Positions 1 to 64,000 of a stretch of 64,000 nt of DNA are shown one piece after another. Source of the DNA: Cladocopium goreaui. Taxonomy: Eukaryota; Sar; Dinophyceae; Suessiales; Symbiodiniaceae. Under the pieces are notes generated by a model, which made no database searches, was not told the DNA's origin, and was given only the letters and a program-made list of their open reading frames with translations. The stretch is from positions 1 to 64,000 of the forward strand of contig CAMXCT020001756.1 of NCBI GenBank assembly GCA_947184155.2. Direction: 5' to 3'. The first letter of the stretch is position 1, and each line of letters begins with the position of its first letter. A program made the position numbers and the translations under genes.

Positions 1-406
1 TCACCGTCGAATTTATTTGACTCTGGGACATATCGTCTATCGGTCTCACCTTTCCACCTTGTTCCAGTGGGAACCTTCTGGAGACGGTGTCCCCTGAGCT
101 CAAAGTGTCCCACGTTAAGGGCCCAGCATCCAACCCTTGTCCACCTCTGAAACTGTCTTAGCCCATAGCTTCTCGTCCAACTCAAGGTCACCGCTGCTCC
201 TAGTCATGTATCGAAGTGCCAGGTTTGCCTTGTGAGAGTTTGCATGCAACTCTTGCTCAGAAATAACAGCTGGAAGAAGTTTCCTGGGCAACACGTTTGA
301 TTTGGAGACTTCACCACAAGAGAAAAACCATTCGCCACATCATCCACCAGGGTTTTGTCGTCATAACCCTCCAGTGTAAATTTGAGAAGACGGCTTTCTC
401 CCCCTT
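1..406 (-). pseudogene. YR-1 reverse transcriptase N-terminus, frameshifted and cut by window edge
   Basis: Reverse-strand translation in shifting frames gives the stretch LEGYDDKTLVDDVANGF, matching the pre-RT linker of the other elements (YPDKELVRDITRGF in YR-2). Further on come LDEKLWAKTVSEVDKGWM and GKVRPIDDM.Q..INSTV, the RT fingers region (RVIDDCS.GGINSTVG in YR-3). Several frame changes and a stop separate these pieces, so no continuous protein is possible. The catalytic motifs lie beyond the left edge. The assignment rests on the collinear match to the intact YR-4 and YR-5 proteins. Confidence 0.7.
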
Positions 407-1496
407 TTATATGGTCTTTCTCAAAAGTTTGCTAGCACATGGGATGAAAAAGCTTTGCTCGCCACATTGTATGTTTACACACTTGGCCAGGGCTGCATTT
501 TCATTGCAAAAGGAGGCGCTGGAGGGCATATTGGACAAGACAAGTACATGGGAGAACTCTGGCACAAGGTGCATAGTCATCGCCTTAGTAGGCTGCTTGG
601 CTGCCGCGATCGCTCGAAAATGCGATAACTTGAGACGCTTGGAGTATTGCACAACTTTTGGCGGCTTGTATTCTTTTGCAATTGCTTCCAAAACCACAGC
701 CGCAAGAGCTTTCGCAAGCATGGGTGTGTATTCGGCCTCCAAAGCAGTATCAAATACACCATCTGTCATGGACCAGGGAGCATGTTCATGCCTGCCATCG
801 CAAAGAACGTTCAAAGCCATGATGGCCTTATTGTTTGAAGCAAGACATGTACGCTTCAATCTTTGCCCTCCAAACATACAGTTATGCAACTCACCGTAAA
901 AAGGGTCGGTTTCTGCGGCAATATCTCTCCAGTAAGAAGTTTCCCAGAGAAGGCTTGTAAAAGGATTCTCAACTGTCCAAACTACGCCTGCATTGTCCAA
1001 CAGCAAAATCAACTTTCTCATGAAGCTGTAAAGCCTATTAGCCGCCCGTAACTTGATCAAGTGTAGTCCCTGAACTTCCGGGATGCCATCAGGATACCTG
1101 GAGTTCCTTATCGGGGGCGGCCCATGGTGTTTTTTGCTGAGCCTTCGAAACCTCGCTCTCGATGCCGTTCCGCAGGGGATGCCGAAATGCACCCATAAAC
1201 ATTGCCCCGATAGGAGCCACTGTTCCACCAGTTCTTGATGGTCCTGCCTTGTCAAATCTAAACAGACAATCTTCACTCGTTGTTTGCCCACTTCGTGGTC
1301 CACCCCAAAACTGTCAGAAAAATAATGTTTCATTGCATAAGTGGTTACCTGTCCCGCAAAAAAGCTCCACGCAGAAGAAACCATGCGCCCCAAACTCTGA
1401 TCTCACACTGTCATCTTTGTTGACATGTTCACTTGCCACAGTCTGGAACTTATGCTTGCCACCACGTGATGAAACATCAGCTTTTGATCGCTCGGG
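407..1496 (-). pseudogene. YR-1 cytosine-methyltransferase-like domain of pol, frameshifted
   Basis: This is the N-terminal part of the pol protein. In the Gag frame, directly after the Gag UGA, the translation stays open into a SAM-binding motif I (CVELFCGTG, about 1376-1347). It then shifts into the frame of a 328-codon ORF (407-1393). That ORF carries IPCGTASRAR (motif IV-like, candidate nucleophile Cys), VENPFTSLLW (motif VI-like ENP), GGQRLKRT (motif VIII-like) and CDGRHEHAPW, each collinear with the other four pol proteins. The domain would transfer methyl groups from SAM; a C5-cytosine DNA target is inferred from motif form only. A stop at 407 and the motif I frameshift mark it as dead. 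Confidence 0.7.
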
Positions 1497-1499
1497 TCA
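1497..1499 (-). other. In-frame UGA between Gag and pol (YR-1), candidate readthrough stop
   Basis: The stop codon reads CAG-UGA-CCC on the coding strand. The same frame continues open for about 50 codons into methyltransferase motif I, and no AUG precedes that motif in this frame. The same arrangement occurs at 14330, 23262 and 28935. Confidence 0.6.
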
Positions 1500-2714
1500 C
1501 TGGTGTTCAGTTTGGGGATGCGCTTTGTAACATCCCGGCACCGAGCAAACATGCTGTCTGGGGCACTTTGATCCCTGTTTGCAAGTTCCCAAATTGAAGC
1601 CAAAACAGATGGGTTCGCCTTGTGGCGTTCGCGCATGGTGGCCTTTCAAGGCCTGAGGAATCGGGTCCCTCTTTTTGCCTTTGCTGTTACCTTTGGCATT
1701 TCCCTTTGGGACTTTCTTGGGTGGTTGCCCTCCTTTTGCGTTCGGTGCATCAGGTCTCTTTTTGTCCTTGTCCGACTTGTCTGTCGAACTACCTGCATGG
1801 CTGGTGGGCACCGGCAGCATGAAGTACGTCACCGTCATATCCGATTCCAACTTCTCAATGTATGGATCCAGCGGCTTCCCGGCCGCAATAGGTGCCTTCA
1901 GTGAGCCTGTGAACAACTCGCTCATTCTGACGAAGGCCTGTCGATCTGCCCTCAGCAACTGCGATTGGGATATCTTTGAAAAACCCGGTGCAGGAGATTG
2001 TGCATACAATGCAAACAGCCTGTCAATCCATTTGCGCATCACTTCATAAGACGCAATGCCCGTAAGGTCCAGCGCCAAGGTCCTACGTTGAAGGGCCTGG
2101 TAAAGGCTAAGGTCTGATGTAATATGTATCTCTGCATTGCTGGCCTGCTCCTTCACCACCAAGGATGTCTTGCTAACATCAAGCTGCAACTCCTTTTCAG
2201 GTTTGCTGCCCATGAGCTCTTGCTGCCGCGACAAACACTTCGTAGGGCCTATGTAGGCCACTTCATTTTTCTCAACCATACTTGCACACAAATCATAAAG
2301 GCTATGTGCCGGCTCTAGGGGACCAGAAATGTCAAGGCCACGGAACGTCTGCCTTTGAAGTTCCAAGCGGGCCTCCCTTTCCGGAGCAGACATTTTCTTT
2401 GGAGTTGTTTCCTCACCTTTTGCTGTAGCTTTCAGGGAATGCATCATAAGAGTTTGACTTTCAAAGAGCACACGCTTGAAAGCCGCCATATCTGCTATCG
2501 AAGGTGCAACCCCTCTCCGCAATGTACCCAGAAAGGTGTTGATCTGGTCATCTGTTGCGGCAACTCCTGGACTGGTAACAGCAAAACTTAATTTTGCAAA
2601 CGTAGATAGGGAGCTGCCCTTCAAGGCATCGATCCATTGTTCACCAAGACCAGCTTCAGTCGCTTGTTGCGTAAAAGTGGCCTCTGAATCCAGAAACGAT
2701 GAAGAAGCCATCAC
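1497..2714 (-). CDS. YR-1 Gag-like protein with tandem zinc-binding motifs
   Basis: This 405-residue protein is open throughout. Its N-terminus has the M..(x)DSxAxF signature shared by all Gag proteins here (MMASSSFLDSEATF). The middle holds the conserved block (I/L)xGPxKCxSRxxE at YIGPTKCLSRQQE. A basic Gly/Lys-rich segment precedes two C-terminal metal-binding motifs: C370-x7-C378-x5-C384-x3-H388 (CCCH type), then C390-x4-C395-x3-H399-x4-H404. It probably packages the element RNA as a nucleocapsid protein. It lies between the recombinase and pol genes, and its stop is an in-frame UGA that pol follows without another stop. It is the only complete ORF of YR-1. Confidence 0.75.
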   Translation of the reverse strand: MMASSSFLDSEATFTQQATEAGLGEQWIDALKGSSLSTFAKLSFAVTSPGVAATDDQINTFLGTLRRGVAPSIADMAAFKRVLFESQTLMMHSLKATAKGEETTPKKMSAPEREARLELQRQTFRGLDISGPLEPAHSLYDLCASMVEKNEVAYIGPTKCLSRQQELMGSKPEKELQLDVSKTSLVVKEQASNAEIHITSDLSLYQALQRRTLALDLTGIASYEVMRKWIDRLFALYAQSPAPGFSKISQSQLLRADRQAFVRMSELFTGSLKAPIAAGKPLDPYIEKLESDMTVTYFMLPVPTSHAGSSTDKSDKDKKRPDAPNAKGGQPPKKVPKGNAKGNSKGKKRDPIPQALKGHHARTPQGEPICFGFNLGTCKQGSKCPRQHVCSVPGCYKAHPQTEHQ

Positions 2715-3224
2715 AGCAAGGGCCAGCTAGGATATCTAAGAAGTGCAGAAAGAAATGAAAAACACATTTCACCACTCCAAGCACCGATCAACAAGTTGAG
2801 AAAACTCCGTCAAGAAATTATGCAAAGCTCATGCCATGCATAAAGCAACCTCCTTTCACTTTGTCATGTCAAATTTGTCATGCAATGAAGTTCCAACAAT
2901 GACCGGTTCAAACACCGGGTTGTTCCTTTGAACCTGAGCTGCGATCCCCATGCATTCATAGGGATCAACTCACTCCATGAGCCGCTTACAGCTCAGGGCT
3001 TTCCCATGGCCCTTCGGCCCTTTATATGTAAACTGCTCTCAGTGTCTTAGTGTTTACAAAGAAAATGCAGCATCGTTTACAAACCCCGCAAGTACATTGC
3101 ACTTACTTCACAAGTGCTCCAAAAAGAAAAATTCAATGCGCTCAATCTCACAACTATCAAATGACAAGCCAAGATGTAAGGTGGTGACTTCAGCTTAATG
3201 TTTTTTGACGCACAGCCAAAGAGG
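2715..3224 (-). other. YR-1 spacer between recombinase and Gag genes
   Basis: No ORF here matches the other elements and I see no repeat or RNA gene. The position matches the 390-600 bp spacers at 15554-16154, 24543-24932 and 30230-30686. Such a spacer could hold a splice acceptor for a separate Gag mRNA, but none can be pinned down by eye. Confidence 0.4.
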
Positions 3225-5650
3225 TCACTGCCGCTTTAAGCGCTTTGACTTACTCTGATCCAGTGCTTTCACCAGACCGTCCACGCTTGACACCACCTCT
3301 CCTTTGAAACATCTGCTGCATCTTGCATTCAAGGTGGAGCAGCCTTCCTCAAGTAGCTCAAAATGAGCCTCATCCACTTTCCTACCACACGTTGTTTGGA
3401 AACTCAGCTCAGCGCACTTGTGCACCACGTGGCTTTTTCTGTTCCTCCAGACCGGGCCCTCAATATGCAAGCCCAATGGATTTGCACCTTCTGCCTCACT
3501 TGCCGACGAACTGTCAGACGAACTGGACCCAGTAGATGGAATCTCACTTGAAGCCTCATCGTCAGACCTCTCCGCATTTCTCTGCCCAACAGCTGCATCC
3601 ATAGGCGAGGCACGTTCAACAGCCTCCTCACTTGGCTCTGCTGCTGCCATTTCTTGGGGGTCAACAAACTCCATCTGCATTTGATGCCCAGGCTCCGTGG
3701 CTTTCTCAGAAATCTTCAAAAGATCAACCATGCGTGAAGTGCGAGACACATCTGGTCTGAAATGATCCAGGCGTATGTTTGACAACATACTGCAGTACAG
3801 CTGTAACGGTCTTGTCAGCAAATCCCTCGAGTACACAGTCATAGCCTTTGCACCTTGGAGCTCATGGTGACCAAGCAGGGTCCTAGAAGGTTCATCTAGT
3901 CCGTAAGCCGCGCACCATGATAAAGTCGTGTGTTTCAAAGAGTGCGACGTGATCGCATTCTCCACGTTTGTTTTGAGGATCCTATTCAAAAAGGTGCCAA
4001 TCTCTTCCGTAGTGCACGGTCTCTTGCACAGCACACCACCATGAGATGCCGCTCTGCACAACTCCACGTTTGTTTTGAGGATCCTATTCAAAAGGTGCCA
4101 ATCTCTTCCGTAGTGCACGGTCTCTTGCACAGCACACCACCATGAGATGCCGCTCTGCACAACGCCCCAAAAGGCTGAACCTGAAAATCAACTCCAAGAC
4201 TGTCACAAGCCTGAACCCAATGTTTTGTCCAGTCAACTGTTGTTACTCCCAGCACCGGTGCAACCAACGGCATGTACAACTGCTTCTTTGTCAGTGTCGT
4301 GGCCGTCTTGTGATGTTTTGTGCAAGCCTCCACAAAGCCATAAAGCTCGCCCTTGTATTCCATTTTGTCAATCCAAATTTGGTCAATGAATTTCAAGTCA
4401 GACCACCTTGAACGTGACAAGATTGCAAAAATTACAGCACCCAACATGTACTTGTCAATTGGGTCCAAAGGCTCCTGCATTGAAGTCTCCAGCAACGCCA
4501 CCTCGGCAACTTTGAGCGGCCTTGCAGGTTTATAGGAGGCCTTCTCTGCCATCAAACGTTGAGCCCTACCACGTAACTGAGGATCACAAAGCAACTGATA
4601 TGGAATCTCAATTCCCAAAACATGTCTTGCAAATCTGAATGCCTCCCATAGTGTCATGCCTCTCGAAGCTGATGGTCTCGAATGTCCATCTCTCTGCAGG
4701 TATTGCAAGCAATGCGATCTGTTCCATGGATCCCACTCCGCAACATGCATTTGCAGCCATGAAAAATACTGCAACAATGTCTGAGCACGTTTCAATGCAG
4801 TTCTCGCTGATTTTATTCCAAGTGAATCCCTGAGAGCCGTACAATCTGCATTCGGATTGCTGTCCACCTGTTCCTGTAAAATTTCCCTGCCAAGCTGTCC
4901 CGGATAACCCAAAACTTCAAAAATCTGCTGCCACTTGAACAACGCATGTGACCAAACCTTCTCTGTCTCTTCCAATGCATTCCTGTCTGGAAGAACCTTG
5001 ATTGCGTATGAGTAAAAAGGCAACTTCAGTTCCTGACTAATTGAACTCCTTGCCATGCTCTTTTCGGCAGCCTCCGACACATCTCCAGACGCAGAACTCG
5101 TTGCAGAAGCCTGCACAAGATATTCACCTGGAACGGGCGGCAAGACTGAGGGAAAAACATCGCTATCATCATCTGCGAAAATGGCTTTCCAAACACCTTG
5201 TTCCCATGGGAGTTTCAGCTCTGATTCACCCACTGCACTCAAACGCGCTTCGAAAAGGGCCCTATTGTAATCTGCCTTTGAGATGGGCACATCTGCACGT
5301 GAGCGCAAGGGGCTCCTGGATCCCTGCACATTGCTCTCTGAATCAACCTGCAACTCCTGACCTACAAATTCAAGAGGCGATGCATTTCGAAACAAATCAT
5401 CCATGGGTGTGCCAGGTTCAACCTCAGAACCATCCGTCTGAAATGCAACATCTGTCGCAGCATTGTGTGCCTCTACATCTGCAGAATCAGATGGTAAGGC
5501 CCCAACCATTTCTGCAAAACTTCCAGCGTTCAAATCACCCTTCAAGTCTTCTGAAGTCATTACGTCTAGCAATAATGTCCTCACTGTCCACGTAAATGCA
5601 GTAAGAAACAGTGCAAAACGATTGAAGGTCTGAAATGGCCAGGAAAGCAA
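3225..5650 (-). pseudogene. YR-1 tyrosine recombinase, broken by a 102-bp tandem duplication
   Basis: Two overlapping frames together encode one recombinase. The N-terminal frame runs from 5650 to 4088 (likely start MTSEDLKG at 5560) and includes box I Arg in SRSRWSDL. The C-terminal frame (4160-3225) carries SHSLKHTTLSW (box II, HxxK instead of HxxR), LLGHHEL and the presumed nucleophile in VYSRD. After an acidic/Ser-rich tail comes H..CGRK...CSRCF, a putative zinc-binding end found on all recombinases here. The frame break coincides with the duplication at 3961-4163, whose second copy lacks one A. In the family, the enzyme integrates a circular cDNA without target duplication. Confidence 0.8.
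3961..4163. repeat. 102/101-bp tandem duplication inside the YR-1 recombinase
   Basis: The segment 3961-4062 (TCCACGTTTG...CTGCACAAC) is repeated immediately at 4063-4163. The copies differ by one A in a run of A (AAAAAGG versus AAAAGG). A 102-bp duplication alone would add 34 codons in frame; the missing A shifts the frame. Confidence 0.95.
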
Positions 5651-6183
5651 ACAACCTCACCTCTGCAAATTCACAATGATCCCAAATTGCCCAAGAGCAC
5701 AGAAATAATTGATGTTCACTGATGACGTCGTATCTGTCGGGATCCCAAGCTAGAGGCACCATCTCACACCCACATTGCTCTCAAAAAACGCAGATCCACA
5801 CAAAAGTGGAAAACCCTCCCTCCCTCCCTATGGAGGCATACCTTGAAAGTCAATGGCCACCATTGCACAGATTTCATAAGTAAAACTGAAACTTCTGAAA
5901 AAACCGCGAGAGTTTGTGGGTCAACTGTTTGACAAAAAGTTTGAGGTTTGCACCGGTTCAAACAAACAGAAAAACACAACACACAGACAAAAACGCCAGA
6001 GAGAAAGGCTCAAAAGAACCCAGGTGCAGAAACCATCAAATTAAGATAGCCACAAACCCTTATGCTTACGCAGGTCGCGGAGACGCACGCAGGTAGTGTA
6101 GAGGAGGGCACGCTTAGAAGTTGCGTTCAACTTCTTTTTAGTGTTAGAGGAAATAAAGTTTCATCAGCAAGCTGAGTCGCAAC
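5651..6183 (-). repeat. YR-1 5' region (A1-equivalent) with spliced-leader-like site
   Basis: This non-coding stretch lies upstream of the recombinase and ends at the host junction, so by position it is the A1 repeat. At 5841-5862 the minus strand reads TGGTGGCCATTGACTTTCAAGG, which keeps GCCATT and TCAAGG of the dinoflagellate spliced leader at the right spacing. It is followed by a GGGAGGGAGGGAGGG run, as in the other elements. The partner A2 is not in the window, so the repeat itself cannot be confirmed. Confidence 0.5.
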
Positions 6184-6314
6184 ATCTCTTCTGCTTGTTG
6201 CGCATAAGCCTTGACAACTTCTGCGCGGACACTCGCATAGTCTGTTGGTGCCCCAACAAGAGGGCGTACAATGGCAAGCAGCAACACACAAAGAACAGAG
6301 CCACACAGCTTCAT
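6183..6314 (-). pseudogene. Small secreted-protein gene, copy truncated by YR-1
   Basis: The ATG at 6314 opens MKLCGSVLCVLLLAIVRP, identical to the full copy at 7159, with one change (Y-A-S for Y-V-S) shortly after the predicted signal peptide. Identity stops at 6183 in the middle of the helix-forming region (QQAEEM), where YR-1 begins. The 3' part of this copy must lie beyond YR-1 outside the window. Read through into the element, the ORF ends near 6144 after about a dozen foreign residues. Confidence 0.6.
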
Positions 6315-6943
6315 GACAACACAGTGGGTTCACCTGCAGGTGCTTCCCAGCTGGAATGCAAACTTTGGTGTTGGAACTGCGGGTCGCGCGCCTTGCTCGC
6401 CCATTAAACACACAAAATGCTGTGCAACCCAGGTCATCTATACAGTGGCTCGGCAGCAACAAAAAACCCTTGCACATCACCCCATTGTTGACACTTTTGG
6501 TCCCATGAAACACACAAAAAGCTGGTAAACCCCGGTCATCTATACAGTTGCTGGGCAGAACAAAACCCTTGCACATCACCCCATTGTTGTGACTTCATGG
6601 TCCCTTTTGACCACAGACAGGCTGGGAACCAAACACTCTGCACACACGGGGGGACACAACCCGTCCACCCTATGGTAGCATGTATCAATATCTCTCATAC
6701 AATACCGATAAAGCTAGAAGCCCCAAAAACATTGGAACACAAGCCACAAGCAAGCTTTTCAACATGCCCAAAACTTAGCCCTGAGACACTTGACTTCGCA
6801 GCACAAACAACATCAAAAACGGCTGCAGCCTAAGAAATTCAAAGCCTGCACGCCAACCTTGCCTATTCTTTTGGCCTTCGTGCTTGGCACGGGCCGCCTC
6901 ACAAGAGGCGGGCGACAATCACTCAAACATGGGTTGCGGGCCA

Positions 6944-7159
6944 TCAAGCCGTGCAAGCATTCTGTATCTCCTGCGCAGCGGCAGACGTGCTTGCACTTGT
7001 TTCTTGCAGAACCTCCAGCGCGCGCGCCATCTCTTCTGCTTGTTGCGCATAAGCCTTGACAACTTCTGCGCGGACACTCACGTAGTCTGTTGGTGCCCCA
7101 ACAAGAGGGCGTACAATGGCAAGCAGCAACACACAAAGAACAGAGCCACACAGCTTCAT
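6944..7159 (-). CDS. Small secreted protein of unknown function (tandem host gene)
   Basis: This 71-residue ORF is the only plausible host gene in the window. Residues 1-22 (MKLCGSVLCVLLLAIVRPLVGA) form a clear signal peptide with a hydrophobic core and small residues before the likely cleavage site. The remainder is short, charged and predicted helical (VRAEVVKAYAQQAEEMARALEVLQ), ending in a Ser/Thr/Ala-rich stretch. I do not recognise the family. The ATG is preceded by CACCTGCAG, whose AG could be a trans-splice acceptor. A second copy starts 845 bp away at 6314. A longer protein made by splicing to exons outside cannot be excluded. Confidence 0.5.
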   Translation of the reverse strand: MKLCGSVLCVLLLAIVRPLVGAPTDYVSVRAEVVKAYAQQAEEMARALEVLQETSASTSAAAQEIQNACTA

Positions 7160-7700
7160 GACAACACAGTGGGTTCACCTGCAAATTCTTCCCAGCTGGA
7201 ATGCAAGCTTTGGTGTTGGAACTGCGGGTCGTGCGCCTTGCTCGCCCATGAAACACACAAAATGTTGTTTAACCCAGGTCATCTATACAGTGGCTCGGCA
7301 GCAACACCCTTGCACATCACCCCATTGTTGACACTTTTTGTCCAATGAACACACAAAAAGCTGGTAAACCCTGGTCATCTATACAGTTGCTGGGCAGAAC
7401 AAAACCCTTGCACGTCACCCCATTGTTGTGACTTCATGGTCCCTTTTGACCACAGACAGGCTGGGAACCAAACACTCTGCACACACAGGGGGGACACAAC
7501 CCGTCCACCCTATGGTAGCATGTATCAATATCTCTAATACCGATAAAGCTAGAAGCCCCAAAAGCATTGGAACACAAGCCACAAGCAAGCTTGTCAACAT
7601 GCCCAAAACTTAGCCCTGAGACACTTGACTTCGCAGCACAAACAACATCAAAAACGGCTGCAGCCTAAGAAATTCAAAGCCTGCACGCCAACCTTGCCTA

Positions 7701-8435
7701 TTATTTCCAAAGATTGAACCGCTTGCAAAACACATAGCACCGTGAAAACGCAACGTTAAAAAATTCGTGTCACCAAAAAATTTAAAAATCCGCTCGACGC
7801 ACAGAAAACAAGTTGGAAAAAACGACAGCTGAAGTTTCTGAAGAACGGTCTCTTTTTCCAACACAATGCAATTGGGGTCAGTCCTTTCACGCCCCGCCAC
7901 AGGGCTGAGGGCGTGGCATATAAAAAGTGTGTGGTTGCAAAAGGGTTGGGAAAAAGAAGGGTGGGAATTTGCAACCAAACAGGAAACAAACAGGGAGTTT
8001 CCCACCCACCACACCCTTAAGCCAAAATATTGCCATGCAATAAAAATCAGGATGTTTCTTTCCAACAACATTGGAAAGAGTTGTTTCAGGTTTGGAAACA
8101 TGTTTGTATAAAAAATTAAACGTCTTTGGTTTTCTTAAAAATTGGAGTACGTGTTTTTCCAGCTAACACTTTGCCACACAAAGTGTTTTCAAAAATTGGA
8201 AATAAGGTTTTCATCCCTGCGGGAGTTAAAAACTTATTTCCAAAGATTGAACCGCTTGCAAAACACATAGCACCGTGAAAACGCAACGTTAAAAAATTCG
8301 TGTCACCAAAAAATTTAAAAATCCGCTCGACGCACAGAAAACAAGTTGGAAAAAACGACAGCTGAAGTTTCTGAAGAACGGTCTCTTTTTCCAACACAAT
8401 GCAATTGGGGTCAGTCCTTTCACGCCCCGCCACAG
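7701..8435 (-). repeat. YR-2 B2-A2-B1 terminal repeats
   Basis: B2 (7701-7902) and B1 (8234-8435) are 202-bp direct repeats, identical as far as I can see. Between them A2 ends at 8233 (...GGAGTTAAAAAC) and shares 7966-8072 with A1 at 32710-32815. On the minus strand this is B1-A2-B2, the split direct repeat pattern of PAT/Ngaro elements. A2 holds a spliced-leader-like site at 8016-8037 (ATTTTGGCTTAAG, then GGGTGTGG). Positions 7903-7965 are spacer with no counterpart in A1. Confidence 0.88.
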
Positions 8436-8442
8436 CCCCACT

Positions 8443-10127
8443 TCAGCCACGGCGTGAACTTATGAATCCACTGACAGTTGACCACGGAATTTCAAACCTG
8501 GTGCACCCAAGAGCATTGACTAACTCGAAGTCTTGACGGCTAGGACCGTCACTCAAGTTGCTGTGCGTTGGAACTCTGTTGAACCAAGTTTTCAACTGAA
8601 GTTCGGCTTCAGCTATGCAGAAGTTACCTATTATGGCATTAGCCAAAGGGGTCGCTCCCGCACCTCTGATTAGCCCTGTTTTTGCTGCTTCATTGTCTAT
8701 GTAAAACACAACCTGACATGACTGCAGCACTTCTCTCCAAACTATTACAGCTACAAGAGCTGGTAGTAGCTCTACTTCATAAATCGGGTGCTTGGATTCC
8801 CGGTAAAAGAAGGACTGGATTTCATCCGGAAATTCTTCACCAAAGTACCCGAACGCAGTGCCAGTTGGTCCGATCAGCACTGCACCCATAGAAGCTTTGT
8901 TTTCACAAGCACCATCCGTAAAGCAAACCCAGGTCGAAAAAAGTTTCCTGGAAACCACAATAGGCTTACCAGCTCTAACTCTGTCCAGCAAAAGCTTCAA
9001 GGTCACACCCAGCTCATCCGACATGTTCTGAGTATGCTTAACTCCATTGATAAATTTGCTCAAACTGGCAACCAAGACATTCGCTTGCCGACCGCACACA
9101 AAGTTTTCATACCAAAGCAACCGTCCTCTCAAGCGCTCCACACTCTTGGCGGTGAAGCTCTGTTCCTTGAGCATTTCCTCAATCGTAGCCACCAATTCAT
9201 TCCTGCGACTTTCAGTATGGACCAAGGAAATAGTTCCACATGCAATTTCAGAGAGGTCAAAGATCACACCCAGTGACCCAAATGTCCGATCAAAGGTGGT
9301 TGCTTTCTTACCCTCCTTTGCGTAGAGGATTCCTAACAGCTCAAACAAGCACTCTGCACTCCATGCTGCATTGCTCGCACAATCTTCTCTGCTAATCATT
9401 GTGTAGTCATCATAAAAGCTCGTCCAAGCCAGTCGTAGTCCAACAACACCCAGGAACCACAGGAACATTGAAATTCTTAAGAAGCCAGATACACTTCCCG
9501 TGGCTCCAAATGGGAGTGCATTAACCATCAGCAGCACAATTTCTGAAGTTGTTGGTTTGCGTGTAGCAACCCTGATCCTCTGTCTGTCTTCAACACAAAT
9601 ACCAAATTGCTTGTAAGCGCTTTTTAAGTCCATGGCTTTCCCAAGCAAAGCCGGGTGAACTTCACCCTAGCCCAAGCTGCGTCTTGGCCACCTTCTAAAT
9701 CCACCTCCATCCAGCCCTCTTGCAGCTCCTTTTCAGTTTCCTCCCAAGTAGCTTCCCCTAAAAAGTCAGCAGTGGAACTTCCAAGCTTGGACTTGACTCT
9801 CTCATTCAAGCCTTTGCTCAAAGATTGCAACGTCTGCACATTCATACTTGGAGGTTTGTAGTCTTTTGGGAACACTTGCGAATCCGGTAGCCATCCAGTG
9901 ACTGGAAAACCTCTTGTTATATCACGTACCAACTCTTTGTCTGGATACTCGTAAAAATCAAGCATCTCTTGCCAAAGAGCCAACCTCTTGTTGTGAAGCA
10001 AACTTTGCAAATGTGGAGGTGCCTGGGCCAGCACTGCAGCATCCGCACCAGTTAAGAGTTTAGCTCTCTCCGTCCAGCGTTTCACAAAGTCAATGCGGTG
10101 CTTGTAAACATCAAAAGTTTTGGCATC
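8443..10127 (-). pseudogene. YR-2 reverse transcriptase and RNase H, internal deletion
   Basis: This is the 3' half of YR-2 pol, continuing from 27333 across the YR-3 insertion. Frame one (10127-9624) holds the pre-RT linker (YPDKELVRDITRGFPVTGW) and the (W)EETEKELQEGWM helix. Frame two (9648-8443) resumes at MDLKSAYKQFG (RT motif A), followed by NALPFGA, SFYDDY (catalytic FxDD) and an RNase H with TDGA, YEVELLP, YIDNEAA and NLSDGPSR (D-E-D-D residues all present). The RVIDDCS...NSTVG fingers segment seen in YR-3 and YR-5 is missing between the frames. The protein is therefore dead although its RNase H half is well preserved. Confidence 0.82.
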
Positions 10128-10211
10128 TTATTTAGTCCTAGGAAAACCGTGGGCACTATATATATATAAGACTCCAAGCCTATGTATACATATATCAGTG
10201 CATATATATAT
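10128..10211 (-). repeat. YR-3 B2 repeat, outer fragment
   Basis: This matches the start of B1 at 19642 (TTATTTAGTCCTAGG...CAGTGCATATATAT). YR-4 interrupts the match in the TA-rich tract at 10211; the rest of B2 is at 18943-19210. Confidence 0.9.
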
Positions 10212-11222
10212 GTTTGTGCTCGTCCCTTTGTAAATTAAATTTCTTATTCAAACAAACGTAAAACTCAAAACGCCACGCAAATCGCTCGAAGGTCGGACAT
10301 GTATTTAATATTTCTTTTTGTCTTTGCTTATCTTAATTGAGTCGGGGGTGAAACCGCACAAACACAAGTCAAGTGTCTGGTAACTGTTTCAGGTCAACAA
10401 GTCATGTCGCCTGTCACCCCCCCACAAGATAAGGGAGGGAAAACGAAGTTTGGGAGGGGATAGAAAAATCGAACGGGTCAAGTGCAACCCACCCTCCACA
10501 CCCTAGCCAAAATTGCGCGGAACATAAAATCAAAATGTTCGCAACAGAGCAAAAGGTGAGAAGACTGACATCAATCTGATCTAAATAAAAAGTGAGAAGT
10601 AAAGATCATCCTTCAAACAACAGTGACAGATGTAAATGTCACAACATGATAATAAACAGAAGTTGTTTGGAAACTTCAGTTGGTTTCCAGCATTCAGCCA
10701 GGAGCATCTGCCGCCGCACAAGTGCGGAATGGAAAAGGCGTCCAACTACGGAAGTTTCAGCAGATTTCACCGCACTTCCACACATCTTAAAATAGCTTGA
10801 ACAATTTGAACATGTTTAACATCTTCAACTCTTCACAGGAGGATCAGCTATATTTGCTTGACTCTGAAAGCTGAGCTGAAAACACCGCCAGGCTCACCAA
10901 CACCGTCAGTTGGTTTTCAGTTCATCAGATTTTTCTTTTTTTTGTTACAGGCGGTACGTTCGCAAGCTCACTACTCCCAACAAACAAAGGCCACAACAAG
11001 TTGAAGCCAAACGTTTGTGCTCGTCCCTTTGTAAATTAAATTTCTTATTCAAACAAACGTAAAACTCAAAACGCCACGCAAATCGCTCGAAGGTCGGACA
11101 TGTATTTAATATTTCTTTTTGTCTTTGCTTATCTTAATTGAGTCGGGGGTGAAACCGCACAAACACAAGTCAAGTGTCTGGTAACTGTTTCAGGTCAACA
11201 AGTCATGTCGCCTGTCACCCCC
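10212..11222 (-). repeat. YR-4 B2-A2-B1 terminal repeats
   Basis: B2 (10212-10421) and B1 (11013-11222) are 210-bp direct repeats that appear identical. A2 (10458-11012) repeats A1 (18360-18942) with a handful of substitutions, a shorter T run and no copy of the 26-bp duplication in A1. The main local difference is at 10503-10521, where the minus strand reads TCCGCGCAATTTTGGCTAG in place of the exact spliced leader of A1. The A2/B1 junction is CCAAAC-GTTTGTG. Reading frames in this stretch are not conserved between copies, so I call no gene here. Confidence 0.93.
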
Positions 11223-11248
11223 GTTTTTTTTTCGACATGTAAAGAGCT

Positions 11249-14200
11249 TCACTTTCTTGTAACTTCCAAGAGCATTGTTTCAGGCAAGCATATATCGCCT
11301 GCAAGGTTTCCTCCCGAGATTGCCTGGCATTCTTTCAGTTTGGAGCGTGACGGCAGGTCAGCAATGTTTGACTCCGAAGCCACCCTTTCATACCATGAAG
11401 CGGAAGGAAATTCTGCTTCTACTAAGGACACTGCACGACAGATGTTGTACATGGACAGTGAAGGGCTGGATCCTTTGATCAAGCAAAAACGTGCAGCCTC
11501 GTTGTCAACGAAGTACAGTGCTGAAGAATTGGAAAGTTCATTGCGGTAAAAATACCTCACAAGCAAAACTGCAACCAACTCAATTTGACAAATTTTCTGC
11601 TGAAGTCCAATAGATGTCCAGTGCTCCATCAGGACTGGTGGGATGGTTCCCCAGTGAATTGCATTAATGCCAAGTTGAGGGATTATGACAACTGCACCCC
11701 AGGTTCCATTCCCATTCTCGTACGCACCGTCCGTGTAAATCACTGCCGGACGATCGCTGCTCAGGAAGCGAATTTCTCGTGGTCGCATTCGGTTAATGAT
11801 CCTGCATGTATCATTGCACAAGCGCGATATGAGCTCTGTATCTGATGAACCTGACTGCAAACTTGCAAACTGTCTGGCGGCAGGCTTCAAACAACGTCCA
11901 ACCACAAAGCCACCAGCATAATTCAGCAATCCATGCATAGTCGCCGCCTCGGGTGCAGACACAGTACCCTTGGCAGCGTATGATTCAAGCATCTCCAAAA
12001 TCCTCTGTATCCGACTTGGGCGGTTCGCCACTGTCACTTGTTTGTTCCAAAAGTTCTGCAAGTGGAATGCTACTCCCAACACCTGCATGGTGTCAGAAAA
12101 ATCAACACTCTTTTTACCAGTCGTAGCATGCTTCCACCCAAGCAAATCCAAAAGGTGCTGCACCACGTTCGTAGTTGTTGCCGCCAAAGGTTCAAACTCA
12201 ATAACAGGAAAATCATCATAAAATACAGTGGTAAGGAGGTGAAATTTTCGAACCATCAAAGTCCAGATACCGCGCGTGATCTTGTTGAATGCAAAAACGC
12301 TGGACGTGGCTCCAAAAGGCAGTGACTTCGATATAAAGAACTTCCATTCGCCAGATTCACTTCGCACTCCCAAAACGCTATGTCTAGCAGACTGAGGAGC
12401 AACACTGACCTGCTTGTACGCCTTGCTCAAGTCGATGCCCCTGCCCAGCAGCAAAGGCTTTCGGTCGTAGTCAGGGTGCCTTCGACCAGTGAGGTGGTCA
12501 CCTGAAGAAAGTTCGATGTCGATATGTGGATCTCCGCAGAAAACACCCAAAGCAAACGCAAGAAAGCAACTGATTACGTCGGTGTCGTGCAGGTCAAGGT
12601 GCGACGATGTTCCAAAGGCCGCATTCACTCCCGACGTTTTGTAGTTGTCAATCACTCTAGGTTTAAGGTCTTCACCTTGCAAAAGAAGGAACCGTTGGGA
12701 CATTGACCAGTCCGCACGCCCAAGCCTTTCTGTTATATCAGACTCCAAAAAGGGACCATCCAGAAAACCAGCAGATACCTCTTTCATAGTTTCTTCCATA
12801 AGCAGTTTTGCAAGCCCACGTTCTTCGTCAGTAAAGGCTTTGCCCATAAGGGCTTTTCGTCGCCACAAAGCACTGTGGTCCAACTGTTCGCTTGTCATTG
12901 TAGGTGGAGCCCATCGTTGTTTGTACAAAGCGCTTTCGTCTTCCCAGCCAGTCAGGGGAACTCCTTCGCGCATATAGCGCACAACCTCCATGTCTTCGAA
13001 CCCAACCTGGGTCAGCAGTTTTTCCCAAAGTTCAATGCGTTTTGCCTTGGTCACCTCCGCCACGTTCTTGTCCATTTTGACTTTCGCCAGTTTCTCCGCA
13101 AGAGCCAGTCGCTTTGCAATTTCAACACATTCTCCCAGCTTGCTGATGCGGAACAGGGCAACATCTGCCATCGAGTGTGTTGCCACAAAGAAAATAGCTT
13201 TCTTCAAATCATCTGGTACACCCTTGTGCGTAAATGCAGGGTGCTGCAATTCTAAAGAACGCTTGAGGTGATCATGATGGTTGAAATAAATGCCAACCTT
13301 GTAGCTTTCAGCTGACCTCTCGCTGTCGTCTCCCCCGTGTCCCAAGCGAGCCAAAATTTTGTGTGGCAGTTGAGGGAGTACCGTAGTGACAATAATTTGG
13401 GAAAATTCAGGGATCAATTGGTCATGACCTTTGGCTTGAATGGATTGGGCCATTAAAGATTGCAGTCGAAAAAATTTTGAGTTATACTCCAGTGCATTAG
13501 CAGCGACCATTGTACTTGCACATTCAGCATATCGATCACAGAACATTGAAGGATATTGAGCTTCCGCTGCAGTAGAAAAAATCCACTTATCAAATCCACT
13601 GACAATTGTCCATGGCTCATGGTTGTGGGACTTGTCGCACATAATCCCCAGTGGCTCAAACTGTCGGGTCGACACCAGCAACTTGGTTGACTTGGCACGG
13701 TTTCCTCCGTGCATGCAAAAATCAAATTCCACGGGGTGAAAACAAAAATACCACTCAGCAAATTCAGGGCACTTGTGTTCGCGTGCATATTGCTTGACCA
13801 GTGTTGCAAGTACTGTCCATAACCACGATCGTAAAGGATTTTCCAGTGTAATGAATGCTCCAACACGAAAAAGTGCATGCAACAAGCGCACAGCATGTCT
13901 ATAAACAGTATTTGCAGCGTCAACTCTCTGCTGGTTCAGAGTGCTCAAATTTGGCAGGCCAAGTGGATGCAACGCGTCACGGAGTGGCGCAGGTTGAGGT
14001 GCTCCTTGAGAGCGTAATGCATGTGCAACCGGCACTTCTCGTGCTCGGCTGCAAGTTCCACACATAAGCCCAAAATGGGCTCCTACCGGCTTCATCTGTT
14101 CGATCATGCCTTCAAGGAGTGAAATATTCTCATGCAATGACAAATCCAACTCAAAAATGTGCATCTTGTTTTTGAAACGATTTGCATGATAGTCAATCGG

Positions 14201-14329
14201 AAAAACTTGCCAGCCCATGCGTTGCATTGATGCAGAGAGCGCAGCTGAGCCCGCACAGATTTCCAAAAAGACTATTGGTTTGTCTGCATGAGGGTGAGAA
14301 ATTGTATTGTCTTGTTTCGGCTCACCAAG
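11249..14329 (-). CDS. YR-4 pol: methyltransferase-like domain, reverse transcriptase, RNase H
   Basis: The frame is open from the Gag UGA to a stop at 11249 (1026 codons), with no AUG before the first motif. Counting from the Leu codon TTG at 14266 (residue 1), motif I is EICAGSAAL (2-10), the motif IV-like MCGTCSRAR spans 68-76, ENP is 142-144, HGGNRAKST is 186-194 and CDKSHNHEPW is 210-219: a C5-methyltransferase-like module. A linker (PEFSQIIV, 286-293) precedes RT with RVID (537-540), D612 in IDLSKAY, SLPFGA, and FYDD (682-685). RNase H shows D846, E896, D921 and D970. It would copy element RNA into cDNA. The role of the methyltransferase module is unknown. Confidence 0.88.
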   Translation of the reverse strand, partial: LGEPKQDNTISHPHADKPIVFLEICAGSAALSASMQRMGWQVFPIDYHANRFKNKMHIFELDLSLHENISLLEGMIEQMKPVGAHFGLMCGTCSRAREVPVAHALRSQGAPQPAPLRDALHPLGLPNLSTLNQQRVDAANTVYRHAVRLLHALFRVGAFITLENPLRSWLWTVLATLVKQYAREHKCPEFAEWYFCFHPVEFDFCMHGGNRAKSTKLLVSTRQFEPLGIMCDKSHNHEPWTIVSGFDKWIFSTAAEAQYPSMFCDRYAECASTMVAANALEYNSKFFRLQSLMAQSIQAKGHDQLIPEFSQIIVTTVLPQLPHKILARLGHGGDDSERSAESYKVGIYFNHHDHLKRSLELQHPAFTHKGVPDDLKKAIFFVATHSMADVALFRISKLGECVEIAKRLALAEKLAKVKMDKNVAEVTKAKRIELWEKLLTQVGFEDMEVVRYMREGVPLTGWEDESALYKQRWAPPTMTSEQLDHSALWRRKALMGKAFTDEERGLAKLLMEETMKEVSAGFLDGPFLESDITERLGRADWSMSQRFLLLQGEDLKPRVIDNYKTSGVNAAFGTSSHLDLHDTDVISCFLAFALGVFCGDPHIDIELSSGDHLTGRRHPDYDRKPLLLGRGIDLSKAYKQVSVAPQSARHSVLGVRSESGEWKFFISKSLPFGATSSVFAFNKITRGIWTLMVRKFHLLTTVFYDDFPVIEFEPLAATTTNVVQHLLDLLGWKHATTGKKSVDFSDTMQVLGVAFHLQNFWNKQVTVANRPSRIQRILEMLESYAAKGTVSAPEAATMHGLLNYAGGFVVGRCLKPAARQFASLQSGSSDTELISRLCNDTCRIINRMRPREIRFLSSDRPAVIYTDGAYENGNGTWGAVVIIPQLGINAIHWGTIPPVLMEHWTSIGLQQKICQIELVAVLLVRYFYRNELSNSSALYFVDNEAARFCLIKGSSPSLSMYNICRAVSLVEAEFPSASWYERVASESNIADLPSRSKLKECQAISGGNLAGDICLPETMLLEVTRK

Positions 14330-14332
14330 TCA
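14330..14332 (-). other. In-frame UGA between Gag and pol (YR-4), candidate readthrough stop
   Basis: The codon context is AAG-CAC-UGA-CUU-GGU. Gag and pol share one frame and this is the only stop between them. UGA followed by CU resembles known leaky contexts (UGA-CUA). Confidence 0.65.
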
Positions 14333-15553
14333 GTGCTTACACTCAATGTAAGGTCGCTTCTCTGTGCAACCCTTGTAGTAACATTGGTGAAGCCCCAAAT
14401 GACAACGTGCTTTCTTCTGATGTTTGCAAATCCCTCTGTTGTAGAAAACACACAGCCATTGACCGTTCGGCAGCTTGCTGGCGCAGCCGTCTGGCATGTT
14501 GGTGAGCATCTCTTTGATAGTGGGCCCAGAGCTGGGACCTGACGCAGCACCTTTCGACTGAAATTTGTTCTTCCCTTTGCCTTTGCCGGATCCACTGCTC
14601 TGTTCCCCTCGACTGTATGGCTCGGAACGATGTCCTGAAGGCGCTTCAGCGCGCACTGATGGCAATGGAGTCATGAAGCAAAGAACTTCAGGAGACCTCA
14701 TGTAATTTTTCAATTGCTCATCCAAAGGTGGTTTCTCACCTATGCCAGAAATCAACTTGCCACGGGTTTGCTGTGAGATGTGCATCCACAGTTGCTTGTC
14801 AGCACTCAAGATCTGCTGTGTCGTGACATACTTGTGTCCAGCTGGAGGCGGCCGCAACAACGCAGCAAACATCTGTTGATTCCACTCTTCAATCAAATCA
14901 AAGGTCACCAAATTGGTCTGATGCATGGCCAAAGATCGGCGTGTAAATGCCGCACGTAGTCTAAGCTCGCCCGAAACATCACATTGCAAGTCCTGAGCCT
15001 TCTTGGTGACTTTGAGACCTCCAGCATGGTCAATGCTCAGCGCTGACTCTTTCTTTTCCTTGGTAATTTCTTCTTCTCGTGACATGCACTTCTCAGGTCC
15101 TACATAAAGCAAGCAACCATCCTCGATCATGTTTTGAAACTTGTCAACCAATCCATGACTTGGTTCGACTGACGCGTCGATGATCAGGCCTTTCAATTCC
15201 TTTTTCTGTTTGTCAATCCTAGCAAGTCTCTCTGCAAGTGGCATTTTCCTAGGCTGGTCAGCCTCAGTTCTTTCTGTTCTGCTACGTATGTCAGAGAGCA
15301 CCATGGCATGCGCTTCAAACCACAGCCTACGAAGTGGAATCATTTCAGCTGGGGCAACCTCGACCAAAATCAAATCTTGGACTGCTTTCTTGAACTTCTC
15401 TTCAGTGTTTGAAGTTGGCGTTGCATCACTTGAAAAAGCAAGGCTCCCAAACGTGTCCAACCCAGCTCCCTTGAGCTTCTCTAGCAGGTCCTCTTGCATC
15501 CCTACTTCCAGCGCACGTGAGCTGAAAGCATGTTTCGAATCAAGTCCGGACAT
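14330..15553 (-). CDS. YR-4 Gag-like protein
   Basis: This 407-residue protein starts MSGLDSKHAF, matching the DSxAxF start signature of the other Gag proteins. It contains the shared central block (LYVGPEKCMSREEE) and a Gly/Ser/Lys-rich linker. The C-terminal cysteine-histidine cluster has C368-x7-C376-x7-C384-x4-H389 followed by C391-x4-C396 and C405-x-H407. Nucleic-acid binding and particle formation are inferred from position and the zinc motifs. The gene sits 600 bp downstream of the recombinase and directly upstream of pol in the same frame. No decay is visible. Confidence 0.85.
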   Translation of the reverse strand: MSGLDSKHAFSSRALEVGMQEDLLEKLKGAGLDTFGSLAFSSDATPTSNTEEKFKKAVQDLILVEVAPAEMIPLRRLWFEAHAMVLSDIRSRTERTEADQPRKMPLAERLARIDKQKKELKGLIIDASVEPSHGLVDKFQNMIEDGCLLYVGPEKCMSREEEITKEKKESALSIDHAGGLKVTKKAQDLQCDVSGELRLRAAFTRRSLAMHQTNLVTFDLIEEWNQQMFAALLRPPPAGHKYVTTQQILSADKQLWMHISQQTRGKLISGIGEKPPLDEQLKNYMRSPEVLCFMTPLPSVRAEAPSGHRSEPYSRGEQSSGSGKGKGKNKFQSKGAASGPSSGPTIKEMLTNMPDGCASKLPNGQWLCVFYNRGICKHQKKARCHLGLHQCYYKGCTEKRPYIECKH

Positions 15554-16154
15554 GGCTGCACTTTCGACCAGCCGTCGCTGAGTGATACAGTTTTATTGTT
15601 ATCTTGCAAAAGATTGTCAAGTCAAGAGCGAAACGTCCACTAAAGTGAGTTATTGATTTGAAAATCAACGCATGAAAAACAGTGTTCAACAAGATCGAAA
15701 TTGAAACGCAATGTTTCTTCATAAGTTGAACCACAGTCGTGAACCTTCAAACATGTGTCATTGATGCAATGAAATTCACACTGCAAGAAAACATACATTC
15801 ATGAAGCTGCTCACTGTTTTTCAAAGGCTCCGACAGTTGTGCATCGGATCATTGGTGCGCAAGTCATGCGCTGACTCTGAGCAATTCACGCATCAGGTCG
15901 ATGAAATTCAATTTCATGTTGTGCAAGTCACCACAAAGGAATTCAATTCACTCATTCCCTGTGTTGTCAGCTAAATTCATGCTGCAACAAATTGAAGTCA
16001 AGTCAAGCTGGGTAATGCAACAGCGAGATTCAAAAATCATACCAGCCAATGCATTGCCAGTAAGCAAGATTCGACATGTTTGCTGAACAGATTCCCGCCT
16101 TGTTTGTCTCTCGCCCGCCCCAACTCACGCTTCTGTTGCACTAAGCACTCACTA
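15554..16154 (-). other. YR-4 spacer between recombinase and Gag genes
   Basis: No supported ORF lies in these 600 bp. It is A/T-richer than the flanking genes and has no match to the terminal repeats. It may carry the splice acceptor or internal start for Gag mRNA; nothing specific can be identified. Confidence 0.4.
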
Positions 16155-18389
16155 TCAAGAATGCTGTGCACACTGAGCACAAAATGGAAATTCACATGCC
16201 ATTTCAAAATCAAAAGAAGGCTTCTTGTAGTTCGCAGAAACTTTTCGTGAACATGCCAAATTTTCACAGTCCACTGCTACATGCAAAACTCCTGACAAAA
16301 CATGCTGCAAACATGACTTGAAAATTTCTTCAGTCAACGGTCCATTGTGCACAGGTTTCTTTGCTTGAGGCACTGGCAGAGTTTCGCTTGCACCCAGCTC
16401 AATGGGGTCAACTGACTCGTCAGAATAGTTCTCAATATCGACATGTTCTGCATCTTGCAAAGTCTGTGCAGCAATCCGAGCAGCCCGAGTTGCATCAGGG
16501 TCAAAGTAACCCTTTCGAATGGAGTCCAGAATGCGCCACAACTTGGTTTGAATCTCGGCAAGCGCATCCCTCGAGTATATCAATGGCATTGCTAACCTGG
16601 AGTCAAAATGGTGCCCCATGATACGCCTCTCATCAATTGACATGGCTCCAGATGTTGCCGCCCAAGACAGTGCAGTAGCCTTCAAGGTGTGTGTGCTGTA
16701 TGAAGCCGCCTGAGCCTCACTCATACCAGAGTTGCACAGCAGCTCACGTAGAAAGTATACACCTTCACCAGATGTCATTGGACGATTCAACCATTGTGAT
16801 GTTTCTTCATTCCAGGCCGGCATCAAAAATTTGAAATGATCCATCTTTTGTCGCTTCCGGGCACGAATCCATGTCCATGCCCAAGAGTCCTTTTCGTAAA
16901 GCCCATTGCCCAGGGCCAGCATAGGAAGGGCAACATTCCTAGCTTCCTTGCCAGCCGTATGCGCTGTCTTGAATTTCATGCTTGACGTCTCCAGCAGTGA
17001 TATGTGACCACTCATGTCCAAATGCACGGTCTCCGCACGAGCTGCGTCAGCAAATCTTGCAGATGCCAGCAAACAAAAAATCATGAATCCTCCAATGCAT
17101 GCCTCCACATCGTTGCACTCACAGACATGTTTCTCCAAAGCGTACAACGCATCAGCAGTAAGTGGTGGAGCTTGCTTCAACTCCCTTTTGCCTGAAAGCA
17201 TAGTCCTGCTAACTCCGTTCACTCTGCCAGAAAAAATTTGAGCAACCTCCACCCTCGCAAAGCCAATGTGATGTTCGAAAAATCCAATTGCTTTGATAAA
17301 TGACTGCAGAGATGTTGCAGAGGCTCCGGACAGTTGCAAGTGCTTGGCATAGTCGTACACCACAGTCTCTGAAATGTTCATGGGATAGCAACGTCCCCCA
17401 TCAACTGCCCATCGTGCAAAACGGTGATAGTCTGCAACCCTTTTAGATACTGTGCCAGGCGCCTTGCCAGCAACAGCATCAATAAAGGAAGTTGAAATTT
17501 TCGACTCTGGTACCAGCTTTCCTGAAAAATCCAGAAGTGCTCTGCCCAGTCTTGAATCCAAAGGTTGAAAAAGAACTATCTCTTTGAGTTGCCGCATTGC
17601 ACAATCAACCAGCTGATCATCTGTTTTGGCAAATGCCGTTGCCAACAGTCTTTTGCGTTTGAAATCTGAGACTCCTTGCACCGGTTCCTCATGCGAGCTC
17701 ACTGCACTATGCACAACGCCCTGAACAGATTCAAACCGCCCATACATAGGCAGCTGTGGTTGCCTCCAAATGCTGTCCAGTGAAAATACATTGTCAAAAT
17801 CCATTCTATTCAAAAAAGAACTTGGCAGTGAAGAAGACCCAGCCACATGTTGAATCACAAGGTTGTCAATGGTTCGACTGACATCCATGTCAACTGTTTC
17901 AGCCAAGTTCCTATCAGCCCGTGCCTTGGCTGTGGGCACCATGAAGCGTCCAGTCTGGTTTTCAACGTCATCTGGTCTGACCAAACTTGCAGCGAGTGAA
18001 TATTCTTCCTCAATTTGCTGCTCTGCAAATTCCTTTTCCTCGTATCCAAACAAAGGACTGAAATGTGAATCTTGTCCAAAATCATGATCATTCAAAGCAT
18101 CTGGAAGTTGTACGTGTTCCCAGTCCATGTCGCTCTGGCCTCCATTGTCCCCTTGCGAAACAGGCCACTGCGCAGCACCAGCTGCATCTGGTAAATCGCC
18201 CAAACTGTGTGAATCACGCACAAGTACCATGAAAACAAAACACTTGCAAATCCAGGCAGTGTTCAAATGAAAACTGAAAGTTCTGTCAGAGAATGCACGT
18301 CCCGTAAAATCAAGATCTTCCAAAATTCTGTCAGGCATCCATGGCGATATGGAAAAATCGGATAGAAAAATCGAACGGGTCAAGTGCAT
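16155..18389 (-). CDS. YR-4 tyrosine recombinase
   Basis: The open frame extends back to 18464, but its first codons are the spliced leader itself. The first ATG after the leader is at 18389; MPDRIL (18338) and MDWEHVQLP are other options. Counting from the upstream ATG at 18464, box I Arg is R470 (SARFADA), box II is H592-T-L-K595, then G617-H618-H619, and the nucleophile is Y630 in IYSRD. All recombinases here have HxxK where the family usually has HxxR. An N-terminal SAM-like DNA-binding region (KRVADYHRFARWAV) precedes the catalytic domain. The tail ends VLHVAVDC..ACSRK...CEFPFCAQC, a possible zinc site. It would integrate the circular cDNA. Confidence 0.85.
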   Translation of the reverse strand: MHLTRSIFLSDFSISPWMPDRILEDLDFTGRAFSDRTFSFHLNTAWICKCFVFMVLVRDSHSLGDLPDAAGAAQWPVSQGDNGGQSDMDWEHVQLPDALNDHDFGQDSHFSPLFGYEEKEFAEQQIEEEYSLAASLVRPDDVENQTGRFMVPTAKARADRNLAETVDMDVSRTIDNLVIQHVAGSSSLPSSFLNRMDFDNVFSLDSIWRQPQLPMYGRFESVQGVVHSAVSSHEEPVQGVSDFKRKRLLATAFAKTDDQLVDCAMRQLKEIVLFQPLDSRLGRALLDFSGKLVPESKISTSFIDAVAGKAPGTVSKRVADYHRFARWAVDGGRCYPMNISETVVYDYAKHLQLSGASATSLQSFIKAIGFFEHHIGFARVEVAQIFSGRVNGVSRTMLSGKRELKQAPPLTADALYALEKHVCECNDVEACIGGFMIFCLLASARFADAARAETVHLDMSGHISLLETSSMKFKTAHTAGKEARNVALPMLALGNGLYEKDSWAWTWIRARKRQKMDHFKFLMPAWNEETSQWLNRPMTSGEGVYFLRELLCNSGMSEAQAASYSTHTLKATALSWAATSGAMSIDERRIMGHHFDSRLAMPLIYSRDALAEIQTKLWRILDSIRKGYFDPDATRAARIAAQTLQDAEHVDIENYSDESVDPIELGASETLPVPQAKKPVHNGPLTEEIFKSCLQHVLSGVLHVAVDCENLACSRKVSANYKKPSFDFEMACEFPFCAQCAQHS

Positions 18390-18942
18390 AGAAAAATCGA
18401 ACGGGTCAAGTGCAACCCACCCTCCACACCCTTGAGCCAAAATGGCTACGGAACATAAAATCAAAATGTTCGCAACAGAGCAAAAGGTGAGAAGACTGAC
18501 ATCAATCTGATCTAAATAAAAAGTGAGAAGTAAAGATCATCCTTCAAACAACAGTGACAGATGTAAATGTCACAACATGATAATAAACAGAAGTTGTTTG
18601 GAAACTTCAGTTGGTTTCCAGCATTCAGCCAGGAGCATCTGCCACCGCACAAGTGCGGAATGGAAAAGGCGTCCAACTACGGAAGTTTCAGCAGATTTCA
18701 CCGCGCTTCCACACATCTTAAAATAGCTTGAACAATTTGAACATGTTTAACATCTTCAACTCTTCACAGGAGGATCAGCTATATTTGCTTGACTCTGAAA
18801 GCTGAGCTGAAAACACCGCCAGGCTCACCAACACCGTCAGCTGGTTTTCAGTTCATCAGATTTTTCTTTTTTTGTTACAGGCGGTACGTTCGCAAGCTCA
18901 CTACTCCCAACAAACAAAGGCCACAACAAGTTGAAGCCAAAC
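18360..18942 (-). repeat. YR-4 A1 repeat (5' terminal repeat)
   Basis: This is the 5' end of the element on the minus strand, ending GCCAAAC at 18942, and it matches A2 (10458-11012) along its length. It carries the perfect spliced leader about 490 bp from the outer end. A 26-bp tandem duplication (18363-18388 and 18389-18414, TAGAAAAATCG...AGTGCA) is absent from A2. Confidence 0.93.
18431..18452 (-). promoter_or_regulatory. Exact dinoflagellate spliced leader sequence in YR-4 A1
   Basis: The minus strand reads TCCGTAGCC-ATTTTGG-CTCAAG, a 22/22 match to the consensus dinoflagellate spliced leader (first base T). It is followed by GGTGTGGAGGG. No splice donor or Sm-type site follows, so this is not an SL RNA gene but a leader copied into DNA from a trans-spliced mRNA. 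Confidence 0.93.
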
Positions 18943-19990
18943 ATATATACACGCTCGCCGAGTCTCGATACGCTTTGTCCTATACGCTTGTCACTCAAAC
19001 CATGCTGGCTCCTCCCCCCACGGGGGTTCCTTCACTTTCATTTTTTCAAATTCTTCAAAAATCAAAAATTCAAATCGTTCCGCATCTCAGTCCCTCAAAA
19101 AAAAACATGTTGCAAAACTGACGGCGATTTCACTCGCACAGAAAAAACGTAGCCCCTTTTTTCAACTGGCGCATTGGGGAGAGCGTTCTTGGTCAAGCTG
19201 CCGTTCTATCAACGGTAGGGGTAGGCTAACAAACAGTTGTTAATACTGATTTCTGTGGCTCTCGAATCCTGTTAAGGAATGTCGTCTGCCAACAAACCAG
19301 TATTAGTGGTGTGAGGGAGGGACAAAAAGGGCGGGTGTTGTCACACCACGTTCAAGGCTGGTGAGCGGAAAGGACTTCGACATTCGAAGATTCATTCACT
19401 TGTACTACACTATACAAGATCAACAGGTTGGTAAAACTGTTTCACGTTTGTTTATTTCAGGCAGCAAGGTTTCTGTTCTGTGTTTGACACAAACATCACA
19501 ACACGAGAGAAAAACAAGCGACATCCACAAAGCGTAGTTAATTTAAAATTCAAAAATTTTTGCCCACTATGTTTTTGTTTGACAAAAACATTTTTCCTTT
19601 GGCCAAATAAGGTCACGATCTTTGTACCAAAGAGTAGTAACTTATTTAGTCCTAGGAAAACCGTGGGCACTATATATATATATATAAGACTCCAAGCCTA
19701 TGTATACATATATCAGTGCATATATATATACACGCTCGCCGAGTCTCGATACGCTTTGTCCTATACGCTTGTCACTCAAACCATGCTGGCTCCTCCCCCC
19801 ACGGGGGTTCCTTCACTTTCATTTTTTCAAATTCTTCAAAAATCAAAAATTCAAATCGTTCCGCATCTCAGTCCCTCAAAAAAAAAACATGTTGCAAAAC
19901 TGACGGTGATTTCACTCGCACAGAAAAAACGTAGCCCTTTTTTCAACTGGCGCATTGGGGAGAGCGTTCTTGGTCAAGCTGCCGTTCTAT
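18943..19990 (-). repeat. YR-3 B2 (inner part), spacer, A2 and B1 repeats
   Basis: Positions 18943-19210 complete the B2 repeat started at 10128. Positions 19211-19335 are spacer. A2 is 19336-19641 and matches A1 at 27027-27332. B1 is 19642-19990 and repeats B2, differing in TA-tract length and a few bases. The junction GTAAC-TTATTT joins the two element ends as in a circle. No supported gene lies in this stretch apart from the end of pol at 19974. Confidence 0.92.
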
Positions 19991-22900
19991 CCCCCATTTC
20001 GAGATCCAGCCCAAGAACCTTGCGCATTGCCAGCCAGCAAATTGGCCCTTTCACCGCGCCCAGGTCAAGAAGGAGTTTATCCTCTAGCCGGCTGGGTGAA
20101 TCCGCCAAGTTAGAAAGAGAAGGGACTCTGGCAAACCACGACTTTATCTGAAGTCGCATCTCTTCACCTGTGAAGGTCTCTAGCATGGCCCCCGCCACCA
20201 AAGTTGCCCCTTGGCCTTTGATAAAAGCGGATCTGCTAGCCTCGTTGTCAAGGTACCAACACATGTGCAAGAGTTAGGCGGTTGCCCCACATCCAAATCG
20301 CAATGATGACTGGAAGGACCTCAAGCTCATATATCGGGTTCTTTGACTTCGTCAAAAGATGATCCATGATTTGGTCCGGCACTTTTCCTCCAAAGAAAGA
20401 AACGACCTTGCCAAATGGGTCAATCAAAACTCCACCTATGCCGCCTTCCTTCTGGCCCTCCGGCCCTTCGCAAGCGCCATCTGTGAACACTATCCATGAC
20501 AGTAAACAGGATGGAGTGATTGACAACGGAGGAGCTGTAAGAACCCTCTCACAAAGAAATCTGAGCGAAGTCATCTGGGAATCCGACAAGTCAATTTTCC
20601 GACGGCCACTCAAAGCTAAGTCCCCTAGGACTTTAACTGCACTGTTAGCCACCCTTCCAAAAGCAAAAGATTCAAACCAGTGTAATCGACCTCGCATAGA
20701 CTCAGCTTGCTTGGCTGTGACACACTTCTCTTTGAGAATGTCCTGCAACACAGAACTAAGCTCATCACGCCGTTCCTGGGTATGCCCCAGGCGCACAATT
20801 CCAGACTCAAAGTTTTCCAAGTCGATTTCTACGCCCAGGCTCTTGAATACCTTTGCAAAAGCGCCGGCTTTCGTGCCGTCACGCGCAAATTCGACCCCCA
20901 ACAGGTCAAACAAGGTCTCCACCGTCTTCGCCGTGTTGGAAACCAAAGCATCACATGAGAAAACCGTGTAATCATCAAAAAAGGCTGTCCAAACCAACCG
21001 AAAGAGCGCAACCCCCAGGAAACAAATGGCTAAACTGACTCTCAAGAAGCCACCCACAGATCCTGAGGCTCCGAATGGTAAACTGTTTATACCAAAAAGG
21101 GAAGTGCCACCCGTGACCGGATTTCGGACTGCAAGTCTGATCACCTCACGGTCCGCTGCTGATATTCCGTACTGCTTGTATGCATGTTTCAGATCGTAGG
21201 TGCGGCCAGAAATGCCCCCAATGCCACGGCCCTTTTGCGTGACGTCCACCAAATAGGCCAGAAAAGCTGCACACTCATCCATGGCATGCACACGATAATT
21301 TTCCACAGCTCCAACTGTTGAATTGATTCCTCCAATTGAGCAATCGTCAATCACCCGCAACTTCCCGGCCTTCTGCACCAGGCCAAAACGTTTAGCAAGG
21401 AAAAAACTCATGGGATCTGCTCCATCGTCGGGCCAGATGTATCCCAACTCCACTTCTTCCTGTGTTTTCTCCCATGTGTTTTTAACCAACTCAGCGTCCT
21501 CCCTGTCATCCCCTAGCTGCTGCAAGATTGCTCTGTTGAGACCCTGCGCCATCTGCTTCAACGTACCAAGGGAGAATTGCGGCCGCTTCACACATTGAGG
21601 AAAAATACCAGTCTTACTCTGCCACCCAGTTATGGAAAACCCATGAGCTATGTCCTCAACAAGCTTCTTATCCGGATAGTCAACCGCCTCCAGCATTTCC
21701 TTCAAAAGCAACAACCGCTTACGACGCATCAGTGGCTGCATGTGTTCAGGCAAACTTTGCTTGAACTCCAATTCCTGCTGCTTGAGCTGTTCAGCTCTCA
21801 AGGTCCATTTTGTAAGTTCCCTACAACGCACCAGGGCTAGGTCGGCAGGCGCCATAGAAACATTCTGCTCAATGACATCCTTCACCAACTGAGGCAAATG
21901 CACCGCCATCCCTCTTGGGTGGCCACATTTTACAGCTCTTTCACAAAAATCCAATGGCTCTCTTGGTAGGCCAAATTGTGACACCATTGCTTCCTCATCG
22001 CCAGCACACCCTTCCACTGAAGGGTGGACTATAGTATCATCAACCCGAACTTCACCCCTCTTAGAGACACGTTGATGTATCAGCTTTGCTCCTGCTGGCA
22101 GTTGTTCCTTAGGTGTGTCCACATGTAATGCATGGGTGACGGTGTAATAGCTACCATATTCTGAAACCAAAGGTTTGAAACGCTTGCCCCTAGGAAGTGC
22201 TGACAAAACCAATCTGTGCAAGGATGGTTGCTCGACTTCGATCTGCTGTTGTAAGTGGTCTGCATCGACCACTCCAAGTTCCAACCATTGCTGTCGGACT
22301 ATCTCCGCCATTCGAGTGCACAAAAGGTTTGGGTATGCTGCTTCCTCTGCTGTAGGGTAGTGCACTTTCCCGTCCACAACTTGCGGACGCCAGCTTTTAT
22401 GCTTATGATGATCTTCTCCAGGGCAAGCGGCTGCTAAGGGAAGTAGCCATGACATTGAACCCCAAAAACGGGAACTCTTCTTTCGTGCTCCGCCATGACA
22501 ACAGTTGTCGAATATGCAGTCATATCCGCCAAGTTCTTCCAGTAGGGCTGCAATGCATGGCACTATCCAGAAAAGGCTGTTTGTCGGGTTTCGACTGTAA
22601 CAAAGACCCCCCAACGCACCAACATGCGTACCAAGTCTGCAGTGACCTGATACACATGATTTGCCGCTTGTGTTCGGATCAAGTCTGTGCCAGAAAGGTT
22701 TGGCAACCCCAGCGGGTATTCAACTGACCTCAAAGGTTTTGGCACCCTAAACCCTGCTTTCTGAAGGGTCTTATTCGGTTTCTCCCTTGCTTTGGATGCC
22801 GTCCCACATGCTGGTGCAAAGTGAGCCCAACCCAAATTATCCTTTTCAGCTTCCAAAAACTGCTTCAGCATTTCAAGCTCTTCCGGTTTGGTCACATCAC

Positions 22901-23261
22901 AAACAAAAATTTTTGTACCATGGGATCTGTCAGTTGTCTTGTCTACTGCAACGCTGCGGCATCCCACATGTCTGCAAGCTCGGGCCAGTCTTGCCGATCC
23001 TGCATAGATCTCCACCATCAACACATCGCTCAACGATTTTCCCTCTAACCTGTCATCATGAAGGCTCGTGGTGCTATCCTGCTGTGAAACTACTTTGTTC
23101 TGCAAGGCAACAAGTTTTCGTTTAGCCTCGCTGAGATTGAAACCTGTATCTGAACTTCTCGCTTTGCGACAAGTGTTTGTACCCTGTTGTAACAACGTTT
23201 CGTCTGTCACTGCATTGTAGGGTTTCGCCTGTGAAACTGTTGATGGACTCCCGGCCTCATT
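19974..23261 (-). pseudogene. YR-3 pol: methyltransferase-like, RT and RNase H, with two single-base frameshifts
   Basis: The frame is open from the Gag UGA through motif I (VEIYAGSARL) and ACGTASKAR to VTVET. There GAAACCCG replaces an expected GAAAACCCG and the frame shifts within the ENP motif (about 22605). The second frame (22614-20248) carries CHGGARKKSS, YPTAEEAAYPNLLC, the linker motifs KPLVSEYGSYYTV and PREPLDF..RAVKCGHPR, RT (RVIDDCS, YDLKHAYKQ, FFDDY) and RNase H TDGAC and YELEVLP. A second frameshift near 20255 precedes YLDNEAS and NLADSPSR, ending at 19974 inside B1. Both lesions are single bases, so sequencing error or recent decay are equally possible. Confidence 0.85.
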
Positions 23262-23264
23262 TCA
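23262..23264 (-). other. In-frame UGA between Gag and pol (YR-3)
   Basis: The context is AAU-GUC-UGA-AAU-GAG. Pol continues in the same frame with no further stop and no AUG before motif I. Confidence 0.55.
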
Positions 23265-24485
23265 GACATTGGAGCGGCAAGTGCTCACTCCATGGTTGTT
23301 GCGGTGGCACTTCATGCAAATGTGTGCCCCCTTTTTGCACCTGCCGTTCTGGACGCTCTCTTTGCAACCTGACTTCATGTTGTAAGCCCAACAAATAGGC
23401 CTGCCTTGCTCATCCACCTGCTTGAACTCCTTGAGCTCGCTAGGGCATAATGACTTCGCCCTTTGCGATTGCTTACCCTCCTTTCTCACTTTCCCTTGCC
23501 CTTTGGCACCACTTTTGCCAGAGCTATTGGATGGTGTTCCAGTTGTAGCTGCAGCTGCCGGTTTTGCCACAGAATGCTGGGGCACTGGCAACACATACAT
23601 CGTCACCCGCGGGTCAGTCACCAACTTCTGGAAAGCGATGTTCATAGGGCTCGGAGTATCTGTCAACCTTTCTCCAGTCTGTTGATGTTCCTCTGACAAA
23701 ATCATAAAAAGTTCTTTGTCGGCCTTGATGACCTGGTCCATTTTGATTTTGCAATACCCCTCTGGGGATGGTTTTGAGAGTAGCCCAAGTAGGTACTGCA
23801 CCCATCTCTGATGCACATCCCATTCGATTAACCGGCGTTGATCCAGCGCAATGCCTCTCCTCTGAAGGCTCCACTGCAACTGCAACTCCGTGTTGTTCTC
23901 AACCTTCAATGTTGAATCCGCAGCTGTGACCCTCACTGTCTGTTGTTCTACAGAAAGAATCTGGGATTTTTCTTTCGTGGCCGCAATCTGGATTTCAGTC
24001 TCTCGCTTTGAGCATTTCGAAGGCCCTATCCAAATGACAGTGTTTGATTCTAACATCGAAGCTGCAAGGTCAATCAACGCATGACTGGGTTGGAGTTCTC
24101 CTGTAATGTGGACTCCAGACAAACGTGCCTGCTGCTGTTGGAGCCTCGCCTGTTTCTCGGCTGCGGGAAGCTTTCTGTTCCCTTCTACACTGGAGTCCAA
24201 AGAAACCTGCTGCTTTGTATGAGCCACTATCAATGTACAAGCTTCAAAGTGAAGCCTCCGAACCCTTGACACTTCCGATATGGACATGTCGACATTGCCA
24301 TTCAGCTGATTGCAAAAAGTGTCAAATTCACTTGTTGAAGCAGGCGCCTGTGGTGTACCCACTGCAAAACCTAAATCACTAAATGTCCTCAGCTGGTTCT
24401 GAGCCATCATCCGTTTCAACCATCCTGACGGGTCAATTTTATCGCAATGCAACTGAAAGGTCGCCTGAGAGTCCACCAAAGCCAT
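23262..24485 (-). CDS. YR-3 Gag-like protein with CCCH-like motif and CCHC zinc knuckle
   Basis: The chosen start is MALVDSQATF at 24485, which matches MALVDSEAAF of YR-2; the frame is open to 24542. The central block WIGPSKCSKRETE is conserved with the other Gag proteins. A basic Ser/Gly/Lys linker leads to a Cys-rich end. Numbered from 24542, this is C384-x8-C393-x8-C402-x4-H407 and then C409-x2-C412-x4-H417-x4-C422, the exact spacing of a retroviral-type zinc knuckle. The protein probably coats element RNA. The ORF is intact. Confidence 0.83.
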   Translation of the reverse strand: MALVDSQATFQLHCDKIDPSGWLKRMMAQNQLRTFSDLGFAVGTPQAPASTSEFDTFCNQLNGNVDMSISEVSRVRRLHFEACTLIVAHTKQQVSLDSSVEGNRKLPAAEKQARLQQQQARLSGVHITGELQPSHALIDLAASMLESNTVIWIGPSKCSKRETEIQIAATKEKSQILSVEQQTVRVTAADSTLKVENNTELQLQWSLQRRGIALDQRRLIEWDVHQRWVQYLLGLLSKPSPEGYCKIKMDQVIKADKELFMILSEEHQQTGERLTDTPSPMNIAFQKLVTDPRVTMYVLPVPQHSVAKPAAAATTGTPSNSSGKSGAKGQGKVRKEGKQSQRAKSLCPSELKEFKQVDEQGRPICWAYNMKSGCKESVQNGRCKKGAHICMKCHRNNHGVSTCRSNV

Positions 24486-24542
24486 GATCACGGTCGAACC
24501 ACGGCTGTCTGAAAACAAAAGTTGGTCCTGACAAATGCACAT

Positions 24543-24932
24543 CCTACTGACCTACCTGATGCATGCCTATTGCAAACAACCCATGTGCATCAAACATGTG
24601 TCTTGAAAAATTGCAAACGGTTTGACATGAGTTCACAAACCCTGTTTCCTGCTCATAAACGCAAACGGTTGAGTCTGAGTTCACAACACCCTGTTCTTGC
24701 TCTGAGCCGCACTTTGCAATGGTCCATTCAATTCAGTGAACCCTCCATTGCATGCCAAGCTGTTTCTGCAAATGAATGTTTTGACTCCCACATGCCGCAA
24801 ACGAATGAAAAAACTGAAACAACGTTTCCTTGAAAATTTCTGGCAGCTCTTGCCCTACTACTATGTAGTTCCGCAAGCTGCCATACCCCCGTTTTCCCAG
24901 CACTCTTGTGGCGTGTTGCCACAGATCCACTG
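24543..24932 (-). other. YR-3 spacer between recombinase and Gag genes
   Basis: This stretch has no supported ORF. It contains two imperfect copies of a short segment (GCAAACGGTTTGACATGAGTTC near 24613 and GCAAACGGTTGAGTCTGAGTTC near 24661). Nothing else is recognisable. Confidence 0.4.
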
Positions 24933-27008
24933 CTAACGGTTTTCAGGGGCAATCGTTTTGAAACATGGTGTGCATTTGATCACATCAAACCTATGGTCGA
25001 TGCCTTCTTTCCTGAAACGGTCAGTGATTTTTCTGCCACATGAAAGCACCCTAATGTTCCCTTTGGGAGCCAAGTGCACTGTCCTAAGTTTCACATGTTT
25101 CCAAATGTCCACATCATCTGGTATGAGCAAAAGTCGGTTTGGCACCTTTGGCAAAACAACCGCCTCGTCATCATCACTGCTGCTGCTGCACGTGGTCGCA
25201 TAATCAGAAACCAAGTCAATTGTTTCATCGGCAATTGCACTTCCATCGACAGTTCCTAATGTCTCATGTTTGACATCACCCACAACTGCCTCACCAACTG
25301 AGCTTCCAACTCCCTGCAGGTTTGGAACAAGTTCAGCAAAACGACCACTGCGTGTTTCATCTGGAAAAAACCGTCCTACTCTGATTGCATGAATGCATTC
25401 CTCTAAAACCCTCAAAGGTCTGGACGCCCCATCTCGACTGTATCGAAGGGCCATTCTCACCTGGTCAGTGTGGTACCCCAACGCCAAGCGGTCCTCAAAT
25501 GCAGCACCGAACTTCGCAAGGTAAGAAAGACATGTGGCCTTGAACGAATGTGTGGTGTACTTCAAAGGTGGCTGCATTGGCATCTTTGCCGACTGTTGCA
25601 CAAGTATCAACTGTAACCACTTGGCTGCCTCTGCAGTCGATAATGGCCTAACTGATGGGACGCCCCCTTCATCAGGCGCTGGCATGAGTGGGAAAATCTT
25701 CAGGTCCTCTATGTCCAGGTCCAATCGTGCTCTATTCCAATGCGCAGCCCATCCCTTCTCTGTGACCCCTAAACCAGGCGCTGTAAGAGGCAGGAAAGCA
25801 TGACGCATGTTGAGAGCCCTGCATGTTTTATGGACAGCTGTTGAACACTCCACAAAGCAAATGTTGCCACCTGAATCGCAGTCCCATTCCACAAACTGTG
25901 AATGTTGTGCATCACTCCAACGAGCCCTGCCATACACACAAAATAAAACCATGCCGCAAAAAACAACATTCCATGGGTCTGGGTCAGTCTCCAAAACTGC
26001 ATGAATGCATTTCAAATGCTCCACAGTCAACGGTGGGGCTTGCTTGACAGTTTCCACCGTTTTTGAGCTGGCCGCTCCCATGCACCTTCTGCTCTTGACA
26101 GCAAAGTCCAAACTCTCACATCCAAAAACATGCCTTACAAAAGTAACTGCTTCCAGCAAAGCTTTCAACCTGGATGAAGGGGCACCCTCACTCCGCTGAC
26201 GACACAAGTGGTCATACAACTCCGACTCACTGCAAAGAAACTCCTGATTGTGTGCATGTAGGTCGTTCACCAGTCTTGACAAGCTGTTTGAACGTTTGAG
26301 CAAAGTAGCAGGTGACTTATGGTGAAGTATGTCAACCAGTATTTGACACTGCCCTCTGAAATCACTCTTGGACTGCAGCATCTTCACAAAACAGTCATCT
26401 CCCTTCCAGGTCATTGCACTGCTATGCCACCTACGGATTGCAACCTCCCACATGCTGTCTCTGTGTTCTTTCCATGACTGGACTGAACTCTTTGTAACCA
26501 CGTCCAGATAAGAAGCAGCTTTAAAACGCTTCTGTGGCACATCTGAGGTCCCAACTGTTGCAGACACATCGGAGTCAACTATAGGTTCAGACACAACTGC
26601 AGGTCTGTGCAACGAAAACTGACGCACCACCGTCGAAGCTGCACTTTCACTGTCATTGTTACCAAAAATATCCGCCCAAAAACCCTGTTCCCAGAAAAAC
26701 CTGACAGGCTTCTGTTCCAGCTGCATCCATGAACTGTCAAGAGATTGGTCCTTGCTGTAACCCTTCTGAACAGCACCAGAAACGTCTTCAAATTGATCAG
26801 ACATACCAGGGGAATAAACTTCTGATGGAATTGGCAAACGGCTATCCAAAAGAAAATTCTGTTCTAGGTCCAGAGCTCCACCGCTTTGACCAAAAGGGTC
26901 TGTATCGCCGCCACATGGTGCATCGCCCGAGGAAGGCGCCCGAGTGTCATGCTCAATGTTGTCTGTATCCAAAGCAACACCCGACCCACCAATCGGCGAA
27001 AGCTCCAT
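24933..27008 (-). CDS. YR-3 tyrosine recombinase
   Basis: The start is set at MELSPIGG (27008), the first ATG after the A1 repeat; the frame is open to 27086. From that start the catalytic region includes RARWSDAQ (box I Arg), H487-S-F-K490 (HxxK), H513 in LGYH and Y523 in RYSRD. An acidic/Ser tail is followed by H...CGRK (C657)...C679-x2-C682-F, the putative zinc end. The N-terminal KRSNSLSRLVNDL region resembles the SAM-like DNA-binding domain of the family. The ORF is intact, so it could in principle act in trans for other copies. Confidence 0.85.
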   Translation of the reverse strand: MELSPIGGSGVALDTDNIEHDTRAPSSGDAPCGGDTDPFGQSGGALDLEQNFLLDSRLPIPSEVYSPGMSDQFEDVSGAVQKGYSKDQSLDSSWMQLEQKPVRFFWEQGFWADIFGNNDSESAASTVVRQFSLHRPAVVSEPIVDSDVSATVGTSDVPQKRFKAASYLDVVTKSSVQSWKEHRDSMWEVAIRRWHSSAMTWKGDDCFVKMLQSKSDFRGQCQILVDILHHKSPATLLKRSNSLSRLVNDLHAHNQEFLCSESELYDHLCRQRSEGAPSSRLKALLEAVTFVRHVFGCESLDFAVKSRRCMGAASSKTVETVKQAPPLTVEHLKCIHAVLETDPDPWNVVFCGMVLFCVYGRARWSDAQHSQFVEWDCDSGGNICFVECSTAVHKTCRALNMRHAFLPLTAPGLGVTEKGWAAHWNRARLDLDIEDLKIFPLMPAPDEGGVPSVRPLSTAEAAKWLQLILVQQSAKMPMQPPLKYTTHSFKATCLSYLAKFGAAFEDRLALGYHTDQVRMALRYSRDGASRPLRVLEECIHAIRVGRFFPDETRSGRFAELVPNLQGVGSSVGEAVVGDVKHETLGTVDGSAIADETIDLVSDYATTCSSSSDDDEAVVLPKVPNRLLLIPDDVDIWKHVKLRTVHLAPKGNIRVLSCGRKITDRFRKEGIDHRFDVIKCTPCFKTIAPENR

Positions 27009-27026
27009 GAACCTACTCCCCCATGC

Positions 27027-27332
27027 TGTTGTCACACCACGTTCAAGGCTGGTGAGCGGAAAGGACTTCGACATTAGAAGATTCATTCACTTGTACTACA
27101 CTATACAAGATCAACAGGTTGGTAAAACTGTTTCACGTTTGTTTATTTCAGGCAGCAAGGTTTCTGTTCTGTGTTTGACACAAACATCACAACACGAGAG
27201 AAAAACAAGCGACATCCACAAAGCGTAGTTAATTTAAAATTCAAAAATTTTTGCCCACTATGTTTTTGTTTGACAAAAACATTTTTCCTTTGGCCAAATA
27301 AGGTCACGATCTTTGTACCAAAGAGTAGTAAC
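27027..27332 (-). repeat. YR-3 A1 repeat
   Basis: It matches A2 at 19336-19641 with about one mismatch (CATTAGAAG versus CATTCGAAG). The outer end is GTAGTAAC at 27332. A weak spliced-leader-like stretch, CCGCTCACCAGCCTTGAACG, lies at 27040-27059, close to the inner end, as in the other elements. Confidence 0.92.
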
Positions 27333-28934
27333 TCGATTCCATTGTACAACTTCTTGCAATGCTGGTGGTAAATGAATCGCAACACTGCGCGGATGTCCAG
27401 CTTCCACCGCACGGCACATGAAATCCATTGGTTCTCTTGGAATCGCAATTACCACTTTCTCACAAACTTCTTCAGAAGTTCTTTCTTCTCTCGAAACACT
27501 CAAAAACTTGTACGTGGAGCCATTTTCACACCCAAATTTCACGTATGTTTCCTGGTATGGGTCTGCAACCTTTGTCGACCCCACTTGAGAGCAGCTCTTC
27601 AACTGCTCCAACTTGTTTTCCAACATTCTCTTTTTTATCTGTCTTTCCATCGCTTCCCGCACTTCACCCCATGTTGAAAGAAGCCGAGATTGTATAATAG
27701 CTCCTTTAGGAAGCTGTCGTAAAAAATGATGAAGTCCATTGTCTTGTTGCGGCGCTTGCACTACAGTTATGTAAGCACCAAATTCTGAAACCAAAGGTTT
27801 TGCATGCTTTCCACGTGGCAACACTCCCGAAACAACTCTGTTGAGGCTCTTGCCATGATTTTTCACCTGAGCTTCCAAACTTGTCACTTCAATTGCACCT
27901 TGTTTGACCAACGCATGTTTCAGCATCGATGCAATCCGATTACACAGAATTTCCGGATATGCAGCTTCTGCATGAGTAGGGAAGTTGACACGGCCATCCA
28001 CCACAGTCGGATGCCAAGGAGCATGAACATGTTGTTTGTCACAATAAATTTCCAACTTGTCAAACCAGTCAACGCTTGTGACAAAACATGTCTTCTTGTC
28101 TCTTGTTCCACCATGAGCACAATTGTGAAAATTGATAAACCGCAGGTTTGGATTTGTTGCAAAAAACCTTTGAAAAGGTGACGTTTTCAACATCAAACTG
28201 CTTGAAGGCTTTTCAGTGCAAATTGCAATTGACAGATCAATTGCCGTTTGAGCAATAAGAACCGTGTTCTCATACAAAATGTTAGCAGCTTCAGTGCGCA
28301 ACTTGTCACTACCACTCAACCAATGAAAGCCATCTGGAAACCTATCGTCTCTCAATGGCATTGGTTCCTTGATGTTGTGACTTCGGAGAAACTTCAGTCT
28401 CTTTCCCCGTGCACGGCTAGCAGTCCCACATGGTGGTGCCATGTGAACAAAGGCAATGAAATCAGCCTTCAAACGAAGAAACGAAAGAAGCGCTTCAACC
28501 TCCTCCCTATTGGAGAGGTCTGCCTCTAAAATGTGCTGCCCCTCTGACCTCTTTGAAGTCCTATCGAAGGCCATTGCTTGAAACCCTTGTTTCCGTAGGC
28601 ACTTTGTCAAACGTGCCGTACCAGCAAACAACTCAATGACGTAAATGTCATTCATCTTTTGACCAACATGTTTACCGCCGGCCTCAAAAGCCAACCTTGG
28701 CTCCTCACCAAGACCCTTCCTCCGCATCTCATCGCAGGGCTCCTCACCCCCGACCCTATGCTTTGAAGGTGGCTTGCCACTTCGCTCACCATCCACTGAT
28801 AAGTGAACTCTGCCTGAAACTTTCGCCGGCTTTGCAGTTTTAAACTCATCCAGCGTTTTTAAACTGTGAAACTTGTCAAACGAATTCGGACAAAATGTCA
28901 CATCATGCTCTGCGACCTCCACTGTAGACCCTAG
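27333..28934 (-). pseudogene. YR-2 methyltransferase-like N-terminal part of pol, cut by YR-3
   Basis: This frame opens right after the YR-2 Gag UGA and runs to the YR-3 junction after QEVVQWNR. It gives the cleanest methyltransferase motifs of the five elements: VIELFAGTARL (motif I), MAPPCGTASRAR (motif IV-like, Pro-Cys), CTEKPSSS (ENP position), CAHGGTRDKKT, CDKQHVHAPWHP and FPTHAEAAYPEILCNRIA. The linker motifs VLPRGKHAKPLVSEFGAYITV and PREPMDF..RAVEAGHPR follow. The same frame continues at 10127. The order and form of motifs I, IV, VI and VIII point to a C5-cytosine methyltransferase relative rather than the Dam-type enzyme known from DIRS1. Confidence 0.82.
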
Positions 28935-28937
28935 TCA
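28935..28937 (-). other. In-frame UGA between Gag and pol (YR-2), UGA-CUA-G context
   Basis: The context is AGC-UGA-CUA-GGG. UGA CUA (G) is the best-known efficient readthrough context in eukaryotes and some RNA viruses. Gag (C-terminal frame) and pol share the frame. Confidence 0.7.
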
Positions 28938-30163
28938 GCTGCTGCGCTTCTTCTGATTGCACACCATTTGTGAATGGTTAGGTTTGTGACAAAACGCACA
29001 AACATGTAATCCTTTGGCACACTTTGCAATCTTCGATCCACTGATGAGCTGCGCTTGGCAACCTGACTCCATGTTGTATGACCAGCAAATGTTCTGACCA
29101 TCCTTTGTTATTGTATCCATTCCAGCAAGCACCTCAGGTTTGTTTCGCTCCGCCTTCTTCGTGGCCTTGAACTTCTTCTTGGGTTGAGGCTTCGGCGTGC
29201 CTTTGCAGCAGTGCTAGACGTCCCTGTTGAGGTGACCTTAATCTCCTTGGCAAACGAAGGAAGAGGCAAAAGAAACATTGTGACCCTGGGGTCATTCCTG
29301 AGCCTCATTATGTGCTCGTCAAAGGGAGGTGCACCTCCTGCTGTGGCTGCTACTACAGCCCCTTCACCTGCATAAACCCTTGAAAGCTCTGTCCAAAGTT
29401 GCTTGTCTGCTTTGACAAGTTGTTCCAGGGTTACCCGTGCGTGGCCAGGCGGAGGAGGTGTGTTGAGTATGGACAACAGCTGGTTTATCCACTTGCTTTG
29501 GCATTCCCAACTGCTCAGCCGCACTTGATCCAGCGCGAGTGCCCTCCTCTGCAAACACCATTGAAGCTCAAGCGTATTGGAACAGTCGGCCTCCAGGTTG
29601 GCATCCGGCGGTGACAACTTCAACGTATGTTGTTCCAAATGCACAACTGAAGGAAGACTCTTGGCTCCATGCTGTATCTCTTGGTCACGAGACGTAGCTT
29701 TGCTTGGGGCAATCCACAAGACGCTGCTTGTCTCTATCATTCCATTGACTGCATCTATCAGGGCATAAGAAGGTTGAAGTTCACCTTCTATCTCAACTCC
29801 CAAAAGCCTGCGCTTCTGTTCAGCCAACCTAGCTTGCTTTTCGATTATAGGAAGTTTCTGCTTGCCTTCCTCTCCATCACCTGTTACCTTTTGTTTCAAT
29901 TGTGCCACAACCAAGGTGGCTGCTTCAAAATGCAAACGGCGTAGCCCACTGTAAGTGGCCATGTTGTACCCTACTGGCAAAATGCCATCCGCAAACGTTC
30001 TGAAGGCCTCATCTGATGGTGGATTCTGAGGAGTGCCTGATGCGAAAGCTAACATGCTGAAGGACCTAATGCCTCCTGCCAGCACTGACTGCCTGGCATT
30101 GGCATCTGTCACCACCTCTGCAAGGCGTTGTCCAAAGGCCGCTTCACTGTCAACGAGGGCCAT
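28935..30163 (-). pseudogene. YR-2 Gag-like gene with one frameshift
   Basis: The likely start is MALVDSEAAF at 30163, with the frame open to 30229. The conserved block WIAPSKATSRDQE is present. Near 29203 the sequence AAGGCACG, in place of an expected AAGGGCACG, shifts the frame. The zinc-binding end therefore lies in a second frame (29132-28935), with CWSYNMESGC...C..GLH and the knuckle C-AF-C-HKPN-H-SQMV-C (C-x2-C-x4-H-x4-C). Apart from this one base the gene looks complete. The sequence upstream of the start (CRDRLLFRDS) resembles that of YR-3 (CQDQLLFSDS), so this leader is also conserved. Confidence 0.78.
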
Positions 30164-30229
30164 GTTCGAATCACGGAAAAGCAAACGGTCTCGACAAATT
30201 AAAATTGGTTTGTGTGTATGTTCATGCAA

Positions 30230-30686
30230 GCAAAATGAAACATTTGAATTGTTTCATCCCAAGTGCACAAACCTTGAAAAATCAAATGACATGCAACTCA
30301 ATTCACTCCGAGATCACTCCAGTTCCCAACCGTGCTGGAAACTCTAAGAGCCCGTCTCCAGAGCGCACTTGATTGGTTGCTCAAAATTCAAAACAAACAC
30401 GTCATCCAAAAATCACTGTTGACATGCTTTGTCATGTGTGTCTTGCTTCAAAGACAATCGCATTTTTCCTTTTCCTTTCAACGCACTCTTCACGCTGAGG
30501 TCAGGGCCACGTTTTTCGTGTTGCAGGTTGCATCACTCAACAAATTGATGACTCACAACCCCAAAACCCTTGAACAGAGCAACAAGGAAAAAACCAAGAA
30601 CCTTAGGTTCAGCTTTCCTGCACAAATTTATGTCAAATGAGCAACGCTTTCGGCTCATCACAACATGCTCATGAAACAAACCGCTG
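30230..30686 (-). other. YR-2 spacer between recombinase and Gag genes
   Basis: No supported gene, repeat or RNA is visible. By position it corresponds to the spacers in the other elements. Confidence 0.4.
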
Positions 30687-32697
30687 TCACTTGTGTTTGA
30701 AACACTTCCAGCAGATCCCTGTATCCCACCTTGGGTTGGCGTTCCTGTTAGTGTGAAAAGCTCCAGGCCTCCTGCCACACTCAAAAACATTTGGCGTCTT
30801 GAAGTGAATCAAGTGCAGAATCTTCGACTTGGTATGTTGCCACATTTCATAACCCTCTGGGGCTGCAGGCGGCTCAAAGGTGCGATTTCCCTTTGACTCG
30901 CAAGCTGGCACTGACTGTGCATCGCATGACATCTCACTGCTGGAGGTTTCAGTGCAAGCATCATTCAAATCATGGTCTGAGTCAACTGGAATTACCTTTG
31001 GCAAACTTGGCATCTTGTCAGAATCTATTAAGTCCCAGGCGCTGAGGAGCCGTTCATCATCACTGCTCTCAATTTTGACAACATTGGCACAACTCAACGC
31101 TTGCACTTTTGATTGAGGCTCCGACGACACCTTGACAAGCCTTCCACTGCGAGTGCAATCAGGCCTGAACTGTCCGCTGTGAATCTCTTCCAGCATGGCC
31201 TGAAGAATCTGTAATGGCCTAGCCATGCCATCTCTGCTGTACGTAAGTCCCATTGTGAATGGAGAAGTGTGATACCCAAGCAGCAAACGGTCTGACATCT
31301 CAACTCCACGCTTAGACAAGTATGAGAACATGGTGCACTTCAAAGAATGGCTGGAAACTTTTCGATCTCCTAAGCTTGCTCCACCAAGACCCAGCAATGC
31401 TCTGAGCCATTTGCCAGCCTCTTGCGAATCCAAGGCCCTGCGGCCCAACTCACCACTGTCCAAGGGGGGCCGGCAGCAAAGGCTGACCCTTCAACATGTT
31501 CAAGCCCATGTCATCACGAGTCTTTTCCCACAAGACAGCCCAGTTCTTTCCAGTGGCCCGCACTGCTGGTGCAATGAGAGGCAGGAATTGATGTCGATGC
31601 TGAAGAGCCCTCATAGTTTTGTGATGACCTGTGAGCACCTCTACATAGTGAATTTCTCCATCAGCTCGATCAAAAGTGATCTTGACAGCATGCTGTGCAT
31701 CACTCCATCGCGCACGTGCATAAATCATGAAAAGCAACGTACCACTGAAAAGCCTGTTCCAACTGTCTTCATCACTCTCTAATATGTTGTGCAACCTTTC
31801 CAGTTCTGTCACAAGCAGTGGACTAGCCTGTGTCCTCTGCAAAGGCGCATCACTTGTAGCTGCACCCCAACATCTTCTTCCTCTGAGCAACTCGTCACAT
31901 TCTGTAACGCCCATGGTGTACCTGACAAATGCTACTGCCTCCAAAATGCCTTTGCCCCTGGAAGGCGGTGCACCGCCACTGCGAAGTTCACACGACACTC
32001 CATAAAGCTGTGACTCATTGCAAGGGAAGACAAGATTTTTCTCACTCAGCATTTGACACAGCAGTTTCATACTACCTGCGCGTTTGTTCAAGGTGCTTGG
32101 CGCTTTGCCCCTGAAGACATCACCCAGCATTATTAGTTGAGCATTCGTAGAGTTGCAACCCTTCAAGCAAACGACGAAATCCAAACTGTCACACCATGAC
32201 AAGGCCAGGACCAACCAATGTTTCAGCGCCTTCTGAAGCAAGGCTTCTCGCTTCTCTTGCCATGCTATGTCATCTGTACTCTTGACACAAGACTGAAACA
32301 GTGGTCCATCAGCTGTGAAAGTCACTACAGTTTTTTGACGTTTGTCTTGTTCCACGGTTTCCTCGTTTACCAAGTCCGGGACAGGTAAAGGCCGCCTGAA
32401 CTGTTGAGACAAAGCATCCCCTCAAGAATCTGTTCCAAAAATACACCTCCAGAAACCAGAATTCCAAATAGGTTCAGCATGTTCAGGCGATAGTGAATCC
32501 CAAGCTGCACCAACTGCATGTCCAAAGTCAATCCTTGAACCTGTTGCCTGTTCAACAACTGTAATATCCAGGTCTCTTGCTGCAACTGAGGACGCAACTG
32601 ATGCAGACGGAACTTCTGAAATATCATCCAGTTCTGTACCACCAAATAACTCAACATTTGCATTGTCTTCCAGTGGTAAAGACCCATCGAAATCCAT
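30687..32697 (-). pseudogene. YR-2 tyrosine recombinase with a nonsense codon and a frameshift
   Basis: The likely start is MDFDGSLP at 32697, just inside the A1 repeat. An in-frame TGA at about 32422 (GTDS-stop-GDAL) interrupts the first frame, which then continues to 31450. A run of six C near 31466 shifts the frame; the catalytic part follows (31463-30687). Box I is YARARWSDAQ, box II SSHSLKCTMFSY (HxxK), then LLGYH and TYSRDGMARPL. The tail has H...CGRR...CWKCF, the putative zinc end. It is most similar in form to the YR-3 recombinase (ARWSDAQH, LGYH, YSRDG). It is inactive. Confidence 0.82.
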
Positions 32698-32709
32698 GAA
32701 CCCCCAGGC

Positions 32710-32815
32710 AATTTGCAACCAAACAGGAAACAAACAGGGAGTTTCCCACCCACCACACCCTTAAGCCAAGATATTGCCATGCAATAAAAATCAGGATGTT
32801 TCTTTCCAACAACAT
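32710..32815 (-). repeat. YR-2 A1 repeat, truncated by YR-5
   Basis: It matches A2 at 7966-8072 until ACAACAT, where YR-5 begins (32816). A2 continues TGGAAAGAG, so the missing part of A1 should be found on the far side of YR-5. A spliced-leader-like site lies at 32760-32781, with one change from its A2 partner (ATCTTGG versus ATTTTGG). Confidence 0.85.
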
Positions 32816-33084
32816 TTATTTCCAACTCCACAACAGGCACCCCAGAACACATCTCGTATAGTGTAAAATCGAAAAGCATATACATACCCATACACTGAAT
32901 TGTATATGTATATGTCAACGTCGCATATTCACGATACGCGCTCGCAGTTCGGTTCTAAACAAAATTAAAATAGATTGCAAACGACATGTCGAAAGATCTC
33001 AGAGAATGAAAGCACAGCAGAGAAAATGAGGTCACACATTTTTCTCGACAGCAAACGGGGCAAGGTCATCACCTTCCGGCCTCT
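32816..33084 (-). repeat. YR-5 B2 repeat
   Basis: It repeats 61413-61683 with a few substitutions and a different TA-tract length (GAATTGTATATG versus GAATTATATATATG). It starts TTATTTCCAACTCC at the junction with YR-2 and ends CCGGCCTCT. Confidence 0.93.
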
Positions 33085-33192
33085 TAGGCTTAGGGATAGG
33101 CTTACAAAGAAGGGTGGGAAACAACGTTGAGGTGGGACAATCTTTGCCAAAATTTTCAGGACTATCCCTCCCTCCCTACCCTTGAAAGGAAA
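33085..33192 (-). other. YR-5 spacer/A2 inner end with spliced-leader-like junction
   Basis: On the minus strand the region reads AATTTCC-TTTCAAGGGTAGGGAGGGAGGG, i.e. a TCAAGGG followed by a G-rich run, as after the leader site in YR-1 and YR-4. The satellite array begins immediately upstream of it. No gene is present. Confidence 0.45.
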
Positions 33193-33280
33193 TTTTTCCC
33201 CAACAGCAGAAGCTTTGGGGTCTTCAGCCATAGTAAAGGTTTCGGAGCAGACCGGAGCAGCTCCAAAACCCATTCCCCCA

Positions 33281-34745
33281 AGGTTCCAAAGTCAAGGTTC
33301 CCAAGTAAAGGTTCCCAAGAAAAGGTTCCCAAGTAAAGGTTCCCAAGAAAAGGTTCCCAAGTAAAGGTTCCCAAGTGAAGGTTCCCAAGAGAAGGTTCCC
33401 AAGTAAAGGTTCCCAAGTAAAGGTTCCCAAGTAAAGGTTCCCAAGTAAAGGTTCCCAAGTAAAGGTTCCCAAGTGAAGGAAACCAAGTAAAGGTTCCCAA
33501 GCAAAGGTTCCCAAAGAAAAGGTTCGCAAGTAAAGGTTCCCAAGCAAAGGTTCCCCACAAGTAAAAGTTCTCAAAGTTGAAGGTCCCAGTGGCGGGAAGC
33601 GTTCCCAAGAAAAGGTTCCCAAGTAAAGGTTCCCAAGCAAAGGTTCCCAAGTAAAGGTTCCCAAGTAAAGGTTCCCAAGTAAAGGTTCCCAAGTGAAGGT
33701 TTCCCTTTATTTTTTTATGTAAAAGTCCCATAGTGAAGGGTTCCCAAGAAAAGGTTCCCAAGTAAAGGTTCCCAAGAAAAGGTTCCCAAGAAAAGGTTCC
33801 CAAGTAAAGGTTCCCAAGAAAAGGTTCCCAAGTGAAGGTTCCCAAGTGAAGGTTCCCAAGTAAAGGTTCCCAAGTGAAGGTTCCCAAGTAAAAGTTCTCA
33901 AGTGAAGGTTCCCAAGTAAAGGTTCCCAAGTAAAGGTTCCCAAGTAGAGGTTCCCAAGTAAAGGTTCCCAAGTGAAGGTTCCCAAGAAAAGGTTCCCAAG
34001 TGAAGGTTCCCAAAGGTTCCCAAGTAAAGGATCCCAAGTAAAGGTTCCCAAGTAAAGGTTCCCAAGTGAAGGTTCCCAAGTAAAGGTTCCCAAGTGAAGG
34101 TTCCCAAGAAAAGGTTCCCAAGTAAAGGTTTCCAAGTAAAGGTTCCCAAGTAAAGGTTCCCAAGTAAAGGTTCCCAAGTGAAGGTTCCCAAGTGAAGGTT
34201 CCCAAGTAAAGGTTCCCAAGTAAAGGTTCCCAAGTAAAGATTCCCAAGTAAAGGTCCCAAGTTAAGATTCCCAAGTAAAGGTTCCCAAGTAAAGGTTCCC
34301 AAGTAAAGGTTCCCAAGTAAAGGTTCCCAAGTAAAGGTTCTCAAGTGAAGGTTCCCAAGTGAAGGTTCCCAAGTAAAAGTTCCCAAGTAAAGGTTCTCAA
34401 GTAAAGGTTCCCAAGTAAAGGTTCCCAAGTGAAGGTTCCCAAGAGAAGGTTCCCAAGTAAAGGTTCCCAAGTAAAGGTTCCCAAGTGAAGGTTCCCCAAG
34501 TAAAGGTTCCCAAGCAAAGGTTCCCAAAGAAAAGGTTCGCAAGTAAAGGTTCCCAAGCAAAGGTTCCCAAGAATAAGGTTCCCAAGAAAAGGTTCCCAAG
34601 TAAAGGTTCCCAAGTAAAGGTTCCCAAGAAAAGGTTCCCAAGTAAAGGTTCCCAAGTAAAGGTTCCCAAGGATGCCAAGGTTCTCAAGGTTCCCAAAGTT
34701 CCCAAGGCTCCCAAGGCTCCCAAAGTTCCCAAGTAAAGGTTCCCA
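33281..34745. repeat. 14-bp minisatellite, unit 1
   Basis: About 100 copies of GGTTCCCAAGTAAA with variant last bases (GTGAAG, AGAAAAG, AGAGAAG, GCAAAG, GTAAAAG). On the minus strand all three frames are open and encode the same 14-residue repeat (GTFTWEPLLGNLYL), because 14 is coprime to 3. Confidence 0.95.
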
Positions 34746-34876
34746 GTTAGATTGTAAAGCTTCCCTCAAGGTTCCCAAGGTTAGATTGTAACGGTTTCCT
34801 CAAGGTTCCCAAGTAAAGGTTCCAAATTAGATTGTAAAGCTTTCCTCAAGGTTCCCAAGGTTAGATTGTAAAGGTT

Positions 34877-35131
34877 CCGTCTATGAATTTCACTCAAGTC
34901 ATTCCGTTTGTGCTTTTGGGCCTTGCCTGCACATGAGCCATTCACCAACCAATGCTTTTTCATTATCAAATGGGATCAACAGCGGATCCCTTGAGCGCCC
35001 TTTGCAATGACCAGCTGGTCATCAAACGCCATGAAGGCATAGCCACGTGAGCGAGAAAAGGCCTTTTGCACCTTTTTGCACTTTTCGCATATTTTGCTCT
35101 GCCAGAACAGCGCTTCATCAGACCCTCAAGG
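34877..35131 (-). pseudogene. Island resembling a decayed RRM exon (unit 1)
   Basis: Inside the CAAGGTTCCC block a 255-bp non-repetitive island encodes, on the minus strand, SRSRGYAFMAFDDQLVIAKG before a stop at 34976. RGYAFMAF (35047-35024) fits the RNP-1 consensus of RNA recognition motifs ([RK]-G-[FY]-[GA]-[FY]-[ILV]-x-[FY]). Past a frame change KKHWLVNGSCAGKAQK would fit the last strand of an RRM. A captured exon fragment is the simplest reading. Copies are at 40706-40960, 46359-46613, 51947-52201 and 57706-57960. Confidence 0.35.
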
Positions 35132-36100
35132 TTCCCCAGGTTAGATTCTAACGGTTCTCTCAAGGTTCCTTCAAGGTTCCCTCAAGGTTCCCTCAAGGTT
35201 CACTCAAGGTTCCATTGTACATGTTGCCAAGGTTCCCAAAGTTGCATTGTACAGGTTCTCAAGGTTCCCAAGGTTGCATTGTAAAGGTTTTCAAGGTTCC
35301 CAAGTGTTCCCACAGTTAGATTGTCAAGGTTCCCTCAAGGTTCCTTCAAGGTTCTCTCAAGGTTCCCTCAAGATTCCCTCAAGGTTCACTCAAGGTTCCA
35401 TTGTACATTTTGTCAAGGTTCCCAAAGTTGCATTGTATCGGTTCTCAAGGTTCCCAAGGTTGCATTGTAAAGGTTTTCAAGGTTCCCAAGTTTTCCAACT
35501 CAAGGTTGTCAAGGTTCCCAAGGTTACTATGTAAAGTAAAGGTTTCCAAGTAAACGTTGCCAAGGTGACATTGTAAGGGTTTCTATAAGTTTCCCAAGGT
35601 TAGATTGTCAAGGTTCCCTCAAGGTTCCCAAGGTTAGACTCTAAAGGTTCCCTCAAGGTTTTCAAGGTTCCCTAGTAAACGTAAACATTCTCAAGGTTCC
35701 CAAGGTTAGATTGTCAAGGTTCCCTCAATGTTCCCAGGGTTAGAGGTTAGAGTTTCAAGGTTCCCAAGGTTAGAGTCTAAAGGTTCGCTCAAGGTTTTCA
35801 AGGTTGCCCAGTAAACGTTCTCAAGGTTGCCAAGGTTGCATTGTAAAGGTTGCCTCAGTGCCTCAAGGTTCCCACGGTTCCCAAGCTTCCCAAGGGTTCC
35901 AAGTAAAGGTTCTCAAGGTTACATTGTAAATGTTCTCAAGGTTTCCAAGGTTACATTGTAAAGGTTTCCTCAAGCTTGCCAAGGTTCCCAAGTAAATGTC
36001 TCAAGTTTTCCAAGGAATCATTGTAAAGGTACCCGAGGTTTTCAATCAAGACACCTGAATGGTGCAAAAGGCCCTTGTGATGAAACAAAAAAAGGCCAGA

Positions 36101-38474
36101 GAATATCCCCAACAGCAAGGAAGAAGTGGCCGCGCAGTTTTTGTAAGAACATGGTGCATGCAATGGATATCAGCTGTGTTCGAATGTATGACTCATTGCG
36201 CATCATATCATGCACATTATACTTCATCCGCATGACACTGTATGCGTACCTCTTGTACATTTCTGTGCGTAGGCAGGCATCACACCATATTTGTATTTCA
36301 TACGCAAAACATGATGATGATCGTCTTATGAGTCTAAAAAGAGTCTATCCATCGTTTCAAAAAAAATCTGGATTATAACTATACAACGTCGCACAATATC
36401 ATAGAACAAACAAAAAGAAAGAAACGTGAATAATAAGAAAGAGTTGGTTTACGCGTTGGACAGTCCTGTGTTCGACTACGCATTCGTCGATGCGCATGAT
36501 CTCCTACGTACGACATGATGTAGACTGATTTGAATTCATGGTGCGTAACCAGATAGAATCATGAAGAAGGAATCATCTGTGAAACACTGCTCTGGTTCCT
36601 GACGCGTCACATTTTGCGCATGATTTTGGTTGTAGACGCCATGGCACCAGGTAAATAGTTGGTTTTCTGCTGCTGTTGAAAACCTACTGTTGCTTGGTGT
36701 TCTGCGCCAATGCTTCGTAAGACAGCGTATCAATTTGTTGGTACAAGATCCCTCCACCACAGCGAACATTCATTTGACACATGCAAGACACACATTGAAT
36801 GCTTCAGGTGCCACCTTTCGGCGAAGCAGAAATGAAATCCCTTGTGTGCCTTTGAAGGGCTCGCTTGCCAGATTTGCAGATTTGGTGTCAGAACTTACAA
36901 ACCTGAATAGTTGGTAATAGTTTGAATGTATCCTGACGGTGGTAATGCAACCACGCAGCAGTACAACTTTTGCATGCACATGTTTGAATCGGCCATGAGG
37001 TCAACAAACATCCCTGCTGCTTATATCAAAGAATTACTGAAGCTTCGGCTTACTTGCTTGGAAAGAACAACTTGCTTGGGCAACAGCATGCATGCACAAC
37101 AAAGCCTTTTTTGTTTGCATTGAGGCAAAAAGATGTTTGTTTGGTCTTTGGCTGCAAGACAACACATTGAAATCGTTGAGGCGGCGTTATGTAACATACC
37201 TGGAGATGATAGTGGGAAACAAATGTGATTAACACTTGCGGGCCGTAAGGCTGGATGTTTTGGAAACAACTTGTCCAATTGCAACAGGTAAGCGTGTTCT
37301 GTTTGAAAACCATTTGCCTGAGTTTGGCACTGTGGGCAGCAATGAAGCCCCAGCGTGTCAAACAAAGCATTTTTATCGCAACCTGAAGAAATGATCCAGT
37401 TCAGGCCCAAGGTTTTGAAGAGAATGGACAATCTTGGATAAGTGAATGCCTCTGGGCTCAAAACCATACTTCGAAACCCACAGTCTCACAAACAAGAAAT
37501 TGTTGCGCAATGTTTCTTCTAGAAACTAATTGCTCGCAACTGAATTTTCAAAATATTTGAACAACAAATCTTGCAATTTTGCGCCAGGCACATCCCCAAC
37601 GTCTAAAGCAAGAATGTGCAGCAATGAAGGCGCCTCAATGCCAGGCGCCAAGCAAGAACAAGTGAGTCCTCATGTGGAGGGATCTTGTACCAACAAATTG
37701 ATACGCTGTCTTACGAAGCATTGGCACAGAACATCAAGCAACAGTAGGTTTCCAACAGCAGCAGAAAACCAACTACTTACCTCATGTCATGGAGTCTACT
37801 GGGACCAAAAGTGCAAACTAGGAAAGCATAATGCAGAGAATAATGTCTGTAAACCCTTTTGTGCAGTATCTTCTGCAATGAGATTAATCAACGACACCCG
37901 TGAGAGATGCAATCAAAAAACCACCTACATCAAGTCGTGCGTATGAGATCATGCGCATGATGTGATGCGTCGGAATGCAAAGCAGTGTTTCACAGTTGAC
38001 ATTTTGCTCCATGATTCTATCTGGTTACAAACCATTCTTTAAAAAAGGGTCGACACCACGTTGTTCATATGAGATCATGCGCATCAACGAATGCGTAGTC
38101 GAACACAGGACTGTACAACGCGTAAACCAACTATTCTATATTATTCATGTTGCTTTGATTTTGTTTGTTCTATGATACTGCGCGATGTTGTATAGTTATT
38201 GTCAGTTTTTTTTTTTGAAACGATGGATAGACTCATAAGACGATCATCATCATGTTTTGCGTACGACCTAAATAGGTATGATGTGATGCCTGCCTACGCA
38301 CAGGAACGTACAAGACGTACGCATACAGTGTCATGCGGATGAACTAATGTGCATGATATGATGCACAATGAGTCATACATTCGAACACAGCGGACATCAA
38401 CAAGTAAACTGTTGCATGCACCATGTTCTTACAAACATTGGGCGGCCACTGCTTCCTTGCTGTTGGGGATATTC
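36101..38474. mobile_element. 2.4-kb foldback element, unit 1
   Basis: The left arm begins GAATATCCCCAACAGCAAGG and the right arm ends with its reverse complement (CCTTGCTGTTGGGGATATTC). The arms (about 36101-36757 and 37675-38474) are imperfect inverted repeats over most of their length. The loop (about 36758-37674) has no recognised gene, only an unrecognised 148-codon minus-strand ORF (37021-37467). No transposase is present, so it would be non-autonomous. Confidence 0.75.
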
Positions 38475-38484
38475 TTTGGGTTTA

Positions 38485-38538
38485 TGCCATAACAAAATTT
38501 GACAATGTGTTCATGGGTGTGTGCCAGGAGGGGTTTTG
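38485..38538. repeat. 54-bp inter-unit linker (1 of 4)
   Basis: The linker reads TGCCATAACAAAATTTGAC...GGGGTTTTG and recurs at 44138-44191, 49797-49850 and 55550-55603. It is missing from both outer ends of the array. Confidence 0.9.
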
Positions 38539-38626
38539 TTTTTCCCCAACAGCAGAAGCTTTGGGGTCTTCAGCCATAGTAAAGGTTTCGGAGCAGACCG
38601 GAGCAGCTCCAAAACCCATTCCCCCA

Positions 38627-40574
38627 AGGTTCCAAAGTCAAGGTTCCCAAGTAAAGGTTCCCAAGAAAAGGTTCCCAAGTAAAGGTTCCCAAGTGAAGGT
38701 TCCCAAGAGAAGGTTCCCAAGTCAAGGTTCCCAAGTAAAGGTTCCCAAGAAAAGGTTCACAAGTAAAGGTTCCCAAGAAAAGGTTCCCAAGTAAAGGTTC
38801 CCAAGTGAAGGTTCCCAAGAGAAGGTTCCCAAGTAAAGGTTCCCAAGTAAAGGTTCCCAAGTAAAGGTTCCCAAGTAAAGGTTCCCAAGTAAAGGTTCCC
38901 AAGTGAAGGTTCCCAAGTGAAGGTTCCCAAGTAAAGGTTCCCAAGTAAAGGTTCCCAAGTAAAGGTTCCCAAGTAAAGGTTCCCAAGTGAAGGTTCCCAA
39001 GTAAAGGTTCCCAAGTAAAGGTTCCCAAGTGAAGGTTCCCAAGTAAAAGTTCCCAAGTGAAGGTTCCCAAGTAAAAGTTCCCAAGTAAAGGTTCCCAAGT
39101 AAAGGTTCCCAAGTAAAGGTTCCCAAGTAAAGGTTCCGAAGTGAAGGTTCCCAAGTAAAAGTTCTCAAGTGAAGGTTCCCAAGTAAAGGTTCCCAAGTAA
39201 AGGTTCCCAAGTAAAGGTTCAAAAGTGAAGGTTCCCAAGTAAAGGTTCCCAAGTAAAGGTTCCCAAGTAAAGGTTCCCAAGTGAAGGTTCCCAAGTGAAG
39301 GTTCCCAAGCAAAGGTTCCCAAGTAAAGGTTCCCAAGAAAAGGTTCCCAAGAAAAGGTTCCCAAGCAAAGGTTCCCAAGAAAAGGTTCCCAAGTAAAGGT
39401 TCCCAAGAAAGGTTCCCAAGTAAAGGTTCCCAAGTAAAGGTTCCCAAGAAAGGTTCCCAAGTAAAGGTTCCCAAGTAAAGGTTCCCAAGTAAAGGTTCCC
39501 AAGTAAAGGTTCCCAAGTAAAGGTTCCCAAGTAAAGGTTCCCAAGTGAAGGTTCCCAAGTAAAAGTTCCCAAGTGAAGGTTCCCAAGTAAAAGTTCCCAA
39601 GTAAAGGTTCCCAAGTAAAGGTTCCCAAGTAAAGGTTCCCAAGTAAAGGTTCCCAAGTAAAGGTTCCGAAGTGAAGGTTCCCAAGTGAAGGTTCCCAAGT
39701 AAAAGTTCTCAAGTGAAGGTTCCCAAGTAAAGGTTCCCAAGTAAAGGTTCCCAAGTAAAGGTTCCCAAGTAAAGGTTCCCAAGTGAAGGTTCCCAAGAAA
39801 AGGTTCGCAAGTAAAGGTTCCCAAGTAAAGGTTCCCAAGTAAAGGTTCCCAAATAAAGGTTCAAAAGTGAAGGTTCCCAAGTAAAGGTTCCCAAGTAAAG
39901 GTTCCCAAGTAAAGGTTCCCAAGTGAAGGTTCCCAAGTGAAGGTTCCCAAGTGAAGGTTCCCAAGTAAAGGTTCCCAAGGAAAGGTTCCCAAGTAAAGGT
40001 TCCCAAGTGAAGGTTCCCAAGTGAAGGTTCCCAAGTAAAGGTTCCCAAGTAAAGGTTCCCAAGTAAAGATTCCCAAGTAAAGGTCCCAAGTTAAGATTCC
40101 CAAGTAAAGGTTCCCAAGTAAAGGTTCCCAAGTAAAGGTTCCCAAGTAAAGGTTCCCAAGTAAAGGTTCTCAAGTGAAGGTTCCCAAGTGAAGGTTCCCA
40201 AGTAAAAGTTCCCAAGTAAAGGTTCTCAAGTAAAGGTTCCCAAGTAAAGGTTCCCAAGTGAAGGTTCCCAAGAGAAGGTTCCCAAGTAAAGGTTCCCAAG
40301 TAAAGGTTCCCAAGTGAAGGTTCCCCAAGTAAAGGTTCCCAAGCAAAGGTTCCCAAAGAAAAGGTTCGCAAGTAAAGGTTCCCAAGCAAAGGTTCCCAAG
40401 AATAAGGTTCCCAAGAAAAGGTTCCCAAGTAAAGGTTCCCAAGTAAAGGTTCCCAAGAAAAGGTTCCCAAGTAAAGGTTCCCAAGTAAAGGTTCCCAAGG
40501 ATGCCAAGGTTCTCAAGGTTCCCAAAGTTCCCAAGGCTCCCAAGGCTCCCAAAGTTCCCAAGTAAAGGTTCCCA
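38627..40574. repeat. 14-bp minisatellite, unit 2
   Basis: About 139 copies of the 14-bp repeat. Blocks of variant repeats recur inside the array (for example the TTCCGAAGTGAAGG variant at 39134 and 39664), pointing to internal segmental duplication. Confidence 0.95.
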
Positions 40575-40705
40575 GTTAGATTGTAAAGCTTCCCTCAAGG
40601 TTCCCAAGGTTAGATTGTAACGGTTTCCTCAAGGTTCCCAAGTAAAGGTTCCAAATTAGATTGTAAAGCTTTCCTCAAGGTTCCCAAGGTTAGATTGTAA
40701 AGGTT

Positions 40706-40960
40706 CCGTCTGTGAATTTCACTCAAGTCATTCCGTTTGTGCTTTTGGGCCTTGCCTGCACATGAGCCATTCACCAACCAATGCTTTTTCATTATCAAAT
40801 GGGATCAACAGCGGATCCCTTGAGCGCCCTTTGCAATGACCAGCTGGTCATCAAACGCCATGAAGGCATAGCCACGTGAGCGAGAAAAGGCCTTTTGCAC
40901 CTTTTTGCACTTTTCGCATCTTTTGCTCTGCCAGTACAGCGCTTCATCAGACCCTCAAGG
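40706..40960 (-). pseudogene. RRM-like island, unit 2
   Basis: Same island as in unit 1; the RNP-1-like codons are at 40876-40853. Confidence 0.33.
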
Positions 40961-41744
40961 TTCCCCAGGTTAGATTCTAACGGTTCCCTCAAGGTTCCTT
41001 CAAGGTTCCCTCAAGGTTCCCTCAAGGTTCACTCAAGGTTCCATTGTACATGTTGCCAAGGTTCCCAAAGTTGCATTGTACAGGTTCTCAAGGTTCCCAA
41101 GGTTGCATTGTAAAGGTTTTCAAGGTTCCCAAGTGTTCCCACAGTTAGATTGTCAAGGTTCCCAAGGTTACTATGTAAAGTAAAGGTTTCCAAGTAAACG
41201 TTGCCAAGGTGACATTGTAAGGGTTTCTATAAGTTTCCCAAGGTTAGATTGTCAAGGTTCCCTCAAGGTTCCCAAGGTTAGACTCTAAAGGTTCCCTCAA
41301 GGTTTTCAAGGTTCCCTAGTAAACGTAAACATTCTCAAGGTTCCCAAGGTTAGATTGTCAAGGTTCCCTCAATGTTCCCAGGGTTAGAGGTTAGAGTTTC
41401 AAGGTTCCCAAGGTTAGAGTCTAAAGGTTCGCTCAAGGTTTTCAAGGTTGCCCAGTAAACGTTCTCAAGGTTGCCAAGGTTGCATTGTAAAGGTTGCCTC
41501 AGTGCCTCAAGGTTCCCACGGTTCCCAAGCTTCCCAAGGGTTCCAAGTAAAGGTTCTCAAGGTTACATTGTAAATGTTCTCAAGGTTTCCAAGGTTACAT
41601 TGTAAAGGTTTCCTCAAGCTTGCCAAGGTTCCCAAGTAAATGTCTCAAGTTTTCCAAGGAATCATTGTAAAGGTACCCGAAGTTTTCAATCAAGACACCT
41701 GAATGGTGCAAAAGGCCCTTGTGATGAAACAAAAAAAGGCCAGA

Positions 41745-44127
41745 GAATATCCCCAACAGCAAGGAAGAAGTGGCCGCGCAGTTTTTGTAAGAACATGGTG
41801 CATGCAATGGATATCAGCTGTGTTCGAATGTATGACTCATTGCGCATCATATCATGCACATTATACTTCATCCGCATGACACTGTATGCGTACCTCTTGT
41901 ACATTTCTGTGCGTAGGCAGGCATCACACCATATTTGTATTTCATACGCAAAACATGATGATGATCGTCTTATGAGTCTAAAAAGAGTCTATCCATCGTT
42001 TCAAAAAAATCTGGATTATAACTATACAACGTCGCACAATATCATAGAACAAACAAAAAGAAAGAAACGTGAATAATAAGAAAGAGTTGGTTTACGCGTT
42101 GGACAGTCCTGTGTTCGACTACGCATTCGTCGATGCGCATGATCTCCTACGTACGACATGATGTAGACTGATTTGAATTCATGGTGCGTAACCAGATAGA
42201 ATCATGAAGAAGGAATCATCTGTGAAACACTGCTCTGGTTCCTGACGTGTCACATTTTGCGCATGATTTTGGTTGTAGACGCCATGGCACCAGGTAAATA
42301 GTTGGTTTTCTGCTGCTGTTGAAAACCTACTGTTGCTTGGTGTTCTGCGCCAATGCTTCGTAAGACAGCGTATCAATTTGTTGGTACAAGATCCCTCCAC
42401 CACAGCGAACATTCATTTGACACATGCAAGACACACATTGAATGCTTCAGGTGCCACCTTTCGGCGAAGCAGAAATGAAATCCCTTGTATGCCTTTGAAA
42501 GGCTCGCTTGCCAGATTTGCAGTTGCCAAGATTGGGGGTCAGAACTTACAAACCTTAATAGTTGGTTAATAAGTTTGGATATTATCCTGACGGTGGTAAA
42601 TGCACCACGGCAGCAGTACACGGCTTTTGATGCACATGTTTGAAGTCCGGCCAGTGAAGGTTCAACAAACATCCTGCGCTTATATCAGAATTCCTGAAGC
42701 TTCGGCTTACTTGTTGGAAAGAACAACCTTGCTTGGCCACAGCATGCTGCACAACACAGCCTTTTTTGTTTGGCATTAGGCAAAAATGGTTTGTTTGGGT
42801 CTTTTTGTCTGAAGACAAAACACAATTGAAATCGTTGATGCTTCGTTATGTACATACCTGGCTAGATAGTGGGAACAAATGTGATTAAACTTGCGGGCCG
42901 TAAGGCTGGATGTTTTGGAAACAACTTGTCCAATTGCAACAGGTAAGCGTGTTCTGTTTGAAAACCATTTGCCTGAGTTTGGCACTGTGGGCAGCAATGA
43001 AGCCCCAGCGTGTCAAACAAAGCATTTTTATCGCAACCTGAAGAAATGATCCAGTTCAGGCCCAAGGTTTTGAAGAGAATGGACAATCTTGGATAAGTGA
43101 ATGCCTCTGGGCTCAAAACCATACTTCGAAACCCACAGTCTCACAAACAAGAAATTGTTGCGCAATGTTTCTTCTAGAAACTAATTGCTCGCAACTGAAT
43201 TTTCAAAATATTTGAACAACAAATCTTGCAATTTTGCGCCAGGCACATCCCCAACGTCTAAAGCAAGAATGTGCAGCAATGAAGGCGCCTCAATGCCAGG
43301 CGCCAAGCAAGAACAAGTGAGTCCTCATGTGGAGGGATCTTGTACCAACAAATTGATACGCTGTCTTACGAAGCATTGGCACAGAACATCAAGCAACAGT
43401 AGGTTTCCAACAGCAGCAGAAAACCAACTACTTACCTCATGTCATGGAGTCTACTGGGACCAAAAGTGCAAACTAGGAAAGCATAATGCAGAGAATAATG
43501 TCTGTAAACCCTTTTATGCAGTATCTTCTGCAATGAGATTAATCAACGACACCCGTGAGAGATGCAATCAAAAAACCACCTACATCAAGTCGTGCGTATG
43601 AGATCATGCGCATGATGTGATGCGTCGGGAGGCAAAGCAGTGTTTCACAGTTGACATTTTGCTCCATGATTCTATCTGGTTACAAACCATTCTTTAAAAA
43701 AGGGTCGACACCACGTTGTTCATATGAGATCATGCGCATCAACGAATGCGTAGTCGAACACAGGACTGTACAACGCGTAAACCAACTATTCTATATTATT
43801 CATGTTGCTTTGATTTTGTTTGTTCTATGATACTGCGCGATGTTGTATAGTTATTGTCAGTTTTTTTTTGAAACGATGGATAGACTCATAAGACGATCAT
43901 CATCATGTTTTGCGTACGACCTAAATAGGTATGATGTGATGCCTGCCTACGCACAGGAACGTACAAGACGTACGCATACAGTGTCATGCGGATGAACTAA
44001 TGTGCATGATATGATGCACAATGAGTCATACATTCGAACACAGCGGACATCAACAAGTAAACTGTTGCATGCACCATGTTCTTACAAACATTGGGCGGCC
44101 ACTGCTTCCTTGCTGTTGGGGATATTC
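41745..44127. mobile_element. Foldback element, unit 2
   Basis: Same terminal inverted repeats as unit 1 (GAATATCCCC...GGGGATATTC). The loop carries the clustered indels that break the 148-codon ORF. Confidence 0.75.
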
Positions 44128-44278
44128 TTTGGGTTTATGCCATAGCAAAATTTGACAATGTGTTCATGGGTGTGTGCCAGGAGGGGTTTTGTTTTTCCCC
44201 AACAGCAGAAGCTTTGGGGTCTTCAGCCATAGTAAAGGTTTCGGAGCAGACCGGAGCAGCTCCAAAACCCATTCCCCC

Positions 44279-46227
44279 AAGGTTCCAAAGTCAAGGTTCC
44301 CAAGTAAAGGTTCCCAAGAAAAGGTTCCCAAGTAAAGGTTCCCAAGTGAAGGTTCCCAAGAGAAGGTTCCCAAGTAAAGGTTCCCAAGTAAAGGTTCCCA
44401 AGTAAAGGTTCCCAAGTAAAGGTTCCCAAGTAAAGGTTCCCAAGAAAAGGTTCCCAAGTAAAGGTTCCCAAGTAAAGGTTCCCAAGTAAAGGTTCCCAAG
44501 AAAAGGTTCCCAAGTAAAGGTTCCCAAGTAAAGGTTCCCAAGTAAAGGTTCCCAAGTGAAGGTTCCCAAGTAAAAGTTCTCAAGTGAAGGTTCCCAAGTA
44601 AAGGTTCCCAAGTGAAGGTTCCCAAGAGAAGGTTCCCAAGTAAAGGTTCCCAAGTGAAGATTCCCAAGGAAAGGTCCCAAGTTAAGATTCCCAAGTAAAG
44701 GTTCCCAAGTAAAGGTTCCCAAGTAAAGGTTCCCAAGTGAAGGTTCCCAAGTAAAGGTTCTCAAGTGAAGGTTCCCAAGTGAAGGTTCCCAAGTAAAAGT
44801 TCCCAAGTAAAGGTTCCCAAGTAAAGGTTCCCAAGTAAAGGTTCCCAAGTGAAGGTTCCCAAGAGAAGGTTCCCAAGTAAAGGTTCCCAAGTAAAGGTTC
44901 CCAAATGAAGGTTCCCAAGTAAAGGTTCCCAAGCAAAGGTTCCCAAAGAAAAGGTTCGCAAGTAAAGGTTCCCAAGCAAAGGTTCCCAAGAAAAGGTTCC
45001 CAAGAAAAGGTTCCCAAGTAAAGGTTCCCAAGTGAAGGTTCCCAAGCAAAGGTTCCCAAGAAAAGGTTCCCAAGAAAAGGTTCCCAAGAAAAGGTTCCCA
45101 AGCAAAGGTTCCCAAGTAAAGGTTCCCAAGCAAAGGTTCCCAAGTAAAGGTTCCCAAGTAAAGGTTCCCAAGTAAAGGTTCCCAAGTGAAGGTTCCCAAG
45201 TAAAAGTTCCCAAGTAAAGGTTCCCAAGTGAAGGTTCCCAAGTAAAAGTTCCCAAGTGAAGGTTCCCAAGTCAAAGTTCCCAAGTAAAGGTTCCCAAGTA
45301 AAGGTTCCGAAGTGAAGGTTCACAAGTGAAGGTTCCCAAGTAAAAGTTCTCAAGTGAAGGTTCCCAAGTAAAGGTTCCCAAGTAAAGGTTCCCAAGTAAA
45401 GGTTCCCAAGTAAAGGTTCCCAAGTGAAGGTTCCCAAGAAAAGGTTCGCAAGTAAAGGTTCCCAAGTAAAGGTTCCCAAGTAAAGGTTCCCAAATAAAGG
45501 TTCAAAAGTGAAGGTTCCCAAGTAAAGGTTCCCAAGTAAAGGTTCCCAAGTAAAGGTTCCCAAGTGAAGGTTCCCAAGTGAAGGTTCCCAAGTGAAGGTT
45601 CCCAAGTAAAGGTTCCCAAGGAAAGGTTCCCAAGTAAAGGTTCCCAAGTGAAGGTTCCCAAGTGAAGGTTCCCAAGTAAAGGTTCCCAAGTAAAGGTTCC
45701 CAAGTAAAGATTCCCAAGTAAAGGTCCCAAGTTAAGATTCCCAAGTAAAGGTTCCCAAGTAAAGGTTCCCAAGTAAAGGTTCCCAAGTAAAGGTTCCCAA
45801 GTAAAGGTTCTCAAGTGAAGGTTCCCAAGTGAAGGTTCCCAAGTAAAAGTTCCCAAGTAAAGGTTCCCAAGTAAAGGTTCCCAAGTAAAGGTTCCCAAGT
45901 GAAGGTTCCCAAGAGAAGGTTCCCAAGTAAAGGTTCCCAAGTAAAGGTTCCCAAGTAAAGGTTCCCAAGTAAAGGTTCCCAAGTAAAGGTTCCCAAAGAA
46001 AAGGTTCGCAAGTAAAGGTTCCCAAGTAAAGGTTCCCAAGAAAAGGTTCCCAAGTAAAGGTTCCCAAGTGAAGGTTCCCAAGTGAAGGTTCCCAAGTAAA
46101 AGTTCTCAAGTGAAGGTTCCCAAGTAAAGGTTCCCAAGTAAAGGTTCCCAAGGATGCCAAGGTTCTCAAGGTTCCCAAAGTTCCCAAGGCTCCCAAGGCT
46201 CCCAAAGTTCCCAAGTAAAGGTTCCCA
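44279..46227. repeat. 14-bp minisatellite, unit 3
   Basis: About 139 repeats. The first part shares variant order with units 4 and 5, and its second half shares variant order with unit 2. Confidence 0.95.
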
Positions 46228-46358
46228 GTTAGATTGTAAAGCTTCCCTCAAGGTTCCCAAGGTTAGATTGTAACGGTTTCCTCAAGGTTCCCAAGTAAAG
46301 GTTCCAAATTAGATTGTAAAGCTTTCATCAAGGTTCCCAAGGTTAGATTGTAAAGGTT

Positions 46359-46613
46359 CCGTCTGTGAATTTCACTCAAGTCATTCCGTTTGTGCTTTTG
46401 GGCCTTGCCTGCACATGAGCCATTCACCAACCAATGCTTTTTCATTATCAAATGGGATCAACAGCGGATCCCTTGAGCGCCCTTTGCAATGACCAGCTGG
46501 TCATCAAATGCCATGAAGGCATAGCCACGTGAGCGAGAAAAGGCCTTTTGCACCTTTTTGCACTTTTCGCATCTTTTGCTCTGCCAGAACAGCGCTTCAT
46601 CAGACCCTCAAGG
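46359..46613 (-). pseudogene. RRM-like island, unit 3
   Basis: Same island; RNP-1-like codons at 46529-46506 with one synonymous change (GCG to GCA) relative to the other units. Confidence 0.33.
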
Positions 46614-47417
46614 TTCCCCAGGTTAGATTCTAACGGTTCCCTCAAGGTTCCTTCAAGGTTCCCTCAAGGTTCCCTCAAGGTTCACTCAAGGTTCCATTGT
46701 ACAAGGTGTTGCCAAGGTTCCCAAAGTTGCAAGGTTCCCAAAGTTGCATTGTACAGGTTCTCAAGGTTCCCAAGGTTGCATTGTAAAGGTTTTCAAGGTT
46801 CCCAAGTGTTCCCACAGTTAGATTGTCAAGGTTCCCAAGGTTACTATGTAAAGTAAAGGTTTCCAAGTAAACGTTGCCAAGGTGACATTGTAAGGGTTTC
46901 TATAAGTTTCCCAAGGTTAGATTGTCAAGGTTCCCTCAAGGTTCCCAAGGTTAGACTCTAAAGGTTCCCTCAAGGTTTTCAAGGTTCCCTAGTAAACGTA
47001 AACATTCTCAAGGTTCCCAAGGTTAGATTGTCAAGGTTCCCTCAATGTTCCCAGGGTTAGAGGTTAGAGTTTCAAGGTTCCCAAGGTTAGAGTCTAAAGG
47101 TTCGCTCAAGGTTTTCAAAGTTCCCCAGTAAACGTTCTCAAGGTTGCCAAGGTTGCATTGTAAAGGTTGCCTCAGTGCCTCAAGGTTCCCACGGTTCCCA
47201 AGCTTCCCAAGGGTTCCAAGTAAAGGTTCTCAAGGTTACATTGTAAATGTTCTCAAGGTTTCCAAGGTTACATTGTAAAGGTTTCCTCAAGCTTGCCAAG
47301 GTTCCCAAGTAAATGTCTCAAGTTTTCCAAGGAATCATTGTAAAGGTACCCGAAGTTTTCAATCAAGACACCTGAATGGTGCAAAAGGCCCTTGTGATGA
47401 AACAAAAAAAGGCCAGA

Positions 47418-49786
47418 GAATATCCCCAACAGCAAGGAAGAAGTGGCCGCGCAGTTTTTGTAAGAACATGGTGCATGCAATGGATATCAGCTGTGTTCGA
47501 ATGTATGACTCATTGCGCATCATATCATGCACATTATACTTCATCCGCATGACACTGTACGCGTACCTCTTGTACATTTCTGTGCGTAGGCAGGCATCAC
47601 ACCATATTTGTATTTCATACGCAAAACATGATGATGATCGTCTTATGAGTCTAAAAAGAGTCTATCCATCGTTTCAAAAAAATCTGGATTATAACTCTAC
47701 AACGTCGCACAATATCATAGAACAAACAAAAAGAAAGAAACGTGAATCATAAGAAAGAGTTGGTTTACGCGTTGGACAGTCCTGTGTTCGACTACGCATT
47801 CGTCGATGCGCATGATCTCCTACGTACGACATGATGTAGACTGATTTGAATTCATGGTGCGTAACCAGATAGAATCATGAAGAAGGAATCATCTGTGAAA
47901 CACTGCTCTGGTTCCTGACGCGTCACATTTTGCGCATGATTTTGGTTGTAGACGCCATGGCACCAGGTAAACAGTTGGTTTTCTGCTGCTGTTGAAAACC
48001 TACTGTTGCTTGGTGTTCTGCGCCAATGCTTCGTAAGACAGCGTATCAATTTGTTGGTACAAGATCCCTCCACCACAGCGAACATTCATTTGACACATGC
48101 AAGACACACATTGAATGCTTCAGGTGCCACCTTTCGGCGAAGCAGAAATGAAATCCCTTGTATGCCTTTGAAGGGCTCGCTTGCCAGATTTGCAGATTTG
48201 GTGTCAGAACTTACAAACCTGAATAGTTGGTAATAGTTTGAATGTATCCTGACGGTGGTAGTGCAACCACGCAGCAGTACAACTTTTGCATGCACATGTT
48301 TGAATCGGCCATGAGGTCAACAAACATCCCTGCTGCTTATATCAAAGAATTACTGAAGCTTCGGCTTACTTGCTTGGAAAGAACAACTTGCTTGGGCAAC
48401 AGCATGCATGCACAACAAAGCCTTTTTTGTTTGCATTGAGGCAAAAAGATGTTTGTTTGGTCTTTGGCTGCAAGACAACACATTGAAATCGTTGAGGCGG
48501 CGTTATGTAACATACCTGGCGATGATAGTGGGAAACAAATGTGATTAACACTTGCGGGCCGTAAGGCTGGATGTTTTGGAAACAACTTGTCCAATTGCAA
48601 CAGGTAAGCGTGTTCTGTTTGAAAACCATTTGCCTGAGTTTGGCACTGTGGGCAGCAATGAAGCCCCAGCGTGTCAAACAAAGCATTTTTATCGCAACCT
48701 GAAGAAATGATCCAGTTCAGGCCCAAGGTTTTGAAGAGAATGGACAATCTTGGATAAGTGAATGCCTCTGGGCTCAAAACCATACTTCGAAACCCACAGT
48801 CTCACAAGCAAGAAATTGTTGCACAATGTTTCTTCTAGAAACTAATTGCTCGCAACTGAATTTTCAAAATATTTGAACAACAAATCTTGCAATTTTGCGC
48901 CAGGCACATCCCCAACGTCTAAAGCAAGAATGTGCAGCAATGAAGGCGCCTCAATGCCAGGCGCCAAGCAAGAACAAGCGAGTCCTCATGTGGAGGGATC
49001 TTGTACCAACAAATTGATACGCTGTCTTACGAAGCATTGGCACAGAACATCAAGCAACAGTAGGTTTCCAACAGCAGCAGAAAACCAACTACTTACCTCA
49101 TGTCATGGAGTCTACTGGGACCAAAAGTGCAAACTAGGAAAGCATAATGCAGAGAATAATGTCTGTAAACCCTTTTATGCAGTATCTTCTGCAATGAGAT
49201 TAATCAACGACACCCGTGAGAGATGCAATCAAAAAACCACCTACATCAAGTCGTGCGTATGAGATCATGCGCATGATGTGATGCGTCGGAATGCAAAGCA
49301 GTGTTTCACAGTTGACATTTTGCTCCATGATTCTATCTGGTTACAAACCATTCTTTAAAAAAGGGTCGACACCACGTTGTTCATATGAGATCATGCGCAT
49401 CAACGAATGCGTAGTCGAACACAGGACTGTACAACGCGTAAACCAACTATTCTATATTATTCATGTTGCTTTGATTTTGTTTGTTCTATGATACTGCGCG
49501 ATGTTGTATAGTTATTGTCAGTTTTTTTGAAACGATGGATAGACTCATAAGACGATCATCATCATGTTTTGCGTACGACCTAAATAGGTATGATGTGATG
49601 CCTGCCTACGCACAGGAACGTACAAGACGTACGCATACAGTGTCATGCGGATGAACTAATGTGCATGATATGATGCACAATGAGTCATACATTCGAACAC
49701 AGCGGACATCAACAAGTAAACTGTTGCATGCACCATGTTCTTACAAACATTGGGCGGCCACTGCTTCCTTGCTGTTGGGGATATTC
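47418..49786. mobile_element. Foldback element, unit 3
   Basis: Inverted terminal repeats as in unit 1. The loop ORF (48337-48783, minus, 148 codons) is intact here. Confidence 0.75.
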
Positions 49787-49937
49787 TTTGGGTTTATGCC
49801 ATAGCAAAATTTGACAATGTGTTCATGGGTGTGTGCCAGGAGGGGTTTTGTTTTTCCCCAACAGCAGAAGCTTTGGGGTCTTCAGCCATAGTAAAGGTTT
49901 CGGAGCAGACCGGAGCAGCTCCAAAACCCATTCCCCC

Positions 49938-51815
49938 AAGGTTCCAAAGTCAAGGTTCCCAAGTAAAGGTTCCCAAGAAAAGGTTCCCAAGTAAAGGTTC
50001 CCAAGTGAAGGTTCCCAAGAGAAGGTTCCCAAGTAAAGGTTCCCAAGTAAAGGTTCCCAAGTAAAGGTTCCCAAGTAAAGGTTCCCAAGTAAAGGTTCCC
50101 AAGTAAAGATTCCCAAGTAAAGGTTCCCAAGTAAAGGTTCCCAAGTAAAGGTTCCCAAGTAAAGGTTCCCAAGTGAAGGTTCCCAAGTAAAAGTTCTCAA
50201 GTGAAGGTTCCCAAGTAAAGGTTCCCAAGTGAAGGTTCCCAAGAGAAGGTTCCCAAGTAAAGGTTCCCAAGTGAAGATTCCCAAGGAAAGGTCCCAAGTT
50301 AAGATTCCCAAGTAAAGGTTCCCAAGTAAAGGTTCCCAAGTAAAGGTTCCCAAGTGAAGGTTCCCAAGTAAAGGTTCTCAAGTGAAGGTTCCCAAGTGAA
50401 GGTTCCCAAGTAAAAGTTCCCAAGTAAAGGTTCCCAAGTAAAGGTTCCCAAGTAAAGGTTCCCAAGTGAAGGTTCCCAAGAGAAGGTTCCCAAGTAAAGG
50501 TTCCCAAGTAAAGGTTCCCAAGTGAAGGAAACCAAGTAAAGGTTCCCAAGCAAAGGTTCCCAAAGAAAAGGTTCGCAAGTAAAGGTTCCCAAGCAAAGGT
50601 TCCCAAGAAAAGGTTCCCAAGAAAAGGTTCCCAAGTAAAGGTTCCCAAGTGAAGGTTCCCAAGCAAAGGTTCCCAAGAAAAGGTTCCCAAGAAAAGGTTC
50701 CCAAGTAAAGGTTCCCAAGCAAAGGTTCCCAAGTAAAGGTTCCCAAGTAAAGGTTCCCAAGTAAAGGTTCCCAAGTGAAGGTTCCCAAGTAAAAGTTCCC
50801 AAGTAAAGGTTCCCAAGTGAAGGTTCCCAAGTAAAAGTTCCCAAGTGAAGGTTCCCAAGTCAAAGTTCCCAAGTAAAGGTTCCCAAGTAAAGGTTCCGAA
50901 GTGAAGGTTCACAAGTGAAGGTTCCCAAGTAAAAGTTCTCAAGTGAAGGTTCCCAAGTAAAGGTTCCCAAGTAAAGGTTCCCAAGTAAAGGTTCCCAAGT
51001 AAAGGTTCCCAAGTGAAGGTTCCCAAGAAAAGGTTCGCAAGTAAAGGTTCCCAAGTAAAGGTTCCCAAGAAAAGGTTCCCAAGTAAAGGTTCCCAAGTAA
51101 AGGTTCAAAAGTGAAGGTTCCCAAGTAAAGGTTCCCAAGTAAAGGTTCCCAAGTAAAGGTTCCCAAGTGAAGGTTCCCAAGTGAAGGTTCCCAAGTGAAG
51201 GTTCCCAAGTAAAGGTTCCCAAGTAAAGGTTCCCAAGTAAAGGTTCCCAAGTGAAGGTTCCCAAGTGAAGGTTCCCAAGTAAAGGTTCCCAAGTAAAGGT
51301 TCCCAAGTAAAGATTCCCAAGTAAAGGTCCCAAGTTAAGATTCCCAAGTAAAGGTTCCCAAGTAAAGGTTCCCAAGTAAAGGTTCCCAAGTAAAGGTTCC
51401 CAAGTAAAGGTTCTCAAGTGAAGGTTCCCAAGTGAAGGTTCCCAAGTAAAAGTTCCCAAGTAAAGGTTCCCAAGTAAAGGTTCCCAAGTAAAGGTTCCCA
51501 AGTGAAGGTTCCCAAGAGAAGGTTCCCAAGTAAAGGTTCCCAAGTAAAGGTTCCCAAGTGAAGGTTCCCAAGTAAAAGTTCTCAAGTGAAGGTTCCCAAG
51601 TAAAGGTTCGCAAGTAAAGGTTCCCAAGTAAAGGTTCCCAAGTAAAGGTTCCCAAGTGAAGGTTCCCAAGAAAAGGTTCCCAAGTAAAGGTTCCCAAGAA
51701 AAGGTTCCCAAGTAAAGGTTCCCAAGTAAAGGTTCCCAAGGATGCCAAGGTTCTCAAGGTTCCCAAAGTTCCCAAGGCTCCCAAGGCTCCCAAAGTTCCC
51801 AAGTAAAGGTTCCCA
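49938..51815. repeat. 14-bp minisatellite, unit 4
   Basis: About 134 repeats with the same variant types as the other units. Confidence 0.95.
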
Positions 51816-51946
51816 GTTAGATTGTAAAGCTTCCCTCAAGGTTCCCAAGGTTAGATTGTAACGGTTTCCTCAAGGTTCCCAAGTAAAGGTTCCAAATTAG
51901 ATTGTAAAGCTTTCCTCAAGGTTCCCAAGGTTAGATTGTAAAGGTT

Positions 51947-52201
51947 CCGTCTGTGAATTTCACTCAAGTCATTCCGTTTGTGCTTTTGGGCCTTGCCTGC
52001 ACATGAGCCATTCACCAACCAATGCTTTTTCATTATCAAATGGGATCAACAGCGGATCCCTTGAGCGCCCTTTGCAATGACCAGCTGGTCATCAAACGCC
52101 ATGAAGGCATAGCCACGTGAGCGAGAAAAGGCCTTTTGCACCTTTTTGCACTTTTCGCATCTTTTGCTCTGCCAGAACAGCGCTTCATCAGACCCTCAAG
52201 G
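51947..52201 (-). pseudogene. RRM-like island, unit 4
   Basis: Same island; RNP-1-like codons at 52117-52094. Confidence 0.33.
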
Positions 52202-53170
52202 TTCCCCAGGTTAGATTCTAACGGTTCCCTCAAGGTTCCTTCAAGGTTCCCTCAAGGTTCCCTCAAGGTTCACTCAAGGTTCCATTGTACATGTTGCCAA
52301 GGTTCCCAAAGTTGCATTGTACAGGTTCTCAAGGTTCCCAAGGTTGCATTGTAAAGGTTTTCAAGGTTCCCAAGTGTTCCCACAGTTAGATTGTCAAGGT
52401 TCCCTCAAGGTTCCTTCAAGGTTCTCTCAAGGTTCCCTCAAGATTCCCTCAAGGTTCACTCAAGGTTCCATTGTACATTTTGTCAAGGTTCCCAAAGTTG
52501 CATTGTATCGGTTCTCAAGGTTCCCAAGGTTGCATTGTAAAGGTTTTCAAGGTTCCCAAGTTTTCCAACTCAAGGTTGTCAAGGTTCCCAAGGTTACTAT
52601 GTAAAGTAAAGGTTTCCAAGTAAACGTTGCCAAGGTGACATTGTAAGGGTTTCTATAAGTTTCCCAAGGTTAGATTGTCAAGGTTCCCTCAAGGTTCCCA
52701 AGGTTAGACTCTAAAGGTTCCCTCAAGGTTTTCAAGGTTCCCTAGTAAACGTAAACATTCTCAAGGTTCCCAAGGTTAGATTGTCAAGGTTCCCTCAATG
52801 TTCCCAGGGTTAGAGGTTAGAGTTTCAAGGTTCCCAAGGTTAGAGTCTAAAGGTTCGCTCAAGGTTTTCAAGGTTCCCCAGTAAACGTTCTCAAGGTTGC
52901 CAAGGTTGCATTGTAAAGGTTGCCTCAGTGCCTCAAGGTTCCCACGGTTCCCAAGCTTCCCAAGGGTTCCAAGTAAAGGTTCTCAAGGTTACATTGTAAA
53001 TGTTCTCAAGGTTTCCAAGGTTACATTGTAAAGGTTTCCTCAAGCTTGCCAAGGTTCCCAAGTAAATGTCTCAAGTTTTCCAAGGAATCATTGTAAAGGT
53101 ACCCGAGGTTTTCAATCAAGACACCTGAATGGTGCAAAAGGCCCTTGTGATGAAACAAAAAAAGGCCAGA

Positions 53171-55539
53171 GAATATCCCCAACAGCAAGGAAGAAGTGGC
53201 CGCGCAGTTTTTGTAAGAACATGGTGCATGCAATGGATATCAGCTGTGTTCGAATGTATGACTCATTGCGCATCATATCATGCACATTATACTTCATCCG
53301 CATGACACTGTATGCGTACCTCTTGTACATTTCTGTGCGTAGGCAGGCATCACACCATATTTGTATTTCATACGCAAAACATGATGATGATCGTCTTATG
53401 AGTCTAAAAAGAGTCTATCCATCGTTTCAAAAAAATCTGGATTATAACTATACAACGTCGCACAATATCATAGAACAAACAAAAAGAAAGAAACGTGAAT
53501 CATAAGAAAGAGTTGGTTTACGCGTTGGACAGTCCTGTGTTCGACTACGCATTCGTCGATGCGCATGATCTCCTACGTACGACATGATGTAGACTGATTT
53601 GAATTCATGGTGCGTAACCAGATAGAATCATGAAGAAGGAATCATCTGTGAAACACTGCTCTGGTTCCTGACGCGTCACATTTTGCGCATGATTTTGGTT
53701 GTAGACGCCATGGCACCAGGTAAATAGTTGGTTTTCTGCTGCTGTTGAAAACCTACTGTTGCTTGGTGTTCTGCGCCAATGCTTCGTAAGACAGCGTATC
53801 AATTTGTTGGTACAAGATCCCTCCACCACAGCGAACATTCATTTGACACATGCAAGACACACATTGAATGCTTCAGGTGCCACCTTTCGGCGAAGCAGAA
53901 ATGAAATCCCTTGTATGCCTTTGAAGGGCTCGCTTGCCAGATTTGCAGATTTGGTGTCAGAACTTACAAACCTGAATAGTTGGTAATAGTTTGAATGTAT
54001 CCTGACGGTGGTAATGCAACCACGCAGCAGTACAACTTTTGCATGCACATGTTTGAATCGGCCATGAGGTCAACAAACATCCCTGCTGCTTATATCAAAG
54101 AATTACTGAAGCTTCGGCTTACTTGCTTGGAAAGAACAACTTGCTTGGGCAACAGCATGCATGCACAACAAAGCCTTTTTTGTTTGCATTGAGGCAAAAA
54201 GATGTTTGTTTGGTCTTTGGCTGCAAGACAACACATTGAAATCGTTGAGGCGGCGTTATGTAACATACCTGGCGATGATAGTGGGAAACAAATGTGATTA
54301 ACACTTGCGGGCCGTAAGGCTGGATGTTTTGGAAACAACTTGTCCAATTGCAACAGGTAAGCGTGTTCTGTTTGAAAACCATTTGCCTGAGTTTGGCACT
54401 GTGGGCAGCAATGAAGCCCCAGCGTGTCAAACAAAGCATTTTTATCGCAACCTGAAGAAATGATCCAGTTCAGGCCCAAGGTTTTGAAGAGAATGGACAA
54501 TCTTGGATAAGTGAATGCCTCTGGGCTCAAAACCATACTTCGAAACCCACAGTCTCACAAGCAAGAAATTGTTGCGCAATGTTTCTTCTAGAAACTAATT
54601 GCTCGCAACTGAATTTTCAAAATATTTGAACAACAAATCTTGCAATTTTGCGCCAGGCACATCCCCAACGTCTAAAGCAAGAATGTGCAGCAATGAAGGC
54701 GCCTCAATGCCAGGCGCCAAGCAAGAACAAGTGAGTCCTCATGTGGAGGGATCTTGTACCAACAAATTGATACGCTGTCTTACGAAGCATTGGCACAGAA
54801 CATCAAGCAACAGTAGGTTTCCAACAGCAGCAGAAAACCAACTACTTACCTCATGTCATGGAGTCTACTGGGACCAAAAGTGCAAACTAGGAAAGCATAA
54901 TGCAGAGAATAATGTCTGTAAACCCTTTTATGCAGTATCTTCTGCAATGAGATTAATCAACGACACCCGTGAGAGATGCAATCAAAAAACCACCTACATC
55001 AAGTCGTGCGTATGAGATCATGCGCATGATGTGATGCGTCGGAATGCAAAGCAGTGTTTCACAGTTGACATTTTGCTCCATGATTCTATCTGGTTACAAA
55101 CCATTCTTTAAAAAAGGGTCGACACCACGTTGTTCATATGAGATCATGCGCATCAACGAATGCGTAGTCGAACACAGGACTGTACAACGCGTAAACCAAC
55201 TATTCTATATTATTCATGTTGCTTTGATTTTGTTTGTTCTATGATACTGCGCGATGTTGTATAGTTATTGTCAGTTTTTTTGAAACGATGGATAGACTCA
55301 TAAGACGATCATCATCATGTTTTGCGTACGACCTAAATAGGTATGATGTGATGCCTGCCTACGCACAGGAACGTACAAGACGTACGCATACAGTGTCATG
55401 CGGATGAACTAATGTGCATGATATGATGCACAATGAGTCATACATTCGAACACAGCGGACATCAACAAGTAAACTGTTGCATGCACCATGTTCTTACAAA
55501 CATTGGGCGGCCACTGCTTCCTTGCTGTTGGGGATATTC
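53171..55539. mobile_element. Foldback element, unit 4
   Basis: Inverted terminal repeats as in unit 1; loop ORF intact at 54090-54536 (minus). Confidence 0.75.
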
Positions 55540-55690
55540 TTTGGGTTTATGCCATAGCAAAATTTGACAATGTGTTCATGGGTGTGTGCCAGGAGGGGTT
55601 TTGTTTTTCCCCAACAGCAGAAGCTTTGGGGTCTTCAGCCATAGTAAAGGTTTCGGAGCAGACCGGAGCAGCTCCAAAACCCATTCCCCC

Positions 55691-57574
55691 AAGGTTCCAA
55701 AGTCAAGGTTCCCAAGTAAAGGTTCCCAAGAAAAGGTTCCCAAGTAAAGGTTCCCAAGTGAAGGTTCCCAAGAGAAGGTTCCCAAGTAAAGGTTCCCAAG
55801 TAAAGGTTCCCAAGTAAAGGTTCCCAAGTAAAGGTTCCCAAGTAAAGGTTCCCAAGTAAAGGTTCCCAAGTAAAGGTTCCCAAGTAAAGGTTCCCAAGCC
55901 CAAGTAAAGGTTCCCAAGTAAAGGTTCCCAAGTAAAGGTTCCCAAGTAAAGGTTCCCAAGTGAAGGTTCCCAAGTAAAAGTTCTCAAGTGAAGGTTCCCA
56001 AGTAAAGGTTCCCAAGTGAAGGTTCCCAAGAGAAGGTTCCCAAGTAAAGGTTCCCAAGTGAAGATTCCCAAGGAAAGGTCCCAAGTTAAGATTCCCAAGT
56101 AAAGGTTCCCAAGTAAAGGTTCCCAAGTAAAGGTTCCCAAGTAAGGTTCCCAAGTAAAGGTTCTCAAGTGAAGGTTCCCAAGTGAAGGTTCCCAAGTAAA
56201 AGTTCCCAAGTAAAGGTTCCCAAGTAAAGGTTCCCAAGTAAAGGTTCCCAAGTGAAGGTTCCCAAGAGAAGGTTCCCAAGTAAAGGTTCCCAAGTAAAGG
56301 TTCCCAAATGAAGGTTCCCAAGTAAAGGTTCCCAAGCAAAGGTTCCCAAAGAAAAGGTTCGCAAGTAAAGGTTCCCAAGCAAAGGTTCCCAAGAAAAGGT
56401 TCCCAAGAAAAGGTTCCCAAGTAAAGGTTCCCAAGTGAAGGTTCCCAAGCAAAGGTTCCCAAGAAAAGGTTCCCAAGAAAAGGTTCCCAAGAAAAGGTTC
56501 CCAAGCAAAGGTTCCCAAGTAAAGGTTCCCAAGCAAAGGTTCCCAAGTAAAGGTTCCCAAGTAAAGGTTCCCAAGTAAAGGTTCCCAAGTGAAGGTTCCC
56601 AAGTAAAAGTTCCCAAGTAAAGGTTCCCAAGTGAAGGTTCCCAAGTAAAAGTTCCCAAGTGAAGGTTCCCAAGTAAAAGTTCCCAAGTAAAGGTTCCCAA
56701 GTAAAGGTTCCGAAGTGAAGGTTCCCAAGTGAAGGTTCCCAAGTAAAAGTTCTCAAGTGAAGGTTCCCAAGTAAAGGTTCCCAAGTAAAGGTTCCCAAGT
56801 AAAGGTTCCCAAGTAAAGGTTCCCAAGTGAAGGTTCCCAAGAAAAGGTTCGCAAGTAAAGGTTCCCAAGTAAAGGTTCCCAAGAAAAGGTTCCCAAGTAA
56901 AGGTTCCCAAGTAAAGGTTCAAAAGTGAAGGTTCCCAAGTAAAGGTTCCCAAGTAAAGGTTCCCAAGTAAAGGTTCCCAAGTGAAGGTTCCCAAGTGAAG
57001 GTTCCCAAGTGAAGGTTCCCAAGTAAAGGTTCCCAAGTAAAGGTTCCCAAGTAAAGGTTCCCAAGTGAAGGTTCCCAAGTGAAGGTTCCCAAGTAAAGGT
57101 TCCCAAGTAAAGGTTCCCAAGTAAAGATTCCCAAGTAAAGGTCCCAAGTTAAGATTCCCAAGTAAAGGTTCCCAAGTAAAGGTTCCCAAGTAAAGGTTCC
57201 CAAGTAAAGGTTCCCAAGTAAAGGTTCTCAAGTGAAGGTTCCCAAGTGAAGGTTCCCAAGTAAAAGTTCCCAAGTAAAGGTTCCCAAGTAAAGGTTCCCA
57301 AGTGAAGGTTCCCAAGAGAAGGTTCCCAAGTAAAGGTTCCCAAGTAAAGGTTCCCAAGTGAAGGTTCCCAAGTAAAGGTTCCCAAGCAAAGGTTCCCAAG
57401 AAAAGGTTCCCAAGTAAAGGTTCCCAAGTAAAGGTTCCCAAGTAAAGGTTCCCAAGTAAAAGGTTCCCAAGTAAAGGTTCCCAAGTAAAGGTGCCCAAGG
57501 ATGCCAAGGTTCTCAAGGTTCCCAAAGTTCCCAAGGCTCCCAAGGCTCCCAAAGTTCCCAAGTAAAGGTTCCCA
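55691..57574. repeat. 14-bp minisatellite, unit 5
   Basis: About 134 repeats. A 6-bp irregularity (CCCAAGCCCAAG, 55894-55905) shifts the phase once. Confidence 0.95.
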
Positions 57575-57705
57575 GTTAGATTGTAAAGCTTCCCTCAAGG
57601 TTCCCAAGGTTAGATTGTAACGGTTTCCTCAAGGTTCCCAAGTAAAGGTTCCAAATTAGATTGTAAAGCTTTCCTCAAGGTTCCCAAGGTTAGATTGTAA
57701 AGGTT

Positions 57706-57960
57706 CCGTCTGTGAATTTCACTCAAGTCATTCCGTTTGTGCTTTTGGGCCTTGCCTGCACATGAGCCATTCACCAACCAATGCTTTTTCATTATCAAAT
57801 GGGATCAACAGCGGATCCCTTGAGCGCCCTTTGCAATGACCAGCTGGTCATCAAACGCCATGAAGGCATAGCCACGTGAGCGAGAAAAGGCCTTTTGCAC
57901 CTTTTTGCACTTTTCGCATCTTTTGCTCTGCCAGAACAGCGCTTCATCAGACCCTCAAGG
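57706..57960 (-). pseudogene. RRM-like island, unit 5
   Basis: Same island; RNP-1-like codons at 57876-57853. Confidence 0.33.
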
Positions 57961-58929
57961 TTCCCCAGGTTAGATTCTAACGGTTCCCTCAAGGTTCCTT
58001 CAAGGTTCCCTCAAGGTTCCCTCAAGGTTCACTCAAGGTTCCATTGTACATGTTGCCAAGGTTCCCAAAGTTGCATTGTACAGGTTCTCAAGGTTCCCAA
58101 GGTTGCATTGTAAAGGTTTTCAAGGTTCCCAAGTGTTCCCACAGTTAGATTGTCAAGGTTCCCTCAAGGTTCCTTCAAGGTTCTCTCAAGGTTCCCTCAA
58201 GATTCCCTCAAGGTTCACTCAAGGTTCCATTGTACATTTTGTCAAGGTTCCCAAAGTTGCATTGTATCGGTTCTCAAGGTTCCCAAGGTTGCATTGTAAA
58301 GGTTTTCAAGGTTCCCAAGTTTTCCAACTCAAGGTTGTCAAGGTTCCCAAGGTTACTATGTAAAGTAAAGGTTTCCAAGTAAACGTTGCCAAGGTGACAT
58401 TGTAAGGGTTTCTATAAGTTTCCCAAGGTTAGATTGTCAAGGTTCCCTCAAGGTTCCCAAGGTTAGACTCTAAAGGTTCCCTCAAGGTTTTCAAGGTTCC
58501 CTAGTAAACGTAAACATTCTCAAGGTTCCCAAGGTTAGATTGTCAAGGTTCCCTCAATGTTCCCAGGGTTAGAGGTTAGAGTTTCAAGGTTCCCAAGGTT
58601 AGAGTCTAAAGGTTCGCTCAAGGTTTTCAAGGTTCCCCAGTAAACGTTCTCAAGGTTGCCAAGGTTGCATTGTAAAGGTTGCCTCAGTGCCTCAAGGTTC
58701 CCACGGTTCCCAAGCTTCCCAAGGGTTCCAAGTAAAGGTTCTCAAGGTTACATTGTAAATGTTCTCAAGGTTTCCAAGGTTACATTGTAAAGGTTTCCTC
58801 AAGCTTGCCAAGGTTCCCAAGTAAATGTCTCAAGTTTTCCAAGGAATCATTGTAAAGGTACCCGAGGTTTTCAATCAAGACACCTGAATGGTGCAAAAGG
58901 CCCTTGTGATGAAACAAAAAAAGGCCAGA

Positions 58930-61301
58930 GAATATCCCCAACAGCAAGGAAGAAGTGGCCGCGCAGTTTTTGTAAGAACATGGTGCATGCAATGGATATC
59001 AGCTGTGTTCGAATGTATGACTCATTGCGCATCATATCATGCACATTATACTTCATCCGCATGACACTGTATGCGTACCTCTTGTACATTTCTGTGCGTA
59101 GGCAGGCATCACACCATATTTGTATTTCATACGCAAAACATGATGATGATCGTCTTATGAGTCTAAAAAGAGTCTATCCATCGTTTCAAAAAAAAAACTG
59201 GATTATAACTATACAACGTCGCACAATATCATAGAACAAACAAAAAGAAAGAAACGTGAATAATAAGAAAGAGTTGGTTTACGCGTTGGACAGTCCTGTG
59301 TTCGACTACGCATTCGTCGATGCGCATGATCTCCTACGTACGACATGATGTAGACTGATTTGAATTCATGGTGCGTAACCAGATAGAATCATGAAGAAGG
59401 AATCATCTGTGAAACACTGCTCTGGTTCCTGACGCGTCACATTTTGCGCATGATTTTGGTTGTAGACGCCATGGCACCAGGTAAATAGTTGGTTTTCTGC
59501 TGCTGTTGAAAACCTACTGTTGCTTGGTGTTCTGCGCCAATGCTTCGTAAGACAGCGTATCAATTTGTTGGTACAAGATCCCTCCACCACAGCGAACATT
59601 CATTTGACACATGCAAGACACACATTGAATGCTTCAGGTGCCACCTTTCGGCGAAGCAGAAATGAAATCCCTTGTGTGCCTTTGAAGGGCTCGCTTGCCA
59701 GATTTGCAGATTTGGTGTCAGAACTTACAAACCTGAATAGTTGGTAATAGTTTGAATGTATCCTGACGGTGGTAGTGCAACCACGCAGCAGTACAACTTT
59801 TGCATGCACATGTTTGAATCGGCCATGAGGTCAACAAACATCCCTGCTGCTTATATCAAAGAATTACTGAAGCTTCGGCTTACTTGCTTGGAAAGAACAA
59901 CTTGCTTGGGCAACAGCATGCATGCACAACAAAGCCTTTTTTGTTTGCATTGAGGCAAAAAGATGTTTGTTTGGTCTTTGGCTGCAAGACAACACATTGA
60001 AATCGTTGAGGCGGCGTTATGTAACATACCTGGAGATGATAGTGGGAAACAAATGTGATTAACACTTGCGGGCCGTAAGGCTGGATGTTTTGGAAACAAC
60101 TTGTCCAATTGCAACAGGTAAGCGTGTTCTGTTTGAAAACCATTTGCCTGAGTTTGGCACTGTGGGCAGCAATGAAGCCCCAGCGTGTCAAACAAAGCAT
60201 TTTTATCGCAACCTGAAGAAATGATCCAGTTCAGGCCCAAGGTTTTGACGAGAATGGACAATCTTGGATAAGTGAATGCCTCTGGGCTCAAAACCATACT
60301 TCGAAACCCACAGTCTCACAAGCAAGAAATTGTTGCGCAATGTTTCTTCTAGAAACTAATTGCTCGCAACTGAATTTTCAAAATATTTGAACAACAAATC
60401 TTGCAATTTTGCGCCAGGCACATCCCCAACGTCTAAAGCAAGAATGTGCAGCAATGAAGGCGCCTCAATGCCAGGCGCCAAGCAAGAACAAGTGAGTCCT
60501 CATGTGGAGGGATCTTGTACCAACAAATTGATACGCTGTCTTACGAAGCATTGGCACAGAACATCAAGCAACAGTAGGTTTCCAACAGCAGCAGAAAACC
60601 AACTACTTACCTCATGTCATGGAGTCTACTGGGACCAAAAGTGCAAACTAGGAAAGCATAATGCAGAGAATAATGTCTGTAAACCCTTTTATGCAGTATC
60701 TTCTGCAATGAGATTAATCAACGACACCCGTGAGAGATGCAATCAAAAAACCACCTACATCAAGTCGTGCGTATGAGATCATGCGCATGATGTGATGCGT
60801 CGGAATGCAAAGCAGTGTTTCACAGTTGACATTTTGCTCCATGATTCTATCTGGTTACAAACCATTCTTTAAAAAAGGGTCGACACCACGTTGTTCATAT
60901 GAGATCATGCGCATCAACGAATGCGTAGTCGAACACAGGACTGTACAACGCGTAAACCAACTATTCTATATTATTCATGTTGCTTTGATTTTGTTTGTTC
61001 TATGATACTGCGCGATGTTGTATAGTTATTGTCAGTTTTTTTTGAAACGATGGATAGACTCATAAGACGATCATCATCATGTTTTGCGTACGACCTAAAT
61101 AGGTATGATGTGATGCCTGCCTACGCACAGGAACGTACAAGACGTATGCATACAGTGTCATGCGGATGAACTAATGTGCATGATATGATGCACAATGAGT
61201 CATACATTCGAACACAGCGGACATCAACAAGTAAACTGTTGCATGCACCATGTTCTTACAAACATTGGGCGGCCACTGCTTCTTTGCTGTTGGGGATATT
61301 C
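58930..61301. mobile_element. Foldback element, unit 5
   Basis: Inverted terminal repeats as in unit 1, with one change near the right end (TTCTTTGCTG for TTCCTTGCTG). Loop ORF at 59851-60297 (minus). Confidence 0.75.
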
Positions 61302-61311
61302 TTTGGGTTTA

Positions 61312-61683
61312 TTCAAACTGTTTGGTTTTCAAATTAAAACACAAACACAAAAACAAAACCCTAAAGTTGCGTGCAGAAATAAAATCGAGTTTCTTTGCAA
61401 GAAACTCTCAACTTATTTCCAACTCCACAACAGGCACCCCAGAACACATCTCGTATTGTGTAAAACCGAAAAGCATATACATACCCATACACTGAATTAT
61501 ATATATGTATATGTCAACGTCGCATATTCACGATACGCGCTCGCAGTTCGGTTCTAAACAAAATTAAAATACATTGCAAACGACATGTCGAAAGATCTCA
61601 GAGAATGAAAGCACAGCAGAGAAAATGAGGTCACACATTTTTCTCGACAGCAAACGGGGCAAGGTCATCACCTTCCGGCCTCT
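61312..61683 (-). repeat. YR-5 A2 outer end and B1 repeat
   Basis: Positions 61312-61412 end AAACTCTCAAC, the AAC end typical of A repeats. B1 (61413-61683) repeats B2 at 32816-33084. The last 53 bp of pol (stop at 61631) lie inside B1. Confidence 0.88.
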
Positions 61684-64000
61684 CCCCTTTTATGTTGAGG
61701 TGATGCCTGAGTAGTTCCCAGTTTATACTGGTCTGCTCTGCATGCTGCCTCTCACACCACGAAAGGTCTAATCGGCTGGGCCCGTCTGCTGGATTGCTCA
61801 TGCTTGGGCATCGCCCGAACCACGTCTTGTGCTGCAAAGCAGCTTCAAGTTCAACAAAGCTTCCAATCATGTATGAAGCGTAGATCGTTTCTCCGTGTCC
61901 TTTGATGTATGCCATTCGAGCTGACTCGTTGTCGATGTAGTATACTATGAGGGCACCAGAATATCTGGAACCCCAAAGAAGGCAGGCTACCAGAACTGGC
62001 AGCACTTCAAGCTCATGTATGGGATTTTCTGAATCCCTGAAAAGCTCGTTCATGACATCCTCAGGCACCATGGAGCTAAAGAAAGCCTGACACTTTCCAA
62101 GTGGGTCAAGTATGACACCGCCTATAGAACCCTGTCGAAGCTCCGGATTGCAAGCACCATCTGTAAACACCAACCAGGTATCAGTCAAAGCGACGCTGAT
62201 GCGCACTGGAGGAGCTGAGAGTACACGATCCCTCAAAGCCAGTAAGCTGTATCGCATGGAGTTGTCGATATCTTTGGGGCTGGTTTTTCCCGTGCAGGAT
62301 CTTCCCAAATTCTTCACCGCTGCATTGGCTACACGGCCGAAGGTATATCCTTCGAAAAAGACCATTCTTCCCCGGAGGCGCTCTGCCTCCTTTGAATCCA
62401 TTTTCCCTGTGGAAAGGATCTCATCTATCCTTTCCTTCAACTCGCTTTTTCGTTCGTCTGTATGCCCTATGAGCACCTCTTTCCTTTTGCAACTCGTAAG
62501 GTCAACCTGGAGTCCAAGCATTCGGAAAACCGCATCAAAAGGCATGAACTTCTTTCCGTCGGTGGCAAACTTTAGGCCCAACAACTGAAACAGCGATTCA
62601 ACGCACCATGAAGTGTTGGCCAAGAGCTCCCTTCGGCTCAAGACACTGTAATCGTCGTAAAATGACGTCCAACAAATCTGCAGGGCAACCAACCCAACGT
62701 ACCAAACCGACATGCTGACTCGCAGGAAACTTGCAACACTGCCCACAGCTCCAAAGGGCAAGGCATTGAAGCCAATCCAACGAGGTTCCTCCATCGAGGG
62801 GTCTCTAACGGCCATGCGCAAGGAAGCACGGTCTGAGCTATGCACAGGGAACTGCTTGTAGGCCGACTTCAGGTCATAGCAACGCCCTAAAATTTCAGGA
62901 AACTCAAGGAAGGGAAACTTCTTGAAGGCAGCTGCCATCATGGACGCCAGAACATCTATAGACTGCAGCCTGAATTTTTCGTGAAGACCAACTGTCCAAT
63001 TCAAGCCACAACACGAGCAGTCATCGATCACTCTGGTTTTGTTGGATTGGCGGATACCAAAGCGGCGTCCAATGAAAAGGCAGGCATTCGAGTTTGCAGT
63101 CTCGTCAAACCAGATCCATCCTTTCTTCACTTCCTCAATCGTCTCTTCCCAAGTCTCGGCCTCAAGCTGAGGTTCCTGTCTCACATCCATGCTGCGGAGT
63201 GTTGTAGCATTGAGTGCCTTTGAGAGTTGCTTTAGGGTACTCAAAGACATGGAAGGCCTCTTCGCCCTTGCTCTAAAAACGTTTGACTTTCCCATCCAAC
63301 CACTGAGTTTGAAGCCTGCAGCCATTTCATCTATCAAAGTGGTGTCGGGGTAACCATAGTCTGCAAGAATTTCCTTCCACAAAAGGAGACGCTTTCCCCC
63401 AACCAGGTTCCTCACATGCTCTGGCATGCTGAGTCTCAGTTCTTCCTCCTGCGCATGGAGTTCCTTTGCCCTACGCAGGTACTTGTGGAAAAATTCAATC
63501 CTTCTTTTTGCCAAGGCTGCTGGTTCTTCCAAAAAGTTAGCATTCAACATGGCTTCCATCTGCGCGTCCATGTATTGGTCAAGGCTTCTGGGATGCCCTG
63601 CTTTCAAAGCCCTCTGTATGAAAACGTCAGGTTCACTTGGGACCCCAATGTGCACCTTTTCTATCATTTCTGACTGCCCCAAGTCCAGAAGAAAAACATT
63701 TGGATCCCCTGAGTGAGCAGCCTGTGATTCTACCCTTGTAACAATGCGGCGCGAAACGATTTTTGCTCCCTTGGGTTGCTGTGCCACGAATTTTTCTGTC
63801 AATGCAGGCTGTTGTGGGTCTGCATAGACTGTGATGTAGTGCCGAAACTCGGCCACAAGAGGTTTGACCTTGTGGCCACGTGGCAGAGCACCCAAAACAA
63901 CTCTGGAAAGAGAGTCTGAATTTGGCCCTTCAGCTTGTTTGGCTACGGTTTGGGGTGAATGGGCACCCATGTGCAAGGCAACGCTGCGAACGCAGTTGAT
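61631..64000 (-). CDS. YR-5 pol: reverse transcriptase and RNase H (5' part beyond window)
   Basis: The frame is open from the right edge to a stop at 61631. Numbered from the ATG at 63976, which is internal, the conserved linker reads ALPRGHKVKPLVAEFRHYITV (split at 30-50) and PSEPDVF..RALKAGHPR (113-130). RT follows with RRFGIRQ, RVIDDCS (316-321), catalytic D368 in YDLKSAYKQF, NALPFGA and SFYDDY (D441, D442). RNase H shows D606 (TDGAC), E657 (HELEVLP), D682 (YIDNESA) and D731 (NPADGPSR). The methyltransferase domain should precede it outside. No lesion is visible, so YR-5 may be recent despite its swollen A2. Confidence 0.88.
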   Translation of the reverse strand: MNCVRSVALHMGAHSPQTVAKQAEGPNSDSLSRVVLGALPRGHKVKPLVAEFRHYITVYADPQQPALTEKFVAQQPKGAKIVSRRIVTRVESQAAHSGDPNVFLLDLGQSEMIEKVHIGVPSEPDVFIQRALKAGHPRSLDQYMDAQMEAMLNANFLEEPAALAKRRIEFFHKYLRRAKELHAQEEELRLSMPEHVRNLVGGKRLLLWKEILADYGYPDTTLIDEMAAGFKLSGWMGKSNVFRARAKRPSMSLSTLKQLSKALNATTLRSMDVRQEPQLEAETWEETIEEVKKGWIWFDETANSNACLFIGRRFGIRQSNKTRVIDDCSCCGLNWTVGLHEKFRLQSIDVLASMMAAAFKKFPFLEFPEILGRCYDLKSAYKQFPVHSSDRASLRMAVRDPSMEEPRWIGFNALPFGAVGSVASFLRVSMSVWYVGLVALQICWTSFYDDYSVLSRRELLANTSWCVESLFQLLGLKFATDGKKFMPFDAVFRMLGLQVDLTSCKRKEVLIGHTDERKSELKERIDEILSTGKMDSKEAERLRGRMVFFEGYTFGRVANAAVKNLGRSCTGKTSPKDIDNSMRYSLLALRDRVLSAPPVRISVALTDTWLVFTDGACNPELRQGSIGGVILDPLGKCQAFFSSMVPEDVMNELFRDSENPIHELEVLPVLVACLLWGSRYSGALIVYYIDNESARMAYIKGHGETIYASYMIGSFVELEAALQHKTWFGRCPSMSNPADGPSRLDLSWCERQHAEQTSINWELLRHHLNIKGERPEGDDLAPFAVEKNV

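Follow-up and report, generated by a model that had tools for sequence, protein, structure and literature searches.

A probable single capture of the dinoflagellate spliced leader in the end repeat of a DIRS-like retrotransposon of Cladocopium goreaui

The YR-4 element and its surroundings

The window, that is the whole stretch of 64,000 nt of C. goreaui DNA that was analysed, contains a DIRS-like retrotransposon, which we designate YR-4. The element consists of the following parts.

10212..18942, minus strand: YR-4 (DIRS-like), in the order A1, YR-type ORF, gag-like ORF, RT ORF, B1, A2, B2; at least 37 paired copies in the genome
18388..18942, minus strand: A1 end repeat, 98.4% identical to A2
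16155..18389, minus strand: YR-type ORF with conserved tyrosine-recombinase-like residues (homologue alignment); no Pfam match
11249..14266, minus strand: RT ORF; match to RVT_1 with E 4.3e-05, below the gathering score
11013..11222, minus strand: B1 repeat (repeat comparison)
10460..11012, minus strand: A2 repeat (repeat comparison)
10212..10421, minus strand: B2 repeat, 100% identical to B1

In the window copy the A repeats are 98.4% identical over 556 nt and the B repeats 100% identical over 210 nt, and by these identities YR-4 has the A - coding - B - A - B order of the split-direct-repeat YR retrotransposons of the DIRS order. The RVT_1 match of the RT ORF is weak (23.8 bits, E 4.3e-05, gathering score 29.6), and no DNA methylase was found in this ORF by Pfam at E values up to 10. 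The gag-like ORF had no Pfam match either. For the YR-type ORF, too, Pfam returned no domain at E values up to 10, and this ORF was assessed by its homologues and conserved residues instead. An alignment of 10 homologues shows no variation at R392, K421 and H514 and conservation of at least 90% at H541 and Y552; these residues may be the catalytic set of a tyrosine recombinase.

The repeat matches are best read as a nest of elements. YR-4 appears to lie within the B2 repeat of another YR element (B1 at about 19641-19991; B2 at 18943-19210 and 10127-10211), which itself seems to be inserted in a third YR element (B1 8234-8435, B2 7701-7902, A1 near 32707-32816). The window copy of YR-4 sits in an AT-rich stretch, where short target-site duplications would be masked.

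A spliced leader in A1 and its relic in A2

The inner parts of the two A repeats hold four features that are central to what follows.

18431..18452, minus strand: exact 22-nt dinoflagellate spliced leader (SL) in A1, TCCGTAGCCATTTTGGCTCAAG; its terminal AG forms a junction of the trans-splice type
10503..10521, minus strand: SL-like 19-nt relic in A2, TCCGCGCAATTTTGGCTAG; the norm in the family
18362..18413, minus strand: 26-nt tandem duplication (units 18362-18387 and 18388-18413) at the inner end of A1; present genome-wide in two SL-bearing copies only
18387..18389, minus strand: new in-frame ATG from the duplication junction, lengthening the YR-type ORF by 17 aa (MHLTRSIFLSDFSISPW)

A preliminary description of this DNA had reported an exact SL in A1 and an SL-like sequence between the same flanks in A2, and both sequence comparison and shuffle tests confirm it. 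The flanks are identical, with ATGT in front and GGTGTGGAGGG behind. The last 21 bases of the SL have one match in the window at up to 3 mismatches (mean 0.00 in 100 shuffles). The relic resembles the SL beyond chance, since its global score of 11.5 was reached by 0 of 20,000 letter shuffles and by 9 of the 8483 19-mers of YR-4, eight of which overlap the A1 leader while the ninth is the relic itself. It retains TCCG and ATTTTGGCT of the SL, and the A cassette of YR-4 can be written as ATTTTGGCTAG followed by GGTGTGGAGGGTGGG. It also holds, as described before, that the new sequence is confined to the leader and is joined exactly at the AG where a trans-splice would attach it. The same junction is seen in SL-tagged recycled cDNA, in which the AG would act as a splice acceptor. 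About 490 nt of the A repeat precede the SL both in the window copy and in a second SL copy on contig C2945; in neither does the SL form the 5' end of an insertion with unrelated DNA ahead of it.

The 26-nt duplication adjoins the A1 leader and accompanies the SL; it was absent from the preliminary description. The ATG that it creates lies 41 nt after the putative acceptor AG.

A candidate trans-splice acceptor in two YR families

A comparable cassette is present in the A repeats of a second YR family, to which the third element of the nest belongs.

7997..8028, minus strand: cassette of ATTTTGGCTTAAG then GGTGTGGTGGGTGGGAAAC in A2 of the second YR family
32741..32769, minus strand: the same cassette in A1 of the second YR family

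An RT fragment of this family is 28% identical to the YR-4 RT over 382 residues, and its cassette site takes forms such as ATTTTGGCTTAAG or ATTCTGGCTTAAG, then GGTGTGGTGGGTGGG. A genome-wide search for the G-block with up to 1 mismatch gave 34 sites, 27 of them exact (reversed control 20). Thirty of the 34 were read, and 28 proved to be YR-type repeats, the other two (L179, L180) being unrelated. An A stands directly before the first G of the block in 28/28 YR-type repeats and the base preceding it varies (A, T or G); this conservation of AG is partly by construction, because the G belongs to the G-block pattern and a pattern containing TTGGCT and AG likewise picked up 17 of the 28 repeats. 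The 11 repeats found by no leader-containing pattern all still have TGGCTT and AG. A step in conservation at the leader was discarded as evidence, being partly a product of the search pattern.

The distance to the first ATG is regular as well. In all 14 second-family A1s that were read, it lies 62-63 nt past the AG (one of them, L125, has early stops in frame). In a relic-bearing YR-4 copy, C19, the first ATG likewise follows 62 nt past the AG, and 10 ATGs occur in the 507 nt upstream. The YR-4 ATG at 62 nt opens three codons (ATGGATGCCTGA) and the long ORF begins at an overlapping ATG four bases on; the start arrangement of YR-4 is therefore an imperfect match to that of the second family. 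The SL-similarity of the second-family leader was equalled elsewhere in its own locus at 0/2941 for L125, L126 and L129, at 1/2941 for L121 and at 3/2941 for L128; in shorter loci the same test gave 0/81 in six cases, and 19/81 and 1/81 in the two unrelated loci. The cassette is not universal, since YR-5, whose RT is 43% identical to that of the second family and thus nearer to it than YR-4, shows none clearly on inspection. Taken together, the AG before GGTGTGG in the A repeat is probably a trans-splice acceptor, followed by a short 5' UTR that holds no ATG.

The YR-4 family across the genome

The whole assembly (1,165,616,438 bases in 6202 contigs) was searched with both flanks exact and a free gap between them, a pattern that misses copies with mutated flanks. 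It found 92 sites with both flanks intact, comprising 2 with the SL, 85 with the exact relic and 5 with relic variants (90 relic sites in total). Spacing and strand place them in 37 paired elements, of which 33 are regular and 4 irregular, and leave 18 singles. Possibly non-independent insertions are C2209 and C2651, which have one flank in common, C4636 and C2721, which have another, and C558 and C1756b, whose flank is of low complexity. In one candidate scan, 40 of 107 candidates were scored; L029 was the one read among 30 loci.

A1 and A2 carry the same relic in 31/37 pairs. Three further pairs combine the relic in A1 with a one-base relic variant in A2, an old copy, C5961, differs between A1 and A2 in its relic variant, and two elements of one lineage, the window copy and C2945, pair the SL in A1 with the relic in A2. 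The relic had been taken for decay peculiar to its own A2; instead it is the state of nearly all A1 and A2 sites in the family. Moreover, the expectation that A1 leaders would be nearer to the consensus than their own A2 leaders does not hold in general, for the relic is identical between the repeats in the 31 pairs above. Measured by the refuting condition of the preliminary description, namely leaders equally diverged in A1 and A2, the claim of a general restoration of 5' sequence fails.

With up to 3 mismatches allowed in a 30-mer of the SL and its G-rich block, and up to 1 in the duplication junction, both occur genome-wide at the window and C2945 loci only, and the insertion flanks of these two copies differ. 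Their A1-A2 spacing is 7928 vs 7899 in three other copies, the excess being made up of 3 for the leader and 26 for the duplication; among the remaining regular pairs the spacing varies between 7726 and 7909. Because the SL-relic state and the 26-nt duplication are common to two copies with different flanks, there was a single leader capture, and the SL and the duplication mark one lineage that has transposed at least once since. Over 7374 aligned columns of the element body, the window copy has 4 private substitutions, C2945 has 23, and C19 alone differs at 4. As proof of a common ancestry of the two SL copies these substitutions fail for lack of an outgroup, so that common ancestry rests on the SL and the duplication. 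The outer A segments of both SL copies hold private substitutions only, and the donor of the upstream part therefore cannot be named.

These data bear on two simple explanations. An SL that was ancestral in A1, with the relic placed in all other copies later, is highly improbable. It draws nothing direct from the data beyond the SL-likeness of the relic itself, and it has to account for an SL at just 2 of the 92 sites, both with a duplication absent from any third place, and for remaining flanks that equal those of the relic copies. That an SL inserted by itself, or that the assembly is in error, can hardly be credited. An exact SL does occur at 172 genomic sites; at YR-4, however, the relic was replaced and not added to, and the same state is found in two contigs with different flanks.

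Inheritance of A1 and A2

Both repeats were read in 31 of the 33 regular pairs (all except C5804 and C5857; the 4 irregular pairs and 18 singles were left out), with the A1 of C2871 ending at the contig end. Outside columns 65-80, 277, 459 and 490-515 and all gaps, and with a 5-nt deletion and 500G added by eye, the list comprises 8 recurrent non-homopolymer variants in 24 occurrences (123C, 210G, 221G, 350G, 399A, 454C, 500G and the 5-nt deletion at 217-221). In the 31 elements, none of the 8 variants is found in both A1 and A2 of the same element. Variants 350G and 454C are present in 3 A1s each and in no A2, 500G, which lies inside the relic, in 3 A2s and in no A1, and the others in A1 of some elements and in A2 of others. 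Homopolymer lengths were omitted because they recur easily; one such variant, at position 70 (one A fewer), is found in both repeats of C2945, C36 and C2429b.

The distribution of the remaining variants over A1 of some and A2 of other elements suggests that exchange between A1 and A2 happens, but not by copying of an element's own A2 into A1 in every cycle. On the simplest reading, the transposing RNA would normally include A1 from position 350 or earlier inward and run through the relic unspliced. Alternatively, the A1 variants may have been transferred from the A2, unread, of another copy. A parallel is provided by the second family, in which C966 and C4212, with different A1-A2 spacings, each carry CTTTAG in A1 and CTTGAG in A2, a pattern that again points to separate inheritance of the two leaders. 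Strong homogenisation of A1 and A2 is not claimed for the second family, since the outer identity of an element's own A1 and A2 (0.96, 0.94 and 0.97 in three pairs) overlaps the range between elements (0.73-1.00).

The preliminary description had proposed that element mRNA was trans-spliced and reverse-transcribed, that its 5' part was rebuilt from the element's own A2 and that the B1-A2-B2 structure would serve this restoration; taken generally, this would be a routine cycle of the element. An SL in A1 with a relic in A2 is what such a cycle would leave, and the TCCG and ATTTTGGCT retained by the relic would let an SL-ended cDNA anneal to A2 and prime. As a routine, however, the cycle is quite unlikely: just 2 of 37 paired elements, of one lineage, have the SL, and the recurrent non-homopolymer variants are never common to an element's own A1 and A2. 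Moreover, split direct repeats are also described for YR elements outside dinoflagellates, such as VIPER (PMC6681497). A2 may still have been the template for the single capture in YR-4.

Other exact spliced leaders in the genome

The exact 21-nt SL occurs at 172 genomic sites, and the reversed pattern at none. Besides the two YR-4 copies, 81 of the 172 loci were read; they include the near-duplicates L023/L024, L155/L199 and L158/L209. The 143-240 nt ahead of the SL at these 81 loci had no match to the 64,000-nt window at E 1e-4, and hence none of them resembles a repeat of YR-4, YR-5 or the third family. By a loose test, 19/81 loci have a tandem relic behind the SL, and two of the 81 resemble SL RNA genes. 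For an 89-nt unit ahead of the SL at L020 and L026, Rfam gave no identification.

At four of the 81 loci (L015, L021, L204 and L208), the sequence that follows the SL is repeated ahead of it, beginning just after an AG. The upstream copy adjoins the SL in L015 and L204 and is separated from it by 1 nt in L021 and by 24 nt in L208; in L021 the repeated sequence is that behind the SL and a tandem relic. The four loci score 18-34, the next best locus 10 and the best reversed-sequence control 9. They look like cases in which an SL-cDNA returned to its gene of origin and was linked to the upstream part there.

In view of these loci, patching at the DNA level has to be taken seriously as an alternative to strand transfer on A2. 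An SL-cDNA would have recombined with a resident copy, with no part for A2 or for the replication of the element. The four host loci need no B1-A2-B2 structure, and the tandem duplication in YR-4 resembles a repair joint. Against it, the relic was replaced in YR-4, whereas the upstream copy was kept at the four host loci, and the left joint at TCCG equally fits pairing with the relic. We regard this route, which is a special version of the explanation preferred below, as a substantial possibility that falls clearly short of an even chance.

Origin of the leader in A1

The explanation that we favour, with some confidence, is that YR-4 mRNA is trans-spliced at the AG of the A repeat, that the transposing RNA normally is not, and that an SL-cDNA only rarely patches A1. 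The AG before GGTGTGG, to judge from its conservation, would be used to produce the translated mRNA, and the RNA that is normally reverse-transcribed would begin farther upstream in A1 and read through the relic, as the recurrence of variants suggests. Once, and recently, the SL-ended cDNA of a trans-spliced mRNA would have become attached to a copy of the A repeat. The left joint presumably lay at TCCG, the four bases common to SL and relic, and the right joint would have left the 26-nt overlap ending at the inner end of A. In this way, one patch could have replaced the relic and 17 nt by the SL and 43 nt, the 490 nt ahead being kept. Retention of these 490 nt implies that the SL-cDNA either was extended along a further copy of A or recombined with one; the donor may have been A2, if strands were transferred in the course of reverse transcription, or a resident genomic copy, through recombination. 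The patched element must then have transposed at least once more, as the two copies with different flanks show, transmitting the SL in A1 and the relic in A2.

This mechanism is inferred from one capture event with one pair of joints. For that event, the proposed sequence of trans-splicing, reverse transcription and recovery of the upstream part is the likeliest reading of the YR-4 A1, given the new SL at the AG and the 490 nt kept ahead of it; as a routine of the element it does not stand, and the SL lineage (2 of 37 pairs) and the variants speak against a B1-A2-B2 structure that regularly restores 5' sequence.

A wider reading of both families together is tentative, and we think it rather unlikely. 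Dinoflagellate YR retroelements would carry a self-renewing acceptor, because the leader ends in an AG acceptor and each capture thus rebuilds the site. The relics of YR-4 and of the second family would be footprints of older captures, the SL in the YR-4 A1 would be a fresh one that has not yet spread to A2, and the B1-A2 template would preserve the left end whenever trans-spliced RNA is copied.

Comparison with known systems

DIRS elements with the A - coding - B - A - B order are known from Symbiodinium, including SymbioDIRS-Dnmt3, and a shuffled ORF order has been reported for them (PMC5890265). YR-4 is like these elements in its A-B-A-B order and in having a putative tyrosine-recombinase ORF apart from the RT ORF; it differs from SymbioDIRS-Dnmt3, which has a Dnmt3 domain in Pol (PMC5890265), in that the YR-4 RT ORF is without a Pfam DNMT match. 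The word 'leader' does not occur in the main text of that report. VIPER of kinetoplastids, which has been compared with Ngaro and PAT, combines split repeats A1 ... B1-A2-B2, as also found in YR-4, with a tyrosine recombinase (PMC6681497), for which YR-4 has a candidate ORF; the term 'spliced leader' is absent from the main text of this source, although the hosts of VIPER trans-splice. Titles and abstracts of the literature, mainly open-access, yielded no case of a leader captured inside the end repeat of a YR element with the upstream part kept.

A spliced-leader acceptor near the 5' end is known from the retrotransposon Cer1 of C. elegans, which has an SL mRNA and also a long RNA that is not trans-spliced there (PMC3315495); it provides a precedent for the two RNA classes proposed for YR-4. 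Cer1 is related to Gypsy/Ty3 and its leader is SL1; genomic leader capture, which we propose for YR-4, was not encountered in the account of Cer1 consulted here (PMC3315495). A feature that the YR elements have in common with Cer1 is a conserved AG shortly before the first ORF, found in 28/28 repeats of the second family, with the ATG 62-63 nt on in 14/14 A1s, partly by construction of the search patterns. Dinoflagellates are said to add the SL to every mRNA (PMC6050394), and trans-splicing should therefore remove the left end that a YR element requires to transpose. To judge from the variants, RNA that transposes seems to avoid splicing at a site that is conserved nonetheless, and the A1 of YR-4 shows the outcome when an SL-cDNA does enter.

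A further parallel is given by the recycled, SL-tagged genes of dinoflagellates, which contain relics of older leaders (PMC3229502, PMC6050394, PMC12014239). According to an account attributed to Slamovits and Keeling, a later leader is spliced at the AG within the older one (PMC3229502, PMC6050394). As in these genes, the SL of YR-4 would stem from a trans-spliced RNA whose copy entered the genome. Recycled genes carry the new SL at the 5' end with the relics in tandem downstream, whereas in YR-4 the relic was replaced and the upstream part was kept. Moreover, the four host loci suggest that an SL-cDNA can return to the gene from which it came while the promoter side is preserved; this would bear on how recycled genes continue to be expressed.

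Architecture of the window

Repeat matches indicate that the DIRS-like element YR-4 is the innermost of three nested YR elements, which are followed by a very large tandem array:

7701-32816: YR-4 (minus strand) within B2 of YR-5, and YR-5 within an element of a third family
33140 onward: array with a period of 14 bp
between 36359 and 61043: inverted arms of 164-186 nt in this array

The comparison of 31 YR-4 copies revealed 17 private substitutions in A1 vs 5 in A2 (two-sided binomial p 0.017). In the lineage carrying the spliced leader (SL) in A1, the 26-nt duplication has created a new in-frame start codon of the YR-type ORF, located at 18387-18389 of the window.

Other genomic loci with an exact SL

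At four loci, 18-34 nt from downstream of the exact SL recur upstream of it, the upstream copy beginning directly after an AG. The downstream copy follows the SL at L015, L204 and L208, and the SL plus a tandem relic at L021. These loci look like products of trans-spliced mRNAs that were converted to cDNA and rejoined to their own genes.

An 89-nt unit with CTGGGTAAATTATAACG close to its start immediately precedes the SL at L020 and L026, and the sequences downstream of the SL differ between both loci. Only the first part of the unit is found upstream of the SL at L157 and, as judged by eye, at L133. These sequences may be chimeras, formed when the template was switched at the leader's 5' end.

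At L011 and L150, the SL is followed by GTACACATTGGG, and both loci share 92% identity across 213 nt; L011 also contains three tRNA genes. Both loci resemble SL RNA genes.
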